A model generated the notes under the pieces. That model made no database searches and had not been told where the DNA came from. It worked only from the letters and a program-made list of their open reading frames with translations. Below are positions 1 to 64,000 of a stretch of 64,000 nucleotides of DNA, piece by piece; position 1 is the stretch's first letter; every line of letters starts with the position of its first letter. Origin of the DNA: Bacteroidota bacterium (GTDB taxonomy: Bacteria; Bacteroidota; Ignavibacteria; OLB7); the NCBI GenBank assembly GCA_018266795.1, contig JAFDZV010000006.1, positions 1 to 64,000 of the forward strand, in the 5' to 3' direction. Made by a program: the position numbers and the translations under genes.

Positions 1-11
1 AGGTAATCAGG

Positions 12-1256
12 TTAAACGTCAATAGTACAGACAAACGCATAGTGGAATCCCTCGCAATAGCTCTCCATCTCTTCGTGATTCACCTGCGCCAGAAACATCA
101 TCGTACGTGAGCAAACCGGACAATGCGGATACTCCACATTATCAACCCAAGCAGGTCGCCCCCCAATCTGTGAGAAGGTGGTGGGAAGAAATATGTCCGC
201 AGCTGCAAGCGCGGACCTGCGCCCCGCAGGAACCATGGAGCTTCTCGGAAGTCCGGAATACTCGCCGTCACACGACCAGTAATCAGGAATCACGTTCGCC
301 TGCGACCAGCTTCCGATTCCGTGCTCGTTGAACGTTCCGTACATCGGATCACAGAACATCGCGCATGCTTCGCACGTCACAACCTGAACTCGATCGCAAT
401 CATGTATCGCATGCTCGGCACCGGTAAGCTCCGTCAGTGAAACGTCCAAAAGGTTGACCAACGCCTGCCCGCACCACTGGCATGTATCAGCACGATTGGT
501 GATTACCTGAAATCGGTCCGACTCCTCCGCCGTACCTGGATGCAGAGCAACGCAGTCTTGGAAATAGAGATCCCGGCGCTGGTCATCATCGGTGAGTTCC
601 CATCCTGCTACCTGCGGATAGCTTTCATTCGGGATAAATGGCACATCGTACCATGATGGCGGGTTCTTTCTCCATCGTGCAAAGAGTTCCACAACCACGG
701 CGTCCCCGATCCATGCAAGTGCACACCGGATAAACCTCCGGTGCCCTGCATCCCACTCGATCCTCTCGATTAGACTGTCTCGAATTTCCTCGGATGCGTT
801 GCGAAACGCCAAGTATGGCCAAAATGAACCATGATCGATCAGCGCACGAAGCGCATGGTCCATCCGTACATCGGTGAATGCTCCCAGGCAGCCAAGTATC
901 GCCTCCGCCTCGTCATGCCGTTGCGTACCGATCAACGACTGCGCGTACCCTGCCATGCGGAGCTGTTGATCGGGCCGTAGCGTCAGGTAGAGCCGATCCG
1001 TTGGAATGGCGCATGGAACCCAGTGAACCAACGGATCGTACTTATGCGGTTTGTGAACCAGCTTCAGCAACTCCACGGGATCGGTAATGCCAGCATAGAG
1101 ATCGACGCCACGACGATTGGCGAGAACGTCCGCCTCAGATTCGTTGCGCACCGCGGCCCGAACGCATGGCATGCAAAGCCCCCCGGTCCGCTCCGCAGTA
1201 GCCGGGAGTATCGTGTTCCTGCAATCCGGTGACGAGCATTCAATCCAATTGGACAT
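12..1256 (-). CDS. DUF1963/YwqG-like hypothetical protein with zinc-type Cys pairs
   Basis: A 414-residue soluble protein with no signal peptide or membrane segment. It has several paired cysteines: CSSPDC and CMPC near the N-terminus, CQWC and CEAC in the middle, and CPVC near the C-terminus. The C-terminal part, around IGGRPAWVDNVEYPHCPVC followed by a FLAQV strand, resembles the end of DUF1963 (YwqG-like) proteins, which is the only family resemblance I see. I chose the ATG at 1256 because GGGAG lies about ten bases upstream; an in-frame codon at 1295 would add 13 residues without a better ribosome site. The Cys pairs suggest metal binding, but no catalytic function can be inferred. It is the last minus-strand gene before the window edge, so its downstream neighbour is unseen. 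Confidence 0.7.
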   Translation of the reverse strand: MSNWIECSSPDCRNTILPATAERTGGLCMPCVRAAVRNESEADVLANRRGVDLYAGITDPVELLKLVHKPHKYDPLVHWVPCAIPTDRLYLTLRPDQQLRMAGYAQSLIGTQRHDEAEAILGCLGAFTDVRMDHALRALIDHGSFWPYLAFRNASEEIRDSLIERIEWDAGHRRFIRCALAWIGDAVVVELFARWRKNPPSWYDVPFIPNESYPQVAGWELTDDDQRRDLYFQDCVALHPGTAEESDRFQVITNRADTCQWCGQALVNLLDVSLTELTGAEHAIHDCDRVQVVTCEACAMFCDPMYGTFNEHGIGSWSQANVIPDYWSCDGEYSGLPRSSMVPAGRRSALAAADIFLPTTFSQIGGRPAWVDNVEYPHCPVCSRTMMFLAQVNHEEMESYCEGFHYAFVCTIDV

Positions 1257-1328
1257 ACACACTGTTCTCCCGCTATAACCGGCGGACGTTATCACGGAGT
1301 TTACTCCGCGATCTCCCTCCGGAGGAAG

Positions 1329-1351
1329 GGGCCTGAATACAACTCAGGCCC
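1329..1351 (-). terminator. Hairpin, possible terminator downstream of the P-loop kinase gene
   Basis: Perfect 8-bp stem GGGCCTGA / TCAGGCCC with a 7-base loop, between the P-loop kinase gene and the DUF1963-like gene. On the minus strand it is followed by a pyrimidine-rich stretch rather than a clean T-run, so it is a weaker terminator candidate. Confidence 0.4.
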
Positions 1352-1359
1352 AACGTGCG

Positions 1360-1480
1360 GCGCATTGTTCCGCCGAGCGGACCATGGTGCCGGCCGGGAA
1401 CGGCTGCCACGTCGGTATCCGCTCCGCGGTGCCTCCGCAACGATCCTTGGAGGACGTTCACATCCATTGTCATGAGCAGG
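1360..1480 (-). repeat. Dispersed ~120-bp repeat, copy 1
   Basis: Read on the minus strand, this segment matches 47653-47779 over its whole length with roughly 85% identity by eye, including the shared core ATGACAATGGATGTGAACGT and the distal CCGCTCGGCGGAAC. It sits in the 3' flank of the P-loop kinase gene, and its first bases include that gene's stop codon. The reading frames across it look fortuitous: they differ between the two copies and lack domain signatures. Confidence 0.75.
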
Positions 1481-1949
1481 CATCGACTTCGATCACTCCG
1501 GCAAACCCCTCCTCGAGCGACGGTGGCTCCAGTTGATCGCGCACATGCTCGATGACATGCTCCGGCACCCGCTCATCCGGCGGCCGTGCAGCGTTGCGCC
1601 GAAGCGCAACTTCGAACGGCGCGTTGATCCACACGGCGACAACCGGCGTTCCGGTCCCGGCTGCCATGCGGAGCGCACGCACACGATGCTTCCGTGAGGG
1701 AAGCGCCGCGTCGAAGAAGATCGCGTTCGGCCCCATCAGCCCCGCGTTGCTCCGGACCCATGTGGACTTGCCCGCTCCCTGTAGACCGCAGACCACATAG
1801 AGCGTTCCGGCCCCTCCCACTGCCAACAGGCGGGCCGCAAGCTCCGCGTACGCCTGTTCCCACGCCGTTCTCCCCCGCTCCGGCGTGTCGATCCGCCCGG
1901 CCGATGTCTGGAGGAAGTGATCCGGATTGATATGGTTGGCCGGAGGCAT
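1470..1949 (-). CDS. P-loop nucleotide kinase/ATPase of the AAA_33 or zeta-toxin type
   Basis: A 159-residue protein with a clear Walker A motif, GLQGAGKST, at about residues 53-61, directly after a hydrophobic beta strand (TLYVVC). It continues with an IFFDAAL strand, a VVAVWIN strand and an Arg-rich lid-like stretch (VALRRNAARPPDERVP). This is the layout of small P-loop kinases such as AAA_33, polynucleotide kinase-like or zeta-toxin-like proteins, which transfer phosphate to a small molecule or nucleic acid. The substrate cannot be named. No antitoxin-like partner is adjacent, so a toxin role is not supported. The last few codons and the stop lie in the dispersed repeat at 1360-1480, so the native C-terminus may have been altered. 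Confidence 0.75.
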   Translation of the reverse strand: MPPANHINPDHFLQTSAGRIDTPERGRTAWEQAYAELAARLLAVGGAGTLYVVCGLQGAGKSTWVRSNAGLMGPNAIFFDAALPSRKHRVRALRMAAGTGTPVVAVWINAPFEVALRRNAARPPDERVPEHVIEHVRDQLEPPSLEEGFAGVIEVDACS

Positions 1950-1969
1950 TCTGCTGGAATCCTAAACGC

Positions 1970-2821
1970 TCACACTCGTACGGCCGTTACGTAGAACGAC
2001 TGCGGCAGCCCCGGTGTGTTGCGCGGCATCGACGGGTATGGCCAGCGTCCGTACGAGGCGCCCTCATCGCCCGGCCTGCGCGCGGCTGCATGCCAGCCCA
2101 GCTTCTCGAAGAACGATTCGGGGTCGTCCGTTCCGAATTTCCACGGAGCATTCGCGGCCTCGAGGGCGCGAAGCAGCGGCTGCATGAAGGGCGTCTCGAG
2201 AAGGCTCCTGCCGGGCATATCGCACACCAGCATGGAGCCCTTTGCGGCAAGAGCGGTACACTGCCGGACAACCCCTGCGGCCTGATCTTCATCCAGATAA
2301 GGAAGCAGCCCCTCCACAACCCAGAGCGATTCGCTCTCCGGACGGAAGCCGCTGGCCACCAGCGCTTCGCCGAACGGTGTTGTAAGGTCAACCGGTATCA
2401 CCTCGCGCGCGCGGGTTGCACGTGCTCCAGCCTCCCGAAGAACGCTCTCCTTGAACTCCAGCACCTCCTCCCGGTCCATCTCGAAGAAGTGCATGTCACC
2501 GGGCAGATCCAGTCTGAACGCACGGGTATCGAGTCCGGCTGCAAGCATCACGATCTGCCTGGTCCCTTTCAGCGACGCATCCAGGATCACATCGTCGATG
2601 AACCGCGTGCGTATGGCGATGTAGGGATTCTCGGGACTTGTTCCGTCAACGGCCGGCATGCCTGTAGCCGCCGCCATCCGGGCCATGAAATCGAACCCTT
2701 CACTCCCTGCCAGCACTTCGGCATAGGGATCGTTGAACAATCTGTCGGGGCGACGGCTTTCGATTGCACGGGCGGCGGCGACCCACCGCGACGTCATCGA
2801 AACCGGATCGGATATTGCCAT
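1970..2821 (-). CDS. Class I SAM-dependent methyltransferase, TIGR00027/LCMT-like
   Basis: A 283-residue protein of the family of putative SAM-dependent methyltransferases related to leucine carboxyl methyltransferase. The SAM-binding region is visible as QIVMLAAGLDTRAFRLD, followed by the acidic strand FFEMDREEVLEFK and, later, SLWVVEGLLPYLDEDQA, all characteristic of the family. The start at 2821 is supported by GGAG about nine bases upstream; upstream in-frame codons run toward the dnaE promoter and encode no conserved sequence. The gene is divergent from dnaE with about 155 bp between the starts. The acceptor substrate is unknown; relatives act on small molecules, including in secondary metabolism. 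Confidence 0.88.
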   Translation of the reverse strand: MAISDPVSMTSRWVAAARAIESRRPDRLFNDPYAEVLAGSEGFDFMARMAAATGMPAVDGTSPENPYIAIRTRFIDDVILDASLKGTRQIVMLAAGLDTRAFRLDLPGDMHFFEMDREEVLEFKESVLREAGARATRAREVIPVDLTTPFGEALVASGFRPESESLWVVEGLLPYLDEDQAAGVVRQCTALAAKGSMLVCDMPGRSLLETPFMQPLLRALEAANAPWKFGTDDPESFFEKLGWHAAARRPGDEGASYGRWPYPSMPRNTPGLPQSFYVTAVRV

Positions 2822-2976
2822 GGTCTCACTCCACGATTGTGTCCGCCTGCAGCAGGCGCTTCCGATGGTTTGCCGCGAGCCGGAACGCCGCGCCGAAAAT
2901 ACAACGGAGAGGGAGTGGTTTTGCTTAACTTGTTCGCCGAACGCTCGATACGCTGAAACGACTCGCACTCCCGGCA

Positions 2977-5900
2977 ATGCCTGAATTCATACATCTGCAC
3001 AATCACACGCACTACTCCCTTCTCGACGGCGCATGCAAGGTGGATACGCTGGTGAAGGCCGCCGGCGAGAACAGCATGAGCGCGGTGGCGCTTACCGATC
3101 ACGGCGTCACCTTCGGCGCCATGGAGTTCTACAAGAAGGCTCGGAAGGCAGGCGTGAAGCCGATCATCGGCTGTGAGGTGTACGTGGCGGATGGTCCCCG
3201 GTTCGACCGGCAGTTGAATCAGGTAGGCAACAGCAAGAAACGCCGCAACTATTTTCACCTGGTGCTGCTTGCGAAGGATTATCAGGGATACCGGAGTCTG
3301 AACAAGCTCACCAGCCGCGCCCATACCGAAGGATACTACTACAAACCCCGAATCGACCGCGAGCTGCTGGAGGAATGCCATGAAGGGCTGATCGCGCTCT
3401 CGGCATGCGCGGGCGGCGTGGTCTCCGCTCATCTCGTGAACGAAGATCTCGGCGCGGCGCGCGAGGCGGCCATCTGGTACCGCGAACTGTTCGGGCAGGA
3501 TTTCTTCCTCGAGGTTCAGGATCACGGCATTCCGGTTGACCGGTACGTGCTGGAAGGGATGCCGATCCTCTCCAAGGAGCTCGGGATTCCGCTCGTTGCC
3601 ACCAACGACTGTCACTACATACGCAAGGAGCATGCGGTAGCACACAACGTGCTGCTTCATATCCGCGACGCCTCGAAGAACGGCGCGCGAATCGACGTGG
3701 AGAACGAGCTTCGCTACGGCACGAAGAACTATTACTTCAAGACTGCCGACGAGATGGCGGAACTCCTGGGCCACTTCCCGGGCGCCATCGAGAACACCAT
3801 CGCGATAGCCGAACGATGCAATGTGGAGATGCCGAAGGAGCTCTACATGCCGCAGTTCCCCATCCCTGCGGAGTCATCGGCGACCACGCTGGACGACTAT
3901 CTGCGCGAGATAACGTGGCGCGGCATCGACAGGCGCTATCCCGATGTGACCGAGGATATTCGTGATCGCACGGAGTTCGAGCTGGACGTCATTACCCGCA
4001 TGGGATACTCCGGCTACTTCCTGATCGTGCAGGACTTCATTCAGGCTGCGCGCGACCGCGGCGTGAGTGTTGGCCCGGGACGCGGCAGCGCGGCCGGCAG
4101 CATCGCAGCCTACGCGATGGGCATCACGAATATCGACCCGATCAAGTACGACCTCCTCTTCGAGCGGTTCCTGAACCCGGACCGCGTCTCGATGCCCGAT
4201 ATCGACGTTGACTTCGCGGACGACAAGCGCGAGGCCGTGATCGATTACGTGAAGGAGAAGTACGGGCACGATGCCGTGGCGCAGATCATCACGTTCGGAA
4301 CGCTCTCCTCGCGCGCCGTGCTGAAGGATGTGGGGCGCGTTCTGGGGATCCCGCTCTCGACGATCAACTCCATCACGGAGAAGATCACGGTGAAGTTCGG
4401 GCGCGTGCAGTCGTTGAAGGAGGCGATCGAGCAGAACCCGGAGCTCCGCTGGGTGAAGGACTCCGACGATGCGCAGCTTCACAAGCTGATCGAGTACTCG
4501 CAGGTGCTGGAGGGATTCTGCCGCAATGCCTCGCTGCATGCGGCCGGCGTGGTGATTGCTCCGGGCCCGCTGGAGGAATACATCCCGCTCTACAAGACTC
4601 CGGACTCCGGCCTGGCATCGCAGTACACGATGAACGACCTGGAGGACGCGGGCCTTCTGAAGATGGACTTCCTGGGCCTGCGTACGCTGACGATCATCGT
4701 GAACACGCTGGAGCTGATCAGGCAGCGGCATGGAATCGAGATCGACATCGATGCGATCCCGATGGATGATGCGAAGACGTACGAACTGGTTGGCAAGGGG
4801 GCTACCACTGCCGTGTTCCAGTTCGAATCTCCCCCCATGCAGGAGTATCTGAAGCAGCTCAAGCCGAGCGTGCTGGACGATCTGATCGCCATGAACGCTC
4901 TGTACCGGCCGGGTCCGATGGACAACATCCCGGACTTCATCGACCGGAAGTGGGGGCGCAAGCCGATCGAGTACCTGCATCCGATGCTCGAGCCGATCCT
5001 GGGGAAGACGTACGGCATCTGCGTCTACCAGGAACAGATCATGCAGATCGCTCAGCAGCTTGGCGGCTTCACGCTCGCACAGGCCGATACGCTTCGCCGC
5101 GCGATGGGCAAGAAGCAGATCCAGTACATGGAGCAGATGAAGGAGATCTACTTCGAAGGCTGCTCGAAGAACGGGATCGACAAGAAGACGGCGAACGAGA
5201 TCTGGGACATGATGGTGAAGTTCGCCGACTATGGCTTCAACAAGAGCCACTCGGCGGCATACGCCTACGTTGCCTATCAGACGGCCTGGCTGAAGGCGAA
5301 CTACATGGCGGAGTTCATGGCCGCCAACATGACGGCGGAATCGGGCGATCTGGCGAAGGTGGTGAAGCTGATCGACGAGTGCCGGAAGTTCGACATCAAG
5401 GTGCTTCCGCCCGATGTGAACGAGTCCATGGTGGACTTCTCGGTTTCCGACCAGGGCATCCGCTTCGGCATGGCGGCCATCCGCAACGTTGGCGCAACGG
5501 CAGTGGAGGCGATCCTGAAGCAGCGCCGCGCGGACGGCAACTTCGTCTCGCTCTTCGACTTCGCGCGCCGGATGGCGGGCAATCAGTTGATAAACAAGCG
5601 TCTGCTGGAGAGCCTTATCCTCTCCGGCGCGTTCGACTCGATGCACGCGAACCGGCAGCAGTGCTGGGCCGCAATCGATGCCGCGCTTCAGTACTCGAAC
5701 GCCTGCGCAGCCTCGGCCGCATCGGGGATGGACTCCCTCTTCTCGCTCGGCGACGATTCGCCCGGCGTGTCGATACCGGAACCGCGCATGCCGACCGTGG
5801 AGGACTGGCCGCAGCTCGAGAAGCTGAGCCGCGAGAAGGAAGTACTGAACTTCTACGTGAGCGGCCATCCGCTGGAGCAGTACGAGCTTGATGTGGAGTC

Positions 5901-6456
5901 GTTCGCACAGATCAAGCTGGGGGAGGTGGACGAGACCACGGACCTCGGCTCGCCGGTGCGTGCGTGCGGTATCATCTCCGCCATTCGCACCAAGCTGGAC
6001 AAGCGCGAGAACCAGATCGCGTTCGTGACGATCGAGGATTTCACCGGCAAGGCGGAGTGCATCTTCTGGAGCGATGCCTATCGGAAATTCGCACCGATGC
6101 TGAGCGTTGGTGAGATCGTCTTCATCAGCGGCCGCGCGGAACTCAACGGCGCGGACGGCGTCAAGATCATCTCCGACGATGTAGTGCCGATTGCGCAGGC
6201 GCGCGCGCGCTTCGCGAACGCTCTTGCCGTTGATGTACAGCTGGACCGCGTCGGAGCCGATGCGGCGCAGCGGACATACGATCTGTTCAAGCACAATCAG
6301 GGGGAGATGCAGTGCATCTTCCGGATCTACAGCGAAGAGCGCGAATTGGTTGGCCGCATGATCTCCAAGCGGTACATGATCACGCCCACCACCGACCTGC
6401 TGGATGGGCTGGTGGAGATCTACGGCCGGCAGTACGTGCGGCTGATCGCGAAGTAA
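2977..6456 (+). CDS. dnaE: DNA polymerase III alpha subunit
   Basis: An 1159-residue replicative polymerase catalytic subunit, full length for DnaE. It begins with a PHP domain (HLHNHTHYSLLDG, residues 6-18). The palm domain contains the catalytic PDIDVDF motif at about 407-413, preceded by GPGRGSAAGS. Then come the finger and helix-hairpin-helix regions (RRAMGKK, NKSHSAAYAYVAYQTAWLKA), and from about residue 990 an OB-fold (GSPVRACGIIS, IEDFTGKAECIFW). It synthesises DNA at the replication fork within the holoenzyme. No strong Shine-Dalgarno site precedes the ATG, but homology begins within five residues of it. The gene stands alone, divergent from the methyltransferase gene. Confidence 0.98.
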   Translation: MPEFIHLHNHTHYSLLDGACKVDTLVKAAGENSMSAVALTDHGVTFGAMEFYKKARKAGVKPIIGCEVYVADGPRFDRQLNQVGNSKKRRNYFHLVLLAKDYQGYRSLNKLTSRAHTEGYYYKPRIDRELLEECHEGLIALSACAGGVVSAHLVNEDLGAAREAAIWYRELFGQDFFLEVQDHGIPVDRYVLEGMPILSKELGIPLVATNDCHYIRKEHAVAHNVLLHIRDASKNGARIDVENELRYGTKNYYFKTADEMAELLGHFPGAIENTIAIAERCNVEMPKELYMPQFPIPAESSATTLDDYLREITWRGIDRRYPDVTEDIRDRTEFELDVITRMGYSGYFLIVQDFIQAARDRGVSVGPGRGSAAGSIAAYAMGITNIDPIKYDLLFERFLNPDRVSMPDIDVDFADDKREAVIDYVKEKYGHDAVAQIITFGTLSSRAVLKDVGRVLGIPLSTINSITEKITVKFGRVQSLKEAIEQNPELRWVKDSDDAQLHKLIEYSQVLEGFCRNASLHAAGVVIAPGPLEEYIPLYKTPDSGLASQYTMNDLEDAGLLKMDFLGLRTLTIIVNTLELIRQRHGIEIDIDAIPMDDAKTYELVGKGATTAVFQFESPPMQEYLKQLKPSVLDDLIAMNALYRPGPMDNIPDFIDRKWGRKPIEYLHPMLEPILGKTYGICVYQEQIMQIAQQLGGFTLAQADTLRRAMGKKQIQYMEQMKEIYFEGCSKNGIDKKTANEIWDMMVKFADYGFNKSHSAAYAYVAYQTAWLKANYMAEFMAANMTAESGDLAKVVKLIDECRKFDIKVLPPDVNESMVDFSVSDQGIRFGMAAIRNVGATAVEAILKQRRADGNFVSLFDFARRMAGNQLINKRLLESLILSGAFDSMHANRQQCWAAIDAALQYSNACAASAASGMDSLFSLGDDSPGVSIPEPRMPTVEDWPQLEKLSREKEVLNFYVSGHPLEQYELDVESFAQIKLGEVDETTDLGSPVRACGIISAIRTKLDKRENQIAFVTIEDFTGKAECIFWSDAYRKFAPMLSVGEIVFISGRAELNGADGVKIISDDVVPIAQARARFANALAVDVQLDRVGADAAQRTYDLFKHNQGEMQCIFRIYSEERELVGRMISKRYMITPTTDLLDGLVEIYGRQYVRLIAK

Positions 6457-6490
6457 CAGCGCGGCGCGGCCCCGTCCGCTCCGCGCCCTT

Positions 6491-6518
6491 GCCGGCCTGC
6501 GGCGCTCCCGCGGCCGGC
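6491..6518 (+). terminator. Intrinsic terminator candidate after dnaE
   Basis: GCCGGCC / GGCCGGC 7-bp stem with a 14-base GC-rich loop, 35 bases after the dnaE stop. It is followed by CTTCACC rather than a T-tract, so termination strength is uncertain. Confidence 0.45.
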
Positions 6519-6570
6519 CTTCACCGCGCAGGGGATTCACTGCGCGAACGTTGCACCCTCGTACCTCGAT

Positions 6571-7767
6571 GTGATGATCGAACATACCGGAATCGATTCC
6601 CGCCGTCTCTCCCGTCGCGCGAACGCCATCGGTGAATCGACAACGCTCGCAATCGCCGCCGAAGCCAAGCGCATGCAGGCAGACGGGATCCACGTGGTCT
6701 CCTTTTCCACAGGTGAACCGGACTTCCCGACGCCGGAGCTCGTGAAGCACGCCGGGATCGAGGCGATTGAAGCGAACTTCACGCGATACGTGCAGGCCGA
6801 AGGCATTCCGGAACTGCGGCGTGCGGTGGCGGAGAAGTTCCGCACGCTGAACGATATCCAGACGGACCCGCAGCACGTGCTGATCTCGGCCGGCGGCAAG
6901 CAGTCGCTCGCCAACGCGCTGCTCGCGGTTGTGGACGAAGGCGACGAGGTGCTTCTTCCTACTCCCTACTGGACAAGCTATCCCGATCTGGTGAAGATCT
7001 CGGGCGGAGTGCCGGTGCTTCTGAAAACCACGGTGGGCGATCGCTACAAGATCACGCCCGCACAGATCCAGGCAGCACTCACACCACGCACACGCGCAAT
7101 CATCCTGAACACTCCCTCCAACCCCACCGGCGTTATGTACACGCGTGAGGAGATCGAGGCGATCGGGCGCGTGATCGCGAACGCGGGCATCTACGTGATC
7201 GCCGACGAATTGTACGAGCGGATCGTCTTCGACGGCCGCCGGCACTTCTCGATCGGCTCCATGCCGGAGCTTCGCGACCTGGCCGTCACCGTGAACGGCG
7301 TATCGAAGGCATATGCGATGACCGGCTGGCGCATCGGCTACATGTGCGGCCCGGCCGACGTGATCGCAGCCGCCGCGCGGCTCCAGAGCCAGATGACGTC
7401 GCATCCCTGCACCATCAGCATGAAGGCAGCATACGCCGCGTTGACGCGTGTGACCGACGAGGTGGAGACGATGCGCGCTGCGTTCCAGCGCCGGCGAGAT
7501 CTTATCTCGGGGCTGATGCAGGAGATCCCCGGCATCTCCTTCCCGCATCCGGACGGCGCGTTCTATCTCTTCGTGGACGTCTCCGCACATCTCGGCGAAC
7601 GATTCGCTGCCGACACGGACCTCGCGCGTTACCTGCTTCAGGAGCATCACATCGCAACGGTTCCCGGCTCGGCATTCGGTGACAGCACGGCAATCCGTCT
7701 CTCCTACGCATGCTCCGATGAGGACATCGTGGAGGGAGTGGCAAGGATCAGACGCGGGCTGTCGTAG
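6571..7767 (+). CDS. Pyridoxal-phosphate aminotransferase, aspartate aminotransferase type
   Basis: A 398-residue fold-type I PLP enzyme of the class I/II aminotransferase family. It has the substrate-binding N-terminal motif STGEPDFPTP, the Asn-containing LNTPSNPTG motif, the cofactor-contacting ADELYERIVFDG segment, and the Schiff-base lysine in SKAYAMTGWRIGY (Lys246). The C-terminal arginine region RLSYACSDEDI is intact. It most resembles the thermophile-type (class I-gamma) aspartate aminotransferases, which transfer the amino group between aspartate and 2-oxoglutarate; prephenate or aromatic substrates are possible in this subgroup. Translation may begin at the GTG at 6571 or the adjacent ATG at 6574. 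The gene appears monocistronic downstream of the dnaE terminator. Confidence 0.93.
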   Translation: MMIEHTGIDSRRLSRRANAIGESTTLAIAAEAKRMQADGIHVVSFSTGEPDFPTPELVKHAGIEAIEANFTRYVQAEGIPELRRAVAEKFRTLNDIQTDPQHVLISAGGKQSLANALLAVVDEGDEVLLPTPYWTSYPDLVKISGGVPVLLKTTVGDRYKITPAQIQAALTPRTRAIILNTPSNPTGVMYTREEIEAIGRVIANAGIYVIADELYERIVFDGRRHFSIGSMPELRDLAVTVNGVSKAYAMTGWRIGYMCGPADVIAAAARLQSQMTSHPCTISMKAAYAALTRVTDEVETMRAAFQRRRDLISGLMQEIPGISFPHPDGAFYLFVDVSAHLGERFAADTDLARYLLQEHHIATVPGSAFGDSTAIRLSYACSDEDIVEGVARIRRGLS

Positions 7768-7972
7768 CGCCCGGCTGAAACGGCAGCGGCGACGCGGCCG
7801 CCTGCGACAACGAAGATGCCGGGCCATCGATGCGCCACCGCATCGGTTGTGCAGGCACGGGCTATCGCAGCACGATATGTGGAGCTTCGCAACGAACCGG
7901 CCAACCGGAAACAACCCATCAACATGGCCGTCGGACGGCCGGCAATCTGAACGGTACACAATCAGAACGGTA

Positions 7973-8578
7973 ATGAGGAACAGCACGCCCCCGAGGATTC
8001 CTGTACGTATTGCCTTGACGGTACCCGCCCTGGCGCTCGCAGCCGCGGAGGCCGCGCAGGCACATCCCTTCCACTCATCGCAGCCTGCGATCGTCGCCGG
8101 AGCGATGCATCCGTTCACCGGACTCGATCATCTGCTCGCGATGATCGCCGTCGGCATCTGGGCATCGCAGATGGGTGGCCGTTCGCGATGGATGGTGCCC
8201 CTGGCGTTCGTATCGGTAATGGCGCTCGGCGGAGCGCTCGGCGCGGCCGGCATCGGGCTGCCGTTCGTTGAACAGAGCATCATCGGTTCGGTGTTGATCC
8301 TCGGGGTGGTGATCGCCGCTGCGGTTCGCCTGCCGCTTGGCGCAAGCATCGCAATCGTGGGGCTGATGGCGCTTGCACACGGCCATGCACATGGCGCCGA
8401 GATGCAACCCGGCACTTCGGCCGGCATGTATGCAGCGGGCTTTATCGTCGCGACGGCGGCGCTTCATTGCGCAGGCATGTGGGCGGCGACGCTGCTTCAA
8501 CAGCGCGCAGGCAGTTTGCTGGTGCGCTGGAGCGGCGCCGCGATTCTGGCAGCAGGCTGCTGGCTGGCATTCGCGTAG
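7973..8578 (+). CDS. HupE/UreJ-family membrane protein
   Basis: A 201-residue polytopic membrane protein. An N-terminal signal-like helix is followed by the family motif HPFTGLDHLLAMIAVGIWASQ, then five or so further hydrophobic segments. Histidine-rich LAHGHAHGAEM lies between two helices, as in HupE/UreJ proteins. Members are thought to import nickel or cobalt for hydrogenase or urease maturation. Neither enzyme's genes are seen in this window, so the metal is unproven. The start at ATG 7973 puts the signal helix at the N-terminus; longer reading through the preceding 290 bases encodes no conserved sequence. It lies downstream of the aminotransferase with about 205 bp between, and ends next to a heptamer repeat cluster. 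Confidence 0.9.
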   Translation: MRNSTPPRIPVRIALTVPALALAAAEAAQAHPFHSSQPAIVAGAMHPFTGLDHLLAMIAVGIWASQMGGRSRWMVPLAFVSVMALGGALGAAGIGLPFVEQSIIGSVLILGVVIAAAVRLPLGASIAIVGLMALAHGHAHGAEMQPGTSAGMYAAGFIVATAALHCAGMWAATLLQQRAGSLLVRWSGAAILAAGCWLAFA

Positions 8579-8584
8579 GTGGCT

Positions 8585-8690
8585 GGTCAGTGGTCAGTGG
8601 TCAGTGGTCAGTAGTCAGTAGTCAGTGGTCAGTGGTCAGTGGAAAATACAACCGTCTCCAACTGACTACCAACAACTAACGACTGACTTA
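8585..8690. repeat. Heptanucleotide repeat cluster (GGTCAGT)n with an inverted arm
   Basis: Eight consecutive heptamers of the form (G/A)GTCAGT run from 8585 to 8640. After a short AT-rich spacer, the complementary heptamers (ACTGACT, ACCAACA, ACTAACG, ACTGACT) run to about 8690, so the cluster can fold into a long hairpin. It lies between two convergent genes. Related clusters occur at 17560-17655, 20577-20650 and 44862-45170. Confidence 0.85.
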
Positions 8691-9635
8691 CTCTTTCCCT
8701 CCCAGACCGATGTTCACGTTGAAACCGCGCCGGTCGATGTTGTAGAGCAGGCGCCGGACGGCCTTGAGCGTGCTGTCGATCTGGTTGGAGAAGGTCTCGT
8801 CGTAGAGGAGCTTCGACACGGCGCCCTTGCCGTTCCGCACGTCGTTGATCACCATCCCGACACTTGTCACAAGCGAATCGGCATGGGCAAGCGTCCCCTG
8901 CAGCTTCTGAAGCGTGACCTTCGCATCGCCGCTGATGTTGGTTGTCGCGGCGAGCAGTGTATCGAGCGTTGGCCTGGTTTCGGCGATGATGGCGCGCAGA
9001 TCGGTAACGGCGTGGTCCGCATTGCCGATGATGCGATCGATCGCCGCACGGTTCCCGACAACGAGATCGCGGGCGGCGGCGCTGCCGCTCTGGAGGTTGG
9101 CGAGCGTGCTGGCAATCTGGCCCTTGAACTCGGGCGTGCCCACAACGGCATTCAATATCCCGACGATCGAGTCCACCCGCGCCAGCATGCCGGGAAGCGC
9201 CTTGGTCACATTGCCGAGATCGGAAAGCAACGCGGTGATGTCCCCCCGCACCTCACCGTTGATCACGGCATTCTCCGGAAGTGTTGCGTCGGCCTTTCCA
9301 GGCACCACGCCGATTACCTTCCCTCCGGTCAGCTCCTGCATGGTGAGGAATGCCTGCGCATCGCTCTTCAACGGGATCGAGTTCTCCACCACCGCCGTCA
9401 CCGTAACGCCATCGGCTCGCGCATCGAGGGCGGTAACGCTCCCCTTGCGTACGCCGTTCAATGTCACCGGCGCCCCCACATCGAGTCCTGCGGCATTCGG
9501 GAAGTTCATCCTCACCACGCGGTTGCTGACGCCCAGCCCCGCCCCTTTTCCCCAGATGATTCCTCCCACCACGATCACGATTGCAAACACCGTGGCCAGA
9601 CCGACGCGGATCTCATGTTTTCTGGATGCTGTCAT
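8688..9635 (-). CDS. MCE (MlaD)-domain lipid-transport protein
   Basis: A 315-residue protein. An N-terminal anchor helix (VGLATVFAIVIVVGGIIW) is followed by a single MCE domain at about residues 38-115, with the signature FPNAAGLDVGAPVTLNGVRKGSV. A long helical/coiled region follows. MCE proteins form hexameric rings on the periplasmic face of the inner membrane and pass phospholipids or other lipids between envelope membranes, usually with a YrbE-type permease and an ATPase. No mlaE/mlaF-like partner is seen nearby, so the partners must be elsewhere. The distal heptamer repeat arm abuts its stop codon. Confidence 0.9.
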   Translation of the reverse strand: MTASRKHEIRVGLATVFAIVIVVGGIIWGKGAGLGVSNRVVRMNFPNAAGLDVGAPVTLNGVRKGSVTALDARADGVTVTAVVENSIPLKSDAQAFLTMQELTGGKVIGVVPGKADATLPENAVINGEVRGDITALLSDLGNVTKALPGMLARVDSIVGILNAVVGTPEFKGQIASTLANLQSGSAAARDLVVGNRAAIDRIIGNADHAVTDLRAIIAETRPTLDTLLAATTNISGDAKVTLQKLQGTLAHADSLVTSVGMVINDVRNGKGAVSKLLYDETFSNQIDSTLKAVRRLLYNIDRRGFNVNIGLGGKE

Positions 9636-9845
9636 CGAATGTCAACACGGTTGAACGCCGGAAATATTGAGCGGTCCCGGCGAATAGGGAAAGATAGCCC
9701 GATGGATTGTCCGCGAGAGAATATGAACCGGAGTCGGATGGCACCTCCCGCATGGCGATTGCATCCCGATTCCGGGGCTGCAAGGCCATCGGTTCAGTGC
9801 GATGACACGATCGCCCACGCATCGTAACCGGCGGCATGAAAACGC

Positions 9846-9887
9846 CGATAGCCTCAACAAAGACCGGTTGCTTCGTTGAGGCTATCG
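9846..9887 (-). terminator. Intrinsic terminator of ssb
   Basis: A 13-bp perfect stem (CGATAGCCTCAAC / GTTGAGGCTATCG) with a 16-base loop; on the minus strand it is followed by GCGTTTTC. It lies about 115 bases downstream of the ssb stop. The rest of the 9636-10002 interval holds the MCE gene's 5' flank; I see no convincing gene there. Confidence 0.7.
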
Positions 9888-10002
9888 CGAGAACTCTCGG
9901 GCATTCCCGCGGCGAGCCAATCAACTCCGACGTGCGGAGCAATGCGACCCGATCGTGCGGGAATCGTAATTCGACGAGGCGTAGAGTGAGAGAGCGTTCA
10001 GA

Positions 10003-10473
10003 CTAGAACGGCAGGTCGTCATCGAAACCGCTGTCGCCCGAAGAGGACGCGGTTGCATTCTGCGGCGCGGGAGACGGGCTCGACGCGTGGTTGCTGCGCG
10101 AACCGCCTCCTCCGCCACTCTCTCCGTCGCCGCCGCGACCGCCATCGAGGAAGGCGAAGTCGCTCACGTTGATCTCCGTGATGTAGCGCGTCTGCCCCTC
10201 CTTGTCCTCATACTTGCGCGACTGGATTCGACCTTCGAGATAGATCTGGCGCCCCTTCTTCATGTACTGGGCGATGATCTCTCCCGGCTTTCCCCAGACA
10301 ACGATGTTGTGCCACTCGGCACGCTCCACCGTATTGCCGTCGCGATCACGATAGCTCTCATCGGTCACCACCTTGAAGGTGCAGACGGGCTGCCCATTCT
10401 GCGTGTATCGCAGTTCCGGATCGTTCGGCTGAATGTGGCCGATCAGCATGACCTTGTTCAGTCCACGTGCCAT
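10003..10473 (-). CDS. ssb: Single-stranded DNA-binding protein
   Basis: A 156-residue SSB. The OB-fold spans about residues 1-110 and begins MARGLNKVMLIGHIQPNDPELRYT, with the typical WHNIVVWGKPGEIIAQYMKKG and IQSRKYEDKEG segments. A Gly/Ser/Pro-rich flexible linker follows, and the protein ends in the acidic tip DDDLPF that recruits replication and repair partners. It coats and protects single-stranded DNA during replication, recombination and repair. AGGAG about nine bases upstream supports the ATG at 10473. The gene is transcribed alone and ends at the hairpin at 9846-9887. Confidence 0.97.
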   Translation of the reverse strand: MARGLNKVMLIGHIQPNDPELRYTQNGQPVCTFKVVTDESYRDRDGNTVERAEWHNIVVWGKPGEIIAQYMKKGRQIYLEGRIQSRKYEDKEGQTRYITEINVSDFAFLDGGRGGDGESGGGGGSRSNHASSPSPAPQNATASSSGDSGFDDDLPF

Positions 10474-10978
10474 GACGATAGTCTCCTGATTTGGTGAGCG
10501 TTGAACACTACTATAACGGTGCGACCATCGGCGTGCAGATGGGAGCCATGACGCTTCGTGGGTACGAATATAGTGTCAACGCTGTGAGCGATCAACTGCG
10601 CGCGTCCTCCGGCCGTCTACAACGAAGGCGCCGCCCCCTTGCCGGGCGTCCATGCGCGGGCCGGCAGAGGGCCTTCCGGCCGCATTGCAGCCTGCAGGCG
10701 GCTTTCACGCCGTGAAATCGAAAAAATTTGTTGTCTGCGACTCGATGACGCTGTATTTTTCTATCCAATCACGTGATACCGTTGCTCAAGACCCCGACAT
10801 CACTGTTCATCTCCAGATACCATAGCAACACCCTTTACGGTGATCTCGCACTCAACCCTCTCTCTACGTCGTTACCCAATCCCTGGAAACTATCGCTGAA
10901 TGATGCGGAGTTATTGCGTTCCCGCAATCACTCCGATCGCAATACCCGCATCCGTTTCAACATGAAGGATCATTCTGT
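10474..10978. other. Intergenic region between divergent ssb and membrane-protein genes
   Basis: About 500 bases that should carry the promoters of both flanking genes. The middle holds a GC-rich block with small palindromes (GGCCGG...CCGGCC near 10660-10685); an AT-richer stretch begins near 10720. Short reading frames here have no codon bias, ribosome site or motif that I would defend. Confidence 0.5.
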
Positions 10979-12160
10979 ATGAGCACTGGTGGAGATAAGT
11001 ATAAGGGCAATCCAGTTCAGTGGCTGGTGTTCTTCGCGTTCCTGGTTTTCTTTACCTGGGCCTTCCAGTCCTGGGCGATAACGCCGGCCTTCCGCACTGC
11101 CATGATCAGCCTGTTTGCCACCCCATCGGCACACAAGAAGGCGGAATCTGGAGCCTCTGTTGTGGAAACAGATGACTTCGTGCTCGATATGTCGAGCAAT
11201 ACCAAGAAGGTCGATGCCAACGGCAACGGCTACGACAAGGACAGTGGCGAATGGATCATCCGCGCCGAACGTCTCGGTGAGGAAGCCATTCACATTCAGC
11301 CATGGGTGACCTTCGGCATCTTCTCCCTCTTCTTCGGCTTCATTGTTGCCGTGATTGCCACGGCGATGCTGCCCCGTCCCATCGGCTACATCTCGAACAA
11401 GATCGAACGAGAGATCGACAACACGATCAATCGGATCGATGAGCAGACGGGCGACAAGATTTCCCGCGAAGAGATCGAGCGTATCACCGCTGCGAACTCG
11501 CACGACGATCTCAGCCCGATCGAAAAGCAGTTCGGCCCGGTGATCGTCAGCGAAATCGAGGATGTTCGCCAGGCCCGGAAGTGGCAGCGTGCCAAGCCGC
11601 TCGTCTTCAAGGGCTTGCGTCTGTACATGACTCGTCACTTCGCCGAGCAGTACGCGAACAATGTACAGGGCTTCGCATACGGCGGTGCCGCCATCCTCAT
11701 CGTCATCATCGGTATCCGCGGTCTGAAGTTCATTCCGCCAACGCAGCCGTCAATCCTGCTCGCAGCCATCACGCTGGAGTTCTCGATGCTCACGCTGCTT
11801 GCGGTAACGCTCTTCTACACCGAGGAAGAACAGCGCATGGACAAGCTGATGCGCAACCTGGAGGAGAGCTCCGAGGGGCAGAAGTACGAGCTCATCAATC
11901 TCGTGCGCACCTCGCAGCAGCAGCAGCGCGATCTGGCCGCCATGGTGGACTACATCCAGCGCCAGACGGACAACCTGCAGCGCATGGCCGACGCACTTAC
12001 CGGCGCCAATCGCGAGTACATCATCCAGGTGGCTCAGCGTGCCGTGACCGAGTATATCACTGCCGAGACCAGCCGTGAGATCACCGAGAAGGTGATTCGC
12101 GAGAAGGTGGATGCAGCGCTCGCCAACATGTTCGGCAAGCAGCAGCAACTTGGCGAGTAA
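10979..12160 (+). CDS. Unknown four-helix membrane protein with a C-terminal helical domain
   Basis: A 393-residue protein that I do not recognise. Predicted membrane helices lie near residues 14-32 (VQWLVFFAFLVFFTWAF), 106-130 (FGIFSLFFGFIVAVIATAML), 232-250 (GGAAILIVIIGIRGL) and 256-275 (SILLAAITLEFSMLTLLAV). A charged soluble loop of about 100 residues lies between helices 2 and 3. The C-terminal 115 residues are strongly helical and Gln/Glu/Arg-rich (RTSQQQQRDLAAMVDYIQRQ), probably a coiled coil. AAGGA about nine bases before the ATG supports the start. It is followed by a strong terminator and appears monocistronic. Confidence 0.85.
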   Translation: MSTGGDKYKGNPVQWLVFFAFLVFFTWAFQSWAITPAFRTAMISLFATPSAHKKAESGASVVETDDFVLDMSSNTKKVDANGNGYDKDSGEWIIRAERLGEEAIHIQPWVTFGIFSLFFGFIVAVIATAMLPRPIGYISNKIEREIDNTINRIDEQTGDKISREEIERITAANSHDDLSPIEKQFGPVIVSEIEDVRQARKWQRAKPLVFKGLRLYMTRHFAEQYANNVQGFAYGGAAILIVIIGIRGLKFIPPTQPSILLAAITLEFSMLTLLAVTLFYTEEEQRMDKLMRNLEESSEGQKYELINLVRTSQQQQRDLAAMVDYIQRQTDNLQRMADALTGANREYIIQVAQRAVTEYITAETSREITEKVIREKVDAALANMFGKQQQLGE

Positions 12161-12192
12161 CGTCGCCCGGTACGGCCGTTCAGTAAACAGTA

Positions 12193-12225
12193 TGGGATCG
12201 TCCGCGCGTCATGCGGGCGATCCCA
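12193..12225 (+). terminator. Intrinsic terminator
   Basis: A 13-bp stem (TGGGATCGTCCGC / GCGGGCGATCCCA, one G-T pair) with a 7-base loop, 32 bases after the membrane-protein stop and before the convergent miaA gene. It may act on both strands. Confidence 0.75.
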
Positions 12226-12303
12226 TTGCATATCTACCCGGCGCGGTCCGTATCGCGCGAGCTCCGGTGTGACAGTGAACCTTGGCGTACAGTAAACTCC
12301 GTC

Positions 12304-13233
12304 CTACGGAACGATCGCCTCCACACTCCCCTGCTCCATCCACCGCACACTCTCCACTCGGCGAAACCATGTCATCTGGCGTTTGGCATAGCGCCTCGTG
12401 GACTGTTGAATCAGCGCCGTCATCGCATCGCGATCCAGCTCGCCGCGCAGGTGACGAATGGCCTCGGCATAACCAACCGTGCGAAAGCCCGGCGCATCCG
12501 CCCGGTAGCCCGCCGCCAGAAGCGCGCGCACTTCGTCCGGCAACCCATCGGCGAGCATCCGGTGTACGCGCGCATTGATGTTCGCATACAGCAGTTCGCG
12601 TGGCGGAGCAATTCCGAAGTAGGCAGGCACGAAGCCGGCCGCAGGCAGCCCCTCGGCAACGAGCCAGGAGCTGTACGGCATCCCGGTCTGGTAGTAGCAG
12701 CCGAGCGCTCGAAGCGTCTTCACGTGATTGTTCGGTGAGTGCGCCGCCGCGGCCTGCGGGTCGATGCGCATCAACTCCTCGTACAGCGCCGTGTAGCCCT
12801 CTCGTTCGCCTCGTTCGGCAAGCCGTTTCAATACCGTCTGGTCCGCCGTGGGAGCGCTCAACCCTTCGAAGAGCGCCTTGATGTAGAAGCCCGAACCGCC
12901 CACGATCAACGGCACGCAATCCCGTTCGAGAATGCCGGCGATACATGTACGGGCCTCGGCGGCGTAGCGCCCGGCGGAGTAGAGCGTGTCCGGCGTTACG
13001 ATGTCGATGAAGTGGTGCGGTGCAACGGAGCGTTCCTGTGCGGAAGGCTTGGCCGTACCGATATCCATTCCAATGTAGATCTGGCGCGAGTCCGCTGAGA
13101 CGATCTCCACGCGCTCCGAAGCGTGCGCCTGGGCCAGCTCCAGCGCAAGCGCGGTTTTGCCGGAGCACGTGGGCCCCAGAATCACCGGCACAATGGGCAG
13201 GCCGGATTCCCTATCCCTGCGGCGCAGCGTCAT
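12304..13233 (-). CDS. miaA: tRNA dimethylallyltransferase
   Basis: A 309-residue MiaA. It has the P-loop GPTCSGKTALALELA at about residues 19-33, the conserved SADSRQIYIGMDIGTAKPS, the PHHFID motif, and YSAGRYAAEAR. It transfers the dimethylallyl group to N6 of A37 in tRNAs that read codons beginning with U, the first step of ms2i6A formation. The start overlaps the last 23 bases of pcm, implying co-transcription and translational coupling in the order cdaA-pcm-miaA. The C-terminus contains the expected RRYAKRQMTWFRR tRNA-binding segment, so the gene is intact. Confidence 0.97.
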   Translation of the reverse strand: MTLRRRDRESGLPIVPVILGPTCSGKTALALELAQAHASERVEIVSADSRQIYIGMDIGTAKPSAQERSVAPHHFIDIVTPDTLYSAGRYAAEARTCIAGILERDCVPLIVGGSGFYIKALFEGLSAPTADQTVLKRLAERGEREGYTALYEELMRIDPQAAAAHSPNNHVKTLRALGCYYQTGMPYSSWLVAEGLPAAGFVPAYFGIAPPRELLYANINARVHRMLADGLPDEVRALLAAGYRADAPGFRTVGYAEAIRHLRGELDRDAMTALIQQSTRRYAKRQMTWFRRVESVRWMEQGSVEAIVP

Positions 13234-13876
13234 CGCGCTCCCAGGCGTTGCGTCCGATCAGCGGCACGAACTTGTACTCGCCGTAATCGAACACGTCATA
13301 CTGATTCGTGTCTCCAATCTTCACCACCACCTGCATGTTCTGCTGCTCGCGCCCGCCGATCGGGATCACCAGACGTCCGTCCGGTGCAAGCTGGCGAAGG
13401 AGTGCGGACGGAATCTCCGGAGCACCGGCGGTGACAACGATGCGATCGTACGGCGCGAACGCGCTCCAGCCAACCGTTCCGTCACCGAGATGCGTGGCGA
13501 CATTGCAGCCGATGCGCTCGAGCGTCTGCCGGGCCGCGTGAAGAAGATCGTAGTGACGTTCGATGGTGAACACCTTCAACCCGAGCATCGCCAGCACGGC
13601 GGCCTGGTAACCGCTTCCGGTTCCAATCTCGAGCACTCTCATGCCAGGCTCCGCCTGGAGAGCCTGCGTCATGATCGCCACCGTGTATGGCTGCGAGATC
13701 GTCTGGCCGCATGCAATGGGAAGGGCACTATCCTCGTACGCACGGTGTTTGAATGCGGTGGGTACGAACTCCTCACGCGGCACCATGGCGATGGCGTGAA
13801 GCACGCGTTCGTCCGTAATGCCGCGCTCCCGCAGATGGTCGATCAACTCGGCGCGTGCTGATGCGGTTGAACTCAT
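13211..13876 (-). CDS. pcm: Protein-L-isoaspartate O-methyltransferase
   Basis: A 221-residue PCMT-family enzyme that uses SAM to methylate abnormal isoaspartyl residues so that they can be repaired. It shows the N-terminal MVPREEFVP, the substrate region ALPIACGQTISQPYTVA, SAM motif I VLEIGTGSGYQAAVLA, and the post-motif VVTAGAPEIPSALLRQL. I chose the ATG at 13876 (AGGA about 12 bases upstream); in-frame starts at 13909 or 13921 would add up to 15 residues but have no ribosome site. The gene sits 41 bases after cdaA and overlaps miaA. Confidence 0.95.
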   Translation of the reverse strand: MSSTASARAELIDHLRERGITDERVLHAIAMVPREEFVPTAFKHRAYEDSALPIACGQTISQPYTVAIMTQALQAEPGMRVLEIGTGSGYQAAVLAMLGLKVFTIERHYDLLHAARQTLERIGCNVATHLGDGTVGWSAFAPYDRIVVTAGAPEIPSALLRQLAPDGRLVIPIGGREQQNMQVVVKIGDTNQYDVFDYGEYKFVPLIGRNAWERDDAAPQG

Positions 13877-13917
13877 CCGTGCAGGTATCCTGTTCTGTGT
13901 AGAATGCATTTGGGGGA

Positions 13918-14802
13918 TCAAGCGGCCGGCTTCGAACGTTTCGGCCTGCGCTCCGCCGCAACTCGATCCTTCTCTGGTCCGAGACGCGTAGACATTGCAC
14001 GCACTGTCCGCCGGTCCTTTCTGTTCAGCATCACCTCGAGCGCCTGCAGCAGCGAGAGCCTGAGCGCGTCGAGCGATTGGTTGTAGTAAAGCGTTCCTTC
14101 GTTCGCGAAGCTGATGCTGCCGGTCTCCTCGCTGATGATGATCACGAACACATCCGCCTGCTCGCTGATGCCCAGCCCGGCACGATGCCGTGTGCCGAGA
14201 TGCACGTCCGCAATGCGTGTCGCCGCACTGAGCGGCAGGATCACGCGGGCGGAACGGATCTGTTCGCCGCTTACAACAACGGCGCCATCGTGCAGCGGCG
14301 ATTTGGGATTGAAGATGGAGACCAGCATCTCCTTGGAGAGCCGGGAGTCCAACGGTACGCCGGTATCGAACGTCAGCGAGAGATCGGTGGACCGCGTGAT
14401 CACGATCAGCGCACCGAAGCGGCGCAGCGAAAGATCCTCCGAAGCGCTCAGCAGCTCATCCACCGCCTGATTGACATCGTAGCGGGGATAGGTCGTGAAC
14501 AACCCGTTGCGCCCCAGCATCAGAAGGATCCGCCGCAGCTCGGGCTGGAAGAGGATGATCAGTGCGATCACCCAGAAGTCGCTCACGGTCTTCAGCAGCC
14601 AGCTGAGCAACTTCATGTTGAGCGTCTGGCTCACGAAGCTGACAGCCGCGATCAGCAGCAGGCCGATGAAGATCTGCCCGGCGATCGTTCCGCGCATCAC
14701 GCCATAGAGACGGTAGAGCACGTAGGCAACGATCGCAACGTCCACCAAGTCGATGAGCGTTACCCGCAGGAAGGCGATCTGGAACAGCAGAGGATTCGGC
14801 AT
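13918..14802 (-). CDS. cdaA: Diadenylate cyclase, c-di-AMP synthase
   Basis: A 294-residue CdaA-type enzyme. Three N-terminal membrane helices (about residues 10-75) and a short linker lead into a DAC domain at about 95-255. The catalytic motifs are both intact: DGA in SPLHDGAVVV and RHR in LGTRHRAGLG. It condenses two ATP into cyclic di-AMP at the inner face of the membrane. CdaR (YbbR-domain), the usual neighbour in Firmicutes, is absent here; instead pcm and miaA follow. The C-terminal 35 residues are a basic tail (EKDRVAAERRPKRSKPAA) beyond the domain. Confidence 0.95.
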   Translation of the reverse strand: MPNPLLFQIAFLRVTLIDLVDVAIVAYVLYRLYGVMRGTIAGQIFIGLLLIAAVSFVSQTLNMKLLSWLLKTVSDFWVIALIILFQPELRRILLMLGRNGLFTTYPRYDVNQAVDELLSASEDLSLRRFGALIVITRSTDLSLTFDTGVPLDSRLSKEMLVSIFNPKSPLHDGAVVVSGEQIRSARVILPLSAATRIADVHLGTRHRAGLGISEQADVFVIIISEETGSISFANEGTLYYNQSLDALRLSLLQALEVMLNRKDRRTVRAMSTRLGPEKDRVAAERRPKRSKPAA

Positions 14803-14914
14803 GAGGTGTAATCAAAGGCTGCCGCATTGCACAGTACCAACCGAACTACCGCGACGCCCCGCTCCGGCCCGAACGCCGATGTTTCCATGGCCTCACGAGG
14901 GATGGCATGCCGCT

Positions 14915-16393
14915 TCAAGGCACAGGGTTCAGCACCTGTTGCGGCCGCGAACGAATGCCCCCCATGCCATCGAGCAGTGACCAGTCCAGCGCATTCAGAA
15001 TGCCGGTCTTGATGGGACGCTTCTCATCCCAGAAGATGAGCGAGCGAAGCAACCGTTGCGCCGGTTCCGATTGCAATCGCGCAAGCGTGTCGCGTGCCTC
15101 CGCCTCGTCATCGAACGAAACGTAGTAGACCGTGTCGTCGAACATCACCGGGCGCCCTTCAATCGGCGGCTGCAGGCGGAAGCTCAACGTCTTGTACAGA
15201 CTGCAGATGGCAATGCGCCAAGGACGAAAGGCATAGTCGCCCACGCCGAAGATGGAGTATCGCGGGTTCTTCAGATAGATAATGCTGCGCCGCGCATCCA
15301 GAGCACCGGCATGACCTTCAAGATACGCCCACGTGCGAGGCGCGCGGTCGCGAATCGGGTCCGTCGGCTCGCCGACCTGGCGCTGCGGAACGAGCATGTA
15401 CGTTCCGCGCCACGCCTTCCCGCTCCCGATGTCGGAGCCCTTCATCATCGGGAAGAGATAGGTCTCCTCGAGGTCGACGATCTCCCCGCCGCCGTTCACG
15501 AGCCCCGCATCGGTACGCCGGAGCTCCATCACCTGCGACGCATCGTGCTTGATGCCGGAGCGCCACTTCTGCGGGCTGTGCCCCATGAGGAACGCATGCG
15601 ACTCGAAGGCGGCCATATCTCCCACCGCAAACCCGGACCGATGCCCAACGCGGTGCCCCGTCGGGGCCGAAAGACTTTCAAAGACCGTGTAGTCATACTC
15701 GACGCGCGCGGGATTGTCCGTCAGCCGAACAACCAGCAGGCATGCATCAACCGCCGCGCCGAACTCGCGTTTCGCGTCGATCGAATGGAGCGATGAGGTC
15801 TCGATCAGAACCCCACGCTTCCGCGCGTACGCCAGAACTTTACGCGCCACGGCCGTCTTCACCAGCATTGCGATATCGCCCGAACGCCCGCTGAACCATC
15901 GCAGTATCTCCAGCAACATCCACTCGGAGATATCGAAGTTGGACTTGCCGCCGATCGCGTCGAAGCCCACGCGGTTCATAAAGTTGGACTTCGCCGGGAG
16001 ATTGGCCCCGCCAATCGCTCCAATGGCGGCGTTCGTAACCCATGGCAGGTTGCCGAGGACGAGAAGGTTGCCGGCCATCGACGACAGATTGTTTCCCCAG
16101 TCCATGCCGAAGAAGTCCGCCTCCTCCAAACGCACCCGATGCGCTTCGCCACGGGCGCGGAGGCGGCTCCGCAGTTCATCGACATGCCGACCGTTGCAGT
16201 CGAGGCCGAACACGCTGCCCGCGGCCGGGAATGTATCCAGCGCAGCCAGTACGAACGCTCCAACGCCGCACGTCGGCTCGATCACGGAATCGGGTTGAAT
16301 GCCGAACTCCTCAAGCAATCTGCATACGTCGTATGCCAGGCGCGGCGGCGTTTGGAAGTCTCCGAACTCGATGCGCCTTGTACGATCGCTCAT
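14915..16393 (-). CDS. Solitary N6-adenine-type DNA methyltransferase homologue
   Basis: A 492-residue class I SAM methyltransferase with the architecture of gamma-class adenine DNA methyltransferases. It has the N-terminal EFGDFQTPPRLAYDV, SAM motif I IEPTCGVGAFVLAAL, the acidic motif GLDCNG, and a motif IV equivalent read as LGNLPWVTN. Canonical members have (N/D)PP(Y/F/W) at that position, so one of the two prolines is replaced by leucine. The C-terminal half (SIFGVGDYAF, KTLSFRL, FWDEKRPI) would be the target-recognition part. No restriction endonuclease or specificity gene is adjacent, so it appears to be an orphan. The start at ATG 16393 lacks a clear ribosome site. Confidence 0.75.
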   Translation of the reverse strand: MSDRTRRIEFGDFQTPPRLAYDVCRLLEEFGIQPDSVIEPTCGVGAFVLAALDTFPAAGSVFGLDCNGRHVDELRSRLRARGEAHRVRLEEADFFGMDWGNNLSSMAGNLLVLGNLPWVTNAAIGAIGGANLPAKSNFMNRVGFDAIGGKSNFDISEWMLLEILRWFSGRSGDIAMLVKTAVARKVLAYARKRGVLIETSSLHSIDAKREFGAAVDACLLVVRLTDNPARVEYDYTVFESLSAPTGHRVGHRSGFAVGDMAAFESHAFLMGHSPQKWRSGIKHDASQVMELRRTDAGLVNGGGEIVDLEETYLFPMMKGSDIGSGKAWRGTYMLVPQRQVGEPTDPIRDRAPRTWAYLEGHAGALDARRSIIYLKNPRYSIFGVGDYAFRPWRIAICSLYKTLSFRLQPPIEGRPVMFDDTVYYVSFDDEAEARDTLARLQSEPAQRLLRSLIFWDEKRPIKTGILNALDWSLLDGMGGIRSRPQQVLNPVP

Positions 16394-16541
16394 CAATGAT
16401 ATGAGGTAGGAACTATGAGATACGACAAATCTCCCGGAGACGGCGCTTCACAGGTTACCCTATGATCCTCGCGGATCTCGATGGACTGCTTCGCAGCCGA
16501 GATGCGGCACTCGTATTTCATATCCCATATCTCCGGAACTC

Positions 16542-17510
16542 TCACACTCCGCCGGTAACGCCGTGATCCTCGTATGCCTTGATGATCTCCTTCACCAGAC
16601 GATGCCGCAGGACATCCGCCTTGTCGAAGTAGACGAAGCCGATCCCCTCGATGCCGCGAAGGATCCGTTCGGCCTGCACCAGTCCGCTCTCCACATTCTT
16701 CGGAAGATCGATCTGTGTCAGGTCGCCCGTGATGATTGCGCGGCTGTTAGCGCCGATGCGCGTCAGGAACATCTTCATCTGCATCTGCGTGGCATTCTGC
16801 GCCTCGTCGAGGATGATGTAGGCGTTGTTGAGCGTACGGCCGCGCATGTATGCAAGCGGCACCACTTCGATGCCGCGCTTCTCCATCATCGACTTGAGCT
16901 TCTCCGACGGGATCATGTCATCCAGCGCATCATACAGCGGACGAAGGTAGGGATCGATCTTCTCCTTCAGATCCCCCGGCAGGAAGCCCAGGCTTTCCCC
17001 GGCTTCCACGGCCGGACGTGCAAGCACCAGTTTGGTGACCTCCCGGTTGCGGTACGCTGCAACGGCCATCGCCACGGCCAGGTATGTCTTGCCGGTGCCC
17101 GCAGGCCCAACGGCAAAGACGATATCGTTCTCGCGCACGGTGCGATAGTATTCCTTCTGCTTCTCTCCGCGCGCCTTCACCACATTCTCCTTCGCGAAGA
17201 GAATCACCTCGTCCAGATCCTGCCCCTGCAGCTGGGCATCGGCGCGGCCGCCACCAACCAGATCGATGATTGTCTCGACATCCTTCGGCACCAACGATCC
17301 GTTCCGCTGCACCATGTAGATCATCTCGTTGATGATCTTCTCGATCGCCGCGGTCTCCGCCGGCTCGCCGCGCAGGAGAACCATGTCACCACGCACCGTG
17401 ATGGTGGTATCGAAGCGGCTCTCGAGAACGGAGAGATTGGCATCGTTGAAGCCGAGGAAGGCCAGCAGATCCAGGTTTCCAAGCTTGATCTTCTTTTCAA
17501 CTATTTCCAT
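16542..17510 (-). CDS. phoH: PhoH-like ATPase
   Basis: A 322-residue PhoH/YbeZ-family protein. The N-terminal KH-like part (LLAFLGFNDANLSVLESRF) binds RNA in characterised relatives. The P-loop is GPAGTGKTYLAVAMAV, and Walker B lies in AYIILDEAQNATQMQMKMFLTRIG, followed by TGDLTQIDLP. PhoH proteins are thought to act with YbeY in RNA metabolism and ribosome maturation. No ybeY follows here; the next gene is the orphan methyltransferase, 148 bases away. The upstream flank carries heptamer repeats and the terminator at 17659-17690, so it is probably transcribed separately from the LysM-like gene. Confidence 0.93.
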   Translation of the reverse strand: MEIVEKKIKLGNLDLLAFLGFNDANLSVLESRFDTTITVRGDMVLLRGEPAETAAIEKIINEMIYMVQRNGSLVPKDVETIIDLVGGGRADAQLQGQDLDEVILFAKENVVKARGEKQKEYYRTVRENDIVFAVGPAGTGKTYLAVAMAVAAYRNREVTKLVLARPAVEAGESLGFLPGDLKEKIDPYLRPLYDALDDMIPSEKLKSMMEKRGIEVVPLAYMRGRTLNNAYIILDEAQNATQMQMKMFLTRIGANSRAIITGDLTQIDLPKNVESGLVQAERILRGIEGIGFVYFDKADVLRHRLVKEIIKAYEDHGVTGGV

Positions 17511-17559
17511 GCCGCCAAAGATAGGAAGATGAGGGTTAGGTGAGTCCGGTGTTGTGCGT

Positions 17560-17655
17560 TGTTCCTGGTCACGGGTCAGTCGTCACGGGTCAGTCGCGAG
17601 CATTGTGCCTACTAACTACTAACTACTGACTACTGACTACTGACTACCAACAATG
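17560..17655. repeat. Heptanucleotide repeat cluster, inverted
   Basis: A left arm of GGTCACG/GGTCAGT-type units (17560-17600) is followed by a right arm of ACTAACT and ACTGACT heptamers (17610-17655), giving an imperfect hairpin. Same family as 8585-8690. It lies between phoH and the terminator of the LysM-like gene. Confidence 0.8.
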
Positions 17656-17658
17656 CAA

Positions 17659-17690
17659 AGCCCGTCGGGCACCGAGGCACCCGACGGGCT
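17659..17690 (-). terminator. Intrinsic terminator of the coiled-coil/LysM-like gene
   Basis: An 11-bp perfect stem (AGCCCGTCGGG / CCCGACGGGCT) with a 10-base loop, followed on the minus strand by TTGCATTGTT. It is 33 bases downstream of the stop at 17724. Confidence 0.85.
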
Positions 17691-17723
17691 GAATCGCAAC
17701 GTCAAGCGTGCTACTGCGCGCTA

Positions 17724-18554
17724 TTACTTCTTGTTGCCGCTGCCGGCCTCCTGCTGATCCACCTGCTGCGTGCGCTCGGAAGCGACACGGCGGGCGGCAG
17801 CTGCTGCAGCTACGCGCTTGCGACGATAGTAGAGGCGCTCTGCGCGAAGTTCATCATCGCTCTTCGGACCGGCCGCCGGGATCGCGAGCTGCTGTCCCGG
17901 GTAGATCAGGTCCGGATTCCTGATCTGGTCCCGATTCGCCATGTAGATCTTCGGCCACATGCGCGGATCGTTGTAGGTCTGATCCTTGCCCGCGATGTTC
18001 CAGAGGCAGTCGCGATCCTTCGCCCACGTGCCAACCGTGTAGCTTCCGCTGCTGGCCTTCGGCACGCGATCGTAGATGCGCCTGATCATGCCGGCGATGT
18101 CGATGATCTTGTTGTAGAACTCCGGCAACAATGCCAGCTTCTCCTTGCGCATGCCGTTGAGCTGCGTCTCCAGGGTCTTCACCTCGGGGATCAGAGGAGC
18201 AAGCTGATCGTTGCTGGTGCGATCGATTTCGCGAACCCGGCTCTCGATGCGCCCAAGGCGCTCACGGAAGTCGGCCACGCTGGCGTCGGTTGCACCAAGC
18301 AGCGCATAGATGTCGTCATTGCACTTCTTGGCGTCGTTCATCAACTGGGTCAACTGCGTGTTGAGCTGCGTCGTTGCACTGTTGGCAGCGTCGTACTCGC
18401 TCTGCAATGCGTTGACCTTGTTCGTCCACTCGGCGATGCGAATGTCGGCCTCGGACTTGGTGAGGTCTTCGTCGCGCTTGTTGGGGTCCACCGGCTGCGC
18501 AAGCATCGGGGTCACCACCAGAACAGCCGCCAACGAAAGAAGGAATGTCTTCAT
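17724..18554 (-). CDS. Exported coiled-coil protein with a C-terminal LysM-like domain
   Basis: A 276-residue protein. A signal peptide (MKTFLLSLAAVLVVTPMLAQ) precedes a long helical, heptad-rich region from about residue 40 to 160 (NALQSEYDAANSATTQLNTQ). At about 170-225 there is a LysM-like domain with SYTVGTWAKDRDCLWNIAG and the terminal IRNPDLIYPGQQLAIP. LysM-like modules bind peptidoglycan, so this is probably a periplasmic protein linking the wall to another component. The tail is Arg/Ala- and Gln-rich. It lies 42 bases downstream of another coiled-coil lipoprotein gene, and the two are likely one operon. The specific role is unknown. Confidence 0.88.
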   Translation of the reverse strand: MKTFLLSLAAVLVVTPMLAQPVDPNKRDEDLTKSEADIRIAEWTNKVNALQSEYDAANSATTQLNTQLTQLMNDAKKCNDDIYALLGATDASVADFRERLGRIESRVREIDRTSNDQLAPLIPEVKTLETQLNGMRKEKLALLPEFYNKIIDIAGMIRRIYDRVPKASSGSYTVGTWAKDRDCLWNIAGKDQTYNDPRMWPKIYMANRDQIRNPDLIYPGQQLAIPAAGPKSDDELRAERLYYRRKRVAAAAAARRVASERTQQVDQQEAGSGNKK

Positions 18555-18596
18555 GAGATAATGTCTCCAGGAATTGGCTTGTTCATGAGATGTTGA

Positions 18597-18935
18597 TCAA
18601 CGACGCGGCCTCGAGCCGGTCGGTGCGGGTGGAGGCGCCGAAAGGGTGTCCTTCCAGTCGGGCCACACATCAGGCCACTGCGCAAGCTTGCTCTGGACAA
18701 AAGCCTTGTCCTTCGCACACTTGTCCAGTTCCGCACGTCGAGCGTTCACCTCGTTCTGAAGACGGCTCTGCTCATCCTTCTTGGCACGGATCTGCTGAGT
18801 AAGCGTCTGCTCCTTCTGACGCAGGTCGCGAAGCTTCGCAAGCTGCTCATCGGTAATCTTGCTCGAGCAACTCGCCAGCGTTGCCATACTGACAACTGCC
18901 ATTACGAGCGCTCCGTACCGCACTGCATGTTTCAT
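18597..18935 (-). CDS. Small coiled-coil lipoprotein
   Basis: A 112-residue protein with a lipoprotein signal ending in the lipobox LASC at about residue 22, so it should be lipid-anchored in the envelope. The mature part is almost entirely a charged coiled coil (LAKLRDLRQKEQTLTQQIRA), with a Trp-rich segment (LAQWPDVWPDWKDTL) and a Pro/Arg tail. Its size and form recall Lpp-like or Pal-associated small lipoproteins, but I see no family signature. GAGGAGG seven bases before the ATG fixes the start at 18935; the preceding TTG is less likely. It is probably co-transcribed with the LysM-like gene. Confidence 0.85.
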   Translation of the reverse strand: MKHAVRYGALVMAVVSMATLASCSSKITDEQLAKLRDLRQKEQTLTQQIRAKKDEQSRLQNEVNARRAELDKCAKDKAFVQSKLAQWPDVWPDWKDTLSAPPPAPTGSRPRR

Positions 18936-19304
18936 CAAGATTCCTCCTCAATTAGGGATCGGATGTATACGAGTCTCAGGATATCACTGATTGCTGGAAT
19001 CACGGGAACGATGAAAGTTTGCTTCATCCGTACGGAACATCTGCAACGAGTCATGGAGGGGAGCATCGCGTCTGGCGTGAATCGCCATAACCCTGGTCAT
19101 GACGACGAACGCTCCAAGTTATCAAAAAAGCCGAATCATTCCAGCATCACAATTGGACAAACGTAGCGTTTGCGACGGAAGTTAGTGCCTTCCGTGGTCG
19201 GAATGCCTTCCAGAAGGGTATCACATCGTAATGCGACATATCGGAAACCGAACGATTGTGGCAGCTCCCCCGAACATGCTCGGAAACGATGGCGGCAATT
19301 GCCC
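18936..19304. other. Intergenic region upstream of the lipoprotein gene
   Basis: About 370 bases between the second permease gene and the coiled-coil lipoprotein gene. It is less GC-rich than the surroundings near 19000-19170, consistent with a promoter region. I see no gene, repeat or clear hairpin in it. Confidence 0.4.
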
Positions 19305-20534
19305 CTATTCATATCGCAATGCGTCGATCGGATCCAGACGCGAGGCCTTCCAGGCGGGATAACTGCCGAACAGAAGGCCGATCATCGTGCATGCCGCAAT
19401 GGCACCCGCGGCCCACTGCCACGGGAATGGAACGGTAGCATCCATCGCGGCGGCAAGCCCGACACCCCCCAACAACCCCAGCCCGATCCCAATGAACGCA
19501 CCAAGCTGGCAGATTGTTATCGCCTCGATGATGAACTGGGAAAGAATGTTCCCGCTGGTGGCGCCGATCGCCTTGCGGATGCCGATCTCACGCGTCCTCT
19601 CCTTTACCGAAACCAGCATGATATTCATGATCCCCACCCCCGCCGCAACCAATGCTATGATTCCGCAACCCAGTCCGAAATACGATACGTACTTCGTAAG
19701 GCCGCTGAACGTGTCCATGATCGATTCGTTCGTGCTGATCTCGAAATCGTTCTGCTCCCAGGACTCCACGCCGCGCAGTGCCCGGAGAATCCCGACGGTC
19801 TGCCCCAGAACATTGTCGAACTCCTTCGTGGAGGGAGCCCTCACGTGGATATAGACGGAGGATTCCCACTCGTCGAAGAAATACTTCATGGCGCTCGTTA
19901 TCGGCACCAGCACCACGGCATCACGGCTCTGCCCGAAGATGGCTCCCTTGGGGGCGAAAACACCCACAACCGTGTACCGGTGGCCGTTCAGCGTCAGCGA
20001 CTTGCCCAGAGGCGCCTCGTCCTTGAAGATCTTGTGGGCGATCTCGTCGCCGATCACCGCCAGATCGCTCCCGAACTCCACATCGGCGTTGGTGAGATTC
20101 CGTCCCGATGCGAGATCGTAATCCGACAGAGTCATCCAGGCATCGTCGCTTCCATAGACGAAGACGTTCGGATCGGTGGAGTTGCCATCGTGCTTCGCAA
20201 CCACCCCCATCGTCTGATTCTGAAGGCTCACCATCTCGGCGCTCGTAAGGCGCTTCTGGAGCTCCTGCGCCTGACGCACGGTGATATCCTTACGGTTGCG
20301 GTAGCGGCGCCAGCTGTCGCCGAAGTTGATCACCGGAGTGCGCGAGATCAGAAACGACGTGCTGCCGAAGGACTCCAGCTGCTTCTGCAGCTTGCCGTCC
20401 AACGCGCCAACGGCGGCTGCAACTCCCACGATGGCAAAGACGCCGATCGCCATGGAAAGGAGCGTAAGCGATGCCCGCAACTTGTTTGCGAGGATCGACT
20501 GTATGGCCATTCGAATTGGTTCGTAGAAATGCAC
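19305..20534 (-). CDS. MacB/FtsX-type ABC transporter permease, second copy
   Basis: A 409-residue permease. It has one N-terminal helix (ANKLRASLTLLSMAIGVFAIVG), a large periplasmic MacB core domain, and three C-terminal helices with the FtsX signature (GVGIMNIMLVSVKERTREIGIRKAIGA), ending DPIDALRYE. I place the start at GTG 20534: CGGAG lies seven bases upstream, and the resulting MHFYEPIRMAIQSILANKLR aligns with family N-termini. A longer in-frame reading to 20627 would translate the heptamer repeat next door, so I reject it. It presumably pairs with the upstream permease and ATPase in one exporter that uses the adaptor and TolC-like channel. Confidence 0.93.
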   Translation of the reverse strand: MHFYEPIRMAIQSILANKLRASLTLLSMAIGVFAIVGVAAAVGALDGKLQKQLESFGSTSFLISRTPVINFGDSWRRYRNRKDITVRQAQELQKRLTSAEMVSLQNQTMGVVAKHDGNSTDPNVFVYGSDDAWMTLSDYDLASGRNLTNADVEFGSDLAVIGDEIAHKIFKDEAPLGKSLTLNGHRYTVVGVFAPKGAIFGQSRDAVVLVPITSAMKYFFDEWESSVYIHVRAPSTKEFDNVLGQTVGILRALRGVESWEQNDFEISTNESIMDTFSGLTKYVSYFGLGCGIIALVAAGVGIMNIMLVSVKERTREIGIRKAIGATSGNILSQFIIEAITICQLGAFIGIGLGLLGGVGLAAAMDATVPFPWQWAAGAIAACTMIGLLFGSYPAWKASRLDPIDALRYE

Positions 20535-20576
20535 GTCGAGTCTCCGAACAAAGAACCGTTCGAGGTTGCTGCGTGA

Positions 20577-20650
20577 GGCAGTGGCTGGTGGTTCGTGGTC
20601 AGTTGCAGTGACATGATCTCCTGACAACTGACAACCAACTACTGACTGAC
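20577..20650. repeat. Heptanucleotide repeat between the two permease genes
   Basis: Degenerate copies of the (G)GTCAGT heptamer and, after a short spacer, its complement (CTGACAACTGACAACCAAC, ACTGACTGAC). It separates the two permease genes of what is otherwise a tight operon. Same family as 8585-8690. Confidence 0.75.
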
Positions 20651-20654
20651 CTCC

Positions 20655-21893
20655 CTACTCCGCCCGCAGAGCCTCCACGGGATCCATGCGCGCGCCGCGG
20701 AACGCAGGGATGATCCCCGCCAGTACGCCCACGATTACTGAAACGATGATCGCCACAACGATCTGCGAGAACGGTAGCGTGGAACTGAGGAACGTCATGC
20801 CGGCCTGTTCCTTCAGAACCTGCGAGCCGATCAGCGCAACGATCGATGTGAAGATGAATGCGATCAGCGACCCCGTAAGACAGAGGAACACGGCCTCCAC
20901 CAGGAACTGCATGAGGATGCTGCGGCGCGTGGCGCCCAGCGCCTTGCGCACGCCGATCTCCTTGGTACGCTCGGTCACGGAAACGAACATGATGTTCATG
21001 ATCCCGATGGAGCCCACGAGAAACGAGAGGCCGGTCATCGCGATGCCGACGCCGAAGACGATAACGCGCAGCTGATCCATCTGCTGGCGGAACTCCTTCT
21101 GTTCGTTCACCGCGAAGTCGTTCTTCTGCTCGGGAGCCAGCGAGCGCACCTCCCGCATCACACCGATTGCTTCGTAGCGCACATTCTCCAGCTTGTCCGC
21201 TCCACCGGCCTTCACGCAGATCGTGAGGTCGCGGGCCTTCGAGAAGAGCCCGAAGAATCGCCGCAACGGAATGATGATCTGGCGATCCAGGAAATCGGCG
21301 CCGAGCGCACCGCGCTTCGGCATCGTTCCCACCACGAGAAACGGCATCCCTTCGATGCGGATCGTCTTGCCGATCGGGTCCACGTTCGGAAACAGGTTCT
21401 CCTCGATCTGCTGCCCAAGCACGGCAACAGGAAGCGCGTTCTCGTCCTCGATCTCGTTGAAGAAACGTCCGCGCGCAATCGCATCGCCGACGACGTGCGA
21501 GTACTCGAAGCCGGCGCCCATGATCACTGTGCCGTTCATCTGCAGGTCGCCGAACTGCACCTTCTTCGCGCCGGCATCCGCAGTTGGCACAACGTACTCC
21601 GCCGTCCGCATCCGCTGCTTGAACTGCTGGTACTGGTTGAAGCTGATATCGGCACGATTGCGCGAGGCAAGCCAGTTCTCGCCCGTCCAATCCCACTTCG
21701 CAACGTAGAGCACATCGTCGCCGAAGATCGAGAGCGTCTGCTCCAACGCACTGTCCAGACCGGCGAGGAACCACCCCATCATCAGCACGGTTCCGATGCC
21801 GATCACAACGCCGAGCGTTGTCAGCACCGCGCGAAGCTTGTTCGCATTCAGTGCCGCCACAGCCATCTTGATGCTCTCGAGAATCGAAACCAC
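20655..21893 (-). CDS. MacB/FtsX-type ABC transporter permease, first copy
   Basis: A 412-residue permease with the same plan as the gene at 19305: an N-terminal helix after ANKLRAVLTTLGVVIGIGTV, a periplasmic MacB-like domain at about 45-280, and three C-terminal helices starting GSIGIMNIMFVSVTERTKEIGVRKALGA, ending DPVEALRAE. MacB systems couple cytoplasmic ATP hydrolysis to periplasmic movements that push substrates through a TolC exit duct, exporting macrolides, peptides or lipoproteins. Here the ATPase is a separate gene 29 bases upstream. The two permeases are paralogous but clearly diverged, so a heterodimer is plausible. Confidence 0.95.
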   Translation of the reverse strand: MVSILESIKMAVAALNANKLRAVLTTLGVVIGIGTVLMMGWFLAGLDSALEQTLSIFGDDVLYVAKWDWTGENWLASRNRADISFNQYQQFKQRMRTAEYVVPTADAGAKKVQFGDLQMNGTVIMGAGFEYSHVVGDAIARGRFFNEIEDENALPVAVLGQQIEENLFPNVDPIGKTIRIEGMPFLVVGTMPKRGALGADFLDRQIIIPLRRFFGLFSKARDLTICVKAGGADKLENVRYEAIGVMREVRSLAPEQKNDFAVNEQKEFRQQMDQLRVIVFGVGIAMTGLSFLVGSIGIMNIMFVSVTERTKEIGVRKALGATRRSILMQFLVEAVFLCLTGSLIAFIFTSIVALIGSQVLKEQAGMTFLSSTLPFSQIVVAIIVSVIVGVLAGIIPAFRGARMDPVEALRAE

Positions 21894-21922
21894 TTCAGTG
21901 CCCGATTATGTGTTCGATCTGT

Positions 21923-22692
<770 letters not shown>

Positions 22693-22696
<4 letters not shown>

Positions 22697-24066
22697 TGCT
22701 TTGCCTTGTTCTGATTCGCCTTCTTCTCGTCGATCACCTTCACACGCGAGCTGTCCTTCAGATCCTTCGTGATCGCCTTGTAGCTGCCGCTGACAATCTG
22801 GTCGCCGGCCTTCAGCCCGCTGGTGATCTCGATGTATTGGTCGTCGCGGATACCGGTGTTCACCTTGCGCGCATAGACCCGGTCACCTTGTTTCACGAAG
22901 ACGATCTGATCCGGCTTCTCCACCTTCTTCTGCAGATTCAGGTTCTGCACCTGATCGTTCTTGTCCGGGATGTCGTCCGTCTTCTCCTTCTTCTCGCGCG
23001 TGGTCACGCATTGAATCGGCACGGAGAGCGCGTTCATTTTCTTGTCCGTCTCGATCGTTGCAACGGCGGTCATGCCCGGGCGCAGGCGCGTGTCCGGCTG
23101 CAGGAAGCGCAGGCGCACTTCAAAGTAGATCACCTGTTCCTGCGTGCCGGTGCCGCTCTCCTTCGGCGAATTCGCGATGCGAGTCACAACGGCGCGGAAC
23201 TTCTCACCACGAATCGCATCCACCTCCACATCGGCAGTGTCGCCGATCGCCACCTTCACCACATCGGTTTCGGTGACGTTCACCACCGTCTCGATGGTGG
23301 AGAGATCCGCCACCGTCATCATCTCCGTTCCGCTCATCTGAATCGCGCCCACCACCTTCTCACCGAGCTTTGAAATCAGCTTGGTCACGACGCCGGATAT
23401 CGGGGAGACGATGGTGGTCTTCACCAGCGACTGGCTCACCCGGCGCGAGGCGGCCTCGGCCTGGGCCACCGAATACTTCGCAGCGCTCACGTCCGCTTCG
23501 GCAATCTTCACCTGCGCCTGCGCTGCATCGAGCTCCTGCGGCGTAGCCAGCTTCTTGTCCGCCAATGCCTGCACGCGCGCCAGGTCCTGCTGGTTCCTGA
23601 GCAACTGCGCCTGGGACTGTGCCATGCGGGAGCGCGCGCCGGAGATCTGGGCCTGCGATTCGTCGCGCTCCGCGATCATGGATTGCGGATTGATTCGCAC
23701 CAGCACCTGCCCCTTCGTCACGTGCGCCCCCTCCTCGACGCCGAGGTAGACGATCTCTCCGCTCACCTCCGGGGAGATCTTCACCTGCGTGAGCGGGTCG
23801 ATCGCGCCGGTGGCGGTCACCGTCTGAATGATGGTGCGAGGCGTTGCGGAGGTAACCTGCACGTCGAACAGATCGCCTCCCTCCCCCCTCTGCATCACCG
23901 CCACAACGACGGTCACAACCAGCAGGAGCAGGACAATGCCGATCACGAGCCCCGTGCGGCTCTTCTTCTTCCGCCGAACGGGAGGCTCAGGATTGTTCCT
24001 CCCCGCCGGCGAAGCCGTGCGGCCGGATACGCTGGTGGTCTCCTCGTCTGTACGTGATTCAGCCAT
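22693..24066 (-). CDS. Periplasmic adaptor (membrane-fusion) protein, MacA/HlyD type
   Basis: A 457-residue adaptor. A cytoplasmic Arg/Lys-rich segment precedes a single inner-membrane helix ([20 protein letters not shown]). The biotinyl-lipoyl half ([25 protein letters not shown]) leads into an alpha-helical hairpin of about 110 residues, the second lipoyl half ([21 protein letters not shown]), a beta-barrel, and a membrane-proximal domain ending [17 protein letters not shown]-like (actual: [13 protein letters not shown]). It bridges the ABC permease to the outer-membrane channel. The start at ATG 24066 excludes about 48 unconserved upstream codons. It is part of the tolC-like/adaptor/ATPase/permease operon. 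Confidence 0.94.
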
Positions 24067-24224
24067 CGTGATAATTGGTTCTTTGATTGCTCGTGTACCA
24101 ACAGTTCCTGAAGAAACCCTGGCTCGTCCATCGGTCCCCACGCTCATGCATTGCACGCCGTGAAGAACGTACTCCATCACCACATTCGATCGTGCTCGCC
24201 GCAGAGGCACCGGCAGCGAACGCG

Positions 24225-25562
24225 CTACTCGCCGATCTGATACTTCACTTCGTAGATCGCGAGACGGTAGTTGAACACCGCGTTCACCTGGTTCACCTGC
24301 GCGGTGAGATACTGAGAGTTGGCGAGAAGATAATCCGTGTAGCTGCCGGCGCCCGCCTTGAACCGTTCGTCGGCGGCGAAGCGGCTCTGGCGTGATGCCG
24401 TAACCGACCGCTCCGCCGCATGAAGCTGCCGCTCCGCGCCATCGAGCCGCGCAAGCGCCTGCTCCAGTCGCGAGCGTGTTTCCATCTGCAGCTTGCGCAA
24501 CTCCAGCTCGGCGGACTGCCGCTGCGCTTCCGCAAGCTGCACCTGTTCACTGGTGTGAAATCCATCGAACGGTGTGTATTGCAGATTGAGCGCGAACGTG
24601 GTTGTGGCACTCGGATCGAAGTCACCGGCCTTCTGCCAGTTCCAGCCGAGCGACGTGGAGATGGAGGGATAATACCCCGCACGCGCAACGCTCACCTGGC
24701 TCTCGGCGGACTCCACCTTCAACTTCGCAGACAGGATATCGCGGCGATGCTGCGCCTGCCGCTCGAGCATGTCGTTCAACGTTCCCAACTGCCGGCGGGT
24801 CTCGGCGATCTCGTTGGAGTCCACACTGTTGGCCAGCCCCTCGGAGGAAAGCTGCACCGTGGCGGTGGGATCGAAGTTCAGCATCAGCAGGAGCGAGTTG
24901 CGCGCCACCACGAGATCGGTGCGAGCCTGCTCCAGCGCAAGCTCGGAGTTGGCGACATCGGACTCCTGCTGATACACGGACGTAGCCAGCCCGGCACCGG
25001 CCGATACGCGATCGCGCTCCTGCTCGAGACGCTGGCGCGCGAGATCCAGATCGGATTGGCGAACGTCGATCAGCTGCTCATCGCGAAGCGCATTGAGAAA
25101 CGCCGCGCGTGTCTGATAGGCTATGTCCTGCCGCGATTGCTCGAGCGACTGCACGGAGGATTCGAACTCGTTTCGTGCGCTGCGGTAGCTCGCGGACCGG
25201 CCGAAGCCGTCGAACAACGTCAGGTTCGCCGTTGCACCGGCACTGAAGCTGTGATCGGGACGCGTGGTTGGTATGACGATGCCTTGAACGATCACCGCCT
25301 GATCCGCGCTGAGATCCTTCGAGTAACCACCATAGACGCTGATCTGCGGAAGGAACGCACCGAAGGCGCCGTTGACCCTCGCCGATGATGTTTGAACGCT
25401 GGACTGCGCAAGCGCTACGGTGGGATTCCGGTCCAGCGCGTACTGCACTGCCTGATCGATGTTCAATGTCTTCGGCACGCCCGGCCCCTGCGCCATTGCC
25501 GGCGATGCAAGAAGAACCGTGATGCCGCAGAGTATCGATGCAAGTGAGAGTCGTTGCTTCAT
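24225..25562 (-). CDS. TolC-family outer-membrane efflux protein
   Basis: A 445-residue outer-membrane factor. A signal peptide (MKQRLSLASILCGITVLLASPAMAQ) is followed by the tandem alpha-barrel/beta-barrel repeat of TolC proteins: NIDQAVQYALDRNPTVALAQSS in the first half, and the second-half equivalents around RRDILSAKLKVESAESQVSVARAGYYPSIS. It forms the trimeric exit duct used by the adaptor and ABC exporter encoded just downstream. The start at ATG 25562 has AAGGA seven bases upstream; the much longer frame that continues 5' to 26237 runs through an unrelated gene and is rejected. It is the first gene of the exporter operon. Confidence 0.94.
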   Translation of the reverse strand: MKQRLSLASILCGITVLLASPAMAQGPGVPKTLNIDQAVQYALDRNPTVALAQSSVQTSSARVNGAFGAFLPQISVYGGYSKDLSADQAVIVQGIVIPTTRPDHSFSAGATANLTLFDGFGRSASYRSARNEFESSVQSLEQSRQDIAYQTRAAFLNALRDEQLIDVRQSDLDLARQRLEQERDRVSAGAGLATSVYQQESDVANSELALEQARTDLVVARNSLLLMLNFDPTATVQLSSEGLANSVDSNEIAETRRQLGTLNDMLERQAQHRRDILSAKLKVESAESQVSVARAGYYPSISTSLGWNWQKAGDFDPSATTTFALNLQYTPFDGFHTSEQVQLAEAQRQSAELELRKLQMETRSRLEQALARLDGAERQLHAAERSVTASRQSRFAADERFKAGAGSYTDYLLANSQYLTAQVNQVNAVFNYRLAIYEVKYQIGE

Positions 25563-25867
25563 GGTGCCGTCCTTACGCGCATCGGTATTGAGAGTTTCGG
25601 AAAAGATAAAAAGAACGACAGCCGTGAACGGATATGATCGAATGGCAATGGCCCGGACGAGTGAAACGAACCGGGGCGAGAAACGGACGCGGAAGAATCG
25701 CACGATGCTGCGGATGACGATGTTGAGGATGAAAAACACTGCGGAGCATACCTGCACACCACGAACGATACCCTGCCGACGGTACACCTCGTGAAATGAT
25801 ACACGCGGCCGATCGCATCGGTTACAGGCGGGCCGGACGAGAGTCACAGCCTGGAGCAGCCTGCGGC

Positions 25868-26410
25868 TCATGCTCCGGTCTTCTGTACCATCGGGATCCG
25901 TACGGAGCGCGCTCGCACGCGTCGTATCAAGACCAAGACAGCGAGCACGATCGCACCGGCGCATCCAACCAGATAACTGGCGCTGTGTGCGAACAGATCG
26001 GCGAGGAACACCGAGTGCCGGTCCGATGGAACGCGGAACGAGTACGGCGCAGGCATGGAGACGGCGCCCCCCTCCGCCAGCAGATAGCCGGCAATGCCGG
26101 AACAGAGCGCGATCGCCAGCATGACCGAACAGAGAACGATCACCGGAACAACCAGATCGCGCGCCTCCTGTTTCGGCTCCGGACCGATGCGTGCTGCGGC
26201 CGCGAGCAGCCCCCCGAGCGGCAGGCCAACCCACCACGTTGCGAAGATCCCCCAGAAGAGACCCAGGATGGTTGGCGAGTATGTTGGAATGATTATCGGA
26301 TGCCCAATGGTGAAGTACTCGACGCAGACGCGCGCGGTTATCTGGTCATGCAGGATGCCATAGATAACTGCGGCGGAAATGGCCAGCAGAATTATTCGAA
26401 GCGATTTCAC
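25868..26410 (-). CDS. Unknown small polytopic membrane protein
   Basis: A 180-residue hydrophobic protein that I do not recognise. Membrane helices are visible near residues 4-20 (LRIILLAISAAVIYGIL), 45-72 (TILGLFWGIFATWWVGLPLGGLLAAA), 88-110 (VVPVIVLCSVMLAIALCSGIAGYLL) and 140-162 (ASYLVGCAGAIVLAVLVLI). It ends in an Arg-rich cytoplasmic tail (RRVRARSVR). It lies between the E1 dehydrogenase gene and the exporter operon, all on the minus strand, with 300 bases before tolC. No functional assignment can be made from the sequence. Confidence 0.75.
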   Translation of the reverse strand: MKSLRIILLAISAAVIYGILHDQITARVCVEYFTIGHPIIIPTYSPTILGLFWGIFATWWVGLPLGGLLAAAARIGPEPKQEARDLVVPVIVLCSVMLAIALCSGIAGYLLAEGGAVSMPAPYSFRVPSDRHSVFLADLFAHSASYLVGCAGAIVLAVLVLIRRVRARSVRIPMVQKTGA

Positions 26411-26523
26411 TGTGACGCCGCATTAATGCGTGGTCAGCTGCCGGCAGCGGGCCGCACGGATCATCGATCGGCACCGGCAGCTACCAGCATCTGACCGGAA
26501 ACTACAGCGAGCGCTCCCGGATA

Positions 26524-28680
26524 TCAGAACGCCAGCAGGGCCTTGGCACGATTGTAGATATCGTCCGCATTGAGAAGGATGGCCTTCTCCAGGATAGGCG
26601 AGAAACCGATCGGCGTATCCTTGCTTCCCACACGGAAGACCGGAGCGTCCAGATAGTTGAAGCACTCCGCGGAGATGCGCGCAACAACTTCGCCGCCGAA
26701 GCCGGCGAAGACATGATCCTCGTGCGCCACCAGAACGCGGCTCGTCTTGCGAACGGCGTTGTAGATGGCCTGCTCGTCGAGCGGCTTCAACGACCGAAGG
26801 TCCAGAACCTCCGTCTCGATTCCCTCCTGAGCAAGACGTTCGGCGGCCTGCAGCGCAAGGTGTACGGCGGTGCCGTACGCAACGATCGTCAGATGCTTTC
26901 CTTCGCGGCGCGTGCGCGCAACGCCGAACGGCACCTCGAAGCCGGCCGGAACAACCGTCTTGGACCAGGCATGATTGTACAGATACTTCGGCTCCAGGAA
27001 GACGGACATGCCGCGCGAGCGAACGCTGGTGCGGAGAAGGCCGGCAGCATCATCCGCAAATGCCGGATAGACAACGCGCATGCCCGGAAGCGTGGTCAGT
27101 GTTGCCTCGATGTTCTGCGAGTGATACAGGCCGCCGGTGATGTAGCCGCCGGAGGCAATCCGGATCGTGACATTGGGCGAGAACTGTCCGCGCGTGCGCC
27201 AGTACTCGTGCCCCATCTCCACACACTGCTCCATGGCGGGCCAGAAGTAATCGGCGAACTCCGCTCCCTCCACCAGCACACGGATCTCGTCCTTGAAGCG
27301 GCTGAATCCATTCGCCGTGCCGACGATGTAATCCTCGGCAATCGGAGAGTTGTGCACGCGGTCGTAACCGAACTCCTGCTGCATTCCCTTGGAGACGTTG
27401 AAGATGCCCCCCTTCTCCTTCGTGGCCACATCCTGGCCCCACATGAACGTATCAGGATTGTGCCGGAACTCCTCCTTCATCGTGCTGTTCAACGCCTGGA
27501 GAAGCGTCATCTCCTCGCCCGCAGCGGAGCGATCCTCCTTGGCGGGATACGGATCGGCAATCAGGAACTCCGCATAGCTCTCGGGCTTCGGATCGGCGGT
27601 CGCCTCCGCACGATCGGCTGCATCCAGCATGTCGGTACGGTTCTGCTTCTCGAGCGTCACCAGTTCCTCCTCCGTCGCGATCTTCTCATCCACGATGAGG
27701 TGGCGGAGCCGCTTCACCGGATCCATCGCCTTCGCCTGGGCCAACTCCTCCGGCGACCGGTAAAGCTCATGGCGGTCGGAGTTGGAATGCGAGCCCATGC
27801 GAACGCACTGGGCATGAACCATGGCCGGACCGCTGCCGCTCTTCACATAGGCGATCGCCTCCTGCATTCCGCGCCATGAATCGAGCGCATCCGTGCCGTC
27901 CACCTTGATGATCTTCAGGTTCGCCATCCCGGTGAAGTTGTCGGAGACGGTCAGGTTTGCGAACGCCTCGTGCAGCGGAACGGAGATGCCGTAGAGATTG
28001 TTCTGGATAACGAACACCACCGGATACTTGTTGGTGGAGGCGCCATGCACCGCCTCGTAGAAGTATCCCTCGGCGCACGCGGACTCGCCGCCGGAGTAGA
28101 AGCTGATCGAATCCGCCTGGTAATGCTTGATTGCCTTGGCAACGCCAACCGCATGCGGCGCGTGATTGCCGGTGCAGCTGGAGACGTTCTGAATGCGGAT
28201 GGATGGCTTGGCGAAATGGTTGGACATGTGGCGGCCGCCGCCGGCCACGTCACCATCCTTCGAGAGCCCGTTCAGCACGATCTCGTACGGCGTGATACCT
28301 GCCGCGAGCGCCGTCATCAGATCGCGGTAGTACGGGAAGAGAAAGTCCTGCCCCTGACGGAACGAGAGGCCCAGCGCAAGCTGTATCCCTTCATGCCCGG
28401 CGCACGGCGCGTGATAGCTCCACCCCTTGGCCTGCTTCAGGTAGTTCGCAGCCTTTTCATCGAGGATGCGGCCGAGATGCATCAGCCGGTACCAATCGAG
28501 AAGCGTGGCGTCATCGGGGCGGCCCGCCGCAACCGGTTGAACGATTGCAGCATCCGCGCTCGAATCACCATTCGCCGCTGCCTCCGGCTGGGTCGCGTTC
28601 GACGATTGCGAGGCGTTGCCATTGCGCGGCTGAGCAGCGTCGTTCACCTTGTTTTTCGCTTTCGAGTGACTGGAGCTCAT
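26524..28680 (-). CDS. Fused alpha-beta E1 component of a 2-oxoacid dehydrogenase
   Basis: A 718-residue thiamine-diphosphate dehydrogenase with both E1 subunits in one chain. After a Ser/Ala/Gln-rich leader of about 50 residues, the alpha part (about 60-380) carries YHAPCAGHEGIQLALG and the TPP region FYSGGESACAEGYFYEA ending VIQNN. The beta part (about 400-718) carries EEMTLLQALN, EDYIVGTANGFSRF and ALVAHEDHVFAGFGGEV-type segments. It decarboxylates a 2-oxoacid and passes the acyl group to lipoyl-E2; branched-chain 2-oxoisovalerate is the commonest assignment for this fused form. The usual GDG of the TPP motif is read here as GGE. No E2 or E3 gene is adjacent. Confidence 0.92.
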   Translation of the reverse strand: MSSSHSKAKNKVNDAAQPRNGNASQSSNATQPEAAANGDSSADAAIVQPVAAGRPDDATLLDWYRLMHLGRILDEKAANYLKQAKGWSYHAPCAGHEGIQLALGLSFRQGQDFLFPYYRDLMTALAAGITPYEIVLNGLSKDGDVAGGGRHMSNHFAKPSIRIQNVSSCTGNHAPHAVGVAKAIKHYQADSISFYSGGESACAEGYFYEAVHGASTNKYPVVFVIQNNLYGISVPLHEAFANLTVSDNFTGMANLKIIKVDGTDALDSWRGMQEAIAYVKSGSGPAMVHAQCVRMGSHSNSDRHELYRSPEELAQAKAMDPVKRLRHLIVDEKIATEEELVTLEKQNRTDMLDAADRAEATADPKPESYAEFLIADPYPAKEDRSAAGEEMTLLQALNSTMKEEFRHNPDTFMWGQDVATKEKGGIFNVSKGMQQEFGYDRVHNSPIAEDYIVGTANGFSRFKDEIRVLVEGAEFADYFWPAMEQCVEMGHEYWRTRGQFSPNVTIRIASGGYITGGLYHSQNIEATLTTLPGMRVVYPAFADDAAGLLRTSVRSRGMSVFLEPKYLYNHAWSKTVVPAGFEVPFGVARTRREGKHLTIVAYGTAVHLALQAAERLAQEGIETEVLDLRSLKPLDEQAIYNAVRKTSRVLVAHEDHVFAGFGGEVVARISAECFNYLDAPVFRVGSKDTPIGFSPILEKAILLNADDIYNRAKALLAF

Positions 28681-28838
28681 AGGTTATATTGTGCCGTTTA
28701 CGGCGGATAGATAGCGTGATATATGCGGCCCCGAAATATACGGTTCCGCCCCTCTTCTGCCATGATATTCCGCCAAATTGTTACATCAGGTGCACGAATG
28801 CCCCACATCGTGCGCTCAACCCCCTTTGCTCCGTCCGC

Positions 28839-30968
28839 ATGGATACGATCACTCGGCGCCTTCTTCCCGGTCTGCTCATTATCGGCATCCTTGCAGGCGC
28901 AGCGCGTGCAAGCGGGCAGGACTCACTTCAGTACTACCGGCTCTATCTCAGAGACAAGGGAACCCCTGCACGGACGCTTTCACCCGGCGATCCCCTCTAC
29001 GCCGCCGCATCGGCCCTGCTCACCCCGCGATGCCTTGCCCGGCGCGCGAAGGTTCTGCCTGCGGACCAGCTGGTCTCCACGGACGACCTCCCGATTTATC
29101 CCGATTATCTGACGCGGATCCGGGCGACCGGAGCGCAGATTGCACAGATGTCGCGATGGCTCAATACCGTGATGGTGTATACCGATACGGCGACGCTGGC
29201 CCGATTGCACGCGCTCCCGTTCCTGGACTCCGTGCGCACGGTGCGGGCGCACCGCGCCGCGCCCGATCCGTTCGGCAAACAGGTATCGTTGTTCAACCAG
29301 ATCATGCTGACATCGGAGCCGGCAGCGAGCGATCAGGGCTGCATCACAGAGGCGTACGGTCTTGCCGCGCGGCAGAATCACATGCAGGCGATCGATGCCG
29401 CACACCGGATGGGAATCGCCGGCGAGGGGGTGCTGGTTGGCGTGCTGGATGCCGGCTTCGACTGGCGCAACCACAACGCGCTGAACCAGCTGCATGTGAT
29501 CGGCGAGTACGACTTCGTCAACCACGACTCGAACGCTGCCGACGAACCGGGCGAGGATGCCGAAGGGCATGGAACGGCGGTGATGAGCATGATAGGAGGG
29601 TTGTACGACAGCACCCTGATCGGCGCGGTGCCGCATGCATCGTTCATCCTGGCGAAGACGGAGGATGTGCGGAGCGAACGGAATGTTGAAGAGGACAATT
29701 TCGTGGCGGGTCTGGAGTGGATCGAGGCGATGGGGGGCGATGTCACGAACACCTCGCTCGGCTATACGGAGTTCGACCCGCCGGAGCAGCCGCACACGTA
29801 CGCCGAACTGAACGGACACACCCTGCTTGCATCGCGCGGGCTGAACCATGCCGTTCGCATGGGGATGATCTGCGTTGTGGCGGCGGGCAACGAGGGGCAG
29901 CACAGCTATCGCTACATCGGAGCGCCGGCCGAGGCGGACTCCTCCATCGCCGCCGCCGCGGTCGACTCGTCCGGCACCGTCGCCCGGTTCAGCAGCATCG
30001 GCCTGATGAACGGGCGCACCACGTTGAAACCCGACGTGGCCGCGCTCGGCGTGGGGAACTGGGGGGCCGATCATTCCGCACCGGACAAGTTTCTCACCGG
30101 GCAGGGTACATCCTTCGCATCGCCGATGACCACCGGCTCCATCGCGCTGATCCTCTCGGCCCGCCCCTCGCTTACCCCATGGCAGGTGCGCGATCTGCTC
30201 TACCGGACGTCGGACCACGCCGACGCACCGGACACCGCATATGGTCACGGCGTGGTGAACGTGGACCGGATGCTGACGTCACTCGCGGAGTCCGCGCCGG
30301 TGGTCGGCTTTCCGCTGGTGCAGCGGACAAGCCCGGACTATGTAAGCATCGCCGCTGCGGTTCGCTACGGCGGATTCATCAGCAGCGAGAGTTCGGCGGC
30401 GATGAAGCCGACGAATTTTCTCTCCCTCACCATCTCGGTTCCCGGCACATCGCACTCTGCCACTGCAACGGTACCGCAACTCCCAACCGGCATCGCCCGC
30501 TGGTATGTCCCGACGAAGTTCGCTGACGGGTATACGCTGCAGGCCTCAGATCACGTGGTGCTCGAGTTCGGCTTCACGACCTCCGGCACGATGATCCGTC
30601 GCGACACGCTCTCTCTCAACGGCCGCGACTTCTCGTGGCTCGCACCCAGCCCTGCATCTCGGTATGCCTCGCGGAGTGTGCTCTGCACCGAAGCGGCGGC
30701 GCCGGGCACGGAGCTTGCCACGGCGGTACCCAATCCGTTCACTACTTCAACCGTCATCCAGTACCAGACGCCTTCCGCGGCGCATGTCTCACTCATCGTG
30801 TACAACGCGCTCGGGCAGGAAGTGGAGACGGTTGTGGACGATCCGGCCATGGCGCCGGGCTTCCACACGGCCTATTTCCAGCCGGCCGGACTTGCAGCCG
30901 GTTCGTACTATTACCTGCTGCATGCAGGCGACGCCGTGTTGACCGGCGCGTTGATCTACATTCCGTAG
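28839..30968 (+). CDS. Secreted S8 (subtilisin-like) serine protease with a C-terminal sorting domain
   Basis: A 709-residue exported protease. A signal peptide (LLPGLLIIGILAGAARASG) precedes a prodomain. The S8 catalytic triad is complete: Asp204 in VGVLDAGFDW, His244 in EGHGTAVMS, and Ser425 in GTSFASPMTTG, with the oxyanion Asn in VVAAGNEG. After the catalytic domain comes a beta-rich region. The last 80 residues (ATAVPNPFTTSTVIQYQ, VYNALGQEVETVV, GLAAGSYYYLL) match type A sorting domains of type IX secretion substrates, so it is probably delivered to the cell surface. The gene is divergent from the E1 gene; the ATG at 28839 is chosen because it directly precedes the signal peptide. Confidence 0.94.
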   Translation: MDTITRRLLPGLLIIGILAGAARASGQDSLQYYRLYLRDKGTPARTLSPGDPLYAAASALLTPRCLARRAKVLPADQLVSTDDLPIYPDYLTRIRATGAQIAQMSRWLNTVMVYTDTATLARLHALPFLDSVRTVRAHRAAPDPFGKQVSLFNQIMLTSEPAASDQGCITEAYGLAARQNHMQAIDAAHRMGIAGEGVLVGVLDAGFDWRNHNALNQLHVIGEYDFVNHDSNAADEPGEDAEGHGTAVMSMIGGLYDSTLIGAVPHASFILAKTEDVRSERNVEEDNFVAGLEWIEAMGGDVTNTSLGYTEFDPPEQPHTYAELNGHTLLASRGLNHAVRMGMICVVAAGNEGQHSYRYIGAPAEADSSIAAAAVDSSGTVARFSSIGLMNGRTTLKPDVAALGVGNWGADHSAPDKFLTGQGTSFASPMTTGSIALILSARPSLTPWQVRDLLYRTSDHADAPDTAYGHGVVNVDRMLTSLAESAPVVGFPLVQRTSPDYVSIAAAVRYGGFISSESSAAMKPTNFLSLTISVPGTSHSATATVPQLPTGIARWYVPTKFADGYTLQASDHVVLEFGFTTSGTMIRRDTLSLNGRDFSWLAPSPASRYASRSVLCTEAAAPGTELATAVPNPFTTSTVIQYQTPSAAHVSLIVYNALGQEVETVVDDPAMAPGFHTAYFQPAGLAAGSYYYLLHAGDAVLTGALIYIP

Positions 30969-31018
30969 CGGAGCCCCGGACCCGGCTCCGGTTGCGTTCT
31001 CTCCAGAGCAGGCACTTC

Positions 31019-32893
31019 ATGGCATCCAGCGAGTACCCCGCTACACGCCGATCGGTCGGCGGCAGAGGCAGAGCCTCCGCCGCCGACACGAACGACACCG
31101 GCAAGCTGTTCAACTTCTCCCGTCTCAAGCTGACGCGCGAATCCATGGAGGGAGCGCGTTTCATGCTTCGATATCTCCGGCCGTATCGCTGGAAGTTCAT
31201 CGCCGCTCTCGTCGCTCTGCTCCTCTCGTCGCTTGCGGGCCTCTCCTTTCCCGGACTTGCGGGCATGCTGATCAATGCGCCGGTCCGCACGCCGTTCGGC
31301 GTGTTCGGTCCCGGCGCGATCACCGCGGCCGTGGGGGTGGTGCTGCTCATGCAGGCGCTCTTCAGCTATGTCCGGACCTACTTCATCACCGAGGTGGCGG
31401 AACGCTCCCTTGCTGACGTGCGGCACGAGCTGTACGCGAAGATGCTCCGGCTGCCGATGAGCTTCTTCCACCAGACCCGCGTGGGAGAGATGACCAGCCG
31501 CATCGCAACGGATGTCGGCCAGATCCAGTTTGCCATCACAACGGCGCTCTCCGAGCTGATCCGGCAGACGGTGCTCCTTGTTGGCGGCATCGCGCTGATG
31601 GCATACATATCACCGCGTCTCACGCTGGTGATTCTCGCGGTGGTGCCGGTGATGGTGGGGCTCGCTCTTACCTTCGGCCGCATGATCAGGCGCTCCAGCC
31701 GGCGACTTCAGGATCTGTATGCGAAGCTGAACACGATCGCCGAGGAAACCTTCCAGGGGATTGCCGCGGTGAAGGCCTTCACGGCCGAAGAACGTGAGTC
31801 CGCGCGTTACCGCGGCTCGCTCGCGGAGCTGATCACGATCGCACTGCGCGTTGCGCGAGCGCGCGGCGCCTTCGTTGCCTTCATCCTCTTCATCCTCTTC
31901 GGCGGAATCGCCGCCATGATCTGGTACGGCAAGGTGATGATGCTGGACACCGGGCAGTTGACATCGTTCGTGATCTATGCCGTGTTCGTTGGGGGCGCAA
32001 TGGGAAGCTTCGCCGATCTGTACGGCTCCGTGCAGAGTGCACTGGGCGCGAGCGAACGCGTGCGCGATCTGCTGCAACACGAAACTGCGGAGGAACTTGG
32101 CCCGGCCGGCGATGCAGGGCAGCCTGCAACGGGCCATGTGGCATTGCGCGACGTTGCGTTCGCGTATCCCTCGCGACCCGATGTGCCGGTGTTGAGCGGC
32201 ATCACGCTCGATGTCCCGGCCGGAAGCAGTATCGCAATCGTGGGTCCGTCCGGCGCCGGCAAGTCCACGCTTGCCGGGCTGTTGATGCGATTCTACGAAC
32301 CTGCCGGCGGCTCCGTCCTTGTGGACGGCACGAACGCTGCGGACCTGCCGTTGAGCCGCTATCGCTCGATGGTTGCGATTGTGCCGCAGGACGTGACGCT
32401 GTTCGGCGGAACGATCGCGGAGAACATTGCATACGGCCGGCCGGATGCATCGCGCGAGGAGATCGAGATGGCGGCGACGCTTGCGAACGCGGCGCAGTTC
32501 ATCGAAGGCTTTCCCGATCGCTACGACACCGTGGTCGGCGAGCGCGGCGTTCAGCTCTCCGGCGGCCAGCGCCAGCGTGTGGCGATCGCCCGCGCCATCA
32601 TCAAGAACCCCGTGATCCTGATCCTGGACGAGGCCACCAGTTCGCTCGACTCCGAGTCCGAACGGCTCGTGCAGGATGCGCTGGAGCGGGTGATGAAGAA
32701 TCGGACAACGTTCATCATCGCACATCGCCTGAGCACGATCCGCAATGCGGACAGCATCGCCGTGCTGCATCACGGTGTGGTAACCGAAACGGGAACGTAC
32801 AACGAGCTGCTGGAGCACGGCGGCATCTTCGCGCGCCTGGTTGCATTGCAGAACCGCGTGGGCGACGATCTTATCGACACCGAGGCAACATAG
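31019..32893 (+). CDS. ABC exporter, fused membrane and ATPase domains (MsbA-like)
   Basis: A 624-residue half-transporter. About 45 N-terminal cytoplasmic residues precede six membrane helices (about 55-330, e.g. FIAALVALLLSSLAGLSFPGL and LVILAVVPVMVGLALTFG). The nucleotide-binding domain has Walker A GPSGAGKSTLAGLLM, signature [15 protein letters not shown], Walker B VILILDEATSSLD and the H-loop in IIAHRLSTI. It should work as a homodimer exporting lipids, peptides or drugs. It follows the protease gene by 50 bases and may be co-transcribed with it, though no functional link is evident. The start at ATG 31019 removes a longer unconserved frame inside the protease gene. Confidence 0.95.
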   Translation: MASSEYPATRRSVGGRGRASAADTNDTGKLFNFSRLKLTRESMEGARFMLRYLRPYRWKFIAALVALLLSSLAGLSFPGLAGMLINAPVRTPFGVFGPGAITAAVGVVLLMQALFSYVRTYFITEVAERSLADVRHELYAKMLRLPMSFFHQTRVGEMTSRIATDVGQIQFAITTALSELIRQTVLLVGGIALMAYISPRLTLVILAVVPVMVGLALTFGRMIRRSSRRLQDLYAKLNTIAEETFQGIAAVKAFTAEERESARYRGSLAELITIALRVARARGAFVAFILFILFGGIAAMIWYGKVMMLDTGQLTSFVIYAVFVGGAMGSFADLYGSVQSALGASERVRDLLQHETAEELGPAGDAGQPATGHVALRDVAFAYPSRPDVPVLSGITLDVPAGSSIAIVGPSGAGKSTLAGLLMRFYEPAGGSVLVDGTNAADLPLSRYRSMVAIVPQDVTLFGGTIAENIAYGRPDASREEIEMAATLANAAQFIEGFPDRYDTVVGERGVQLSGGQRQRVAIARAIIKNPVILILDEATSSLDSESERLVQDALERVMKNRTTFIIAHRLSTIRNADSIAVLHHGVVTETGTYNELLEHGGIFARLVALQNRVGDDLIDTEAT

Positions 32894-33014
32894 ACACGCC
32901 GTGCGGCCGTGCGCCCTCCCTTCCGATTGTGCCCCGAAGAATTGACGGGGAGATGCTTGGGTTCGTCGACATGTGCTATATTTAACCCCGTATCACACTC
33001 TGCGACCGCACGAT

Positions 33015-33096
33015 GGAGGGCTCGCATAATGGTATTGCAGCGGTCTTGAAAACCGCCGGGCGCAAGCCTGTGGGGGTTCGAGTCCCTCGCCCTCCG
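33015..33096 (+). tRNA. tRNA-Ser (anticodon UGA)
   Basis: An 82-nt cloverleaf. The acceptor stem GGAGGGC pairs perfectly with GCCCTCC, and the discriminator base is G. The anticodon arm is GCGGT-CTTGAAA-ACCGC with anticodon TGA. A class II variable arm CGGGC-GCAA-GCCTG and the T-arm GGGGG-TTCGAGT-CCCTC are present. The long variable arm and the G discriminator both fit serine. CCA is not encoded. A TATATTT element at 32977-32983 may be the -10 box. Confidence 0.96.
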
Positions 33097-33261
33097 CTTC
33101 TACCTCATCTCACCCCGGCACCAATGGTTCGTTGCCGGAGGGGCGTCTCAACAACCTCAGATTCCCTAGGGACCGGATTGTCGAAGATGGTGCGGGCTTG
33201 CACAACCGAAGACCGCGCACGGATGCTATTGCCTATGGCTCCTCGTGAACGAACGGACTCT

Positions 33262-33834
33262 ATGAAGCAACTCCCGATGAAGCCGGCGCTTACCGCCCTT
33301 CTCATTCTTCTTTCGGTCGCGGCGGCCGGCTGCCTGAGTGCCGACCACAAGGAAGTAATTCTCACTGTCAAGCCGGATGGTTCGGGCAGCGGACGAGTGG
33401 TCTTTCACGACATCGTCTCCATGGAAGAGGGAGGCAAGGATGTCTCGGTGGCCGATTACACGGAGTTGATCAGCACCTACTACAAGGGGCGCAAATTCGA
33501 GGACTACTATCCGCAGTACTCGAACTTCAAGAAGAGACTCTTCGAAGAGGATGGAAAGCTGAGCGGCGAGATCACGTTCGACTTCGTCAGCTACGAGGAT
33601 GCAGGGCTTTATCGCTACAAGGGCCAGGGCCCATGGATGTACCATGTGGGTGTGAAATCGGAGTTCGCGGCGGAGCGCTACGATACCAGCAATGGTACGC
33701 TGGGCGGCGAAACGATGCCGGTGGTGTTCTGGCCGGCGGAGACTCACGAGTTCCGCATCAGCTCACACTACGATCGCTCCGACGCAACGGTGCGGCGGCT
33801 GCTTTCTCTCTTCACACGCATCGGCACCGATTAG
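33262..33834 (+). CDS. Hypothetical lipoprotein
   Basis: A 190-residue protein with a lipoprotein signal (LTALLILLSVAAAGC, acylated Cys at about residue 24), followed by a soluble beta-rich domain (KEVILTVKPDGSGSGRVVF, LSGEITFDFVSYEDAGLYRY). The opening strands, a repeated valine/threonine pattern with a Gly-Ser turn, resemble small surface lipoprotein domains of unknown function. The ATG at 33262 was chosen because it opens the signal sequence; the in-frame extension 5' runs into the tRNA-Ser gene. It ends nine bases before the NIF3 gene, so the two are probably one transcript. Confidence 0.82.
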   Translation: MKQLPMKPALTALLILLSVAAAGCLSADHKEVILTVKPDGSGSGRVVFHDIVSMEEGGKDVSVADYTELISTYYKGRKFEDYYPQYSNFKKRLFEEDGKLSGEITFDFVSYEDAGLYRYKGQGPWMYHVGVKSEFAAERYDTSNGTLGGETMPVVFWPAETHEFRISSHYDRSDATVRRLLSLFTRIGTD

Positions 33835-33843
33835 GAATCAGAC

Positions 33844-34650
33844 ATGCGGGTGTCGGAATTTCTCGAAGCATTTCATCGCGAGCTTCCTCTTGGCCTCGCA
33901 ATGCCGGACGATCCGGTCGGCGTGCAGGTAATGGTCGAGGATCGCGAACTGAGCGCGGTTGCGATCGCCTATGAAATGAACGAGCAGGCAGCCGATGAGG
34001 CCGCGGCGGCCGGAGCGGAACTGGTGATCGCCTTTCATCCGCTCATCTATCCATCGGTTCGTCGTCTTACGCCGGGGTCGCGCGTGGAGCGCACGGTGAT
34101 GCGGCTGGTTCAGCGGAACCTGACGCTCGCGATCGTTCATACCGCTTTCGATGCGCATCCCGAGGGAACGAGCGCCCTCCTGGCGCGCGAGCTGCGGCTG
34201 GAAGGGATACGCCCCCTTGTTCCGAACCCGGCCCGTTCGGGGGCCGGCATGGGAGCCATCGGCGAACTTCCGGAGGCACGGAGCATCGAGGAGTTCGCAC
34301 GGATGCTGCGGGCGGCGTGCAATGCGCCGGCGGTTCGCGTATCGACCGATCATCATGATGATGCGCGCACGATACGAACCGTTGCAGTCCTTGGAGGGAG
34401 CGGCATGAGCTTCTACGATCATGCCGTCGCCGCGGGCGCAGACGCGCTCGTGACGGCAGATGTACGCTATCACGGCTTTCATGCCGCGAATGACCGCATA
34501 CCCGTGCTCGATCCGGGTCATGCGGAGTCGGAACGGTTTGTTGTGGATGGTATCGCAGCGCTTGTTGCGCGCGTCTGCCGGCATCATGGGTTCGATCTGC
34601 GAACGATGTTGCTGGCCGGTCCTGCCAACCCGGTCCGCTTTGTCATCTGA
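33844..34650 (+). CDS. NIF3-like dinuclear metal-centre protein
   Basis: A 268-residue member of the NIF3/YbgI family (GTP cyclohydrolase I type 2 homologues). It has the metal-ligand motif FHPLIYPSVRRL (consensus HHPL), the HTAFDAHPEG segment, and a C-terminal DPGHAESERFVV that contributes the remaining ligands. GGSGMSFYDHAVAAGADALVTADVRYH is the family's central signature. Members form hexameric toroids with a two-metal site; the physiological substrate is unsettled. AGGA seven bases upstream supports the start. It is followed by the zinc-ribbon gene, a pairing common in many bacteria. Confidence 0.93.
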   Translation: MRVSEFLEAFHRELPLGLAMPDDPVGVQVMVEDRELSAVAIAYEMNEQAADEAAAAGAELVIAFHPLIYPSVRRLTPGSRVERTVMRLVQRNLTLAIVHTAFDAHPEGTSALLARELRLEGIRPLVPNPARSGAGMGAIGELPEARSIEEFARMLRAACNAPAVRVSTDHHDDARTIRTVAVLGGSGMSFYDHAVAAGADALVTADVRYHGFHAANDRIPVLDPGHAESERFVVDGIAALVARVCRHHGFDLRTMLLAGPANPVRFVI

Positions 34651-34699
34651 CGAAAGAAGGATAGATTTTACGACTGTGATTTCAATGGAGGCACTACAC

Positions 34700-35425
34700 G
34701 TGGAAGAGACACTTCGCATTCTGTACAGGCTGCAGCAAGTTGACCTCGAACTGGACGAGTTGAGCGAGGGCGAGGGCGACCTCCCCACCGAGGTGGAGGC
34801 ATTGCGGCAGAAGATCGAGACGCTTTCCGCCTCGATTGCTGCCGAGGAGGAAAAGTTGCACGCACTGCGTGAGTCGCGAGCCGGCTCCACACAGGCGATT
34901 CAGGACCTTCGCGAGCGTGTCCGAATGCTGAACGAGCGCCTGCGCACCGTTCGCAACAACAAGGAGTACGAAGCAACCACCAACGAGATTGCCACGGCGG
35001 AGGTGGACCTGCAGACGATGGAACGGTCCATGACCACCTTCAACACGCAGGAAGCGAACTACATCCGCGACATCGAGAGCCTAACGCGCCAGCGCGAGGA
35101 GTGCACGCGTGAGATGGAGGAGAAGAGCGATACGCTTTCCGCCATTCACGATACGAACGCGGATGAGGTCTCGGAACTGCGCGCGGCCCGCGAGGCGTTG
35201 CAGGCGCAGTTGAACGGCGACCTCCTGAAGCGCTACAGCCACATCCGCAGCGCCTACAACGATGCGGTGGTGAAGGTGCGAAAGGGAGCCTGCTCCGGCT
35301 GCTATCGCGCACTGCCGCCACAGACGCTCGTGGAGATGCGGCGACTGGAGCAGATCTTCACCTGCGAGAACTGTGGCCGGCTGCTTGTCGACGAGGAGAT
35401 TGCCGCATCGATGACGGCCGTGTAG
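34700..35425 (+). CDS. Coiled-coil protein with a C4-type zinc ribbon (DUF164)
   Basis: A 241-residue protein. An extended antiparallel coiled coil occupies about residues 1-180 (LRILYRLQQVDLELDEL onward) and a C-terminal zinc ribbon has GACSGCYRALPPQ and FTCENCGRLL, four cysteines in two CxxC pairs. The motif NKEYEATTNEI in the middle is diagnostic of the family, whose role in nucleic-acid transactions is not settled. I prefer GTG 34700 because GGAGG lies eight bases upstream and homology starts there; an ATG at 34685 and a GTG at 34676 are in frame but lack a well-placed ribosome site. Confidence 0.9.
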   Translation: MEETLRILYRLQQVDLELDELSEGEGDLPTEVEALRQKIETLSASIAAEEEKLHALRESRAGSTQAIQDLRERVRMLNERLRTVRNNKEYEATTNEIATAEVDLQTMERSMTTFNTQEANYIRDIESLTRQREECTREMEEKSDTLSAIHDTNADEVSELRAAREALQAQLNGDLLKRYSHIRSAYNDAVVKVRKGACSGCYRALPPQTLVEMRRLEQIFTCENCGRLLVDEEIAASMTAV

Positions 35426-35478
35426 CGCGCCACCGCGGTGTGCCACCGAGGTGCGCCGAACGTTCCTTGACATTATCC

Positions 35479-35915
35479 GGAGTGCGTCGGGCAGCCGCCT
35501 TCAGCCAAGGCTGGGGGAGGAACGTCCGAACTCCACAGGGCAGCGTGCCAGCTAACGGCTGGGCGCCCAATCCATTGCGGTCTCGATCGCAGCGGAGAGG
35601 CGACGGAAAGTGCAACAGAAAAGATACCGCCCCGGTCTGCCATCGGCCGGCCGGGGTAAGGGTGAAATGGTGAGGTAAGAGCTCACCGCGTATCGGGTAA
35701 CCGATCCGGCAGTGCAAACCCCACGCGGAGCAAGGCCAAATAGGGCGTCGCCGGAGCTGCCCGCTCCATGCATGTTCCTCACGGAACAACGCTGCGGCGC
35801 CGGGTAGGCTGCTCGAGGGCGCGAGCGATCGCGCTCCCAGATAAATGGCTGCCTCCTCCCTGCCGCGGCAACACTGCGCTGGGAGCAGACAGAATTCGGC
35901 GTACAGACGCGCTTC
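35479..35915 (+). ncRNA. rnpB: RNase P RNA, bacterial type A
   Basis: The catalytic RNA of RNase P, which removes tRNA 5' leaders. Conserved blocks are present in order: GAGGAACGTCCGAACTCC, ACAGGGCA, GAAAGTGCAACAGAAA, AGGGTGAAATGGTGAGGTAA, AAGAGCTCACCG, and near the 3' end AGATAAATGGCTGCC and ACAGAATTCGGC. I set the ends by helix P1, where 35479-35488 pairs with 35906-35915 over ten base pairs. At about 437 nt it is longer than the E. coli RNA. It lies between the zinc-ribbon gene and the YjdF-like gene. Confidence 0.96.
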
Positions 35916-35961
35916 GGAAAATGTCGGATACGGACCTTACAGACTTCATCACCCGCCAACC

Positions 35962-36615
35962 ATGAACACCGCATCCGCTCTCCGAAGCTGCACGATGCGC
36001 AATCTGCTCCTGGCGGCCCTGCTCCTCACCGCCGCGCTCAGCTTCATCTCTCCACCCTACCCGAACGAGCTTCTGCTCCAGCATATCCCGACACTTCTCG
36101 GCACCGGCCTCCTTATCTGGTATGAACGGAGATTCGGCATGAGCATGGCCGCCTTCTCCTGTTCGATAGCCTTCCTCTTTCTGCACGTCGTCGGCGCACG
36201 ATGGATCTATTCCTATGTGCCGTACGATGCATGGTTCCAGAGTCTGTTCGGGTTCACGATCAGCGGCGCGTTCGGCTTTCATCGAAATCACTACGATCGC
36301 CTGGTGCATTTCTGCTACGGACTGCTCCTCTCGAACGTGGTGCGCGAGATTGCGCTCCGGCGTTTCGGCCTGCGTCCCGGCGTTGCGCGTTTCATCGCGG
36401 TGGAGTTCATCATGGCGAGCAGCATGCTCTACGAGCTGTTCGAATACTTGATTGCCGTCCTCCTCTCGCCGGAATCCGCGGAGGCATACAACGGGCAGCA
36501 GGGGGATATGTGGGATGCGCAGAAGGACATGGCGCTCGCGATGTTCGGCGCCCTGCTGACGATCGGAGCCGTCTGGCTGCGCGAACGCCGAGCCACGGCA
36601 GGGCCTGCCATCTGA
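35962..36615 (+). CDS. YjdF-like (DUF2238) inner-membrane protein
   Basis: A 217-residue polytopic membrane protein. It has about six hydrophobic segments, beginning NLLLAALLLTAALSFISP, and the family-specific loops HRNHYDRLVHFCYGLLLS and GQQGDMWDAQKDMALAMFG. The conserved Asp/His residues in those loops define DUF2238 (YjdF). The biochemical role is unknown. Translation may begin at ATG 35962 or at the in-frame ATG eleven codons later. The gene starts 46 bases after RNase P RNA and could share its transcript. Confidence 0.9.
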   Translation: MNTASALRSCTMRNLLLAALLLTAALSFISPPYPNELLLQHIPTLLGTGLLIWYERRFGMSMAAFSCSIAFLFLHVVGARWIYSYVPYDAWFQSLFGFTISGAFGFHRNHYDRLVHFCYGLLLSNVVREIALRRFGLRPGVARFIAVEFIMASSMLYELFEYLIAVLLSPESAEAYNGQQGDMWDAQKDMALAMFGALLTIGAVWLRERRATAGPAI

Positions 36616-36796
36616 AAGCTGCGGAACCGCCCGCCTTATCGTTATGAGATAATCACCCGCCCCGGCCTGCCGGAGACGAACTTGCTGTTGCCGGTTGCCC
36701 GGCATGATCGGATATTGCGCCTCACTCCGGCAGCACGCCGTATTACAGCGGCGCGTACACCCGCATTTCGAAAAGAACCCGACTACACGGCAGACA

Positions 36797-37114
36797 ATGT
36801 CCCGACTCGAGACGATGCTTGGCTTTCTGGAGCACGACCCCGACGATAGCTTCGCGCGTTATGCGGTGGCACTGGAATACATGAGCCTCAAGGAGTTCGA
36901 TCGCGCAGTGGAATATCTGGAGGCGTTGCGCGCGCGCGATCCGAACTATGTTGCCACGTACTATCAGCTTGGCCAGGCATACACCGCACTCGAGCAGTGG
37001 GACGCCGCCGAAGAGGCCTACCGCGCCGGCATTGCGACAAGCCGCACCGCCGGTGATCTGCATGCGGCAAGCGAGCTCGAAGCGGCGCTGGATGAACTGG
37101 ACACCCTACGATGA
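36797..37114 (+). CDS. Small tetratricopeptide-repeat protein
   Basis: A 105-residue soluble protein made of roughly two and a half TPR units: FARYAVALEYMSLKEFDRAVEYLEALRARDP, then YVATYYQLGQAYTALEQWDAAEEAYRAGI, each with the small/large residue spacing of TPR helices. It begins SRLETMLGFLEHDPDDSFARYAV, a form seen in short stand-alone TPR proteins. It probably mediates protein contacts. Its stop codon lies eight bases before the start of the OPRT-like gene, so the pair is very likely co-transcribed. Confidence 0.85.
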   Translation: MSRLETMLGFLEHDPDDSFARYAVALEYMSLKEFDRAVEYLEALRARDPNYVATYYQLGQAYTALEQWDAAEEAYRAGIATSRTAGDLHAASELEAALDELDTLR

Positions 37115-37121
37115 ACCGCTC

Positions 37122-37682
37122 ATGACCGGCGACGAGATCCTGGAGATACTGCGCAGCACCGGCGCGATCGTCGAGGGGCACTTCGAGCTTCCCGACGGCC
37201 TGCACACGGCCGCCGTTCTTCGCACCGTGAAGGCGACGCAGTTCGCGCCGTTCAATCGCAAGCTCTGTTTCGAAATCGTCCGCCACTTTCTCGAACTGGA
37301 TATTCACGTGGTGATAGCTGCGGGCGCAGGTGCGGTGCCGGTTGCGGTGGAGGTTGGGCGGCAGCTGGAAGCGCGCGCGATATTCGTTGACTCGTGCGGC
37401 GACATGCCGGCCCTGCATCCCGGCTTCGAGCTGCACGAGGGGGAACGCGCTATCGTAGTGCAGGGGGTTCTGCGGCACGACACGGAGATCGACGGCGTGG
37501 AGGCATTGTTGCGCAAGGCGAACGCGCGCCTGATCGGCATCGGCTCGATCATCGACGCACGGCAGGCGCGGCGGCGATACACGGTGAAGGATGTCGCGGC
37601 AATTCAGCTTTCACCCCCGGTGCATCCGGCCAACGACTGTCCCCTCTGCGCCGCGGGCATGGAGTTGATGCTCATGGATTGA
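37122..37682 (+). CDS. Orotate phosphoribosyltransferase-like protein without the PRPP motif
   Basis: A 186-residue protein that aligns end to end with short bacterial OPRTs: ILRSTGAIVEGHFELPDGLH at the N-terminus, VVIAAGAGAVPVAVEVGRQLEARAIFV in the middle, GIGSIIDARQ near the end, and the C-terminal NDCPLCAAGMEL. Active OPRTs have an acidic PRPP loop such as VEDVVTTG at the position that reads VQGVLRHDT here, and a lysine where this protein has DSCGD. The PRPP-binding acids and the TTG turn are therefore missing, although the frame is intact. It may bind a nucleotide-like ligand without catalysis, or use another substrate. Annotating it as PyrE would be unsafe. Confidence 0.8.
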   Translation: MTGDEILEILRSTGAIVEGHFELPDGLHTAAVLRTVKATQFAPFNRKLCFEIVRHFLELDIHVVIAAGAGAVPVAVEVGRQLEARAIFVDSCGDMPALHPGFELHEGERAIVVQGVLRHDTEIDGVEALLRKANARLIGIGSIIDARQARRRYTVKDVAAIQLSPPVHPANDCPLCAAGMELMLMD

Positions 37683-37702
37683 GCGGCGGCGAACACGCCT
37701 GC

Positions 37703-38557
37703 TCATGGTTCCTCCGGGCGCTCCCCTGCCAGACGGCGGGTGAGGTCCGCGAAGGCATCGAAGAGCTGAAGAAGCGATGGCTGCGCCGCGGCAATGGCGT
37801 TGCGCTGCGCCCGAACCACGGCCTCGTCGCCGCGAACGATCGGGCCGGTAAGTGCCGGCTCCGCCCCTGCAACGGCGGCACGTTCCACGCTCTCGCGCAT
37901 ATATCGCGCAACGAGTTCCTGGCTGATTGCCGGATCGAAGCCGGCGCGCCGATAGAGAGTCTCGGCTGCGGCAAAAAGCGCCACGGAGTAGTTCGAAGCC
38001 ATGGAGGCGGCCGCGTGATAGAGTGCCTGATGCTCTTCGGCAACCGTCACCGGCCGTGGCTCGATATCGTGCAGAAGGGAGAGCATGAACTCAATGGCCC
38101 CCGGGTCCGCGGCCGACACTCCCCACACCAGCCCGGGCGATATTGCCGCGTCGCCGGTGAAGGCACCGTTCGGATGCAGAACAATGGTTCGCGCTCCGCG
38201 CGCAGCGAAGGGGCCGAGCACCGCTCTCGTTGTTGCGCCGGAGGAGTGGATAACGGTAACCCCCTTCCAGCTCTCGCGCAGCGGAGCAAGCATCGCGGCA
38301 ACCGGTGCGATCGCGGCGTCCGCGGTTGCAATCCAGAGCGCGTCCATGCCGGCATCCGCAAACCGCACCGGATCGACGGTGACGAACGCCGGATCGAATC
38401 CGCCCGGAAGCGAAGGCGCCGCACTCCGCACGAGCACGGCCCGTACCCGATGCGGAAAGGTCCGGATGATGGCGCGGGCCAGTCGCCCGGATCCGACAAG
38501 CGCAAGTCGCGGAGTCCAGATGCCGGTACTCACGGTACTCATTGGTTGTTGGCTCAA
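37703..38557 (-). CDS. Rossmann-like and DUF2520 domain protein
   Basis: A 284-residue protein. An N-terminal NAD(P)-type Rossmann fold (LALVGSGRLARAIIRTF; ALWIATADAAIAPVAAMLA; VIHSSGATTRAVL; VLHPNGAF) precedes an all-helical C-terminal domain with EEHQALYHAAASMASNYSVAL and the final LTGPIVRGDEAVV. This is the F420-dependent-oxidoreductase-like plus DUF2520 architecture related to ketopantoate and pyrroline-5-carboxylate reductases. The substrate is unknown. Alternative starts within the first six codons are possible. The gene is convergent with the OPRT-like gene and divergent from the small lipoprotein gene. Confidence 0.88.
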   Translation of the reverse strand: MSQQPMSTVSTGIWTPRLALVGSGRLARAIIRTFPHRVRAVLVRSAAPSLPGGFDPAFVTVDPVRFADAGMDALWIATADAAIAPVAAMLAPLRESWKGVTVIHSSGATTRAVLGPFAARGARTIVLHPNGAFTGDAAISPGLVWGVSAADPGAIEFMLSLLHDIEPRPVTVAEEHQALYHAAASMASNYSVALFAAAETLYRRAGFDPAISQELVARYMRESVERAAVAGAEPALTGPIVRGDEAVVRAQRNAIAAAQPSLLQLFDAFADLTRRLAGERPEEP

Positions 38558-38640
38558 GCGATTCCCTGAATGCCCCGGCGGATTTCGCCGGCATGGAACG
38601 ACGGAATGCCGAGCCTCGAATTGTGATCGGTTACAATTAT

Positions 38641-38673
38641 TGTTCGTCGTTTGAATACGAACAAACGTATTTT
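38641..38673 (+). promoter_or_regulatory. Inverted repeats in a divergent promoter, possible operator
   Basis: TGTTCGT and ACGAACA form a perfect 7-bp inverted repeat separated by nine bases (38641-38663). It interleaves with CGTTTG / CAAACG (38648-38667) and is followed by the AT-rich TATTTT. The position between two divergent genes fits a regulator site. The sequence alone does not identify the regulator. Confidence 0.35.
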
Positions 38674-38755
38674 AGCCGGTCAAATTAACGATGCATTGCC
38701 CTTTCGGCATCACACGGGCACTGCAGGTATCAATCAATCACAAACAGATTCACAC

Positions 38756-39037
38756 ATGAAGACGCGCGCGTTCCTGCTTACTGCGCTCCTGGCTACCGGC
38801 CTTGTTTTCACGGCCTGCAAGAAGGACAAGGCTCCCGAGGGTGAGATGAAGAGCGGTGACTCCGCTGCTGCCCCGGCTGCCACTCCGGCCGCTACCCCGG
38901 CTCCGGCAACTTCCGCACCGGCTACGGCTGACACCAGCCATGCCGCTCCGGCAACGACCGCTCCTGCAACCGCGGCCCCGGCCGACACGATGCACAAGAG
39001 CGACGCCGCAAAGCCGGCCGATACGACGAAGCACTAA
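38756..39037 (+). CDS. Small Ala/Pro/Thr-rich lipoprotein
   Basis: A 93-residue protein with a lipoprotein signal (FLLTALLATGLVFTAC, Cys at about residue 21). A short charged segment (KKDKAPEGEMKSGDS) leads into a low-complexity tail of Ala, Pro, Thr and Ser that ends with Lys/His. Such tails are usually flexible spacers that hold the lipid anchor away from the membrane or bind the wall. No folded domain is evident. A very strong terminator follows directly, so it is a single-gene transcript. Confidence 0.8.
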   Translation: MKTRAFLLTALLATGLVFTACKKDKAPEGEMKSGDSAAAPAATPAATPAPATSAPATADTSHAAPATTAPATAAPADTMHKSDAAKPADTTKH

Positions 39038-39060
39038 TCGTTGCACCGTCTTGACAGTGT

Positions 39061-39098
39061 GAACAACCCTCGTCCGCAGTATGCGGCGAGGGTTGTTC
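39061..39098. terminator. Strong bidirectional intrinsic terminator
   Basis: A 12-bp perfect stem (GAACAACCCTCG / CGAGGGTTGTTC) with a smaller inner CGCA/TGCG pairing, 23 bases after the lipoprotein stop and between two convergent genes. Confidence 0.85.
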
Positions 39099-39162
39099 CG
39101 ATCCGTCCGAACAGGAAGTCCCGGCCGCACGTTGTGCCCGCCACCATCGCTTCGGCAATACT

Positions 39163-42100
39163 TCAGTGCTCCACCAGCACACCGGCCCGCGTTGTGGATG
39201 TTCCGTTGATCAACTGCAGCCAGTAGATGCCGGATGCAAGATCGCGGGAATCGAACGCGGCGTGATACACCCCCGGCCCAACCTCATCATCGAACAACCT
39301 TCGCACCGCGCGCCCGTTTCCATCCAGCACCAGCAGCACCGCCCTCCCCTTCTCGAGTGCACTGAACTCCACGTCGGCCGCATCCCGAACGGGCATCTCG
39401 CGAAGAGAGATGCGGGCCGCCGAAGCGGTCTCGAGCAATCGCCGGCCGCCGTTGGTGCAGATGCCGAGCAGTACGAAGGAGCCTGCAACCGTATCACGCA
39501 ATGGAAGCACGGCCGCCGTCCGCGCACGCTCCACAACGGCATCGCTGAACCGAAGCGCCGTACTGTCCGCATCACCGAGCATGGCGCGGGCATGAAGTAT
39601 CGCAACGATGCCGGTATCGGGCATCAGCCCGCGTGCCTCCAGCGTCACCTCGCGGTCCGTTCCATTGAAGGCGCTGCCGGTGATCGCGGCCGCAATGCCC
39701 GCACCACCCTCGGCTTCCACCGGCAGGAGCAGGGTTCTGTTGAATCGCAATCGCGCGCGCACAAGGAGCGTATCGTTCACAACGGCATTGGGTCCCTGCT
39801 CGATCGTCAGCCGCATGTTCACCGCACTCCCCGCCGCCGCACTTATGCGTTCGAGGCGAAGCAGTGGCCGCGTACGCTCCTCCACCAGCACCGCCGTAAG
39901 CGTCAAGGCCATGGAGTCCGCACACGGCGAATCGATATGCACCGTTGCCGCTCCGTTCAGCGTGTCCGCCAGCGTCGCGGGTTGATACTCGATCTGCACC
40001 TGCACGGAATCACCGGCCGGTACAACGGTTGACGGCGACGGTGCAACGATGCGAACGCCACCGGTTGCACCACCAAGCATCAGACTGCCGATCGTGCACG
40101 GGAGCGCGCCGTGATTGACCAGCCGGACCGAATCGGTACGCGTTTCGCCAACGGCAACCGTATCGAAATCGATCCCAGGCGAGGCCAGCACCGCGTGCCC
40201 CGCATCGTGCGCGCCCGCCAATGCCACGGCGATCCGCCTGTTGCACGGCAGCGAACGGAACTGCACCGTATCGAAGCGCGCTCCCGGTGTCGCCGGGTGG
40301 AATCGCACCGCAAGGTCCATCGAATCGCCGGGTGCAAGGACAACCGGCGGGGACGGCGCCAGATCGAAGTCCGCGGAGAGCGCGCGGTCCAGCACAACGG
40401 AGTCCGCCACATCGCCGCGGTTGCGAAGCACGACATGCGCCACGGCCATTGTATCGCAGAACGACAGGATGCCGAAATCCAACTCGCTCGTGTTCGAAGC
40501 AAGCTCAACGGCATTGCGAACACCGCTCAACGGAACAACGAGGATGGAGTCGCAGCCAGGAATGCGAATTCGAATGCTGTCACTGACGGCGCCGCGGGCA
40601 TCGGGCGCCATGCCCACCGTGATCTGCATCGTATCGCCGGGAACATATGGACCGCTGCGGTAGGCCAGCGTTGCCGACGACGGACGCGTGGTTGCCGCAT
40701 CGATCTCGCCCAGCGTAGTGGAGCTTTCGTTGACAACCTTCAGCACCGTAGCGGGGAGCGCGTCGCAGCCGTTCGTGACTCCGAAGTCTAGCGAGTTCAC
40801 GAGTGCCCGAAGACGAAGTGTGTCGTTCCGGACATCGAACGGAACGTTGAGCGTGATGCCGCTTCCGCCGGACGACTCCACCGTAAGCCCGCCATCGCGC
40901 GCGCCGAGTGCGCCCGGCGTGTACAGAACGCGCACCACGACGCTGTCGCCCGGTGCAATAGTGCGTCCGGCAACGGAGTCCAGCAGGCGAAACTCCGATG
41001 CATCGGTCCCTTCGATCAACCCGCGATCGAAATCCAGCGGCACGTCGCCATGATTCCCGAGCGTGATACGGAGCGTGTCCGGCTCCTTCGGCGCACAGAG
41101 CAAGCGGACCGGCGCCGGGCGCCCGATTGTCAGATAGGCACGCTTGCGCCGCTCGGCTGTAAGCGTGTAGGTCCATGTATCCGGGCAGCCCGAGATTCCG
41201 AAGCGAACACTTCCGCCGTAGGAGCCTTCCGTCATCTCCGAAAAACGGAGCACGATCGAAACGCTTTCGCCGGGTGCCAGCACGTAGGGGAACGCCGGTG
41301 CGGCAACGCTGAATGCTGGGGACGTGAGGACCGGAGCCGTTACGGTGATGGGCGTTGTGCCGCGATTGGAAAGGGTGATGATGCGATCAACCAACGGTAT
41401 CGCCAGCGGGACGATGCCGAAGTCTATCGTTGCGCCGGAAGCAGGAACAACCTGCGGCGCATTCGCACCGACGTTCACCGCAATCACCCCCAGCCGCTGC
41501 CCGCACGCTCCTCCTCCCTTCACGATCACATAGCCGAGGCCGGCATTGGGGCCGCCGAGCAGATTCCGCAACCGCAGGTGAAGGGCCAGCTTCCCGCCGG
41601 ACGGCAGGGTTGCGGGAAGCGCGGGATTGGTTGTGAAGATCCCCGTGAGCGCCCCCCCGAGCGATATGGATTCCGCGCTCACCGGATCGGCGGCGAGGTT
41701 CGTGAACGTGATTGTTGTGTCCAGTGTGTCGTGGCATGTGGACTGCGCAAGATCGAGCGCGCCCAGCGGGTACGGACGCACCACCGGCGAGGGAGTGTAG
41801 CCGTACGCGTCGGCGGCAGAGTAGCCGTACAGGAGCAGCCCCACGGAATCGGGCGACTCCACCGTATGATCGCCGGGCCCGAATTCCTGGATGCCGATCG
41901 TGAAGCCGCCGCTCTGCATGCGCCGTGTCCAGACCGGCGGGGCGCCGTCGATCACCACTCCGGCCTCGTCCGCAGCCGGCATCATCACGCTCGCAAAGTG
42001 ACGCCAGCCGACGGCGGGACCTGCGTCGGTACGCGGCGCCATGGAAGGTATCGCGAAACGATACGAATGCGTCCACTGGTCGAACGGCGGCACCGTTGCC

Positions 42101-43101
42101 ATCGAGGGATCGCCGTAGGCCTGCGATCGATCCTGCAGCCCCTGCGACGTGCTGGTGATGAACTGCTGAACCAGCACCGGATTGCTGGCCGTGATCTCGT
42201 AGATCGTATCGAGCAGCGCAGTCATCCTCTGCCCCGCTCCCAGCACGATCGGATCGCCGCTGACATGCACAGTCGTTCCGGCACATCGTGCAATCACGGT
42301 TACGAGCGCCAGTTGCTGGCGTTGAAGCGGCCCCGCTACGAAGTGCGTTCCCCAGGCATCCACGTGCGGCAACGACTCCAGCAACGGATTGCACGTATGC
42401 TCCACGCCGGCAACGATGTCCGCACAGACCGAACCGCCGGTCACCGCACACGGCTTGTCCGCAAGTATCGTGGTGCCGGTAAGCTCCACGTTCGACGCCG
42501 CCGCCGTCAGCGTCTGATAGACATCCCCTCTGTTCAACTGAACCGTATACGGCACGCCCGCGCCATGGCCGTCGCGCGTCGGGTTTGAAGGTGTGATGGT
42601 CACAGTGGTTCCATCATGCACGCCGACTACGGCCAGCATGTCGCCGTCCATGGTTGCGTCGGAGGAGGCCGCCATGTACTCGAAGCCCAGCAGCGAATCG
42701 GGAATCGCCGCGAATGCCTCGGAGGCGAAGCTGCGATCGAGCAGGAGCGTTGCAGTGATCGGCGCGTCGCTGGTGATCTGAATCGTTGAACGGAAGATGC
42801 CCGGCAGTTCCGTAAGCATCACGCGGGCTGAATCCAGGATCACCTCCTCAGAGATCCCGGCCGCGATCGGAATCACATCCGTGGTTCCCGTGGAGGAGTA
42901 CAGCAGCCGGGCGGTCGTACCGGTTGTGCTGGTAAGAAGGAGACGCGGTCGCGGCGGAATGTAGTTGTTCGCAATCGAGGTATACGGTACGGTCAGCACG
43001 AACGAACGCCCAGAGCCCGCGATCTGAGCGAACGCCCTGGTGCCCGTTATGGAAAGCAGCAGGAGAACGGCGGGAAGAATGCGTAGCGCGCGCTGAATCA
43101 T
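39163..43101 (-). CDS. Large surface protein: IgGFc-binding-type domain, choice-of-anchor repeats, sorting tail
   Basis: A 1312-residue exported protein. A signal peptide (LPAVLLLLSITGTRAFAQ) is followed at about residues 30-430 by a domain resembling the bacterial IgGFc-binding N-terminal family (SDAPITATLLLDRSFAS, VVGVHDGTTVTITPS, ADKPCAVTGGSVCADI, LPHVDAWGTHFVAGPL). From about 450 to 1150 there are repeated beta-sandwich units of the choice-of-anchor D/ASPM-SPD2-Hydin type, each with VLAPGDSMDLAVRFHP-like strands. The last 75 residues (DGNGRAVRRLFDDEVGPGVY, DLASGIYWLQL) look like a type IX sorting domain. It is likely a cell-surface adhesin or structural protein; the ligand is unknown. Confidence 0.9.
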   Translation of the reverse strand: MIQRALRILPAVLLLLSITGTRAFAQIAGSGRSFVLTVPYTSIANNYIPPRPRLLLTSTTGTTARLLYSSTGTTDVIPIAAGISEEVILDSARVMLTELPGIFRSTIQITSDAPITATLLLDRSFASEAFAAIPDSLLGFEYMAASSDATMDGDMLAVVGVHDGTTVTITPSNPTRDGHGAGVPYTVQLNRGDVYQTLTAAASNVELTGTTILADKPCAVTGGSVCADIVAGVEHTCNPLLESLPHVDAWGTHFVAGPLQRQQLALVTVIARCAGTTVHVSGDPIVLGAGQRMTALLDTIYEITASNPVLVQQFITSTSQGLQDRSQAYGDPSMATVPPFDQWTHSYRFAIPSMAPRTDAGPAVGWRHFASVMMPAADEAGVVIDGAPPVWTRRMQSGGFTIGIQEFGPGDHTVESPDSVGLLLYGYSAADAYGYTPSPVVRPYPLGALDLAQSTCHDTLDTTITFTNLAADPVSAESISLGGALTGIFTTNPALPATLPSGGKLALHLRLRNLLGGPNAGLGYVIVKGGGACGQRLGVIAVNVGANAPQVVPASGATIDFGIVPLAIPLVDRIITLSNRGTTPITVTAPVLTSPAFSVAAPAFPYVLAPGESVSIVLRFSEMTEGSYGGSVRFGISGCPDTWTYTLTAERRKRAYLTIGRPAPVRLLCAPKEPDTLRITLGNHGDVPLDFDRGLIEGTDASEFRLLDSVAGRTIAPGDSVVVRVLYTPGALGARDGGLTVESSGGSGITLNVPFDVRNDTLRLRALVNSLDFGVTNGCDALPATVLKVVNESSTTLGEIDAATTRPSSATLAYRSGPYVPGDTMQITVGMAPDARGAVSDSIRIRIPGCDSILVVPLSGVRNAVELASNTSELDFGILSFCDTMAVAHVVLRNRGDVADSVVLDRALSADFDLAPSPPVVLAPGDSMDLAVRFHPATPGARFDTVQFRSLPCNRRIAVALAGAHDAGHAVLASPGIDFDTVAVGETRTDSVRLVNHGALPCTIGSLMLGGATGGVRIVAPSPSTVVPAGDSVQVQIEYQPATLADTLNGAATVHIDSPCADSMALTLTAVLVEERTRPLLRLERISAAAGSAVNMRLTIEQGPNAVVNDTLLVRARLRFNRTLLLPVEAEGGAGIAAAITGSAFNGTDREVTLEARGLMPDTGIVAILHARAMLGDADSTALRFSDAVVERARTAAVLPLRDTVAGSFVLLGICTNGGRRLLETASAARISLREMPVRDAADVEFSALEKGRAVLLVLDGNGRAVRRLFDDEVGPGVYHAAFDSRDLASGIYWLQLINGTSTTRAGVLVEH

Positions 43102-43193
43102 TGATCGAGGGTCCTGAAGGTCTGCTCGAAATGATACGACAACTCCGCGGTTCCCGCAGCGTTAAAAGCGCCGAACATCGACCGCTGAAAACG

Positions 43194-43221
43194 CGAAGCG
43201 CGGCCAAACGGCCGCGCTTCG
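43194..43221 (-). terminator. Intrinsic terminator of the FAA hydrolase gene
   Basis: A 12-bp perfect stem (CGAAGCGCGGCC / GGCCGCGCTTCG) with a 4-base loop; on the minus strand it is followed by CGTTTTC, about 60 bases after the stop at 43282. Confidence 0.85.
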
Positions 43222-43281
43222 ATTGCGCTCGTCGAGTGCAGGCATCCCACGATCCGCCGGATGCTTGGAACATCCCGTTCG

Positions 43282-44241
43282 CTATGGCCCCACACGCTTG
43301 ACGGTGTTCCGCAGAGTGCCGAGCAGATCGATCTCGCATTCCACAACATCACCATCCTTCAGCCACCAGTTGTCCGTGATCTTCGAGCCGTTCAGTTCCA
43401 GGAAGCAGCCGGTGCCGACGGTTCCGGAGCCGATCACGTCGCCCGGATAGAGCGTTACACCGTACGATGCCCGCTCGAGGATCTGCGCGAACGTCCATGT
43501 CATATCGCGCAGGTTGCCGCGCGAAACCTCCGTGCCGTTGACGCGCGTCACCATCGTGAGATCGTATCGCTCGCCGTTCTCGCCCGGAATGCGCTGTGCG
43601 GCAAGCTCGTCGCGTGTTGCCAGATACGGACCGATGGAGGTTGCAAAGTCCTTCCCCTTCGCCGGCCCCAGGTTCAGCTTCATCTCCTCCATCTGCAGCG
43701 CCCGGGCGGACCAGTCGTTCATCACCGTGTAGCCGGCAATGTAGTCATCCGCCTCGGAGGCCTTGATATTCCGCCCCTCACGGCCAATCACGATTGCACA
43801 CTCCAACTCGAAGTCCAACCTGTTCAGATGCAGATCCTGCACCGCAACGTCGCCGGGTCCGGTAACGGCCTGATGGTTGGTGAAATAGAATATCGGGAAC
43901 AGATCGAACTCCGGGATCATCTCCACACCCCGATTGCGCCGCGCCGCCTCCACGTGCTGCCGGAATGCGTAGCCGTCGCGCATCGAGGTTGGGCGCGGGA
44001 TGGGCGCAAGCAACACCACCTCGCTCAGAAGCGCTCCCCGCCCCCGCATCCCGGCATCGGTGGCCGCGGCCTCCACCACGGAGCGTGCCTGGCTCATTCC
44101 CCCTTCGCCGTGCTGGAGAAGTTCCAGCACCGAAGCAATGTTCATGGCGTCCTGAAGATCCACGATCCGGTCGCCGACGATTGCGCCCGGGCGGCCTGCC
44201 GCGGCTGACCCGCCGCGTGTGACATAGGTGACGAGTTTCAT
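43282..44241 (-). CDS. Fumarylacetoacetate hydrolase-family protein
   Basis: A 319-residue FAH-superfamily enzyme. The metal site is visible in LDFELECAIVIGREGRNI (two glutamates) and the later aspartate in YTVMNDWSAR. It also has the active-site KGKDFATSIGPYL and the terminal GDVIGSGTVGTG and LKDGDVVECEI. The family cleaves carbon-carbon bonds in acylpyruvates such as fumarylacetoacetate, or decarboxylates related diacids in aromatic catabolism. The N-terminal cap (MKLVTYVTRGG) fits the longer fumarylacetoacetase-like subgroup. No catabolic partners are adjacent, so the substrate is open. ATG 44241 starts the conserved sequence, but no clear ribosome site is seen. Confidence 0.92.
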   Translation of the reverse strand: MKLVTYVTRGGSAAAGRPGAIVGDRIVDLQDAMNIASVLELLQHGEGGMSQARSVVEAAATDAGMRGRGALLSEVVLLAPIPRPTSMRDGYAFRQHVEAARRNRGVEMIPEFDLFPIFYFTNHQAVTGPGDVAVQDLHLNRLDFELECAIVIGREGRNIKASEADDYIAGYTVMNDWSARALQMEEMKLNLGPAKGKDFATSIGPYLATRDELAAQRIPGENGERYDLTMVTRVNGTEVSRGNLRDMTWTFAQILERASYGVTLYPGDVIGSGTVGTGCFLELNGSKITDNWWLKDGDVVECEIDLLGTLRNTVKRVGP

Positions 44242-44326
44242 CTGTTGGTAGAATGGTTGCCGGCAACGGGCTCGGTTCCAGCCGGCGTCGGTGAGGTTGT
44301 TGATTGATTCGGAGTTCCTTTCGAAA

Positions 44327-44352
44327 CCGGCCGGCAATAGCCCGCCGGCCGG
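44327..44352 (-). terminator. Intrinsic terminator of the YqaA-like gene
   Basis: A 9-bp perfect stem (CCGGCCGGC / GCCGGCCGG) with an 8-base loop and a following TTTCG on the minus strand, 28 bases after the stop at 44380. Confidence 0.75.
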
Positions 44353-44379
44353 CCTTGCAGCAGCTATGGATAGGAACTC

Positions 44380-44814
44380 TCAGTAGAACGCCACGAGCAA
44401 CGCGTATCGCGCGATCCGCACGCTGAACGCCGTGACGATGAAGAAGGCGAGCTGCACCCGCATCACGCCGGCAACCAGCGTGAGCGGATCGCCGACAACG
44501 GGAAGCCACGAGAGGAGCAGGCTCCACTTCCCGTAGCGCTCCGTCCATGCAACGGCACGACGCCCGCCCCTGCTTGCCATGGCGCGGCCGAGAACGGTCT
44601 CGCCGCTCTTGCGCCCCAGCCAGTAGTTGAAGGATACTCCAAGGCAGTTCCCCGCCGAGGCCCAGAACAGGGCCTCGATCGGCGGCAGGCCGGCGCGCAG
44701 CGCGGCATAGAGTGCCACTTCGGAGCTGAGCGGTACAAGCGTTGCAGCGATGAACGAGATCACCAGGAGGCCGAGGCCGCCGTAGGTTGTTATGATGCCG
44801 TGGATGTCGCTCAT
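44380..44814 (-). CDS. YqaA/DedA-related (VTT-domain) membrane protein
   Basis: A 144-residue membrane protein of the YqaA branch of the SNARE-associated/DedA (VTT) superfamily. It shows SFIAATLVPLSSEVALYAAL, then ASAGNCLGVSFNYWLGRKSG and WLPVVGDPLTLVAGVMRV, the last being the glycine/proline re-entrant motif of the family. Helices lie at about residues 10-40, 45-62, 95-115 and 120-142. DedA relatives move lipid carriers across membranes, but the role of the YqaA branch is less clear. It is upstream of the FAA hydrolase gene on the same strand, separated by its own terminator. Confidence 0.9.
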   Translation of the reverse strand: MSDIHGIITTYGGLGLLVISFIAATLVPLSSEVALYAALRAGLPPIEALFWASAGNCLGVSFNYWLGRKSGETVLGRAMASRGGRRAVAWTERYGKWSLLLSWLPVVGDPLTLVAGVMRVQLAFFIVTAFSVRIARYALLVAFY

Positions 44815-44861
44815 GAAGACCGGCCAATATACAGGCCGCGGAGCGAATGGCGATGGGGAGG

Positions 44862-45170
44862 TTGGTCAGTTGTTAGTGGTCAGTCGCAGGAAGAAGCCGG
44901 ACAGGTGTCCGTCGTTAGTAGTCAGTTGTCAGTCGAAGGCAGCAACGAGCTACTGACTACCTACCACTGACTTCGGAGTGTCCGTCGTTAGTAGTCAGTT
45001 GTCAGTCGAAGACAGCAACGAGCTACTGACTACCTACCACTGACTTCGGAGTGTCCGTCGTCGGTCGTTAGTAGTCAGTGGTCAGTCGCAGGAAGCCTGG
45101 CTGCAGGGTCTCCCTGCTGACCAATGACAACTGACTATTCCACTACCGACTACCGGCTCCCAACCTGCCT
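44862..45170. repeat. Heptamer-derived repeat array with 73-bp tandem units
   Basis: A dense cluster of GTCAGT-type and complementary ACTGAC-type heptamers. It includes two nearly identical 73-bp direct repeats (44905-44977 and 44978-45050, one difference seen) and a third unit that starts at 45051 and then diverges. Each 73-bp unit holds both arms of a hairpin (AGTAGTCAGTTGTCAGTCG and CTACTGACTACCTACCACTG). It fills the interval between the YqaA-like gene and ppk1, with no gene in it. Confidence 0.85.
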
Positions 45171-47331
45171 ACCCTCCCTTCCCCGTTCGCTTCGCTCTGG
45201 GTGCAAGATCGACGGCAGCATCGCTCTGCCGTATCTGGGTCAGGTAATATTCCTGTACGTTGAACGGAGCCTCCGTGCCATGACGCCTGCGCCGGCGATA
45301 CGTGCCGTCGGACTGCAGCTCGCGCGACTTCACATTGTCGCGAAGGTAGGTCAGCAGTATCTCCTTCAGGCGCGCCCTGTTCGCGGGATCCTCCACGGGG
45401 AACACCAGTTCCACGCGGCGATTCAGGTTGCGCGGCATCCAGTCCGCCGAACCAAGATAGATCTCCTCCTGGCCACCGTTGGCGAAATAGAAGATGCGGC
45501 TGTGCTCCAGGAAGCGCCCCACGATGGAGAACACGCGGATGTTCTCGGAGATGCCCTCCAGCCCGGGCCGCAGGCAACAGATGCCGCGGATGATCATGTC
45601 GATCCGCACACCGGCCTGCGATGCGGCGTAGAGCGCACGGATCACCTCATCGTCCACCAGTGCGTTCATCTTCACGATGATCCTTCCGGGGGATGAAGGG
45701 GAGTGCTTCTCGATCTCGCGCTGAATCATCGCAAGGATATGCGACCGCAGCGTGAGCGGCGCCATCACCAGCTTCTTCCACTCCGACGGAGAGCCGTACC
45801 CGGTCAGATAGTTGAAGAGGTTCACACTGTCCAGGCCGAAGTCCGGATTCGCGGTGATCAGCCCCACGTCCGTATAGATCCTGGCGGTGGTGGGGTTGTA
45901 GTTGCCGGTAGCCAGATGCAGGTATGTGCGAAGGCTTCCGGTATCATCCTTGCGCACCACCATGGAAATCTTGCAATGCGTCTTCAGGCCGATCAGGCCA
46001 TAGACCACGTGCACCCCGGCCTGCTCCAGCTGCTTCGCCCAGACGATGTTGTTCTCCTCGTCGAAGCGCGCCTTCAGCTCCACCAGAGCGGTCACCTGCT
46101 TGCCGTTCTCCGCGGCCTCCACCAGCGCGGCAACAACAGGTGAATCGCCGCCGGCACGATAGAGCGTCTGCTTGATTGCTAGCACCTTCGGATCACGGGC
46201 GGCCGCGCGGATGAAGTCCACCACGTTCGAGAACGAATCGTAGGGATGATGCAGCAGAACGTCGCCGGAACGAATCACCGAGAAGATACTCCGCTCCTCG
46301 TCGCGAAAGCTGTCCAGCACGCGGCTGTTGAACGGGCGATCCTTCAGGTCCCGGTAATCCAGCCGGTAGAGCTGCATGAAGTCCACGAGATTCCGCGGCC
46401 CGGTGGTCTCGTACACATCGATCGGCTCCAGGTCGAGCGACTCGCGCAGAATCTCCCGCACGTGCGCCGGAGTCCTGGAGTCCACCTCCAGCCGGACGGC
46501 CTCGCCCCACTTGCGCCTGCGCACCTGCTCCTCCATCATCGTCATCAGATCCTCCGCCTCGTCGTCCGCAACCTCGATGTCCGCATCGCGCGTCACACGG
46601 AATGTGTGCGCCGCGTTCACGTCCAGCCCCGGAAAGAGCGCGCCGGCGTTGGCCGCGATCACCTCCTCGAGGAGCACGAACTGGTCGCCGGGCTCATCGG
46701 GAAATACCTTGATGAACCGGCTCAGCACGGAAGGAACCTGCACCACGGCAAAGTGGAAGTCGCTTGCGTGAACGTGCTTGCGCGGATCGCGCACGATGAG
46801 TGCCAGGTTCAGACTACGGTTCAGCAGGTGCGGGAACGGATGGCCGGGATCGATGGCAAGCGGTGTAAGAACCGGCAGCACCTCCTGCATGAAGTTGACG
46901 TGCAGGCGCTCCTGCTCGGCGGCCGGAAGTTTGTTCAGAGGGTGAAGGACGATGCCGGCGGCCGCAAGCTTCGGGAGCACATCCTGCGTGAGCATTCGCC
47001 CCTGGCGCATCAACAGCGGGCGCAGGCGATCGGCGATTGCGCGCAGCTGCTCCTGTGGCGTAAGGCCGTCCGGCGGAAGTTCAACAACGCCAACCGAGAC
47101 CTGTTCCTTCAAGCCGGCAACGCGGATCATGAAGAACTCGTCGAGGTTGGTGGAGAAGATCACGAGGAACTTCAGCCGCTCCAGCAACGGGTGGGTTTCA
47201 TCGGACGCCTCCTCGAGCACGCGCTCGTTGAAGTCGATCCAGCTCAACTCACGATTGATGTAATACTGGGAGTGCCGAAAGTCGGTACGGATCGGCTCCG
47301 CTTGGACGGGAACAGGAATGATCTCAGCCAT
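45169..47331 (-). CDS. ppk1: Polyphosphate kinase 1
   Basis: A 720-residue PPK1 that reversibly makes inorganic polyphosphate from ATP. All four family domains can be followed: the N domain (YINRELSWIDFNERVLEEA, FLVIFSTNLDEFFMIR), the head domain, and the C1/C2 domains with phospholipase D-like halves. The phosphohistidine is His452 in LKTHCKISMVVR, and the second conserved histidine is His610 in EHSRIFYF. YLHLATGNYNPTTARIYTD is the ATP-binding signature. The Arg/Lys-rich tail (TYRRRRRHG) is longer than in E. coli. It is transcribed alone; the heptamer array abuts its stop codon. Confidence 0.97.
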   Translation of the reverse strand: MAEIIPVPVQAEPIRTDFRHSQYYINRELSWIDFNERVLEEASDETHPLLERLKFLVIFSTNLDEFFMIRVAGLKEQVSVGVVELPPDGLTPQEQLRAIADRLRPLLMRQGRMLTQDVLPKLAAAGIVLHPLNKLPAAEQERLHVNFMQEVLPVLTPLAIDPGHPFPHLLNRSLNLALIVRDPRKHVHASDFHFAVVQVPSVLSRFIKVFPDEPGDQFVLLEEVIAANAGALFPGLDVNAAHTFRVTRDADIEVADDEAEDLMTMMEEQVRRRKWGEAVRLEVDSRTPAHVREILRESLDLEPIDVYETTGPRNLVDFMQLYRLDYRDLKDRPFNSRVLDSFRDEERSIFSVIRSGDVLLHHPYDSFSNVVDFIRAAARDPKVLAIKQTLYRAGGDSPVVAALVEAAENGKQVTALVELKARFDEENNIVWAKQLEQAGVHVVYGLIGLKTHCKISMVVRKDDTGSLRTYLHLATGNYNPTTARIYTDVGLITANPDFGLDSVNLFNYLTGYGSPSEWKKLVMAPLTLRSHILAMIQREIEKHSPSSPGRIIVKMNALVDDEVIRALYAASQAGVRIDMIIRGICCLRPGLEGISENIRVFSIVGRFLEHSRIFYFANGGQEEIYLGSADWMPRNLNRRVELVFPVEDPANRARLKEILLTYLRDNVKSRELQSDGTYRRRRRHGTEAPFNVQEYYLTQIRQSDAAVDLAPRAKRTGKGG

Positions 47332-48022
47332 TGCTTTGAGGATCCACGGGGGCGGACGCGGACTTCATCGGGACCGCGCGAAGGGATTGTGATTCCAGGT
47401 ACCGGCGCAGCAGGCCATGGCCGGCGCAGTCCGGATGAAATAGGAACTGTTAGCGCCTAAGCTAGCGCTTGGGCCGGGAGGCGACAAATTATGTTTCTCT
47501 GACTCGATTCGTGAAATCCCACGAGACACAGCCGGCAACGCATCGCAGTGCGAGTTCATAGTTTGCGCGCCCATCTGCTTGACGCACATAGTCTAACGTG
47601 ATCTCCCCACAGCCATCGCGAGAACATCCACCCTGGCATTATCGGGGTTCGGTTCCTGCTAATGACAATGGATGTGAACGTCCTCCAAGGGCCGTTGCGA
47701 GGAGGCAGGCGCGGAGCGGATGCCGACGTGGCAATCTGTACCGGCCGGCATCATGGTCCGCTCGGCGGAACGATGCGCCCAGAGGAACAGGTCGCCACGG
47801 CTTCGCTGCGCTCGCCTCGCGAAGACCGCGGGTGGGTCATTGCAGAGGAATGCCCTGACATTGTCGGGGTTCAGTTCCTCGCGATAACCGTCAGGTTCAT
47901 GGTGTCTCGAGTAGGTTCGTAACATATTTTGCGCGCCGAGTCGGCCCACCCCGCAGCTCACCCAGCGACCCGCACAGCGGCGCAGGAATTCGTTTCATTG
48001 TTCATCCCAATGGAGAGATACC
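47332..48022. other. Gene-free interval carrying the second dispersed repeat
   Basis: About 690 bases between divergent ppk1 and the VOC gene. The dispersed repeat occupies 47653-47779. Around it, CCCTGGCATTATCGGGGTTC (47631) recurs imperfectly as CCCTGACATTGTCGGGGTTC (47853), so the unit is flanked by ~28-bp imperfect direct repeats. A small palindrome AGCGC...GCGCT lies near 47450-47470. Long reading frames on both strands through the repeat look spurious. Confidence 0.6.
47653..47779 (+). repeat. Dispersed ~120-bp repeat, copy 2
   Basis: Matches the reverse complement of 1360-1480 (shared ATGACAATGGATGTGAACGT start and CCGCTCGGCGGAAC end) with scattered substitutions and small insertions. 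It lies intergenically between ppk1 and the VOC gene and is bracketed by ~28-bp imperfect direct repeats at 47631-47658 and 47853-47880. Confidence 0.75.
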
Positions 48023-48487
48023 ATGGCACAGAGCGTGAACCCAATCCCCGAAGGCTATCGCGGCATAACGCCCTACATCACCGTTCGAGATGCCGCCAGC
48101 GCGATCGAGTTCTACAGGAACGCATTCGGTGCAACCGAAACCATGCGCATCATGCAGCCGGATGGACGTGTCGGGCATGCGGAACTGCTGATCGGTTCGG
48201 CGCCGATCATGCTTTCCGACGAGTTCCCCGAGCATGGAATTACCGGCCCCCAGACATTGGGTGGGACGCCGGTGACGATGCATCTCTACGTGGAGGATGT
48301 GGACGCATTTGCCGAGCGCGCCGTTGCGGCCGGTGCAACGCTTCTGCGGCCGGTGGCGAATCAGTTCTACGGTGACCGGGGGGGTAAGCTTCAGGACCCA
48401 TACGGCCACGCATGGTGGGTGGCAACGCACGTGGAGGACGTATCGCCGGAGGAGATGCAGCGCCGGGCCGGCGAAGCAAACGGGTAA
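48023..48487 (+). CDS. VOC-family (PhnB-like glyoxalase fold) protein
   Basis: A 154-residue vicinal-oxygen-chelate protein. It shows the two beta-alpha-beta-beta-beta modules: ITPYITVRDAASAIEFYRNAFGATE in the first and VTMHLYVEDVDAFAERAVAAGATLLRPV in the second, ending GGKLQDPYGHAWWVATHVEDV. This matches PhnB-like members of the glyoxalase/bleomycin-resistance family. The chelating metal residues cannot all be assigned by eye, so the enzymatic activity is open. GGAGAG upstream of the ATG supports the start. It is convergent with recQ. Confidence 0.92.
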   Translation: MAQSVNPIPEGYRGITPYITVRDAASAIEFYRNAFGATETMRIMQPDGRVGHAELLIGSAPIMLSDEFPEHGITGPQTLGGTPVTMHLYVEDVDAFAERAVAAGATLLRPVANQFYGDRGGKLQDPYGHAWWVATHVEDVSPEEMQRRAGEANG

Positions 48488-48547
48488 GGACATTCACCGG
48501 ACCTGCGCGCCGGGGAACGGCCCTGCCGTCTGCGAACAACCGTGGCC

Positions 48548-50011
48548 CTACGAGAAACCGTTTGCATCGCAGCGGTCGCAATTGCCGCAGGGCTTCTCAT
48601 CGTGAAAGCCGAAGTACTTCTCGACGAAGACGCGCCGGCAGCTTTCACCACGGAAGTATTGCACCATCGAGAGCAGCTTTCGGTTGTCGCGCTCCAGCTT
48701 CTCCTCCATCCGCTCCTCATCCTCCAGTTGCGGCGGCAGCTCGGCGACAACCCGCAGGTCACGGTCATCCAGCGTTCCTTCCGTCACGCCGTAGCGGTCC
48801 AGCATGCCGAGCGCCGTCTCCAGACGGAAGTCGCGGCGGTTCTTGAAGTTCAGTTGCTCGCGCAGATATTCCGGACCAAGCGTGTTGATGTCACCGCCGG
48901 TCCCCTCCAGTATCCCGAACAGCCTGGCATAGAAGCCGGCGTTCGGATTGGACCACTTGATGAAGTCCATCTGGATGGCGAGATCCTCCTGGCTGTAGAG
49001 GAGCATGCAGAGCGAATCCTGCCCGTCGCGGCCGGCGCGGCCGATTTCCTGATAGTACGATTCGATGGATGCCGGCACCTCCGCATGAACGATGAAGCGG
49101 ATATCCGGCTTGTCGATCCCCATGCCGAAGGCGTTCGTTGCAAGGATGAGATCCTGCTCGCCGCGCAGGAAGCGGCGCTGCACCGCGCGGCGCGGGCCGC
49201 TCTGAAGCCGGCCGTGATACACTCCGTGCCGGTGGCCCTTGTCCGCAAGCATCTGCGAAAAGCGCTCCAGCGTCTGGATCAGCGAGAAGTAGATGATGCC
49301 GGATCCGTTGTACGTGCCGAGCACGGACCGAAGCACCTCGAACTTCATCTTCTCGTCGAAGATCTCCTCCGCCTCCAATCGCAGGTTGGGCCGGTCGATC
49401 CCGCGATGCACCAGCAGCACATCGTCAGGCACAAGACCCAGTTTCGCGATGATGTCCTGCTGAACGTCCGGAGTAGCCGTTGCGGTGAGCGCAATGGTGA
49501 TCGGATCGCCGATCAGCTTCCGGAACTCGCCAAGGCGCGAATAATCCGGACGGAAGTCGTGCCCCCACTCCGAGATACAGTGAGCCTCATCCACGGCAAG
49601 CAGTTCCACCCGTGCGGCGCGGATGCGCTCCACGAACTCCGGCTTGCGAAATCGTTCCGGCGTTACGTAGAGCAGCTTGATCCTTCCCGCCACGAACGCC
49701 TCCAGCCGCGACTCGCGCTCCTCCCGCGAGACAGTGGAGTTGATGAACGCGGCGGCCGCGTTGCGCCGTCTGAGAGTATCCACCTGATCCTGCATCAGCG
49801 CGATCAGCGGGCTCACCACCAGCGTCCCCCCCTCCATGCAGAGCGCCGGAACCTGGTAGCAGAGCGACTTGCCGCCGCCCGTAGGCATCAGCACGAGCGC
49901 GTGGCCCCGCTCTCCGCCGATGCCGAGAACGCGGCGGACGATACGCTCCTGAGCCGGACGGAATGAATCGAAGCCGAAGACGGAAGAGAGGACGGTGTTG
50001 GGATCGAGCAT
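48548..50011 (-). CDS. recQ: ATP-dependent DNA helicase RecQ
   Basis: A 487-residue RecQ-family 3'-5' helicase. It has motif 0 (FGFDSFRPAQERIV), motif I (LMPTGGGKSLCYQVPAL), motif II (LAVDEAHCISEWGHDFRPDY), motif III (ALTATATP), and motifs IV-VI, including FGMGIDKPDIRFIVHAEVP and QEIGRAGRDG. The zinc-binding subdomain closes the chain: CRRVFVEKYFGFHDEKPCGNCDRC. The protein stops there, lacking the winged-helix and HRDC domains of longer RecQ enzymes. It resolves recombination and replication intermediates. It is transcribed alone, with about 225 bases to the next upstream gene. Confidence 0.96.
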   Translation of the reverse strand: MLDPNTVLSSVFGFDSFRPAQERIVRRVLGIGGERGHALVLMPTGGGKSLCYQVPALCMEGGTLVVSPLIALMQDQVDTLRRRNAAAAFINSTVSREERESRLEAFVAGRIKLLYVTPERFRKPEFVERIRAARVELLAVDEAHCISEWGHDFRPDYSRLGEFRKLIGDPITIALTATATPDVQQDIIAKLGLVPDDVLLVHRGIDRPNLRLEAEEIFDEKMKFEVLRSVLGTYNGSGIIYFSLIQTLERFSQMLADKGHRHGVYHGRLQSGPRRAVQRRFLRGEQDLILATNAFGMGIDKPDIRFIVHAEVPASIESYYQEIGRAGRDGQDSLCMLLYSQEDLAIQMDFIKWSNPNAGFYARLFGILEGTGGDINTLGPEYLREQLNFKNRRDFRLETALGMLDRYGVTEGTLDDRDLRVVAELPPQLEDEERMEEKLERDNRKLLSMVQYFRGESCRRVFVEKYFGFHDEKPCGNCDRCDANGFS

Positions 50012-50238
50012 CGGAATGGATCAGGCCTGTTGTGGCACCGGATGGGGCCCGCCTGTTCCTGATCACGAACAGAACGAAAGCGAACGCCCCCGTAACGCAT
50101 TGGACGTGCAAATTACGGGGGCGTATGATCGCTCACACAGTGAAGTTGTTCCGGGTTGTGCGAGCCTTTTCAGTTCCTGACAGGACCGTGCCGCACATCA
50201 ATGCAGGCACGCCTTGAAGCGCCGAGTGTCGGGAAATC

Positions 50239-50697
50239 TTATGCGACGTTGCGCATCTCGCCAAGGCCGCCGCGACGCTCCAGGCCGCCCATTGCCACAT
50301 GGAAACGGCGTATGGCGCTTCCCAGCTTGGTCATTACCCGCTGGCGATAGTTCATGTCGCGGAAGTTCGTGCCGCATTGCGCAATATCATTCCACAATCC
50401 TTCCGAGATCCGCGCAAGAGGAACAAGAGCCTGGGCCAGTTCCTTCAATGCGAAGTTCTCATCTCTGAGCCGCGCGTTCTCGTCTTCAACGGCGCTCATG
50501 ACCGGATAGCGGATAAGTTTCCGCTCACTCCTGACCGCGTCGATCAGGTTGAGACCGATGCCAAGAGCACTGCGCAACAGCGGTTCCGCGGGGTTGCCGT
50601 CACCGCACGTCATATGCAGGACCTGCATAGCCGCGCGCAGATCGCTCTCGGTTGATTGCAATTCCTCATCGGTAAGGCGAAGTCGTGGTTCGCTCAT
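50239..50697 (-). CDS. Hypothetical helical protein
   Basis: A 152-residue soluble protein that I do not recognise. It is predicted mostly helical: LTDEELQSTESDLRAAMQVL, then AVEDENARLRDENFALKELAQAL (a short coiled coil), then DMNYRQRVMTKLGSAIRRFHVAM. No catalytic motif, signal or membrane segment is visible. AGGAGG nine bases upstream of ATG 50697 decides the start; an in-frame codon at 50766 lacks a site. It lies alone upstream of recQ on the same strand. Confidence 0.72.
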   Translation of the reverse strand: MSEPRLRLTDEELQSTESDLRAAMQVLHMTCGDGNPAEPLLRSALGIGLNLIDAVRSERKLIRYPVMSAVEDENARLRDENFALKELAQALVPLARISEGLWNDIAQCGTNFRDMNYRQRVMTKLGSAIRRFHVAMGGLERRGGLGEMRNVA

Positions 50698-50994
50698 ACG
50701 TTGGGACCTCCTGATTGTATGGACTTCTGGACGAGCCAAATCTACAATCCGGAGCGTTTTCGGCAAACACTTTTTTGCGTTTTATCGAACAATTGTGCCA
50801 CCGGGATCTCCCCCGCCCTCTTCGCCCGGCCCGAACGCCGCCCTGGAAGCCTCCGGCCGGCAGCCGGCCGGCAGCCGGCGGTCCGATGCTGCAGACCAGG
50901 GGGTGACCGATGGAATGAAAACGGCCGGAGCGCCGCTGCACGTGGCAACGGGAAGCTCCGGCCGCAGGAATCGGCGGCTGGACGAATGGCTCCG

Positions 50995-51432
50995 CTACCG
51001 GCAGGGGCAGGTGATCTGCGCCGAGATTGTGGGCCGCACGATCAGCCCCCAGCAGAGGCTGGCGCCTCGTTCGAGGCAGACATCCACGCAACAGACCGGC
51101 GTGGTGGCGGTGTTGATGTTGATCAGGCAGCCGCCAACCGGAACCGGCAGCCAACTGTTGCCGCACTGTTCAACATCGATCGAAAGCCCAACCTCGCACG
51201 GAATGTTTACCGTTGTGCCGTGCTGAACAGTCACACGCTCGTCAACGCCGGACGGATGATGAAGAAGAAAGGTGACGTCGCATGCAACATCCTTCTGAAC
51301 CGTCAACGGGATCTTGTCGCACGGGCAGTCCGGGATCTGCGCACGCAGCAGAGCCGGAACAACCAGGAAGAGCGCTGCGACCGAAAGAAGCAGAACCGCA
51401 CGCCGCACCACACTGCGTATGTTCGTTTGCAT
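50995..51432 (-). CDS. Secreted cysteine-rich protein, paralogue of the gene at 51894
   Basis: A 145-residue exported protein. A signal peptide (RAVLLLSVAALFLVVPALLRAQ) precedes a domain with about 13 cysteines (PDCPCDK, VACDVTFLL, NIPCEVGLSIDVEQCGNSW, VGGCLININ, VCCVDVCLE, LCWGL, ITCPCR). The spacing matches the divergently encoded protein at 51894-52286: a V-x-V-x-x-G-T strand, then IPxCxV, then CGN, VGxC, CCxxxC, and a final CxPC. GGAGG six bases upstream of ATG 51432 supports the start. The domain is unknown to me; the cysteines are probably disulfide-bonded in the periplasm or outside the cell. Confidence 0.8.
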   Translation of the reverse strand: MQTNIRSVVRRAVLLLSVAALFLVVPALLRAQIPDCPCDKIPLTVQKDVACDVTFLLHHPSGVDERVTVQHGTTVNIPCEVGLSIDVEQCGNSWLPVPVGGCLININTATTPVCCVDVCLERGASLCWGLIVRPTISAQITCPCR

Positions 51433-51893
51433 GGTAAACCTCCACAGTTTGAATTCGGAAATGGAATGCACAGGGATGCCCGCAGCAACGCGTGGCTGCA
51501 GACCGCCTGTGCACGGCAACTTCCGATGCCGCCGATTCAGGCAACAGTACATGTTGAGGTACCGTTCGAATGATCCGGGCGGCGATGGCTGATCCGCCCG
51601 GCACCAGGTGCGGCCCCCGTCGGCAGAGACGGATTGCACCGTAAACCGGCGGCGAAGACTGCCGGTCATCCATTCGCCCGCAATGTCCAATCGCCCCCCT
51701 CTCCCTCCTCTTATCACTGTGCAGCCGATTACCGCCACATGCGCAGCGGCTGCCGGCCCCCCGTTCCCCTCCATGATTCCGATCCGTTAACACCGATCCC
51801 GACACCGTCCGCAACAGCATCGAAGGCTGCCCCGCCGGCAACCGGAGCGGACGGAATCCGCTTCATCCATACATCATCGAGGAGAACCGAATC
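51433..51893. other. Divergent promoter region of the cysteine-rich pair
   Basis: About 460 bases between the start codons of two divergently transcribed secreted Cys-rich genes. It should hold both promoters; I see no convincing -35/-10 pair, hairpin or gene. Confidence 0.4.
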
Positions 51894-52286
51894 ATGACAG
51901 CACGCACATCCATTTCACGCCCAATGCTGGTGATCGCGTCGGTCATCACCGCAGTGATCGCGATCACCTTCGCCGCACCAAGCGCGCAGGCCGGTTGCTG
52001 CACCATCGGTGTGGACAACCAGTCCAACTGCACGTTCCAGATCTGCTTCGAGACACCGGCAGCGATCCGCTGCGTTGACGTGAACCTCGGCGCAAACACG
52101 TACGACATTCCGAACTGCGTCGATGTCCGCATCGCCATCCGCGACAACTGCGGCAACGTGCATGTGTTCCCAACGGTGGTCGGTGACTGCATCGTGGTTC
52201 CGGTCCCCGGCTTCTGTTGTCTCCGCATCTGCAAGGTTGCCGACTGTCGCTACGTGATCAAGCAGATCATCTGCGATCCGTGCTGA
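51894..52286 (+). CDS. Secreted cysteine-rich protein, paralogue of the gene at 50995
   Basis: A 130-residue exported protein. A signal peptide ends AAPSAQA; the mature chain has about 14 cysteines (GCCTIGV, NCTFQICFE, IRCVDVNLG, IPNCVDVRIAIRDNCGNVHV, VGDCIVV, FCCLRICKVADCRY, IICDPC). Paired strands with a conserved CGN and a CCxxxC motif align with the protein at 50995-51432, although overall identity looks low. GAGGAGAA before the ATG supports the start, and a terminator follows at 52328. No function is known; the two look like a small structural or interaction domain exported together. Confidence 0.82.
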   Translation: MTARTSISRPMLVIASVITAVIAITFAAPSAQAGCCTIGVDNQSNCTFQICFETPAAIRCVDVNLGANTYDIPNCVDVRIAIRDNCGNVHVFPTVVGDCIVVPVPGFCCLRICKVADCRYVIKQIICDPC

Positions 52287-52327
52287 GCCACGCACCAGCA
52301 CGTTGACGACACCCCCGGAACAATGGA

Positions 52328-52356
52328 GGAGCGGCCTGAGACGATCCGGCCGCTCC
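52328..52356 (+). terminator. Intrinsic terminator after the Cys-rich gene
   Basis: A 9-bp perfect stem (GGAGCGGCC / GGCCGCTCC) with an 11-base loop, 41 bases after the stop at 52286, followed by TTGTCC. Confidence 0.75.
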
Positions 52357-53045
52357 TTGTCCATCCCGCAACGAAGCCGCGCATCGTGCAATGGAGCCGT
52401 CCACCTCACGATGGCGAACGCACTACCACCAGCCCCCGGGCAGCAGCAGAGACAAGCCAAACGGGAACCCGCTCGGAACCGAGCATCATCCTCGCGCGCA
52501 CGCACCGCCGCACATGCCGCTCGCAGGGTAGTGTCGCAGTTTGACGGAGCCGGTGCGCAGAATGATTCGCACCTGTGGTGCTTGTTCACGTTGGGCGTAC
52601 GCATGCTACCGACAGTTCGCGCCTGACGGCGCTTGCGATTCGCGGCACCTGTGCGTCCCGTCATGCCATCAAGCCGCGGAGCTGCATCCCCTCGGTAGGA
52701 AACGGGCGTATGGAATCTTCAAGCTCCAGCGGAGCAGCCCGGGTTCTGCATGCAGGCACAGACTGCTCCCATCCCAATGCAAACTGCGAGGCTACCGCTC
52801 AGCAGTGCGATGTGCGCTCTGTTGAACCCACGTTGTATCTTTGGGCTCCGTCCGACAATCCTGTCTGGGCCGGATCGCGGCGCCGGAGCGCCCGCGGGCA
52901 CGTTGCACTCGCTCGCGGCAGCGCCCCGTTCGTGCGCCCCGCCGCACGCACCGGATCGCTCGCGACCGTCTCACGAACCGATTGCCAGACAGAGCCCAGG
53001 CCCACCCCCCGAGTCTGAAACAATTCCAACCTGTCCCTCCGCATC
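52357..53045. other. Gene-free interval before the C10 protease gene
   Basis: About 690 bases. Reading frames on both strands up to 147 codons cross it, but none shows a ribosome site together with a signal peptide, domain motif or sensible composition. It presumably contains the promoter of the protease gene. Confidence 0.4.
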
Positions 53046-55670
53046 ATGAACCAATCTCTACGAGCCCTCATCATGCGTTCTCTGATTCCGTGCATCCTCC
53101 TGCTCGCCGCCGCGCCCGCGTTCGCGAAGCCGGTCGGCATCGACGTTGCGCGCCGCGTTGCCGTTGCGCAGTATCGCACAGCATCGCCTGTCGATCCGAT
53201 GCAGGCGATGCTGGCAAGCGAATCGTTCCCGCTGGTCTACCAGCAGCGCTCGGCCGTAGCCGCCGCGGACACGCAGAGCATCTATTATGTCTTCAACACA
53301 CCGGACGCTCACGGCTTCGTGGTGGTGGCGGGTGACGACGCCGTAGAGCCGATACTCGCATACTCCACGGAGAGTTCCTTCTCGCTCGATCGCCCGTCGC
53401 CGGAATTCCTCTGGTGGATGCATCGGTACGAGCGCCAGATCGTTGCGGTGATCGCACGGAATCAGGCCGCCTCCGAACGCACGCAGCGCATGTGGATGAA
53501 GCTCGGCGCAGCCGCGCCCCCGGCGCTCCTTCCACTCCCGGTGCAGAGCAGCGTAACGGTTGGTCCGCTGGTGACGACACAGTGGGACCAGGCTCCATAC
53601 TACAACGACCTCTGCCCGTTCGATCCCGTTGCGAACGACCGCGCCGTTACCGGATGCGTTGCCACCGCGTTTGCGCAGATCATGAGGTATCATCGCTCGC
53701 CGGAGCATGGCAACGGTGACCACGGATATTCGCACCAGCTGTACGGGTATCTCTACGCAAACTTTGCGAACGCCACGTACGACTGGAACTCCATGCCCGA
53801 ACGCCTCACCGGTCCCAATCAGCAGGTGGCCCAGCTGATGTATCATATGGGCGTATCGTGCGACATGGGCTACGGTACAGCCGCGTCGGGCGGCAGCGGC
53901 GCCGATCCGAAGGTGGCGGCGGCCGCGCTCGTACGGTACTTCGGCTATCAATCCAGCGTCCGCGATGTGGAGCGGAGCGATTACGACGACAATACATGGA
54001 TGAACATGATCCGCGCCGAGCTGGATAACTCCCGCCCCGTGGAGTACCACGGCTTCGGCGACGGCTCCGGACACTCGTTCGTGTGCGATGGCTACAACGG
54101 CGCCTACTTCCATATGAACTGGGGATGGGATGGCCAGTTCAACGGATTCTTCCTCCTCTCGAACCTGGAGCCGGGCGGCGTTGGAGCCGGCGGCGGCAAC
54201 GGAGCCTACAACAACGATCAGGGCGCGGTGATCGGCATCGTTCCGGATCACCCGACGCCCGGCGAGGCAACGCTGGAAATGAATGCGGACCTGAGCGTGG
54301 ATCCGAACCCGGCCACGACCAACAGCGTGGTCACGGTCTCCTTCGACCTGCACAACACCGGCACGTCGGATTTTCAGGGCGACTATTGCGTGGCACTCTT
54401 CGATGAGAACGGAACGTTCGTAAAGTATCTGGGCGGCGTCTGGACAAACATGCAGTTGCATGCCAACAATCACTACGTCAACGGCCTCACCCACAAGGAC
54501 ACGCTGTTCGGCGTCTATCCGGGAACGTACTATACCGCGGTCTACGCCCGCCCGACCGGCAAGGAGTGGGAGTTGGTAAGCGGAGGCTCGTATCAGAATT
54601 CCGTAACGCTGGAGGTGACAACGGCAACGTATCCCTCGGAGCTCGCGATCTACGTTCAACCCGCGGTCGCGCCGTCGCAGATACATGTGGGCGAAACGTT
54701 CACGGTGCATACGGACTTCGCCAACATCAGCTCCGATGATTTTCAGGGCGACATCGGCCTCTGGGCGTATACAATCGATGGAGGCCGGCTGGTCGGGGAG
54801 ATCCAGGTTCTTCAGGGGCTTTCACTTTCCGCAAACAGCCACTGGGTGAACGGCCAGACATTTACCTGCTCAGGGCTCAACGTGAAGCCGGGGAGATATC
54901 TCCTTGCATTCTTCAGCCGGCTTACCGGTGACGACTGGCAGGTGGTAAATCCCGGCGACTATGTGAATCCGATGATCGTGGACGTTCTTCCCAGCGTGCT
55001 CGGGCCGGACCGCTACGAACCGAACGACGCCAGCAGCAGCGCCTACCGGCTTTCGATGAATTATTCCGGCAACGTCGGCATTGTCACAACTGCCGGAGCG
55101 AATATCCACGCCAGCGGAAACGACGACTACTATCGCATCGATCTCCCCGAGGGATACGACTACGATATCACCGGCATTCTGCACGACAGCTGGACGGATG
55201 ATCCGGACACCTACACGAACGTCGTTTCGGTGATGGTGAACGCCGGCGACGGCTGGTCCGCTGTCTACGAGGACAGCACCGATGTGATGCACGTGCCCGG
55301 CGGACGGAGCGTACTGTTCAAAGTGCAGGCGCTCTATCTCGGCTCCCTCGGCACCTACCAACTGGACATTCGCGCCACACGTCAGGTGTCCGGAGTAAAC
55401 GGTCCGGCCGCGTCCCCCGGTGCGGAGCTCTCCGTCTATCCCGTTCCCGCAACGAACGAGTTGAACGTGCAACTCGCTTCCGGTCTTGGCCATGATGTCT
55501 CGCTGCGCCTCGTGGATGCCGGCGGGCGAACGGTTGCGGAGCGAACCGGCATCGTCGCAGGCACCGATCCGGTACGGTTCAGCCTGGCCGGCGTTCCGTC
55601 CGGAGCCTATTTCCTCGTTGCCGAAACCGGGCACGGGCGCTTCACACGGCCGGTTGTCGTACGGCGGTAA
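53046..55670 (+). CDS. Secreted C10 (streptopain-like) cysteine protease with sorting domain
   Basis: An 874-residue exported protease. A signal peptide (LIPCILLLAAAPAFA) is followed by a propeptide with the Spi-like IYYVFNTPDAHGFVVVAGDD strand pattern. The catalytic domain at about 175-400 has Cys204 in RAVTGCVATAFAQIMRYH and His343 in GSGHSFVCDGY, followed by FHMNWGWDG, the complete C10 signature. From about 410 to 650 there are two CARDB-like beta-sandwich units, then a pre-peptidase C-terminal-like domain (DRYEPNDASSSAYRL). The C-terminal 80 residues (LSVYPVPATNELNVQL, RLVDAGGRTVAE, LAGVPSGAYFLVA) are a type IX sorting domain. It would act outside the cell or at its surface. Confidence 0.95.
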   Translation: MNQSLRALIMRSLIPCILLLAAAPAFAKPVGIDVARRVAVAQYRTASPVDPMQAMLASESFPLVYQQRSAVAAADTQSIYYVFNTPDAHGFVVVAGDDAVEPILAYSTESSFSLDRPSPEFLWWMHRYERQIVAVIARNQAASERTQRMWMKLGAAAPPALLPLPVQSSVTVGPLVTTQWDQAPYYNDLCPFDPVANDRAVTGCVATAFAQIMRYHRSPEHGNGDHGYSHQLYGYLYANFANATYDWNSMPERLTGPNQQVAQLMYHMGVSCDMGYGTAASGGSGADPKVAAAALVRYFGYQSSVRDVERSDYDDNTWMNMIRAELDNSRPVEYHGFGDGSGHSFVCDGYNGAYFHMNWGWDGQFNGFFLLSNLEPGGVGAGGGNGAYNNDQGAVIGIVPDHPTPGEATLEMNADLSVDPNPATTNSVVTVSFDLHNTGTSDFQGDYCVALFDENGTFVKYLGGVWTNMQLHANNHYVNGLTHKDTLFGVYPGTYYTAVYARPTGKEWELVSGGSYQNSVTLEVTTATYPSELAIYVQPAVAPSQIHVGETFTVHTDFANISSDDFQGDIGLWAYTIDGGRLVGEIQVLQGLSLSANSHWVNGQTFTCSGLNVKPGRYLLAFFSRLTGDDWQVVNPGDYVNPMIVDVLPSVLGPDRYEPNDASSSAYRLSMNYSGNVGIVTTAGANIHASGNDDYYRIDLPEGYDYDITGILHDSWTDDPDTYTNVVSVMVNAGDGWSAVYEDSTDVMHVPGGRSVLFKVQALYLGSLGTYQLDIRATRQVSGVNGPAASPGAELSVYPVPATNELNVQLASGLGHDVSLRLVDAGGRTVAERTGIVAGTDPVRFSLAGVPSGAYFLVAETGHGRFTRPVVVRR

Positions 55671-55701
55671 GCGGCCGCGAAACCCGACCGCAGATATTTC
55701 G

Positions 55702-55740
55702 GCCTGCACCCTCGCGTTGATACAGCGCGAGGGTGCAGGC
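55702..55740 (+). terminator. Strong intrinsic terminator of the C10 protease gene
   Basis: A 15-bp perfect stem (GCCTGCACCCTCGCG / CGCGAGGGTGCAGGC) with a 9-base loop followed by ATTATT, 31 bases after the protease stop. It separates this gene from the convergent RHS region. Confidence 0.92.
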
Positions 55741-55800
55741 ATTATTACGCCACTGAACCACCAGATGACAAGCCCGGAGCAACACTGATACCGGCGCCGT

Positions 55801-56493
55801 CTACCACGTGATGGCAGATGAGGCGGCGTCATCAAAGAAATATGGATAGTCCCCAAGGAAGGGAATCACGATGCCGGGATATCCAAAGAAGGTGACCCTC
55901 CTGCCAGTGAAGAATCGGCCGTCCCAGAGATGAATTCCCCCCATGATGCATGCGGCCGACGAGCACTGGTTGTTGAAGTTCATCCAGGTGAAATCAGGGA
56001 ATCCCCAGCCACCGGGCATGTAACAGCAGCGCCCGGACCACCGCGGATCACCGAACAGGCCTACCGAATGCGAGATCGGCCCCTTGAACGGATCGTACTC
56101 CGAAAGGAGCCGTATGAATCCGTTCGCATCATCCCGGCCGATTTTTGCATCGGCAAGTACTTTGAAGAAATCGGTGGTGTACTTCTCGACCGCTGATGCC
56201 TGCATCGGAGCAAGAGCCTTCTCCTGAACGTCCGTCAGATTTTTCTGGGCGCGATCGAAAATGGCATGCCCCTTCATCAGCTCAACCGCCAATCCCTCCT
56301 TCCCGGCCCACTCATTCAGTTTTGCCTCCGTGGTGAATCCGAATGCCGAATCGTTGAGGCCGTGATATGCGGCTGCAACCACAAACGGTACGGCCTTTGC
56401 ATCGGTTGCAGTCCACGCCCGGTCGCTTACTCTCTTCTGATCGACAAAGAAGGCGGTGGGCTTCGTGTTTGGAGTAGACATGCTGGTGCTCAT
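55801..56493 (-). CDS. Beta/gamma-crystallin-domain protein in the immunity position of the last RHS cassette
   Basis: A 230-residue protein without a signal peptide. Residues 1-135 are helical and unassigned (KNLTDVQEKALAPMQASAVE). The last 85 residues contain two crystallin-type Greek-key motifs: VGLFGDPRWSGRCCYMPGGW ending NNQCSS, and GIHLWDGRFFTGRRVTFFG ending DDAASSAITW. Both endings match the (N/D)(N/D)xx(S/T)S calcium-binding consensus of microbial beta/gamma-crystallins. The ATG overlaps the stop of the preceding RHS fragment, as expected of a translationally coupled cassette partner. It could be immunity, an inhibitor or an effector; at 230 residues it is much larger than the other downstream genes of the array. 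Confidence 0.78.
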   Translation of the reverse strand: MSTSMSTPNTKPTAFFVDQKRVSDRAWTATDAKAVPFVVAAAYHGLNDSAFGFTTEAKLNEWAGKEGLAVELMKGHAIFDRAQKNLTDVQEKALAPMQASAVEKYTTDFFKVLADAKIGRDDANGFIRLLSEYDPFKGPISHSVGLFGDPRWSGRCCYMPGGWGFPDFTWMNFNNQCSSAACIMGGIHLWDGRFFTGRRVTFFGYPGIVIPFLGDYPYFFDDAASSAITW

Positions 56494-56889
56494 TGGAAGG
56501 TGTAGAATGATACGGTGTCATCAGTGTGCAGCCAACATACCGCGCCGCCGGGTGGAATACAATGAACGGCCCCACTGCCGTTCCGCCCGGTCGCATTCCT
56601 GAACATCTCCACGTAGCCGCCGACGGTCTTGGTGGGCTCAATCAGCAGACGAAGCGTCGGGCAGACAGGACATACGTACGTGTCAATGATCTCCGACGAG
56701 AAGTCTTTGTAGAGATCCTTCCCGTCGGTCGGGATCGTCGGCGCCGCCTGCATGCCGGTGGGATCGGTGAGCCGCACCGGGTTGTCCGCGCAGTAGGCGT
56801 AGGGGCTCGTTGCCCGGTCCGTCTCCCACAGCCGGTCCGGGCTCGGGAAGTGTCCGGTCTCCGGATCGTACCGGCGATCCGAGAGGTCC
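56490..56889 (-). pseudogene. RHS fragment, cassette F: short tip, no native start
   Basis: The frame carries the RHS core end from LSDRRYDPETGHF through [19 protein letters not shown], a shortened pre-toxin ([20 protein letters not shown]) and a brief divergent tip (SGAVHCIPPGGAVCWLHTDD). RHS homology begins at about 56889, five bases after the stop codon of the neighbouring immunity gene, and has no ATG; the first possible start is a GTG at 56777. The long variable domain and the Ala/Pro linker of the other cassettes are missing, so this copy is probably a remnant. Its stop overlaps the start of the crystallin-domain gene by four bases. Confidence 0.7.
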
Positions 56890-56893
56890 TACG

Positions 56894-57247
56894 CTAAATC
56901 GCAAATTCACTTCCTCGTACGTTAACATGGAAGCATTCATATTGCTCGTCGTTCCCATCTAGTCGCAATTGAGTCCCTCCATCCAAGGCGAGCAAAAGAG
57001 ATGCACCATCAGCATCCAAAGTGCTCTCATGGACCGATTTCCCTAGCACAGTTAAGAGGTCAGTGTTCGTTGCCGGAATTGAGATTTCTTCCTCTCCGTC
57101 GATTGTCCTCAGTTGGAGGTTTGACTCCACTGTAATAAAATGGTCCGTTCCGAAGCTTATCGTAATCGTATTGACCGTGAATGTGATCGCTTCAACGACC
57201 AATCCGCAAAACTCTGAGGGCTGAAGTTGCCTAGGCCACTTATACAT
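56894..57247 (-). CDS. Probable immunity protein of cassette E (DUF6188-like)
   Basis: A 117-residue soluble, beta-rich protein (FCGLVVEAITFTVNTITISF, ASLLLALDGGTQLRLDG, YECFHVNVRG). Its strand pattern resembles the gene at 59012-59353 and DUF6188-type proteins. It starts two bases after the stop of the cassette E tip (TGATCATG), so it is tightly coupled to it, the usual arrangement of an immunity gene. The DNA is visibly less GC-rich than the RHS core next to it. The assignment as immunity is from position and size. Confidence 0.7.
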   Translation of the reverse strand: MYKWPRQLQPSEFCGLVVEAITFTVNTITISFGTDHFITVESNLQLRTIDGEEEISIPATNTDLLTVLGKSVHESTLDADGASLLLALDGGTQLRLDGNDEQYECFHVNVRGSEFAI

Positions 57248-57249
57248 GA

Positions 57250-57939
57250 TCAATTTCCTTTTTTAGGTGGAAAAGGTACATGGGTTTCCGGACGTCCACC
57301 GGGTTTCATTGTAGATGGGTCAATCGGTTGCCACGAACCGTTTGCCATTGGCTTCTCCAACTTCCAGTACCCATTCGGATATTGTGACGTTGGAGGCATT
57401 TCACGTATCCTCCATCCTTGCGGAATCTCCTTTGGAGGATTCTGCGGTGGATTCGTCGGCGGTTTGAAATTTGGAGTCGGCTTGGGCGCTCCCTTTGCCG
57501 CCGCTTCGCCACCTCCTTCCAACGCCGTAGTAGCCGCTGGTTTTGTGGCTGTTGTCGCCGCCGCCTCAGCCGGTGCGGCCGGTTCCGCTGCCGGTGTTGC
57601 CTCCGCCGCCGTGGTCGGAGCAACCGGACGTGCTGCCGCCACCCGTGCAGCGCCACCAAACACAACCGTCTCGATGGCCTTCGTCGTCCAGAACCGTGCG
57701 GCGGCTCCACCGCCGTTCTGCCCGGTCGCGTTCTTGAACATCTCCACGTACCCGCCGACGGTCTTTACCGGATGCAGCAACAGGCGGAGCGTCGGGGCCG
57801 CAGGGCAGATATACGTGTCGAAGATCCCGCTGGCAAAGTCGTTGAACAGATCTTTCCCGACGCCGACCGGAAGGCTCTCCTTGCCGTCGGTCGGGATCGT
57901 CGGCGCGGCCTGCATGCCGGTGGGATCGGCAAGCCGCAC
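57250..57939 (-). CDS. RHS C-terminal fragment with toxin-like tip, cassette E
   Basis: A 229-codon frame from the GTG of [17 protein letters not shown] homology continues upstream to about 58001 ([16 protein letters not shown]). It contains the shared pre-toxin [20 protein letters not shown] and the Ala/Pro linker [17 protein letters not shown], then a unique Pro-rich tip ([47 protein letters not shown]). Upstream, 58005-58020 is a 16-base piece of RHS pre-toxin sequence (encoding ETFKN) out of its normal order, marking a recombination junction. No ATG is available before the core, so expression is doubtful. I cannot name the tip's activity. Confidence 0.68.
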
Positions 57940-58032
57940 CGGGTTGTCCGTGCAGTAGGCGTAGGGGCTCGTTGCCCGGTCCGTCTCCCACAGCCGGTCC
58001 GCTACGTTCTTGAACGTCTCGAGAAAAAGAGC

Positions 58033-58416
58033 TTATGACCACTTTTTACGGAGGCTTTGCCAGTCTCTTGCAATTCCTGTAGTGTACGACAACCTGAAGT
58101 TCTTGATTTCAGTTGGCCACGGCTCGTCATAGCTATAGCCTTCAAGCATATCCAATGCGCCATCTTTCACAAACAGCACAAAGCCGGCGCCCGAGGCAAG
58201 TCCATCAATATCCGCAGATACATCGCCAAAGTTAAACGACTTGTTTCCAGAAATTCTTGGCGCGAAGTTCGGCACTGCGAACTTCACATAGAATCCTGCC
58301 CCGGTCAATTCACGGCTTTCGACCCTGCATGCATCAAGCTGCTGTCGTAAGGTTGCGATTGCCGGTTCGTCGCCTTCGAGAAGCAGCTTCATAACTGCTT
58401 GTTCCAATTGCGTCAT
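58033..58416 (-). CDS. Probable immunity protein of cassette D
   Basis: A 127-residue soluble protein: a helical N-terminus (LEQAVMKLLLEGDEPAIATLRQQLDACRVE), then a beta-rich part (GAGFYVKFAVPN, GDVSADIDGLASGAGFVLFVKDG, LEGYSYDEPWPTEIKNF). Its position, 25 bases after the stop of the cassette D tip, and its size fit an immunity gene. GAGGA eight bases before ATG 58416 decides the start. Proteins with this GAGFVLFVKDG...LEGYSYDEPWP layout are, as far as I recall, commonly found beside RHS and CDI tips. The next cassette's sequence begins directly after its stop. Confidence 0.78.
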   Translation of the reverse strand: MTQLEQAVMKLLLEGDEPAIATLRQQLDACRVESRELTGAGFYVKFAVPNFAPRISGNKSFNFGDVSADIDGLASGAGFVLFVKDGALDMLEGYSYDEPWPTEIKNFRLSYTTGIARDWQSLRKKWS

Positions 58417-58441
58417 TTTGGATTCCTCACAGGATAAGTGT

Positions 58442-58966
58442 CTACTTGAATGCCGTTCCAATTTTCACTGCTCCGTTTACGACATTGCCTCGAATAGTGA
58501 TCTTCTGCGCTCCCACTTGAACAACCTCCTCGAAGACGCCTGTAATTCCCTTCTGCTTGACAACCACTTCAGCCGCTCTCTGCATGGCCTCAAAGGCTTT
58601 TGCCTCCGAGCCGAACTCACTGACCAATTTCCCAAGATTATGCTGCGATTTCCCGAAAATGTGATGCAGCTTGTTGGGATCTACGGCCCCAGAAGCTTTC
58701 GCAGCAGGTTGCTCCGCAGGTGTCGTCTGTGCCGTCTTCTGCGCCGCCGCCTCAGCCGGTGCGGCCGGTTCCGCTGCCGGTGTTGCCTCCGCCGCCGTGG
58801 TCGGAGCTACAGGGCGTGCGGCCGCCACCTTCGCGGCGCCGCCATAAATCGCCGTCTCGATCACCTTCGTCGCCCAGAACCGTGCGGCGGCTCCACCGCC
58901 GTTCTGCCCGGTCGCGTTCTCGAACATCTCCACGTACCCGCCGACGGTCTTTACCGGATGCAGCAA
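58442..58966 (-). CDS. RHS C-terminal fragment with toxin-like tip, cassette D
   Basis: RHS homology begins at about 58985, inside [12 protein letters not shown], only 27 bases after the stop codon of the upstream immunity gene, so the entire core end is missing. The frame has the pre-toxin, the [17 protein letters not shown] linker, and a unique tip, KLHHIFGKSQHNLGKLVSEF, followed by VTGVFEEVV-like strands (actual: ITGVFEEVVQVGAQKITIRG) and ending VKIGTAFK. Paired histidines at the beginning of a small alpha/beta tip are typical of nuclease tips, but I do not assign a family. The first potential start is a TTG. As it stands this is an orphan module. Confidence 0.7.
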   Translation of the reverse strand: MLHPVKTVGGYVEMFENATGQNGGGAAARFWATKVIETAIYGGAAKVAAARPVAPTTAAEATPAAEPAAPAEAAAQKTAQTTPAEQPAAKASGAVDPNKLHHIFGKSQHNLGKLVSEFGSEAKAFEAMQRAAEVVVKQKGITGVFEEVVQVGAQKITIRGNVVNGAVKIGTAFK

Positions 58967-59011
58967 CAGACGGAGCGTCGGGCAGTGAATCGTTTCTCGT
59001 ATCCGTTCTGA

Positions 59012-59353
59012 CTACCAAATGAATACCGGTCCGTTTGGCACTGGAATAAGATGCAGTGCCTCCGGACCGACCCGACTTCCCGGGTCGAGTTTGATCGTCA
59101 ATATCCAGTTACCCGCGAATCGAATGGCGCACTCTTCATTATCTCGGAATTTCAACTCGGCAACGGTTCTCCCAATTAATGAACATAGGGCGTCACGCGA
59201 TCCATTTGCTGGGAATGACACACTCATCTCGTCACGAGTAATATTCGAGCTCGCAAGACACCGCAGCACAGGGCCATCGAATTGCACTTCAAAATAGTCT
59301 CGGACAAAGCAAATCGTTGATACTTCGAGGCCAACAAGTTCCTGTAACTCCAT
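59012..59353 (-). CDS. Probable immunity protein of cassette C (DUF6188-like)
   Basis: A 113-residue beta-rich protein (LVGLEVSTICFVRDYFEVQF, RDALCSLIGRTVAELKF, CAIRFAGNWILTIKLD). Its pattern resembles the cassette E immunity protein and DUF6188-type proteins. GGGAGAG upstream of ATG 59353 decides the start; it begins 34 bases after the cassette C stop. Its TAG stop is followed directly by the truncated cassette D. It is less GC-rich than the flanking RHS DNA. Confidence 0.75.
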   Translation of the reverse strand: MELQELVGLEVSTICFVRDYFEVQFDGPVLRCLASSNITRDEMSVSFPANGSRDALCSLIGRTVAELKFRDNEECAIRFAGNWILTIKLDPGSRVGPEALHLIPVPNGPVFIW

Positions 59354-59387
59354 AATGCTCTCCCAAGATAGTCCGTGAACGTTTTGT

Positions 59388-60122
59388 TTACCACGGCCAA
59401 AGGTACCAGTGTGCACTGAGATCCGAATTGGGAACTGTTTTTCCCGTATAGGGATTAACAGTCTGGCCGTTTTGATTCATGTAGACAGCACGCGGCCCCT
59501 GGTTTGCATTCTCCTCCATTATCCGAACACCCGTAGTTCTCGGGTTCAGTCCTTTGCCACCCGATCCCCCTGTATACTGGGCTCCGGGAGCACGTGTCGG
59601 CGTGGGTCCTGTTGCTCCTTCCGGCACTATTATGGCCTGTCCCTTGGGCGTGACAATGATGCTTGGGCTGCTAGTCCCGGCCGTATTGCCGCTTCCACTA
59701 TTCCCGGCTGCTGCTGGTGTTGCCGGTCCCGTCTTCTGCGCTGCTGCCTCCGCAGGTGCCGCCGGTTCTGCTGCCGGTGTTGCCTCCGCCGCCGTGGTCG
59801 GAGCAACAGGGCGTGCGGCCGCCACCCGTGCGGCGCCACCAAACACAACCGTCTCGATGGCCTTCGTCGTCCAGAACCGTGCGGCGGCACCGCCGCCGTT
59901 CATTCCCGTCGCGTTCTTGAACGTCTCCACGTAGCCGCCAACCGTCTTCGCGGGCTCGATCAGCAGACGGAGCGTCGGGCAGACGGGACAGATGTACGTG
60001 TCGAAGATCCCCGACGAGAAGTCGTTGTAGAGATCCTTGCCGATGCCTTCAACAAACCCTTCCTTGCCATCGGTCGGGATCGTCGGCGCCGCCTGCATGC
60101 CGGTGGGATCGGCAAGCCGCAC
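59388..60122 (-). CDS. RHS C-terminal fragment with toxin-like tip, cassette C
   Basis: The frame from the GTG of [14 protein letters not shown] has 244 codons; RHS homology extends upstream to about 60292 (SGERQGFNNQEADRETG), where an in-frame TGA closes it without any ATG. It includes the pre-toxin (ICPVCPTLRLLIEPAKTVGG), the Ala/Pro linker, and a long glycine-rich tip (SIIVTPKGQAIIVPEGATGP, YTGGSGGKGLNPRTTGVRIM, GQTVNPYTGKTVPNSDLSAH). Tips ending in NPYTGKT...SD.xAH recur in RHS and LXG toxins, but I do not know an established activity. Likely silent unless recombined into a complete rhs gene. Confidence 0.7.
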   Translation of the reverse strand: MRLADPTGMQAAPTIPTDGKEGFVEGIGKDLYNDFSSGIFDTYICPVCPTLRLLIEPAKTVGGYVETFKNATGMNGGGAAARFWTTKAIETVVFGGAARVAAARPVAPTTAAEATPAAEPAAPAEAAAQKTGPATPAAAGNSGSGNTAGTSSPSIIVTPKGQAIIVPEGATGPTPTRAPGAQYTGGSGGKGLNPRTTGVRIMEENANQGPRAVYMNQNGQTVNPYTGKTVPNSDLSAHWYLWPW

Positions 60123-60315
60123 CGGGTTGTCCGCGCAGTAGGCGTAGGGGCTCGTTGCCCGGTCCGTCTCCCACAGCCGGTCCGGGCTCGGGAAGTGTCC
60201 GGTCTCCGGATCGTACCGGCGATCCGAGAGATCATACAGCCCCGTCTCGCGGTCCGCCTCCTGATTGTTGAACCCCTGCCGCTCGCCACTTCGGAATTGT
60301 CAATAAACATCCGCC

Positions 60316-60349
60316 CCCGGTGCCTCTGATTTTCTCAACGGTCACCGGG
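60316..60349 (-). terminator. Hairpin downstream of the orphan immunity gene
   Basis: CCCGGTG / CACCGGG 7-bp stem with a 20-base loop, in the same relative position as the stronger hairpin at 61986-62020. The two flanks are recognisably related (both preceded on the plus strand by a CCCGG core and followed by CACTTTCA). Confidence 0.45.
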
Positions 60350-60390
60350 CACTTTCAATCAACAGTGAGAAGCCGGCTTTCGTTCCCGTG

Positions 60391-60609
60391 CTATCGAAGT
60401 TCCAGCGAGCCTGCCTTTCCCCCCTTTAATGCGTATTCAACTGCCTCCTGCCAATCGCTGACTACTGCTGGATCGCCAGGTGTACCATCTAGCAGCAAAG
60501 ACAAATCACTCAATAGCATCCCTACGCCATCAGACTGCGTTCTTTTCCAGAACTCCTCCAGGAAGTGAACCATTGCGGCATATGCCTGTTCGCTTGTCAA
60601 TTCGCTCAT
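60391..60609 (-). CDS. Orphan immunity-type gene, paralogue of 62061-62279
   Basis: A 72-residue protein nearly collinear with the cassette A immunity protein: TSEQAYAAMVHFLEEFWKR, LLSDLSLLLDGTPGDPA and WQEAVEYALKGGKAGSLEL in both. GGAGG seven bases before ATG 60609 decides the start. It follows the cassette B immunity gene by 86 bases but belongs to the cassette A type, and no matching tip lies directly upstream. It probably protects against a tip that is no longer here. Confidence 0.8.
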   Translation of the reverse strand: MSELTSEQAYAAMVHFLEEFWKRTQSDGVGMLLSDLSLLLDGTPGDPAVVSDWQEAVEYALKGGKAGSLELR

Positions 60610-60695
60610 ATATGATTCCTCCATTGTACATACGTTCACACTTACATTAAAAGCTGGCGCGGCTTCTGACCGATTCGATTCGCGAGTCATGCATA

Positions 60696-61070
60696 TCACG
60701 GAGCAACTTCAACCTGAAGTTCTCGGCAGACAACTTCAAGCGTAGATCCGCTATGCAAGTAAAGCGAAAACACCAAATTGTTCTGCAAGGATATCTTGTC
60801 CAACCTTTCCGCAAGTTCATCCGAGATGGCCGGAAACGCGCGATCGAATACTTCCGGTCCTTTCACGGCCCAGGCGATATGATTGACCGCAACGATATCT
60901 ACCGCCACGAGAACGAGATATTTACCATTCCAAGGCGGATACCCCGCATCATCATGACAACGCATTGCGATTCGTAGCAATCGGCCATTATTACGGGAGG
61001 CATCGTATGTGATGTTAAACACCTCAGCGTCGTGTAGCCACCCTAATTCATCCAATGTTGTTGACTGCAT
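60696..61070 (-). CDS. Probable immunity protein of cassette B
   Basis: A 124-residue soluble protein (TLDELGWLHDAEVFNITYD, GRLLRIAMRCHDDAGYPPW, LVFSLYLHSGSTLEVVCREL). Its ATG immediately follows the stop of the cassette B tip, so the two are translationally coupled. The HDAEV start and the SGSTLEV strand recall a family of small beta proteins often found beside toxin tips. The immunity role is inferred from position. The coding DNA is markedly less GC-rich than the RHS core. Confidence 0.75.
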   Translation of the reverse strand: MQSTTLDELGWLHDAEVFNITYDASRNNGRLLRIAMRCHDDAGYPPWNGKYLVLVAVDIVAVNHIAWAVKGPEVFDRAFPAISDELAERLDKISLQNNLVFSLYLHSGSTLEVVCRELQVEVAP

Positions 61071-61961
61071 TTACTTTTCTCCTGGGATCTTTGCATTTAG
61101 AGGTAAATGAGCTTTCTCACCGTTTATGTGCATGTGGCTTCGGCCTTCCCAACCAGGCTTCCCATCTTCACCGACATCAATCCGAGCCACTTCTTTGAAG
61201 TCCCGCCCAACACCTGTTCCCCAACTTCCGGTTCGATTAGGGTTTTCATGCAAGCCAGCACTTTTTGCACGCTTCGCAAAAGCCTCGAACTCGGATTGTT
61301 CAGCCGGCGATAGTACACGTCCACGTAAGCCCCGAGTTGCCCCAGCCGCGGTTGCACTAGGAGCTTTCGCCGGAGTTTGTTCTGCCCGTGTTGTCTGCGT
61401 AGCCTTCCCCGCCGCCGCCTCAGCCGGTGCCGCCGGTTCGGCTGCCGGTGTCGCTTCGGCCGCCGGTGTCGGCGCAACCGGCCGCGCAGCCGCCACCCGT
61501 GCGGCGCCACCAAACACAACCGTCTCGATGGCCTTCGTCGTCCAGAACCGTGCGGCGGCACCGCCGCCGTTCATTCCCGTCGCGTTCTTGAACGTCTCCA
61601 CGTACCCGCCAACCGTCTTTGCGGGCTCTATCAGCAGACGGAGCGTCGGGCAGACGGGACAGATGTACGTGTCGAAGATCCCCGACGAGAAGTCGTTGTA
61701 GAGGTCCTTGCCGACGCCCTCAACAAACCCTTCCTTGCCGTCGGTCGGGATCGTCGGTGCGGCCTGCATGCCGGTGGGATCGGCAAGCCGCACCGGGTTG
61801 TCCTCGCAGTAGGCGTAGGGGCTCGTTGCCCGGTCCGTCTCCCACAGCCGGTCCGGGCTCGGGAAGTGTCCGGTCTCCGGATCGTACCGGCGATCCGAGA
61901 GATCATACAGCCCCGTCTCGCGGTCCGCCTCCTGATTGTTGAACGTCTGGCGCTCAACCAT
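61071..61961 (-). CDS. RHS C-terminal fragment with toxin-like tip, cassette B
   Basis: A 296-residue frame beginning at an ATG that precedes the core by chance (MVERQTFNNQEADRE). It contains the core end ([35 protein letters not shown]), the pre-toxin, the Ala/Pro linker, then a unique tip (RVLSPAEQSEFEAFAKRAKS, GTGVGRDFKEVARIDVGEDG, SHMHINGEKAHLPLNAKIPG). The HMHINGEKxHLPL-type ending is seen in other polymorphic toxin tips, but the activity is not known to me. Unlike most cassettes here it has its own ATG, but no ribosome site or secretion domain. Confidence 0.75.
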   Translation of the reverse strand: MVERQTFNNQEADRETGLYDLSDRRYDPETGHFPSPDRLWETDRATSPYAYCEDNPVRLADPTGMQAAPTIPTDGKEGFVEGVGKDLYNDFSSGIFDTYICPVCPTLRLLIEPAKTVGGYVETFKNATGMNGGGAAARFWTTKAIETVVFGGAARVAAARPVAPTPAAEATPAAEPAAPAEAAAGKATQTTRAEQTPAKAPSATAAGATRGLRGRVLSPAEQSEFEAFAKRAKSAGLHENPNRTGSWGTGVGRDFKEVARIDVGEDGKPGWEGRSHMHINGEKAHLPLNAKIPGEK

Positions 61962-61985
61962 TCCTAATTATCAAGGAACATCCAG

Positions 61986-62020
61986 GCCCGGTGACTTCGA
62001 ATCATTTGAAGTCACCGGGC
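61986..62020 (-). terminator. Intrinsic terminator after the cassette A immunity gene
   Basis: A 13-bp perfect stem (GCCCGGTGACTTC / GAAGTCACCGGGC) with a 9-base loop, 41 bases after the immunity stop and just before cassette B. It insulates cassette A from the downstream cassettes. Confidence 0.85.
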
Positions 62021-62060
62021 ACTTTCAGTCGATAGAGAGAGGACGACCTCCATTCCCGTG

Positions 62061-62279
62061 CTATCCAAGTTCCAGTGAACCCGCCTTTCCTCCCTGTAAA
62101 GCATATTCAACCGCCTGTTGCCAATCATCTGTAATTGCAGGATCGGCGGGCGAGCCGTCAGGTAGCAACGACATGATGCTCAGAAGGTCCCCAACCTCGA
62201 GAAAGTTTGAACGCTCCCAATACCCCAGCAGAAATTGGTACATAGCTGCATAGGCTTGTTGATCCGTCATTGTCTTCAT
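62061..62279 (-). CDS. Probable immunity protein of cassette A
   Basis: A 72-residue helical protein (TDQQAYAAMYQFLLGYWERS, LLSIMSLLPDGSPADPA, WQQAVEYALQGGKAGSLELG). GAGG six bases before ATG 62279 supports the start; it follows the cassette A tip by 16 bases. The small size, coupling and a paralogue elsewhere in the array support an immunity role. A terminator follows at 61986-62020. Confidence 0.82.
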   Translation of the reverse strand: MKTMTDQQAYAAMYQFLLGYWERSNFLEVGDLLSIMSLLPDGSPADPAITDDWQQAVEYALQGGKAGSLELG

Positions 62280-62294
62280 TATTAACCTCGCAAT

Positions 62295-63458
62295 TTATTT
62301 CCGACCGGGTCGTTCGGCTGCCGAGAGTCCTGTTTGCGGATTAAACGTACGTGGTGTTTGGTTCAACCCACCATCCACAATCAGACCATTTCTCGTCGTG
62401 ACCCAGACTTGTGTTCCATTGGGGAGAGTTTTTGCTAACCATACTTTTCCAAATTGATCTGTCCCCAATTTGCATTTTGCATCATTGGCAACATCAATGA
62501 GCATCTGTCGGTTAGCAGGTGAATCTTTCAAATGCCCTTCGACTTCACGGAAAATGTGTCCCACTTGGGATTCGTTCGCCGGCAGTCTGACCCCTTTGGG
62601 CGAAGTGGTTCCAGCAGATGTCGATGATCCCTGTTCTGTAGACGCCTTCTGCGCTGCCGCCTCAGCCGGTGCGGCCGGTTCCGCTGCGGGTGTTGCCTCC
62701 GCCGCCGTGGTCGGAGCAACAGGGCGTGCGGCCGCCACCCGTGCGGCGCCACCAAACACAACCGTCTCGATGGCCTTCGTCGTCCAGAACCGTGCGGCGG
62801 CTCCACCGCCGTTCTGCCCGGTGGCATTCTTGAACATCTCCACGTACCCGCCGACGGTCTTTACCGGATGCAGCAACAGACGGAGTGTCGGGGCAGCGGG
62901 GCAGATATACGTGTCGAAGATCCCCGACGAGAAGTCGTTGTAGAGATCCTTGCCGACGCCCTCAACAAACCCTTCCTTGCCGTCGGTCGGGATCGTCGGC
63001 GCGGCCTGCATGCCTGTCGGATCGGTGAGCCGAACCGGGTTGTCCGCGCAGTAGGCGTAGGGGCTCGTTGCCCGGTCCGTCTCCCACAGCCGGTCCGGGC
63101 TCGGGAAGTGTCCGGTCTCCGGATCGTACCGGCGATCCGAGAGATCATACAGCCCCGTCTCGCGGTCCGCCTCCTGATTGTTGAACCCCTGCCGCTCACC
63201 GGCTACCACGCCGCCGCTGCCGCCGAGCACGTTCCCCCAGGGATCGTAGTCAACGTGCCGCTCCGCCGTCCCCTCGACCGCCACGCGGAGCGACGCGAGG
63301 TGGTCGCTGATCTGATACTCCTTCACGCCCAATGGCTTCGTGACCACCTGCGTGATCTGCTCGCGCACGCCGTTCCAGCCGATGCCGTTGGTCAGGTACT
63401 CGGTTGGATAGATGGAGACGCGCCGCCCCGCGCCGCCGCAACCGGCCGCGCCGCTCAC
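62295..63458 (-). CDS. RHS core end with toxin-like tip, cassette A (5'-truncated)
   Basis: The longest RHS piece, 387 codons from a GTG; the frame is open 5' to a TGA at 63522-63524, and RHS sequence starts near 63483 (QLAVYHGQQVSG). It has [60 protein letters not shown], the pre-toxin and the Ala/Pro linker, then a unique tip (VGHIFREVEGHLKDSPANRQ, KVWLAKTLPNGTQVWVTTRN, GGLNQTPRTFNPQTGLSA). An intact RHS protein would have a long YD-repeat shell and a delivery domain upstream; both are absent, replaced by part of a VOC gene. The tip may be expressed only if recombined. Confidence 0.75.
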   Translation of the reverse strand: MSGAAGCGGAGRRVSIYPTEYLTNGIGWNGVREQITQVVTKPLGVKEYQISDHLASLRVAVEGTAERHVDYDPWGNVLGGSGGVVAGERQGFNNQEADRETGLYDLSDRRYDPETGHFPSPDRLWETDRATSPYAYCADNPVRLTDPTGMQAAPTIPTDGKEGFVEGVGKDLYNDFSSGIFDTYICPAAPTLRLLLHPVKTVGGYVEMFKNATGQNGGGAAARFWTTKAIETVVFGGAARVAAARPVAPTTAAEATPAAEPAAPAEAAAQKASTEQGSSTSAGTTSPKGVRLPANESQVGHIFREVEGHLKDSPANRQMLIDVANDAKCKLGTDQFGKVWLAKTLPNGTQVWVTTRNGLIVDGGLNQTPRTFNPQTGLSAAERPGRK

Positions 63459-63757
63459 CTGTTGCCCGTGGTAGACCGCAAGCTGCGAGCCGCCGCCGCT
63501 ACGCTCTCCACGTCCTCCACATCAATGACAAGGAACCAATGGTTCCGTTCAGTGCCACGGCGCTCACGGCCACCGTACAGGGCCAGTTGAAAATCTGCAT
63601 CACCTGATAGGCAGAAAAACGCGTAGTCCGAGTGATCGGTATACAACGGACGCAACCCCAACACGTCGCGGTAGAAGCGAAACATCACCTGAAAATCGCA
63701 CACGGCAACGAACACATATCGTGCTCTGCTTCCGTGCAAGGGACCAACAACCGGCAT
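63455..63757 (-). pseudogene. VOC-family gene truncated at its 3' end by RHS sequence
   Basis: The frame begins RARYVFVAVCDFQVMFRFYRDVLGLRP and continues DYAFFCLSGDADFQLALYGG and NHWFLVIDVEDVESVAAA, clearly a glyoxalase/VOC protein with the first module and the start of the second. At about 63483-63492 it runs into RHS DNA read in another frame and ends RSLRSTTGNR, so the second metal-binding module is missing. The start at 63757 has a weak ribosome site. The functional form would be about 120 residues. Confidence 0.75.
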
Positions 63758-63793
63758 CGTGTACCTGCACCGTTAACGTTCGAGGGAAAGACA

Positions 63794-63820
63794 GGCGCAC
63801 CCTTGCCATGTGGGTGCGCC
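63794..63820 (-). terminator. Intrinsic terminator upstream of the truncated VOC gene
   Basis: A 9-bp perfect stem (GGCGCACCC / GGGTGCGCC) with a 9-base loop, followed on the minus strand by TGTCTTTC. It would end a minus-strand gene beyond the window. I see no gene in 63821-64000. Confidence 0.7.
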
Positions 63821-64000
63821 CAAGCCATAATCGACAATCGTACGAGCGGCTGAGCAATCTGAGCTACGGTTGGGATCACAGGATGCCCCGTTCACCACGT
63901 CACGCAAGCTTCTTCATAATCAAAGAAGCCGCTCTCGAAGCCATTTGATAGGAACAATCGCAAGCCTGGTATGTCGGCACCCGGAGGAACATCGACCGCA

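Follow-up and report, generated by a model that had tools for sequence, protein, structure and literature searches.

A predicted calcium-type beta/gamma-crystallin protein encoded at the broken distal end of a bacterial Rhs array

In the window, by which we mean the whole stretch of 64,000 nucleotides analysed, the last gene of an array of displaced Rhs tips encodes a 230-aa protein whose residues ~143-230 very probably constitute a beta/gamma-crystallin domain, the homology to known members being transitive and running through a small group of relatives. Two canonical clamps of the (N/D)(N/D)xx(S/T)S type are present in this domain, which by its sequence would bind Ca2+. With respect to function, a stand-alone calcium-binding crystallin-domain protein situated at a deletion junction is slightly favoured over an orphan immunity protein, although we place this reading at just short of an even chance.

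Results

The gene and its surroundings

The open reading frame begins with ATG, ends with TGA and is a real gene: its frame ranked highest of the six for codon usage (+0.149 log-odds per codon), and it did so in the N-terminal and C-terminal halves alike. Candidate starts are M1 (56493) or M5 (56481). The locations of the features discussed here are listed in Table 1.

Table 1. Location of features at the distal end of the Rhs array.
Feature	Position	Strand	Content or context	Basis
230-aa protein gene	55801..56493	-	N-terminal region and C-terminal predicted beta/gamma-crystallin domain	ORF list, codon log-odds
Predicted beta/gamma-crystallin domain, residues ~143-230	55804..56067	-		HMM of relatives, PDB profile matches, signature pairs
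N-terminal region, residues 1-142	56068..56493	-	no detectable homologue; no signal-peptide-like hydrophobic segment	hydropathy
Rhs remnant ("cassette F fragment")	56490..56777	-	last ~25 codons are unique sequence	blastn, tblastn
Unique spacer, 74 bp	56494..56567	-	between end of Rhs homology and start codon	
Hairpin, 15-bp stem	55702..55740	.	between convergent C10-type protease gene and crystallin gene; terminator-like position	

The hairpin downstream of the gene has a predicted folding energy of -35.1 kcal/mol (z -4.9) and gave a palindromic blastn match; its exact pattern occurs as a single copy in the source genome, and no clear T-run follows it on either strand. The convergent neighbour (53046-55670, forward strand) encodes a protease of C10 (streptopain) type, which has both an I69 Spi-type inhibitor domain and a Por secretion tail. 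A full-length relative of this protease, 50-52% identical, is encoded in a genome of the same genus, where the surroundings are otherwise unrelated; synteny with that genome is uninformative, as the protease alone is common to that stretch. Further away, two small Cys-rich, secreted-looking proteins without a Pfam match, alike by eye, are encoded back to back (50995-51774, reverse strand, and 51894-52286, forward strand). The four further genomes of this family do not have the crystallin gene, which is therefore no long-standing member of the lineage's gene set.

Evidence for a beta/gamma-crystallin domain

Two Greek-key signatures of the form [FYW]x4[FYW]xG are found in the C-terminal part of the protein, FGDPRWSG at residue 147 and WDGRFFTG at residue 190, and they are followed by the clamp sequences NNQCSS (residues 174-179) and DDAASS (residues 221-226), each clamp starting 27-31 residues past the start of its own Greek-key signature. 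Two such signature pairs in order occurred at a frequency of 2e-5 among 200,000 shuffled versions of the protein, and only one of the 384 stop-to-stop frames of the window has them. 

Genome searches revealed seven relatives with a crystallin domain, apparently all belonging to a single genus within the class, and all of them stand-alone genes (179-228 aa, in seven genomes). An HMM built solely from the crystallin part of these seven relatives scored 22.1 bits against residues 143-230, compared to 8.3 bits for the best of 5,000 shuffles. When all six frames of the window were scanned with the family HMM, the crystallin ORF was obtained with an E value of 1.8e-5, the next best match having 3.5. 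When a profile of five relatives, lacking the window protein, was compared with solved structures in the PDB, the E values went down as far as 4.6e-6, and each of the 48 best matches was an entry of the crystallin superfamily; a search with all eight sequences had the same outcome, with Protein S, spherulin 3a and clostrillin among the matches. Also, four of the relatives pass or touch the cut-off of PF00030 (Pfam Crystall). The window protein itself yielded nothing convincing in Pfam, NCBIfam, PHROGs or in phmmer searches against the PDB, so the evidence for the domain was assembled stepwise via the relatives. A single-sequence structure model of the 230-aa protein, built without an alignment, reached a pLDDT of 31, too low for any fold to be read from it. 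In summary, the calcium-type crystallin identity and the two clamp-ending Greek-key motifs proposed in the first-pass annotation of this DNA are supported by profile homology, signature statistics and the alignment columns described below.

At the thresholds used, Pfam Crystall was detected in 5/245 genomes of the class and in 2/395 sampled genomes of the phylum. No close relatives were encountered in phages, plasmids or IMG/VR, nor in genome contigs beyond the apparent single genus, by pattern-based searches that are sensitive to close relatives only, and weak matches at nine further loci (L002-L007, L012, L025, L074) were judged to be due to chance. Elsewhere in the class, a 523-aa protein of genome G502 (L026:1495-3066, reverse strand) has a Cys-rich stretch followed by several crystallin domains, of which some have canonical clamps. 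Another locus encodes a 100-aa stand-alone crystallin-domain protein (L072:1492-1794, reverse strand) near what by eye appears to be a GNAT-type toxin-antitoxin pair and near a nucleotidyltransferase-like gene.

The calcium-clamp sequences

NNQCSS and DDAASS of the window protein align with columns in which the relatives have SDTTSS, SNIASS and FRRTRS, or DKAARS, DRAAAS and similar sequences, respectively. Both canonical motifs are thus present in the window protein, whereas none of the seven relatives has either of them. In vibrillin, each motif is marked by YxxxxY/FxG and N/D-N/D-x-x-S/T-S signatures (PMC3551895). Like the microbial calcium-binding beta/gamma-crystallin domains of vibrillin, Protein S, spherulin 3a, M-crystallin and clostrillin, the domain described here comprises two Greek-key motifs within ~85-90 residues, an aromatic-x4-aromatic-x-G sequence in each motif and two canonical N/D-N/D-x-x-S/T-S clamps. 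In contrast to this group, the window protein has a single C-terminal domain behind ~140 residues of other sequence and is, taken alone, too divergent for detection by Pfam or phmmer.

The N-terminal region

For residues 1-142 no credible match was found in 65 related genomes, plasmids or the PDB. The relatives, for example those encoded on JAJPIO010000009.1 (L034), JAJPIQ010000071.1 (L033) and JAKAIL010000072.1 (L035), are uncharacterised proteins that resemble the window protein in having an N-terminal region, of ~95-144 residues, ahead of one C-terminal crystallin domain. The homology of the crystallin domains is statistically supported, whereas overall identity is 18-23% and the N-termini are not demonstrably homologous. 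A pairwise alignment had suggested full-length homology to these relatives (genus g12), which was rejected when a separate HMM of the N-terminal part scored -0.1 (rank 734 of 5,000 shuffles). The earlier description of this region as helical is unsupported, its best basis being the single-sequence model, with pLDDT values below 40 there. By hydropathy, the protein has no signal-peptide-like hydrophobic segment, and it lacks a Por secretion tail. All four cysteines are located in the C-terminal domain, and residues 1-138 have none.

The Rhs array and its broken distal cassette

At contig positions 67711-74979 lies a full Rhs gene encoding 2,422 aa. Downstream of it, displaced tips and small genes on the same strand form an array, in which the crystallin gene comes last. 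Several slots of this array are occupied by the immunity-type families SUKH, DUF4265, DUF6896 and DUF6188; only the first is well established in immunity, whereas the other three are presumed to be of this type on general grounds or from their position.

In the distal cassette, Rhs homology to the other cassettes extends from 56892 to 56567 (blastn) and then stops; a tblastn match covered 56565-56891 and revealed one in-frame TAG. Linker and toxin domain are absent from this cassette, and the end of Rhs homology at 56567 implies that the cognate toxin region is gone. The ~25 unique codons that terminate the remnant form an open frame up to an ATGA, in which the ATG of the crystallin gene shares four bases with the TGA of the remnant, as the first-pass annotation had noticed. 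Its further remark that the gene lies exactly where immunity genes sit holds approximately: the slot is right, but the gaps between tip and next gene amount to 0, 2, 15, 25 and 34 bp for the five further tips of the window that were checked, and the crystallin gene is the sole case of an overlap. A promoter-like sequence in the spacer, TTGGCT-17-TATCAT (9/12), is not significant, since the stretch has 2 such matches and 0.8 are expected. The crystallin gene is read in a frame different from that of Rhs, which stops at the TGA, and stops lie upstream in the crystallin frame. With its separate frame and its own start, the crystallin gene is not a fused Rhs tip. The slot is therefore the right one, but the cassette is broken just where evidence for immunity would be located.

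Composition and size

At 230 aa, the crystallin protein is the longest of the 14 slot gene products, the 13 others ranging from 72 to 164 aa. Its codon score of 0.149 compares with -0.31 to 0.143 for the 13 other slot genes, which makes it marginally the most native-like, and its GC3 is 0.67 versus 0.48-0.62. The crystallin gene lacks the purine-rich leader that precedes five of the window's other slot genes; such a leader is likewise missing from 48 of 67 resident-type ORFs, the crystallin gene being included in this count. The DUF4265 and SUKH slot genes, with codon scores of 0.143 and 0.136, have no obvious leader either. Composition was discarded as proof of origin, the contrast being clear with five slot genes and the score only marginally the highest against all 13.

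Neighbourhoods of the relatives

The relatives lie beside a ~120-aa secreted-looking protein (6/7), an XRE regulator together with an IrrE/M78-like gene, or prolyl-tRNA synthetase, gene neighbours that are unrelated to those in the window. Homologues next to Rhs tips in other genomes had been suggested as a check, and none of the seven relatives has Rhs in the flanks examined (mostly 1.5 kb, in some cases 5-16 kb); for the crystallin domain, these seven were found in unrelated contexts only, an outcome that the first-pass annotation had named as one that would tell against its own reading. In six of the seven genomes (L018-L022, L024), the crystallin gene follows the conserved ~120-aa protein despite differing downstream neighbours, and the two might be a functional pair. 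This small protein does not match the pair at 51-52 kb of the window, as shuffles score higher, and a shared partner gene was therefore rejected.

Discussion

In the favoured explanation, a deletion or recombination would have taken out the linker and toxin of the distal cassette, along with any immunity gene, and the same event would have fused the Rhs remnant to the DNA 74 bp ahead of the crystallin gene, which thereby became the last gene of the array. The product, a protein without a recognisable export signal, would consist of an N-terminal part providing a specific partner or location and of one C-terminal calcium-type crystallin domain, in which each Greek-key motif supplies half of the paired clamp. 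Like those of Protein S, M-crystallin or vibrillin, this domain would bind two Ca2+ and be stabilised thereby. The protein would most likely work on its own. Such a stand-alone protein is preferred because of the domain evidence, the end of Rhs homology 74 bp upstream, the loss of linker and toxin and the in-frame stop in the remnant, and because the relatives are not associated with Rhs, none of the 13 other slot genes is as long, its codon usage is marginally the most native-like and the purine-rich leader is missing. Several observations speak against it: the gene is on the same strand, directly after an Rhs tip and last before the hairpin, the place expected for an immunity gene; the ~25 unique open codons ending in ATGA resemble the 3' end of a lost toxin; the gene is missing from the four other genomes of the family, and the codon and leader contrasts are weak.

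An orphan immunity protein, the surviving half of a toxin/immunity cassette, is a tentative but serious alternative. The linker and the greater part of the toxin would in that case have been lost by an in-frame deletion that spared the last ~25 toxin codons and the immunity gene. The product of this gene would protect the cell by binding, in the cytosol, incoming toxin of that lost type, with the crystallin domain acting as a toxin-binding scaffold, perhaps stabilised by Ca2+. The open tail of the remnant, the ATGA overlap on the same strand, the last position in an orphan Rhs array with immunity-type families in other slots and the lack of an export signal by hydropathy are all in agreement with this, and it is established for Salmonella that main rhs genes can be followed by orphan rhs-CT/rhsI pairs (PMC3967940). 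As in such modules of Salmonella and others, the array has displaced tips that lie downstream of a full Rhs gene, and a small gene on the same strand comes after each tip. However, the distal cassette differs from them in lacking linker and toxin, and the downstream protein, at 230 aa, is larger than those of the other slots. In addition, no relative is found beside Rhs in the examined flanks, the chance of an ATGA overlap in an open frame is ~0.1 by our own estimate from frame and codon counts, and no immunity protein with a crystallin fold appears in those parts of the literature that were searched, a polymorphic-toxin survey included. Each of these points, for or against, is weak. The earlier proposal of an immunity role has its support from position, on the same strand and after an Rhs tip, and the absent cognate toxin and the lack of Rhs beside the seven relatives in the examined flanks count against it; taken together with the supported domain identification, the first-pass interpretation is partly supported. 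That an Rhs immunity protein here uses the calcium-clamped domain to bind its toxin, with protection possibly Ca2+-dependent, appears rather doubtful.

Crystallin-fold inhibitors and antimicrobial proteins exist, such as the Streptomyces metalloproteinase inhibitor and killer-toxin-like folds, and together with the four cysteines of the C-terminal domain, which could make disulphides, and the adjoining convergent gene for a secreted C10-type protease, they could suggest a lectin-like, antimicrobial or protease-inhibiting secreted effector, acting alone or as an Rhs payload. We consider this improbable, as the protein has neither a signal-peptide-like segment nor a Por secretion tail nor an inhibitor match in Pfam or NCBIfam, the neighbouring protease has an I69 inhibitor domain of its own, and the separate frame and start argue against a payload fused to Rhs. 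Even less probable, to the point of being negligible, is a chance ORF antisense to another coding sequence with coincidental motifs: GC-rich DNA does yield many long spurious ORFs, but profile homology, the best codon usage of six frames and the signature pairs at 2e-5 contradict it.

Crystallin domains are rare in the phylum, and the member described here is beyond detection by Pfam yet keeps both canonical clamps, of which its detectable relatives have none. If it were an immunity protein, it would add to Rhs immunity a fold absent from the literature searched; if it is not, the case cautions against calling immunity genes from position only where an Rhs array has decayed at its end. Elsewhere in the array, four slot genes without a confident Pfam family, all on the reverse strand (59012-59353, 60391-60699, 60696-61070 and 62061-62279), are candidates for new immunity families.
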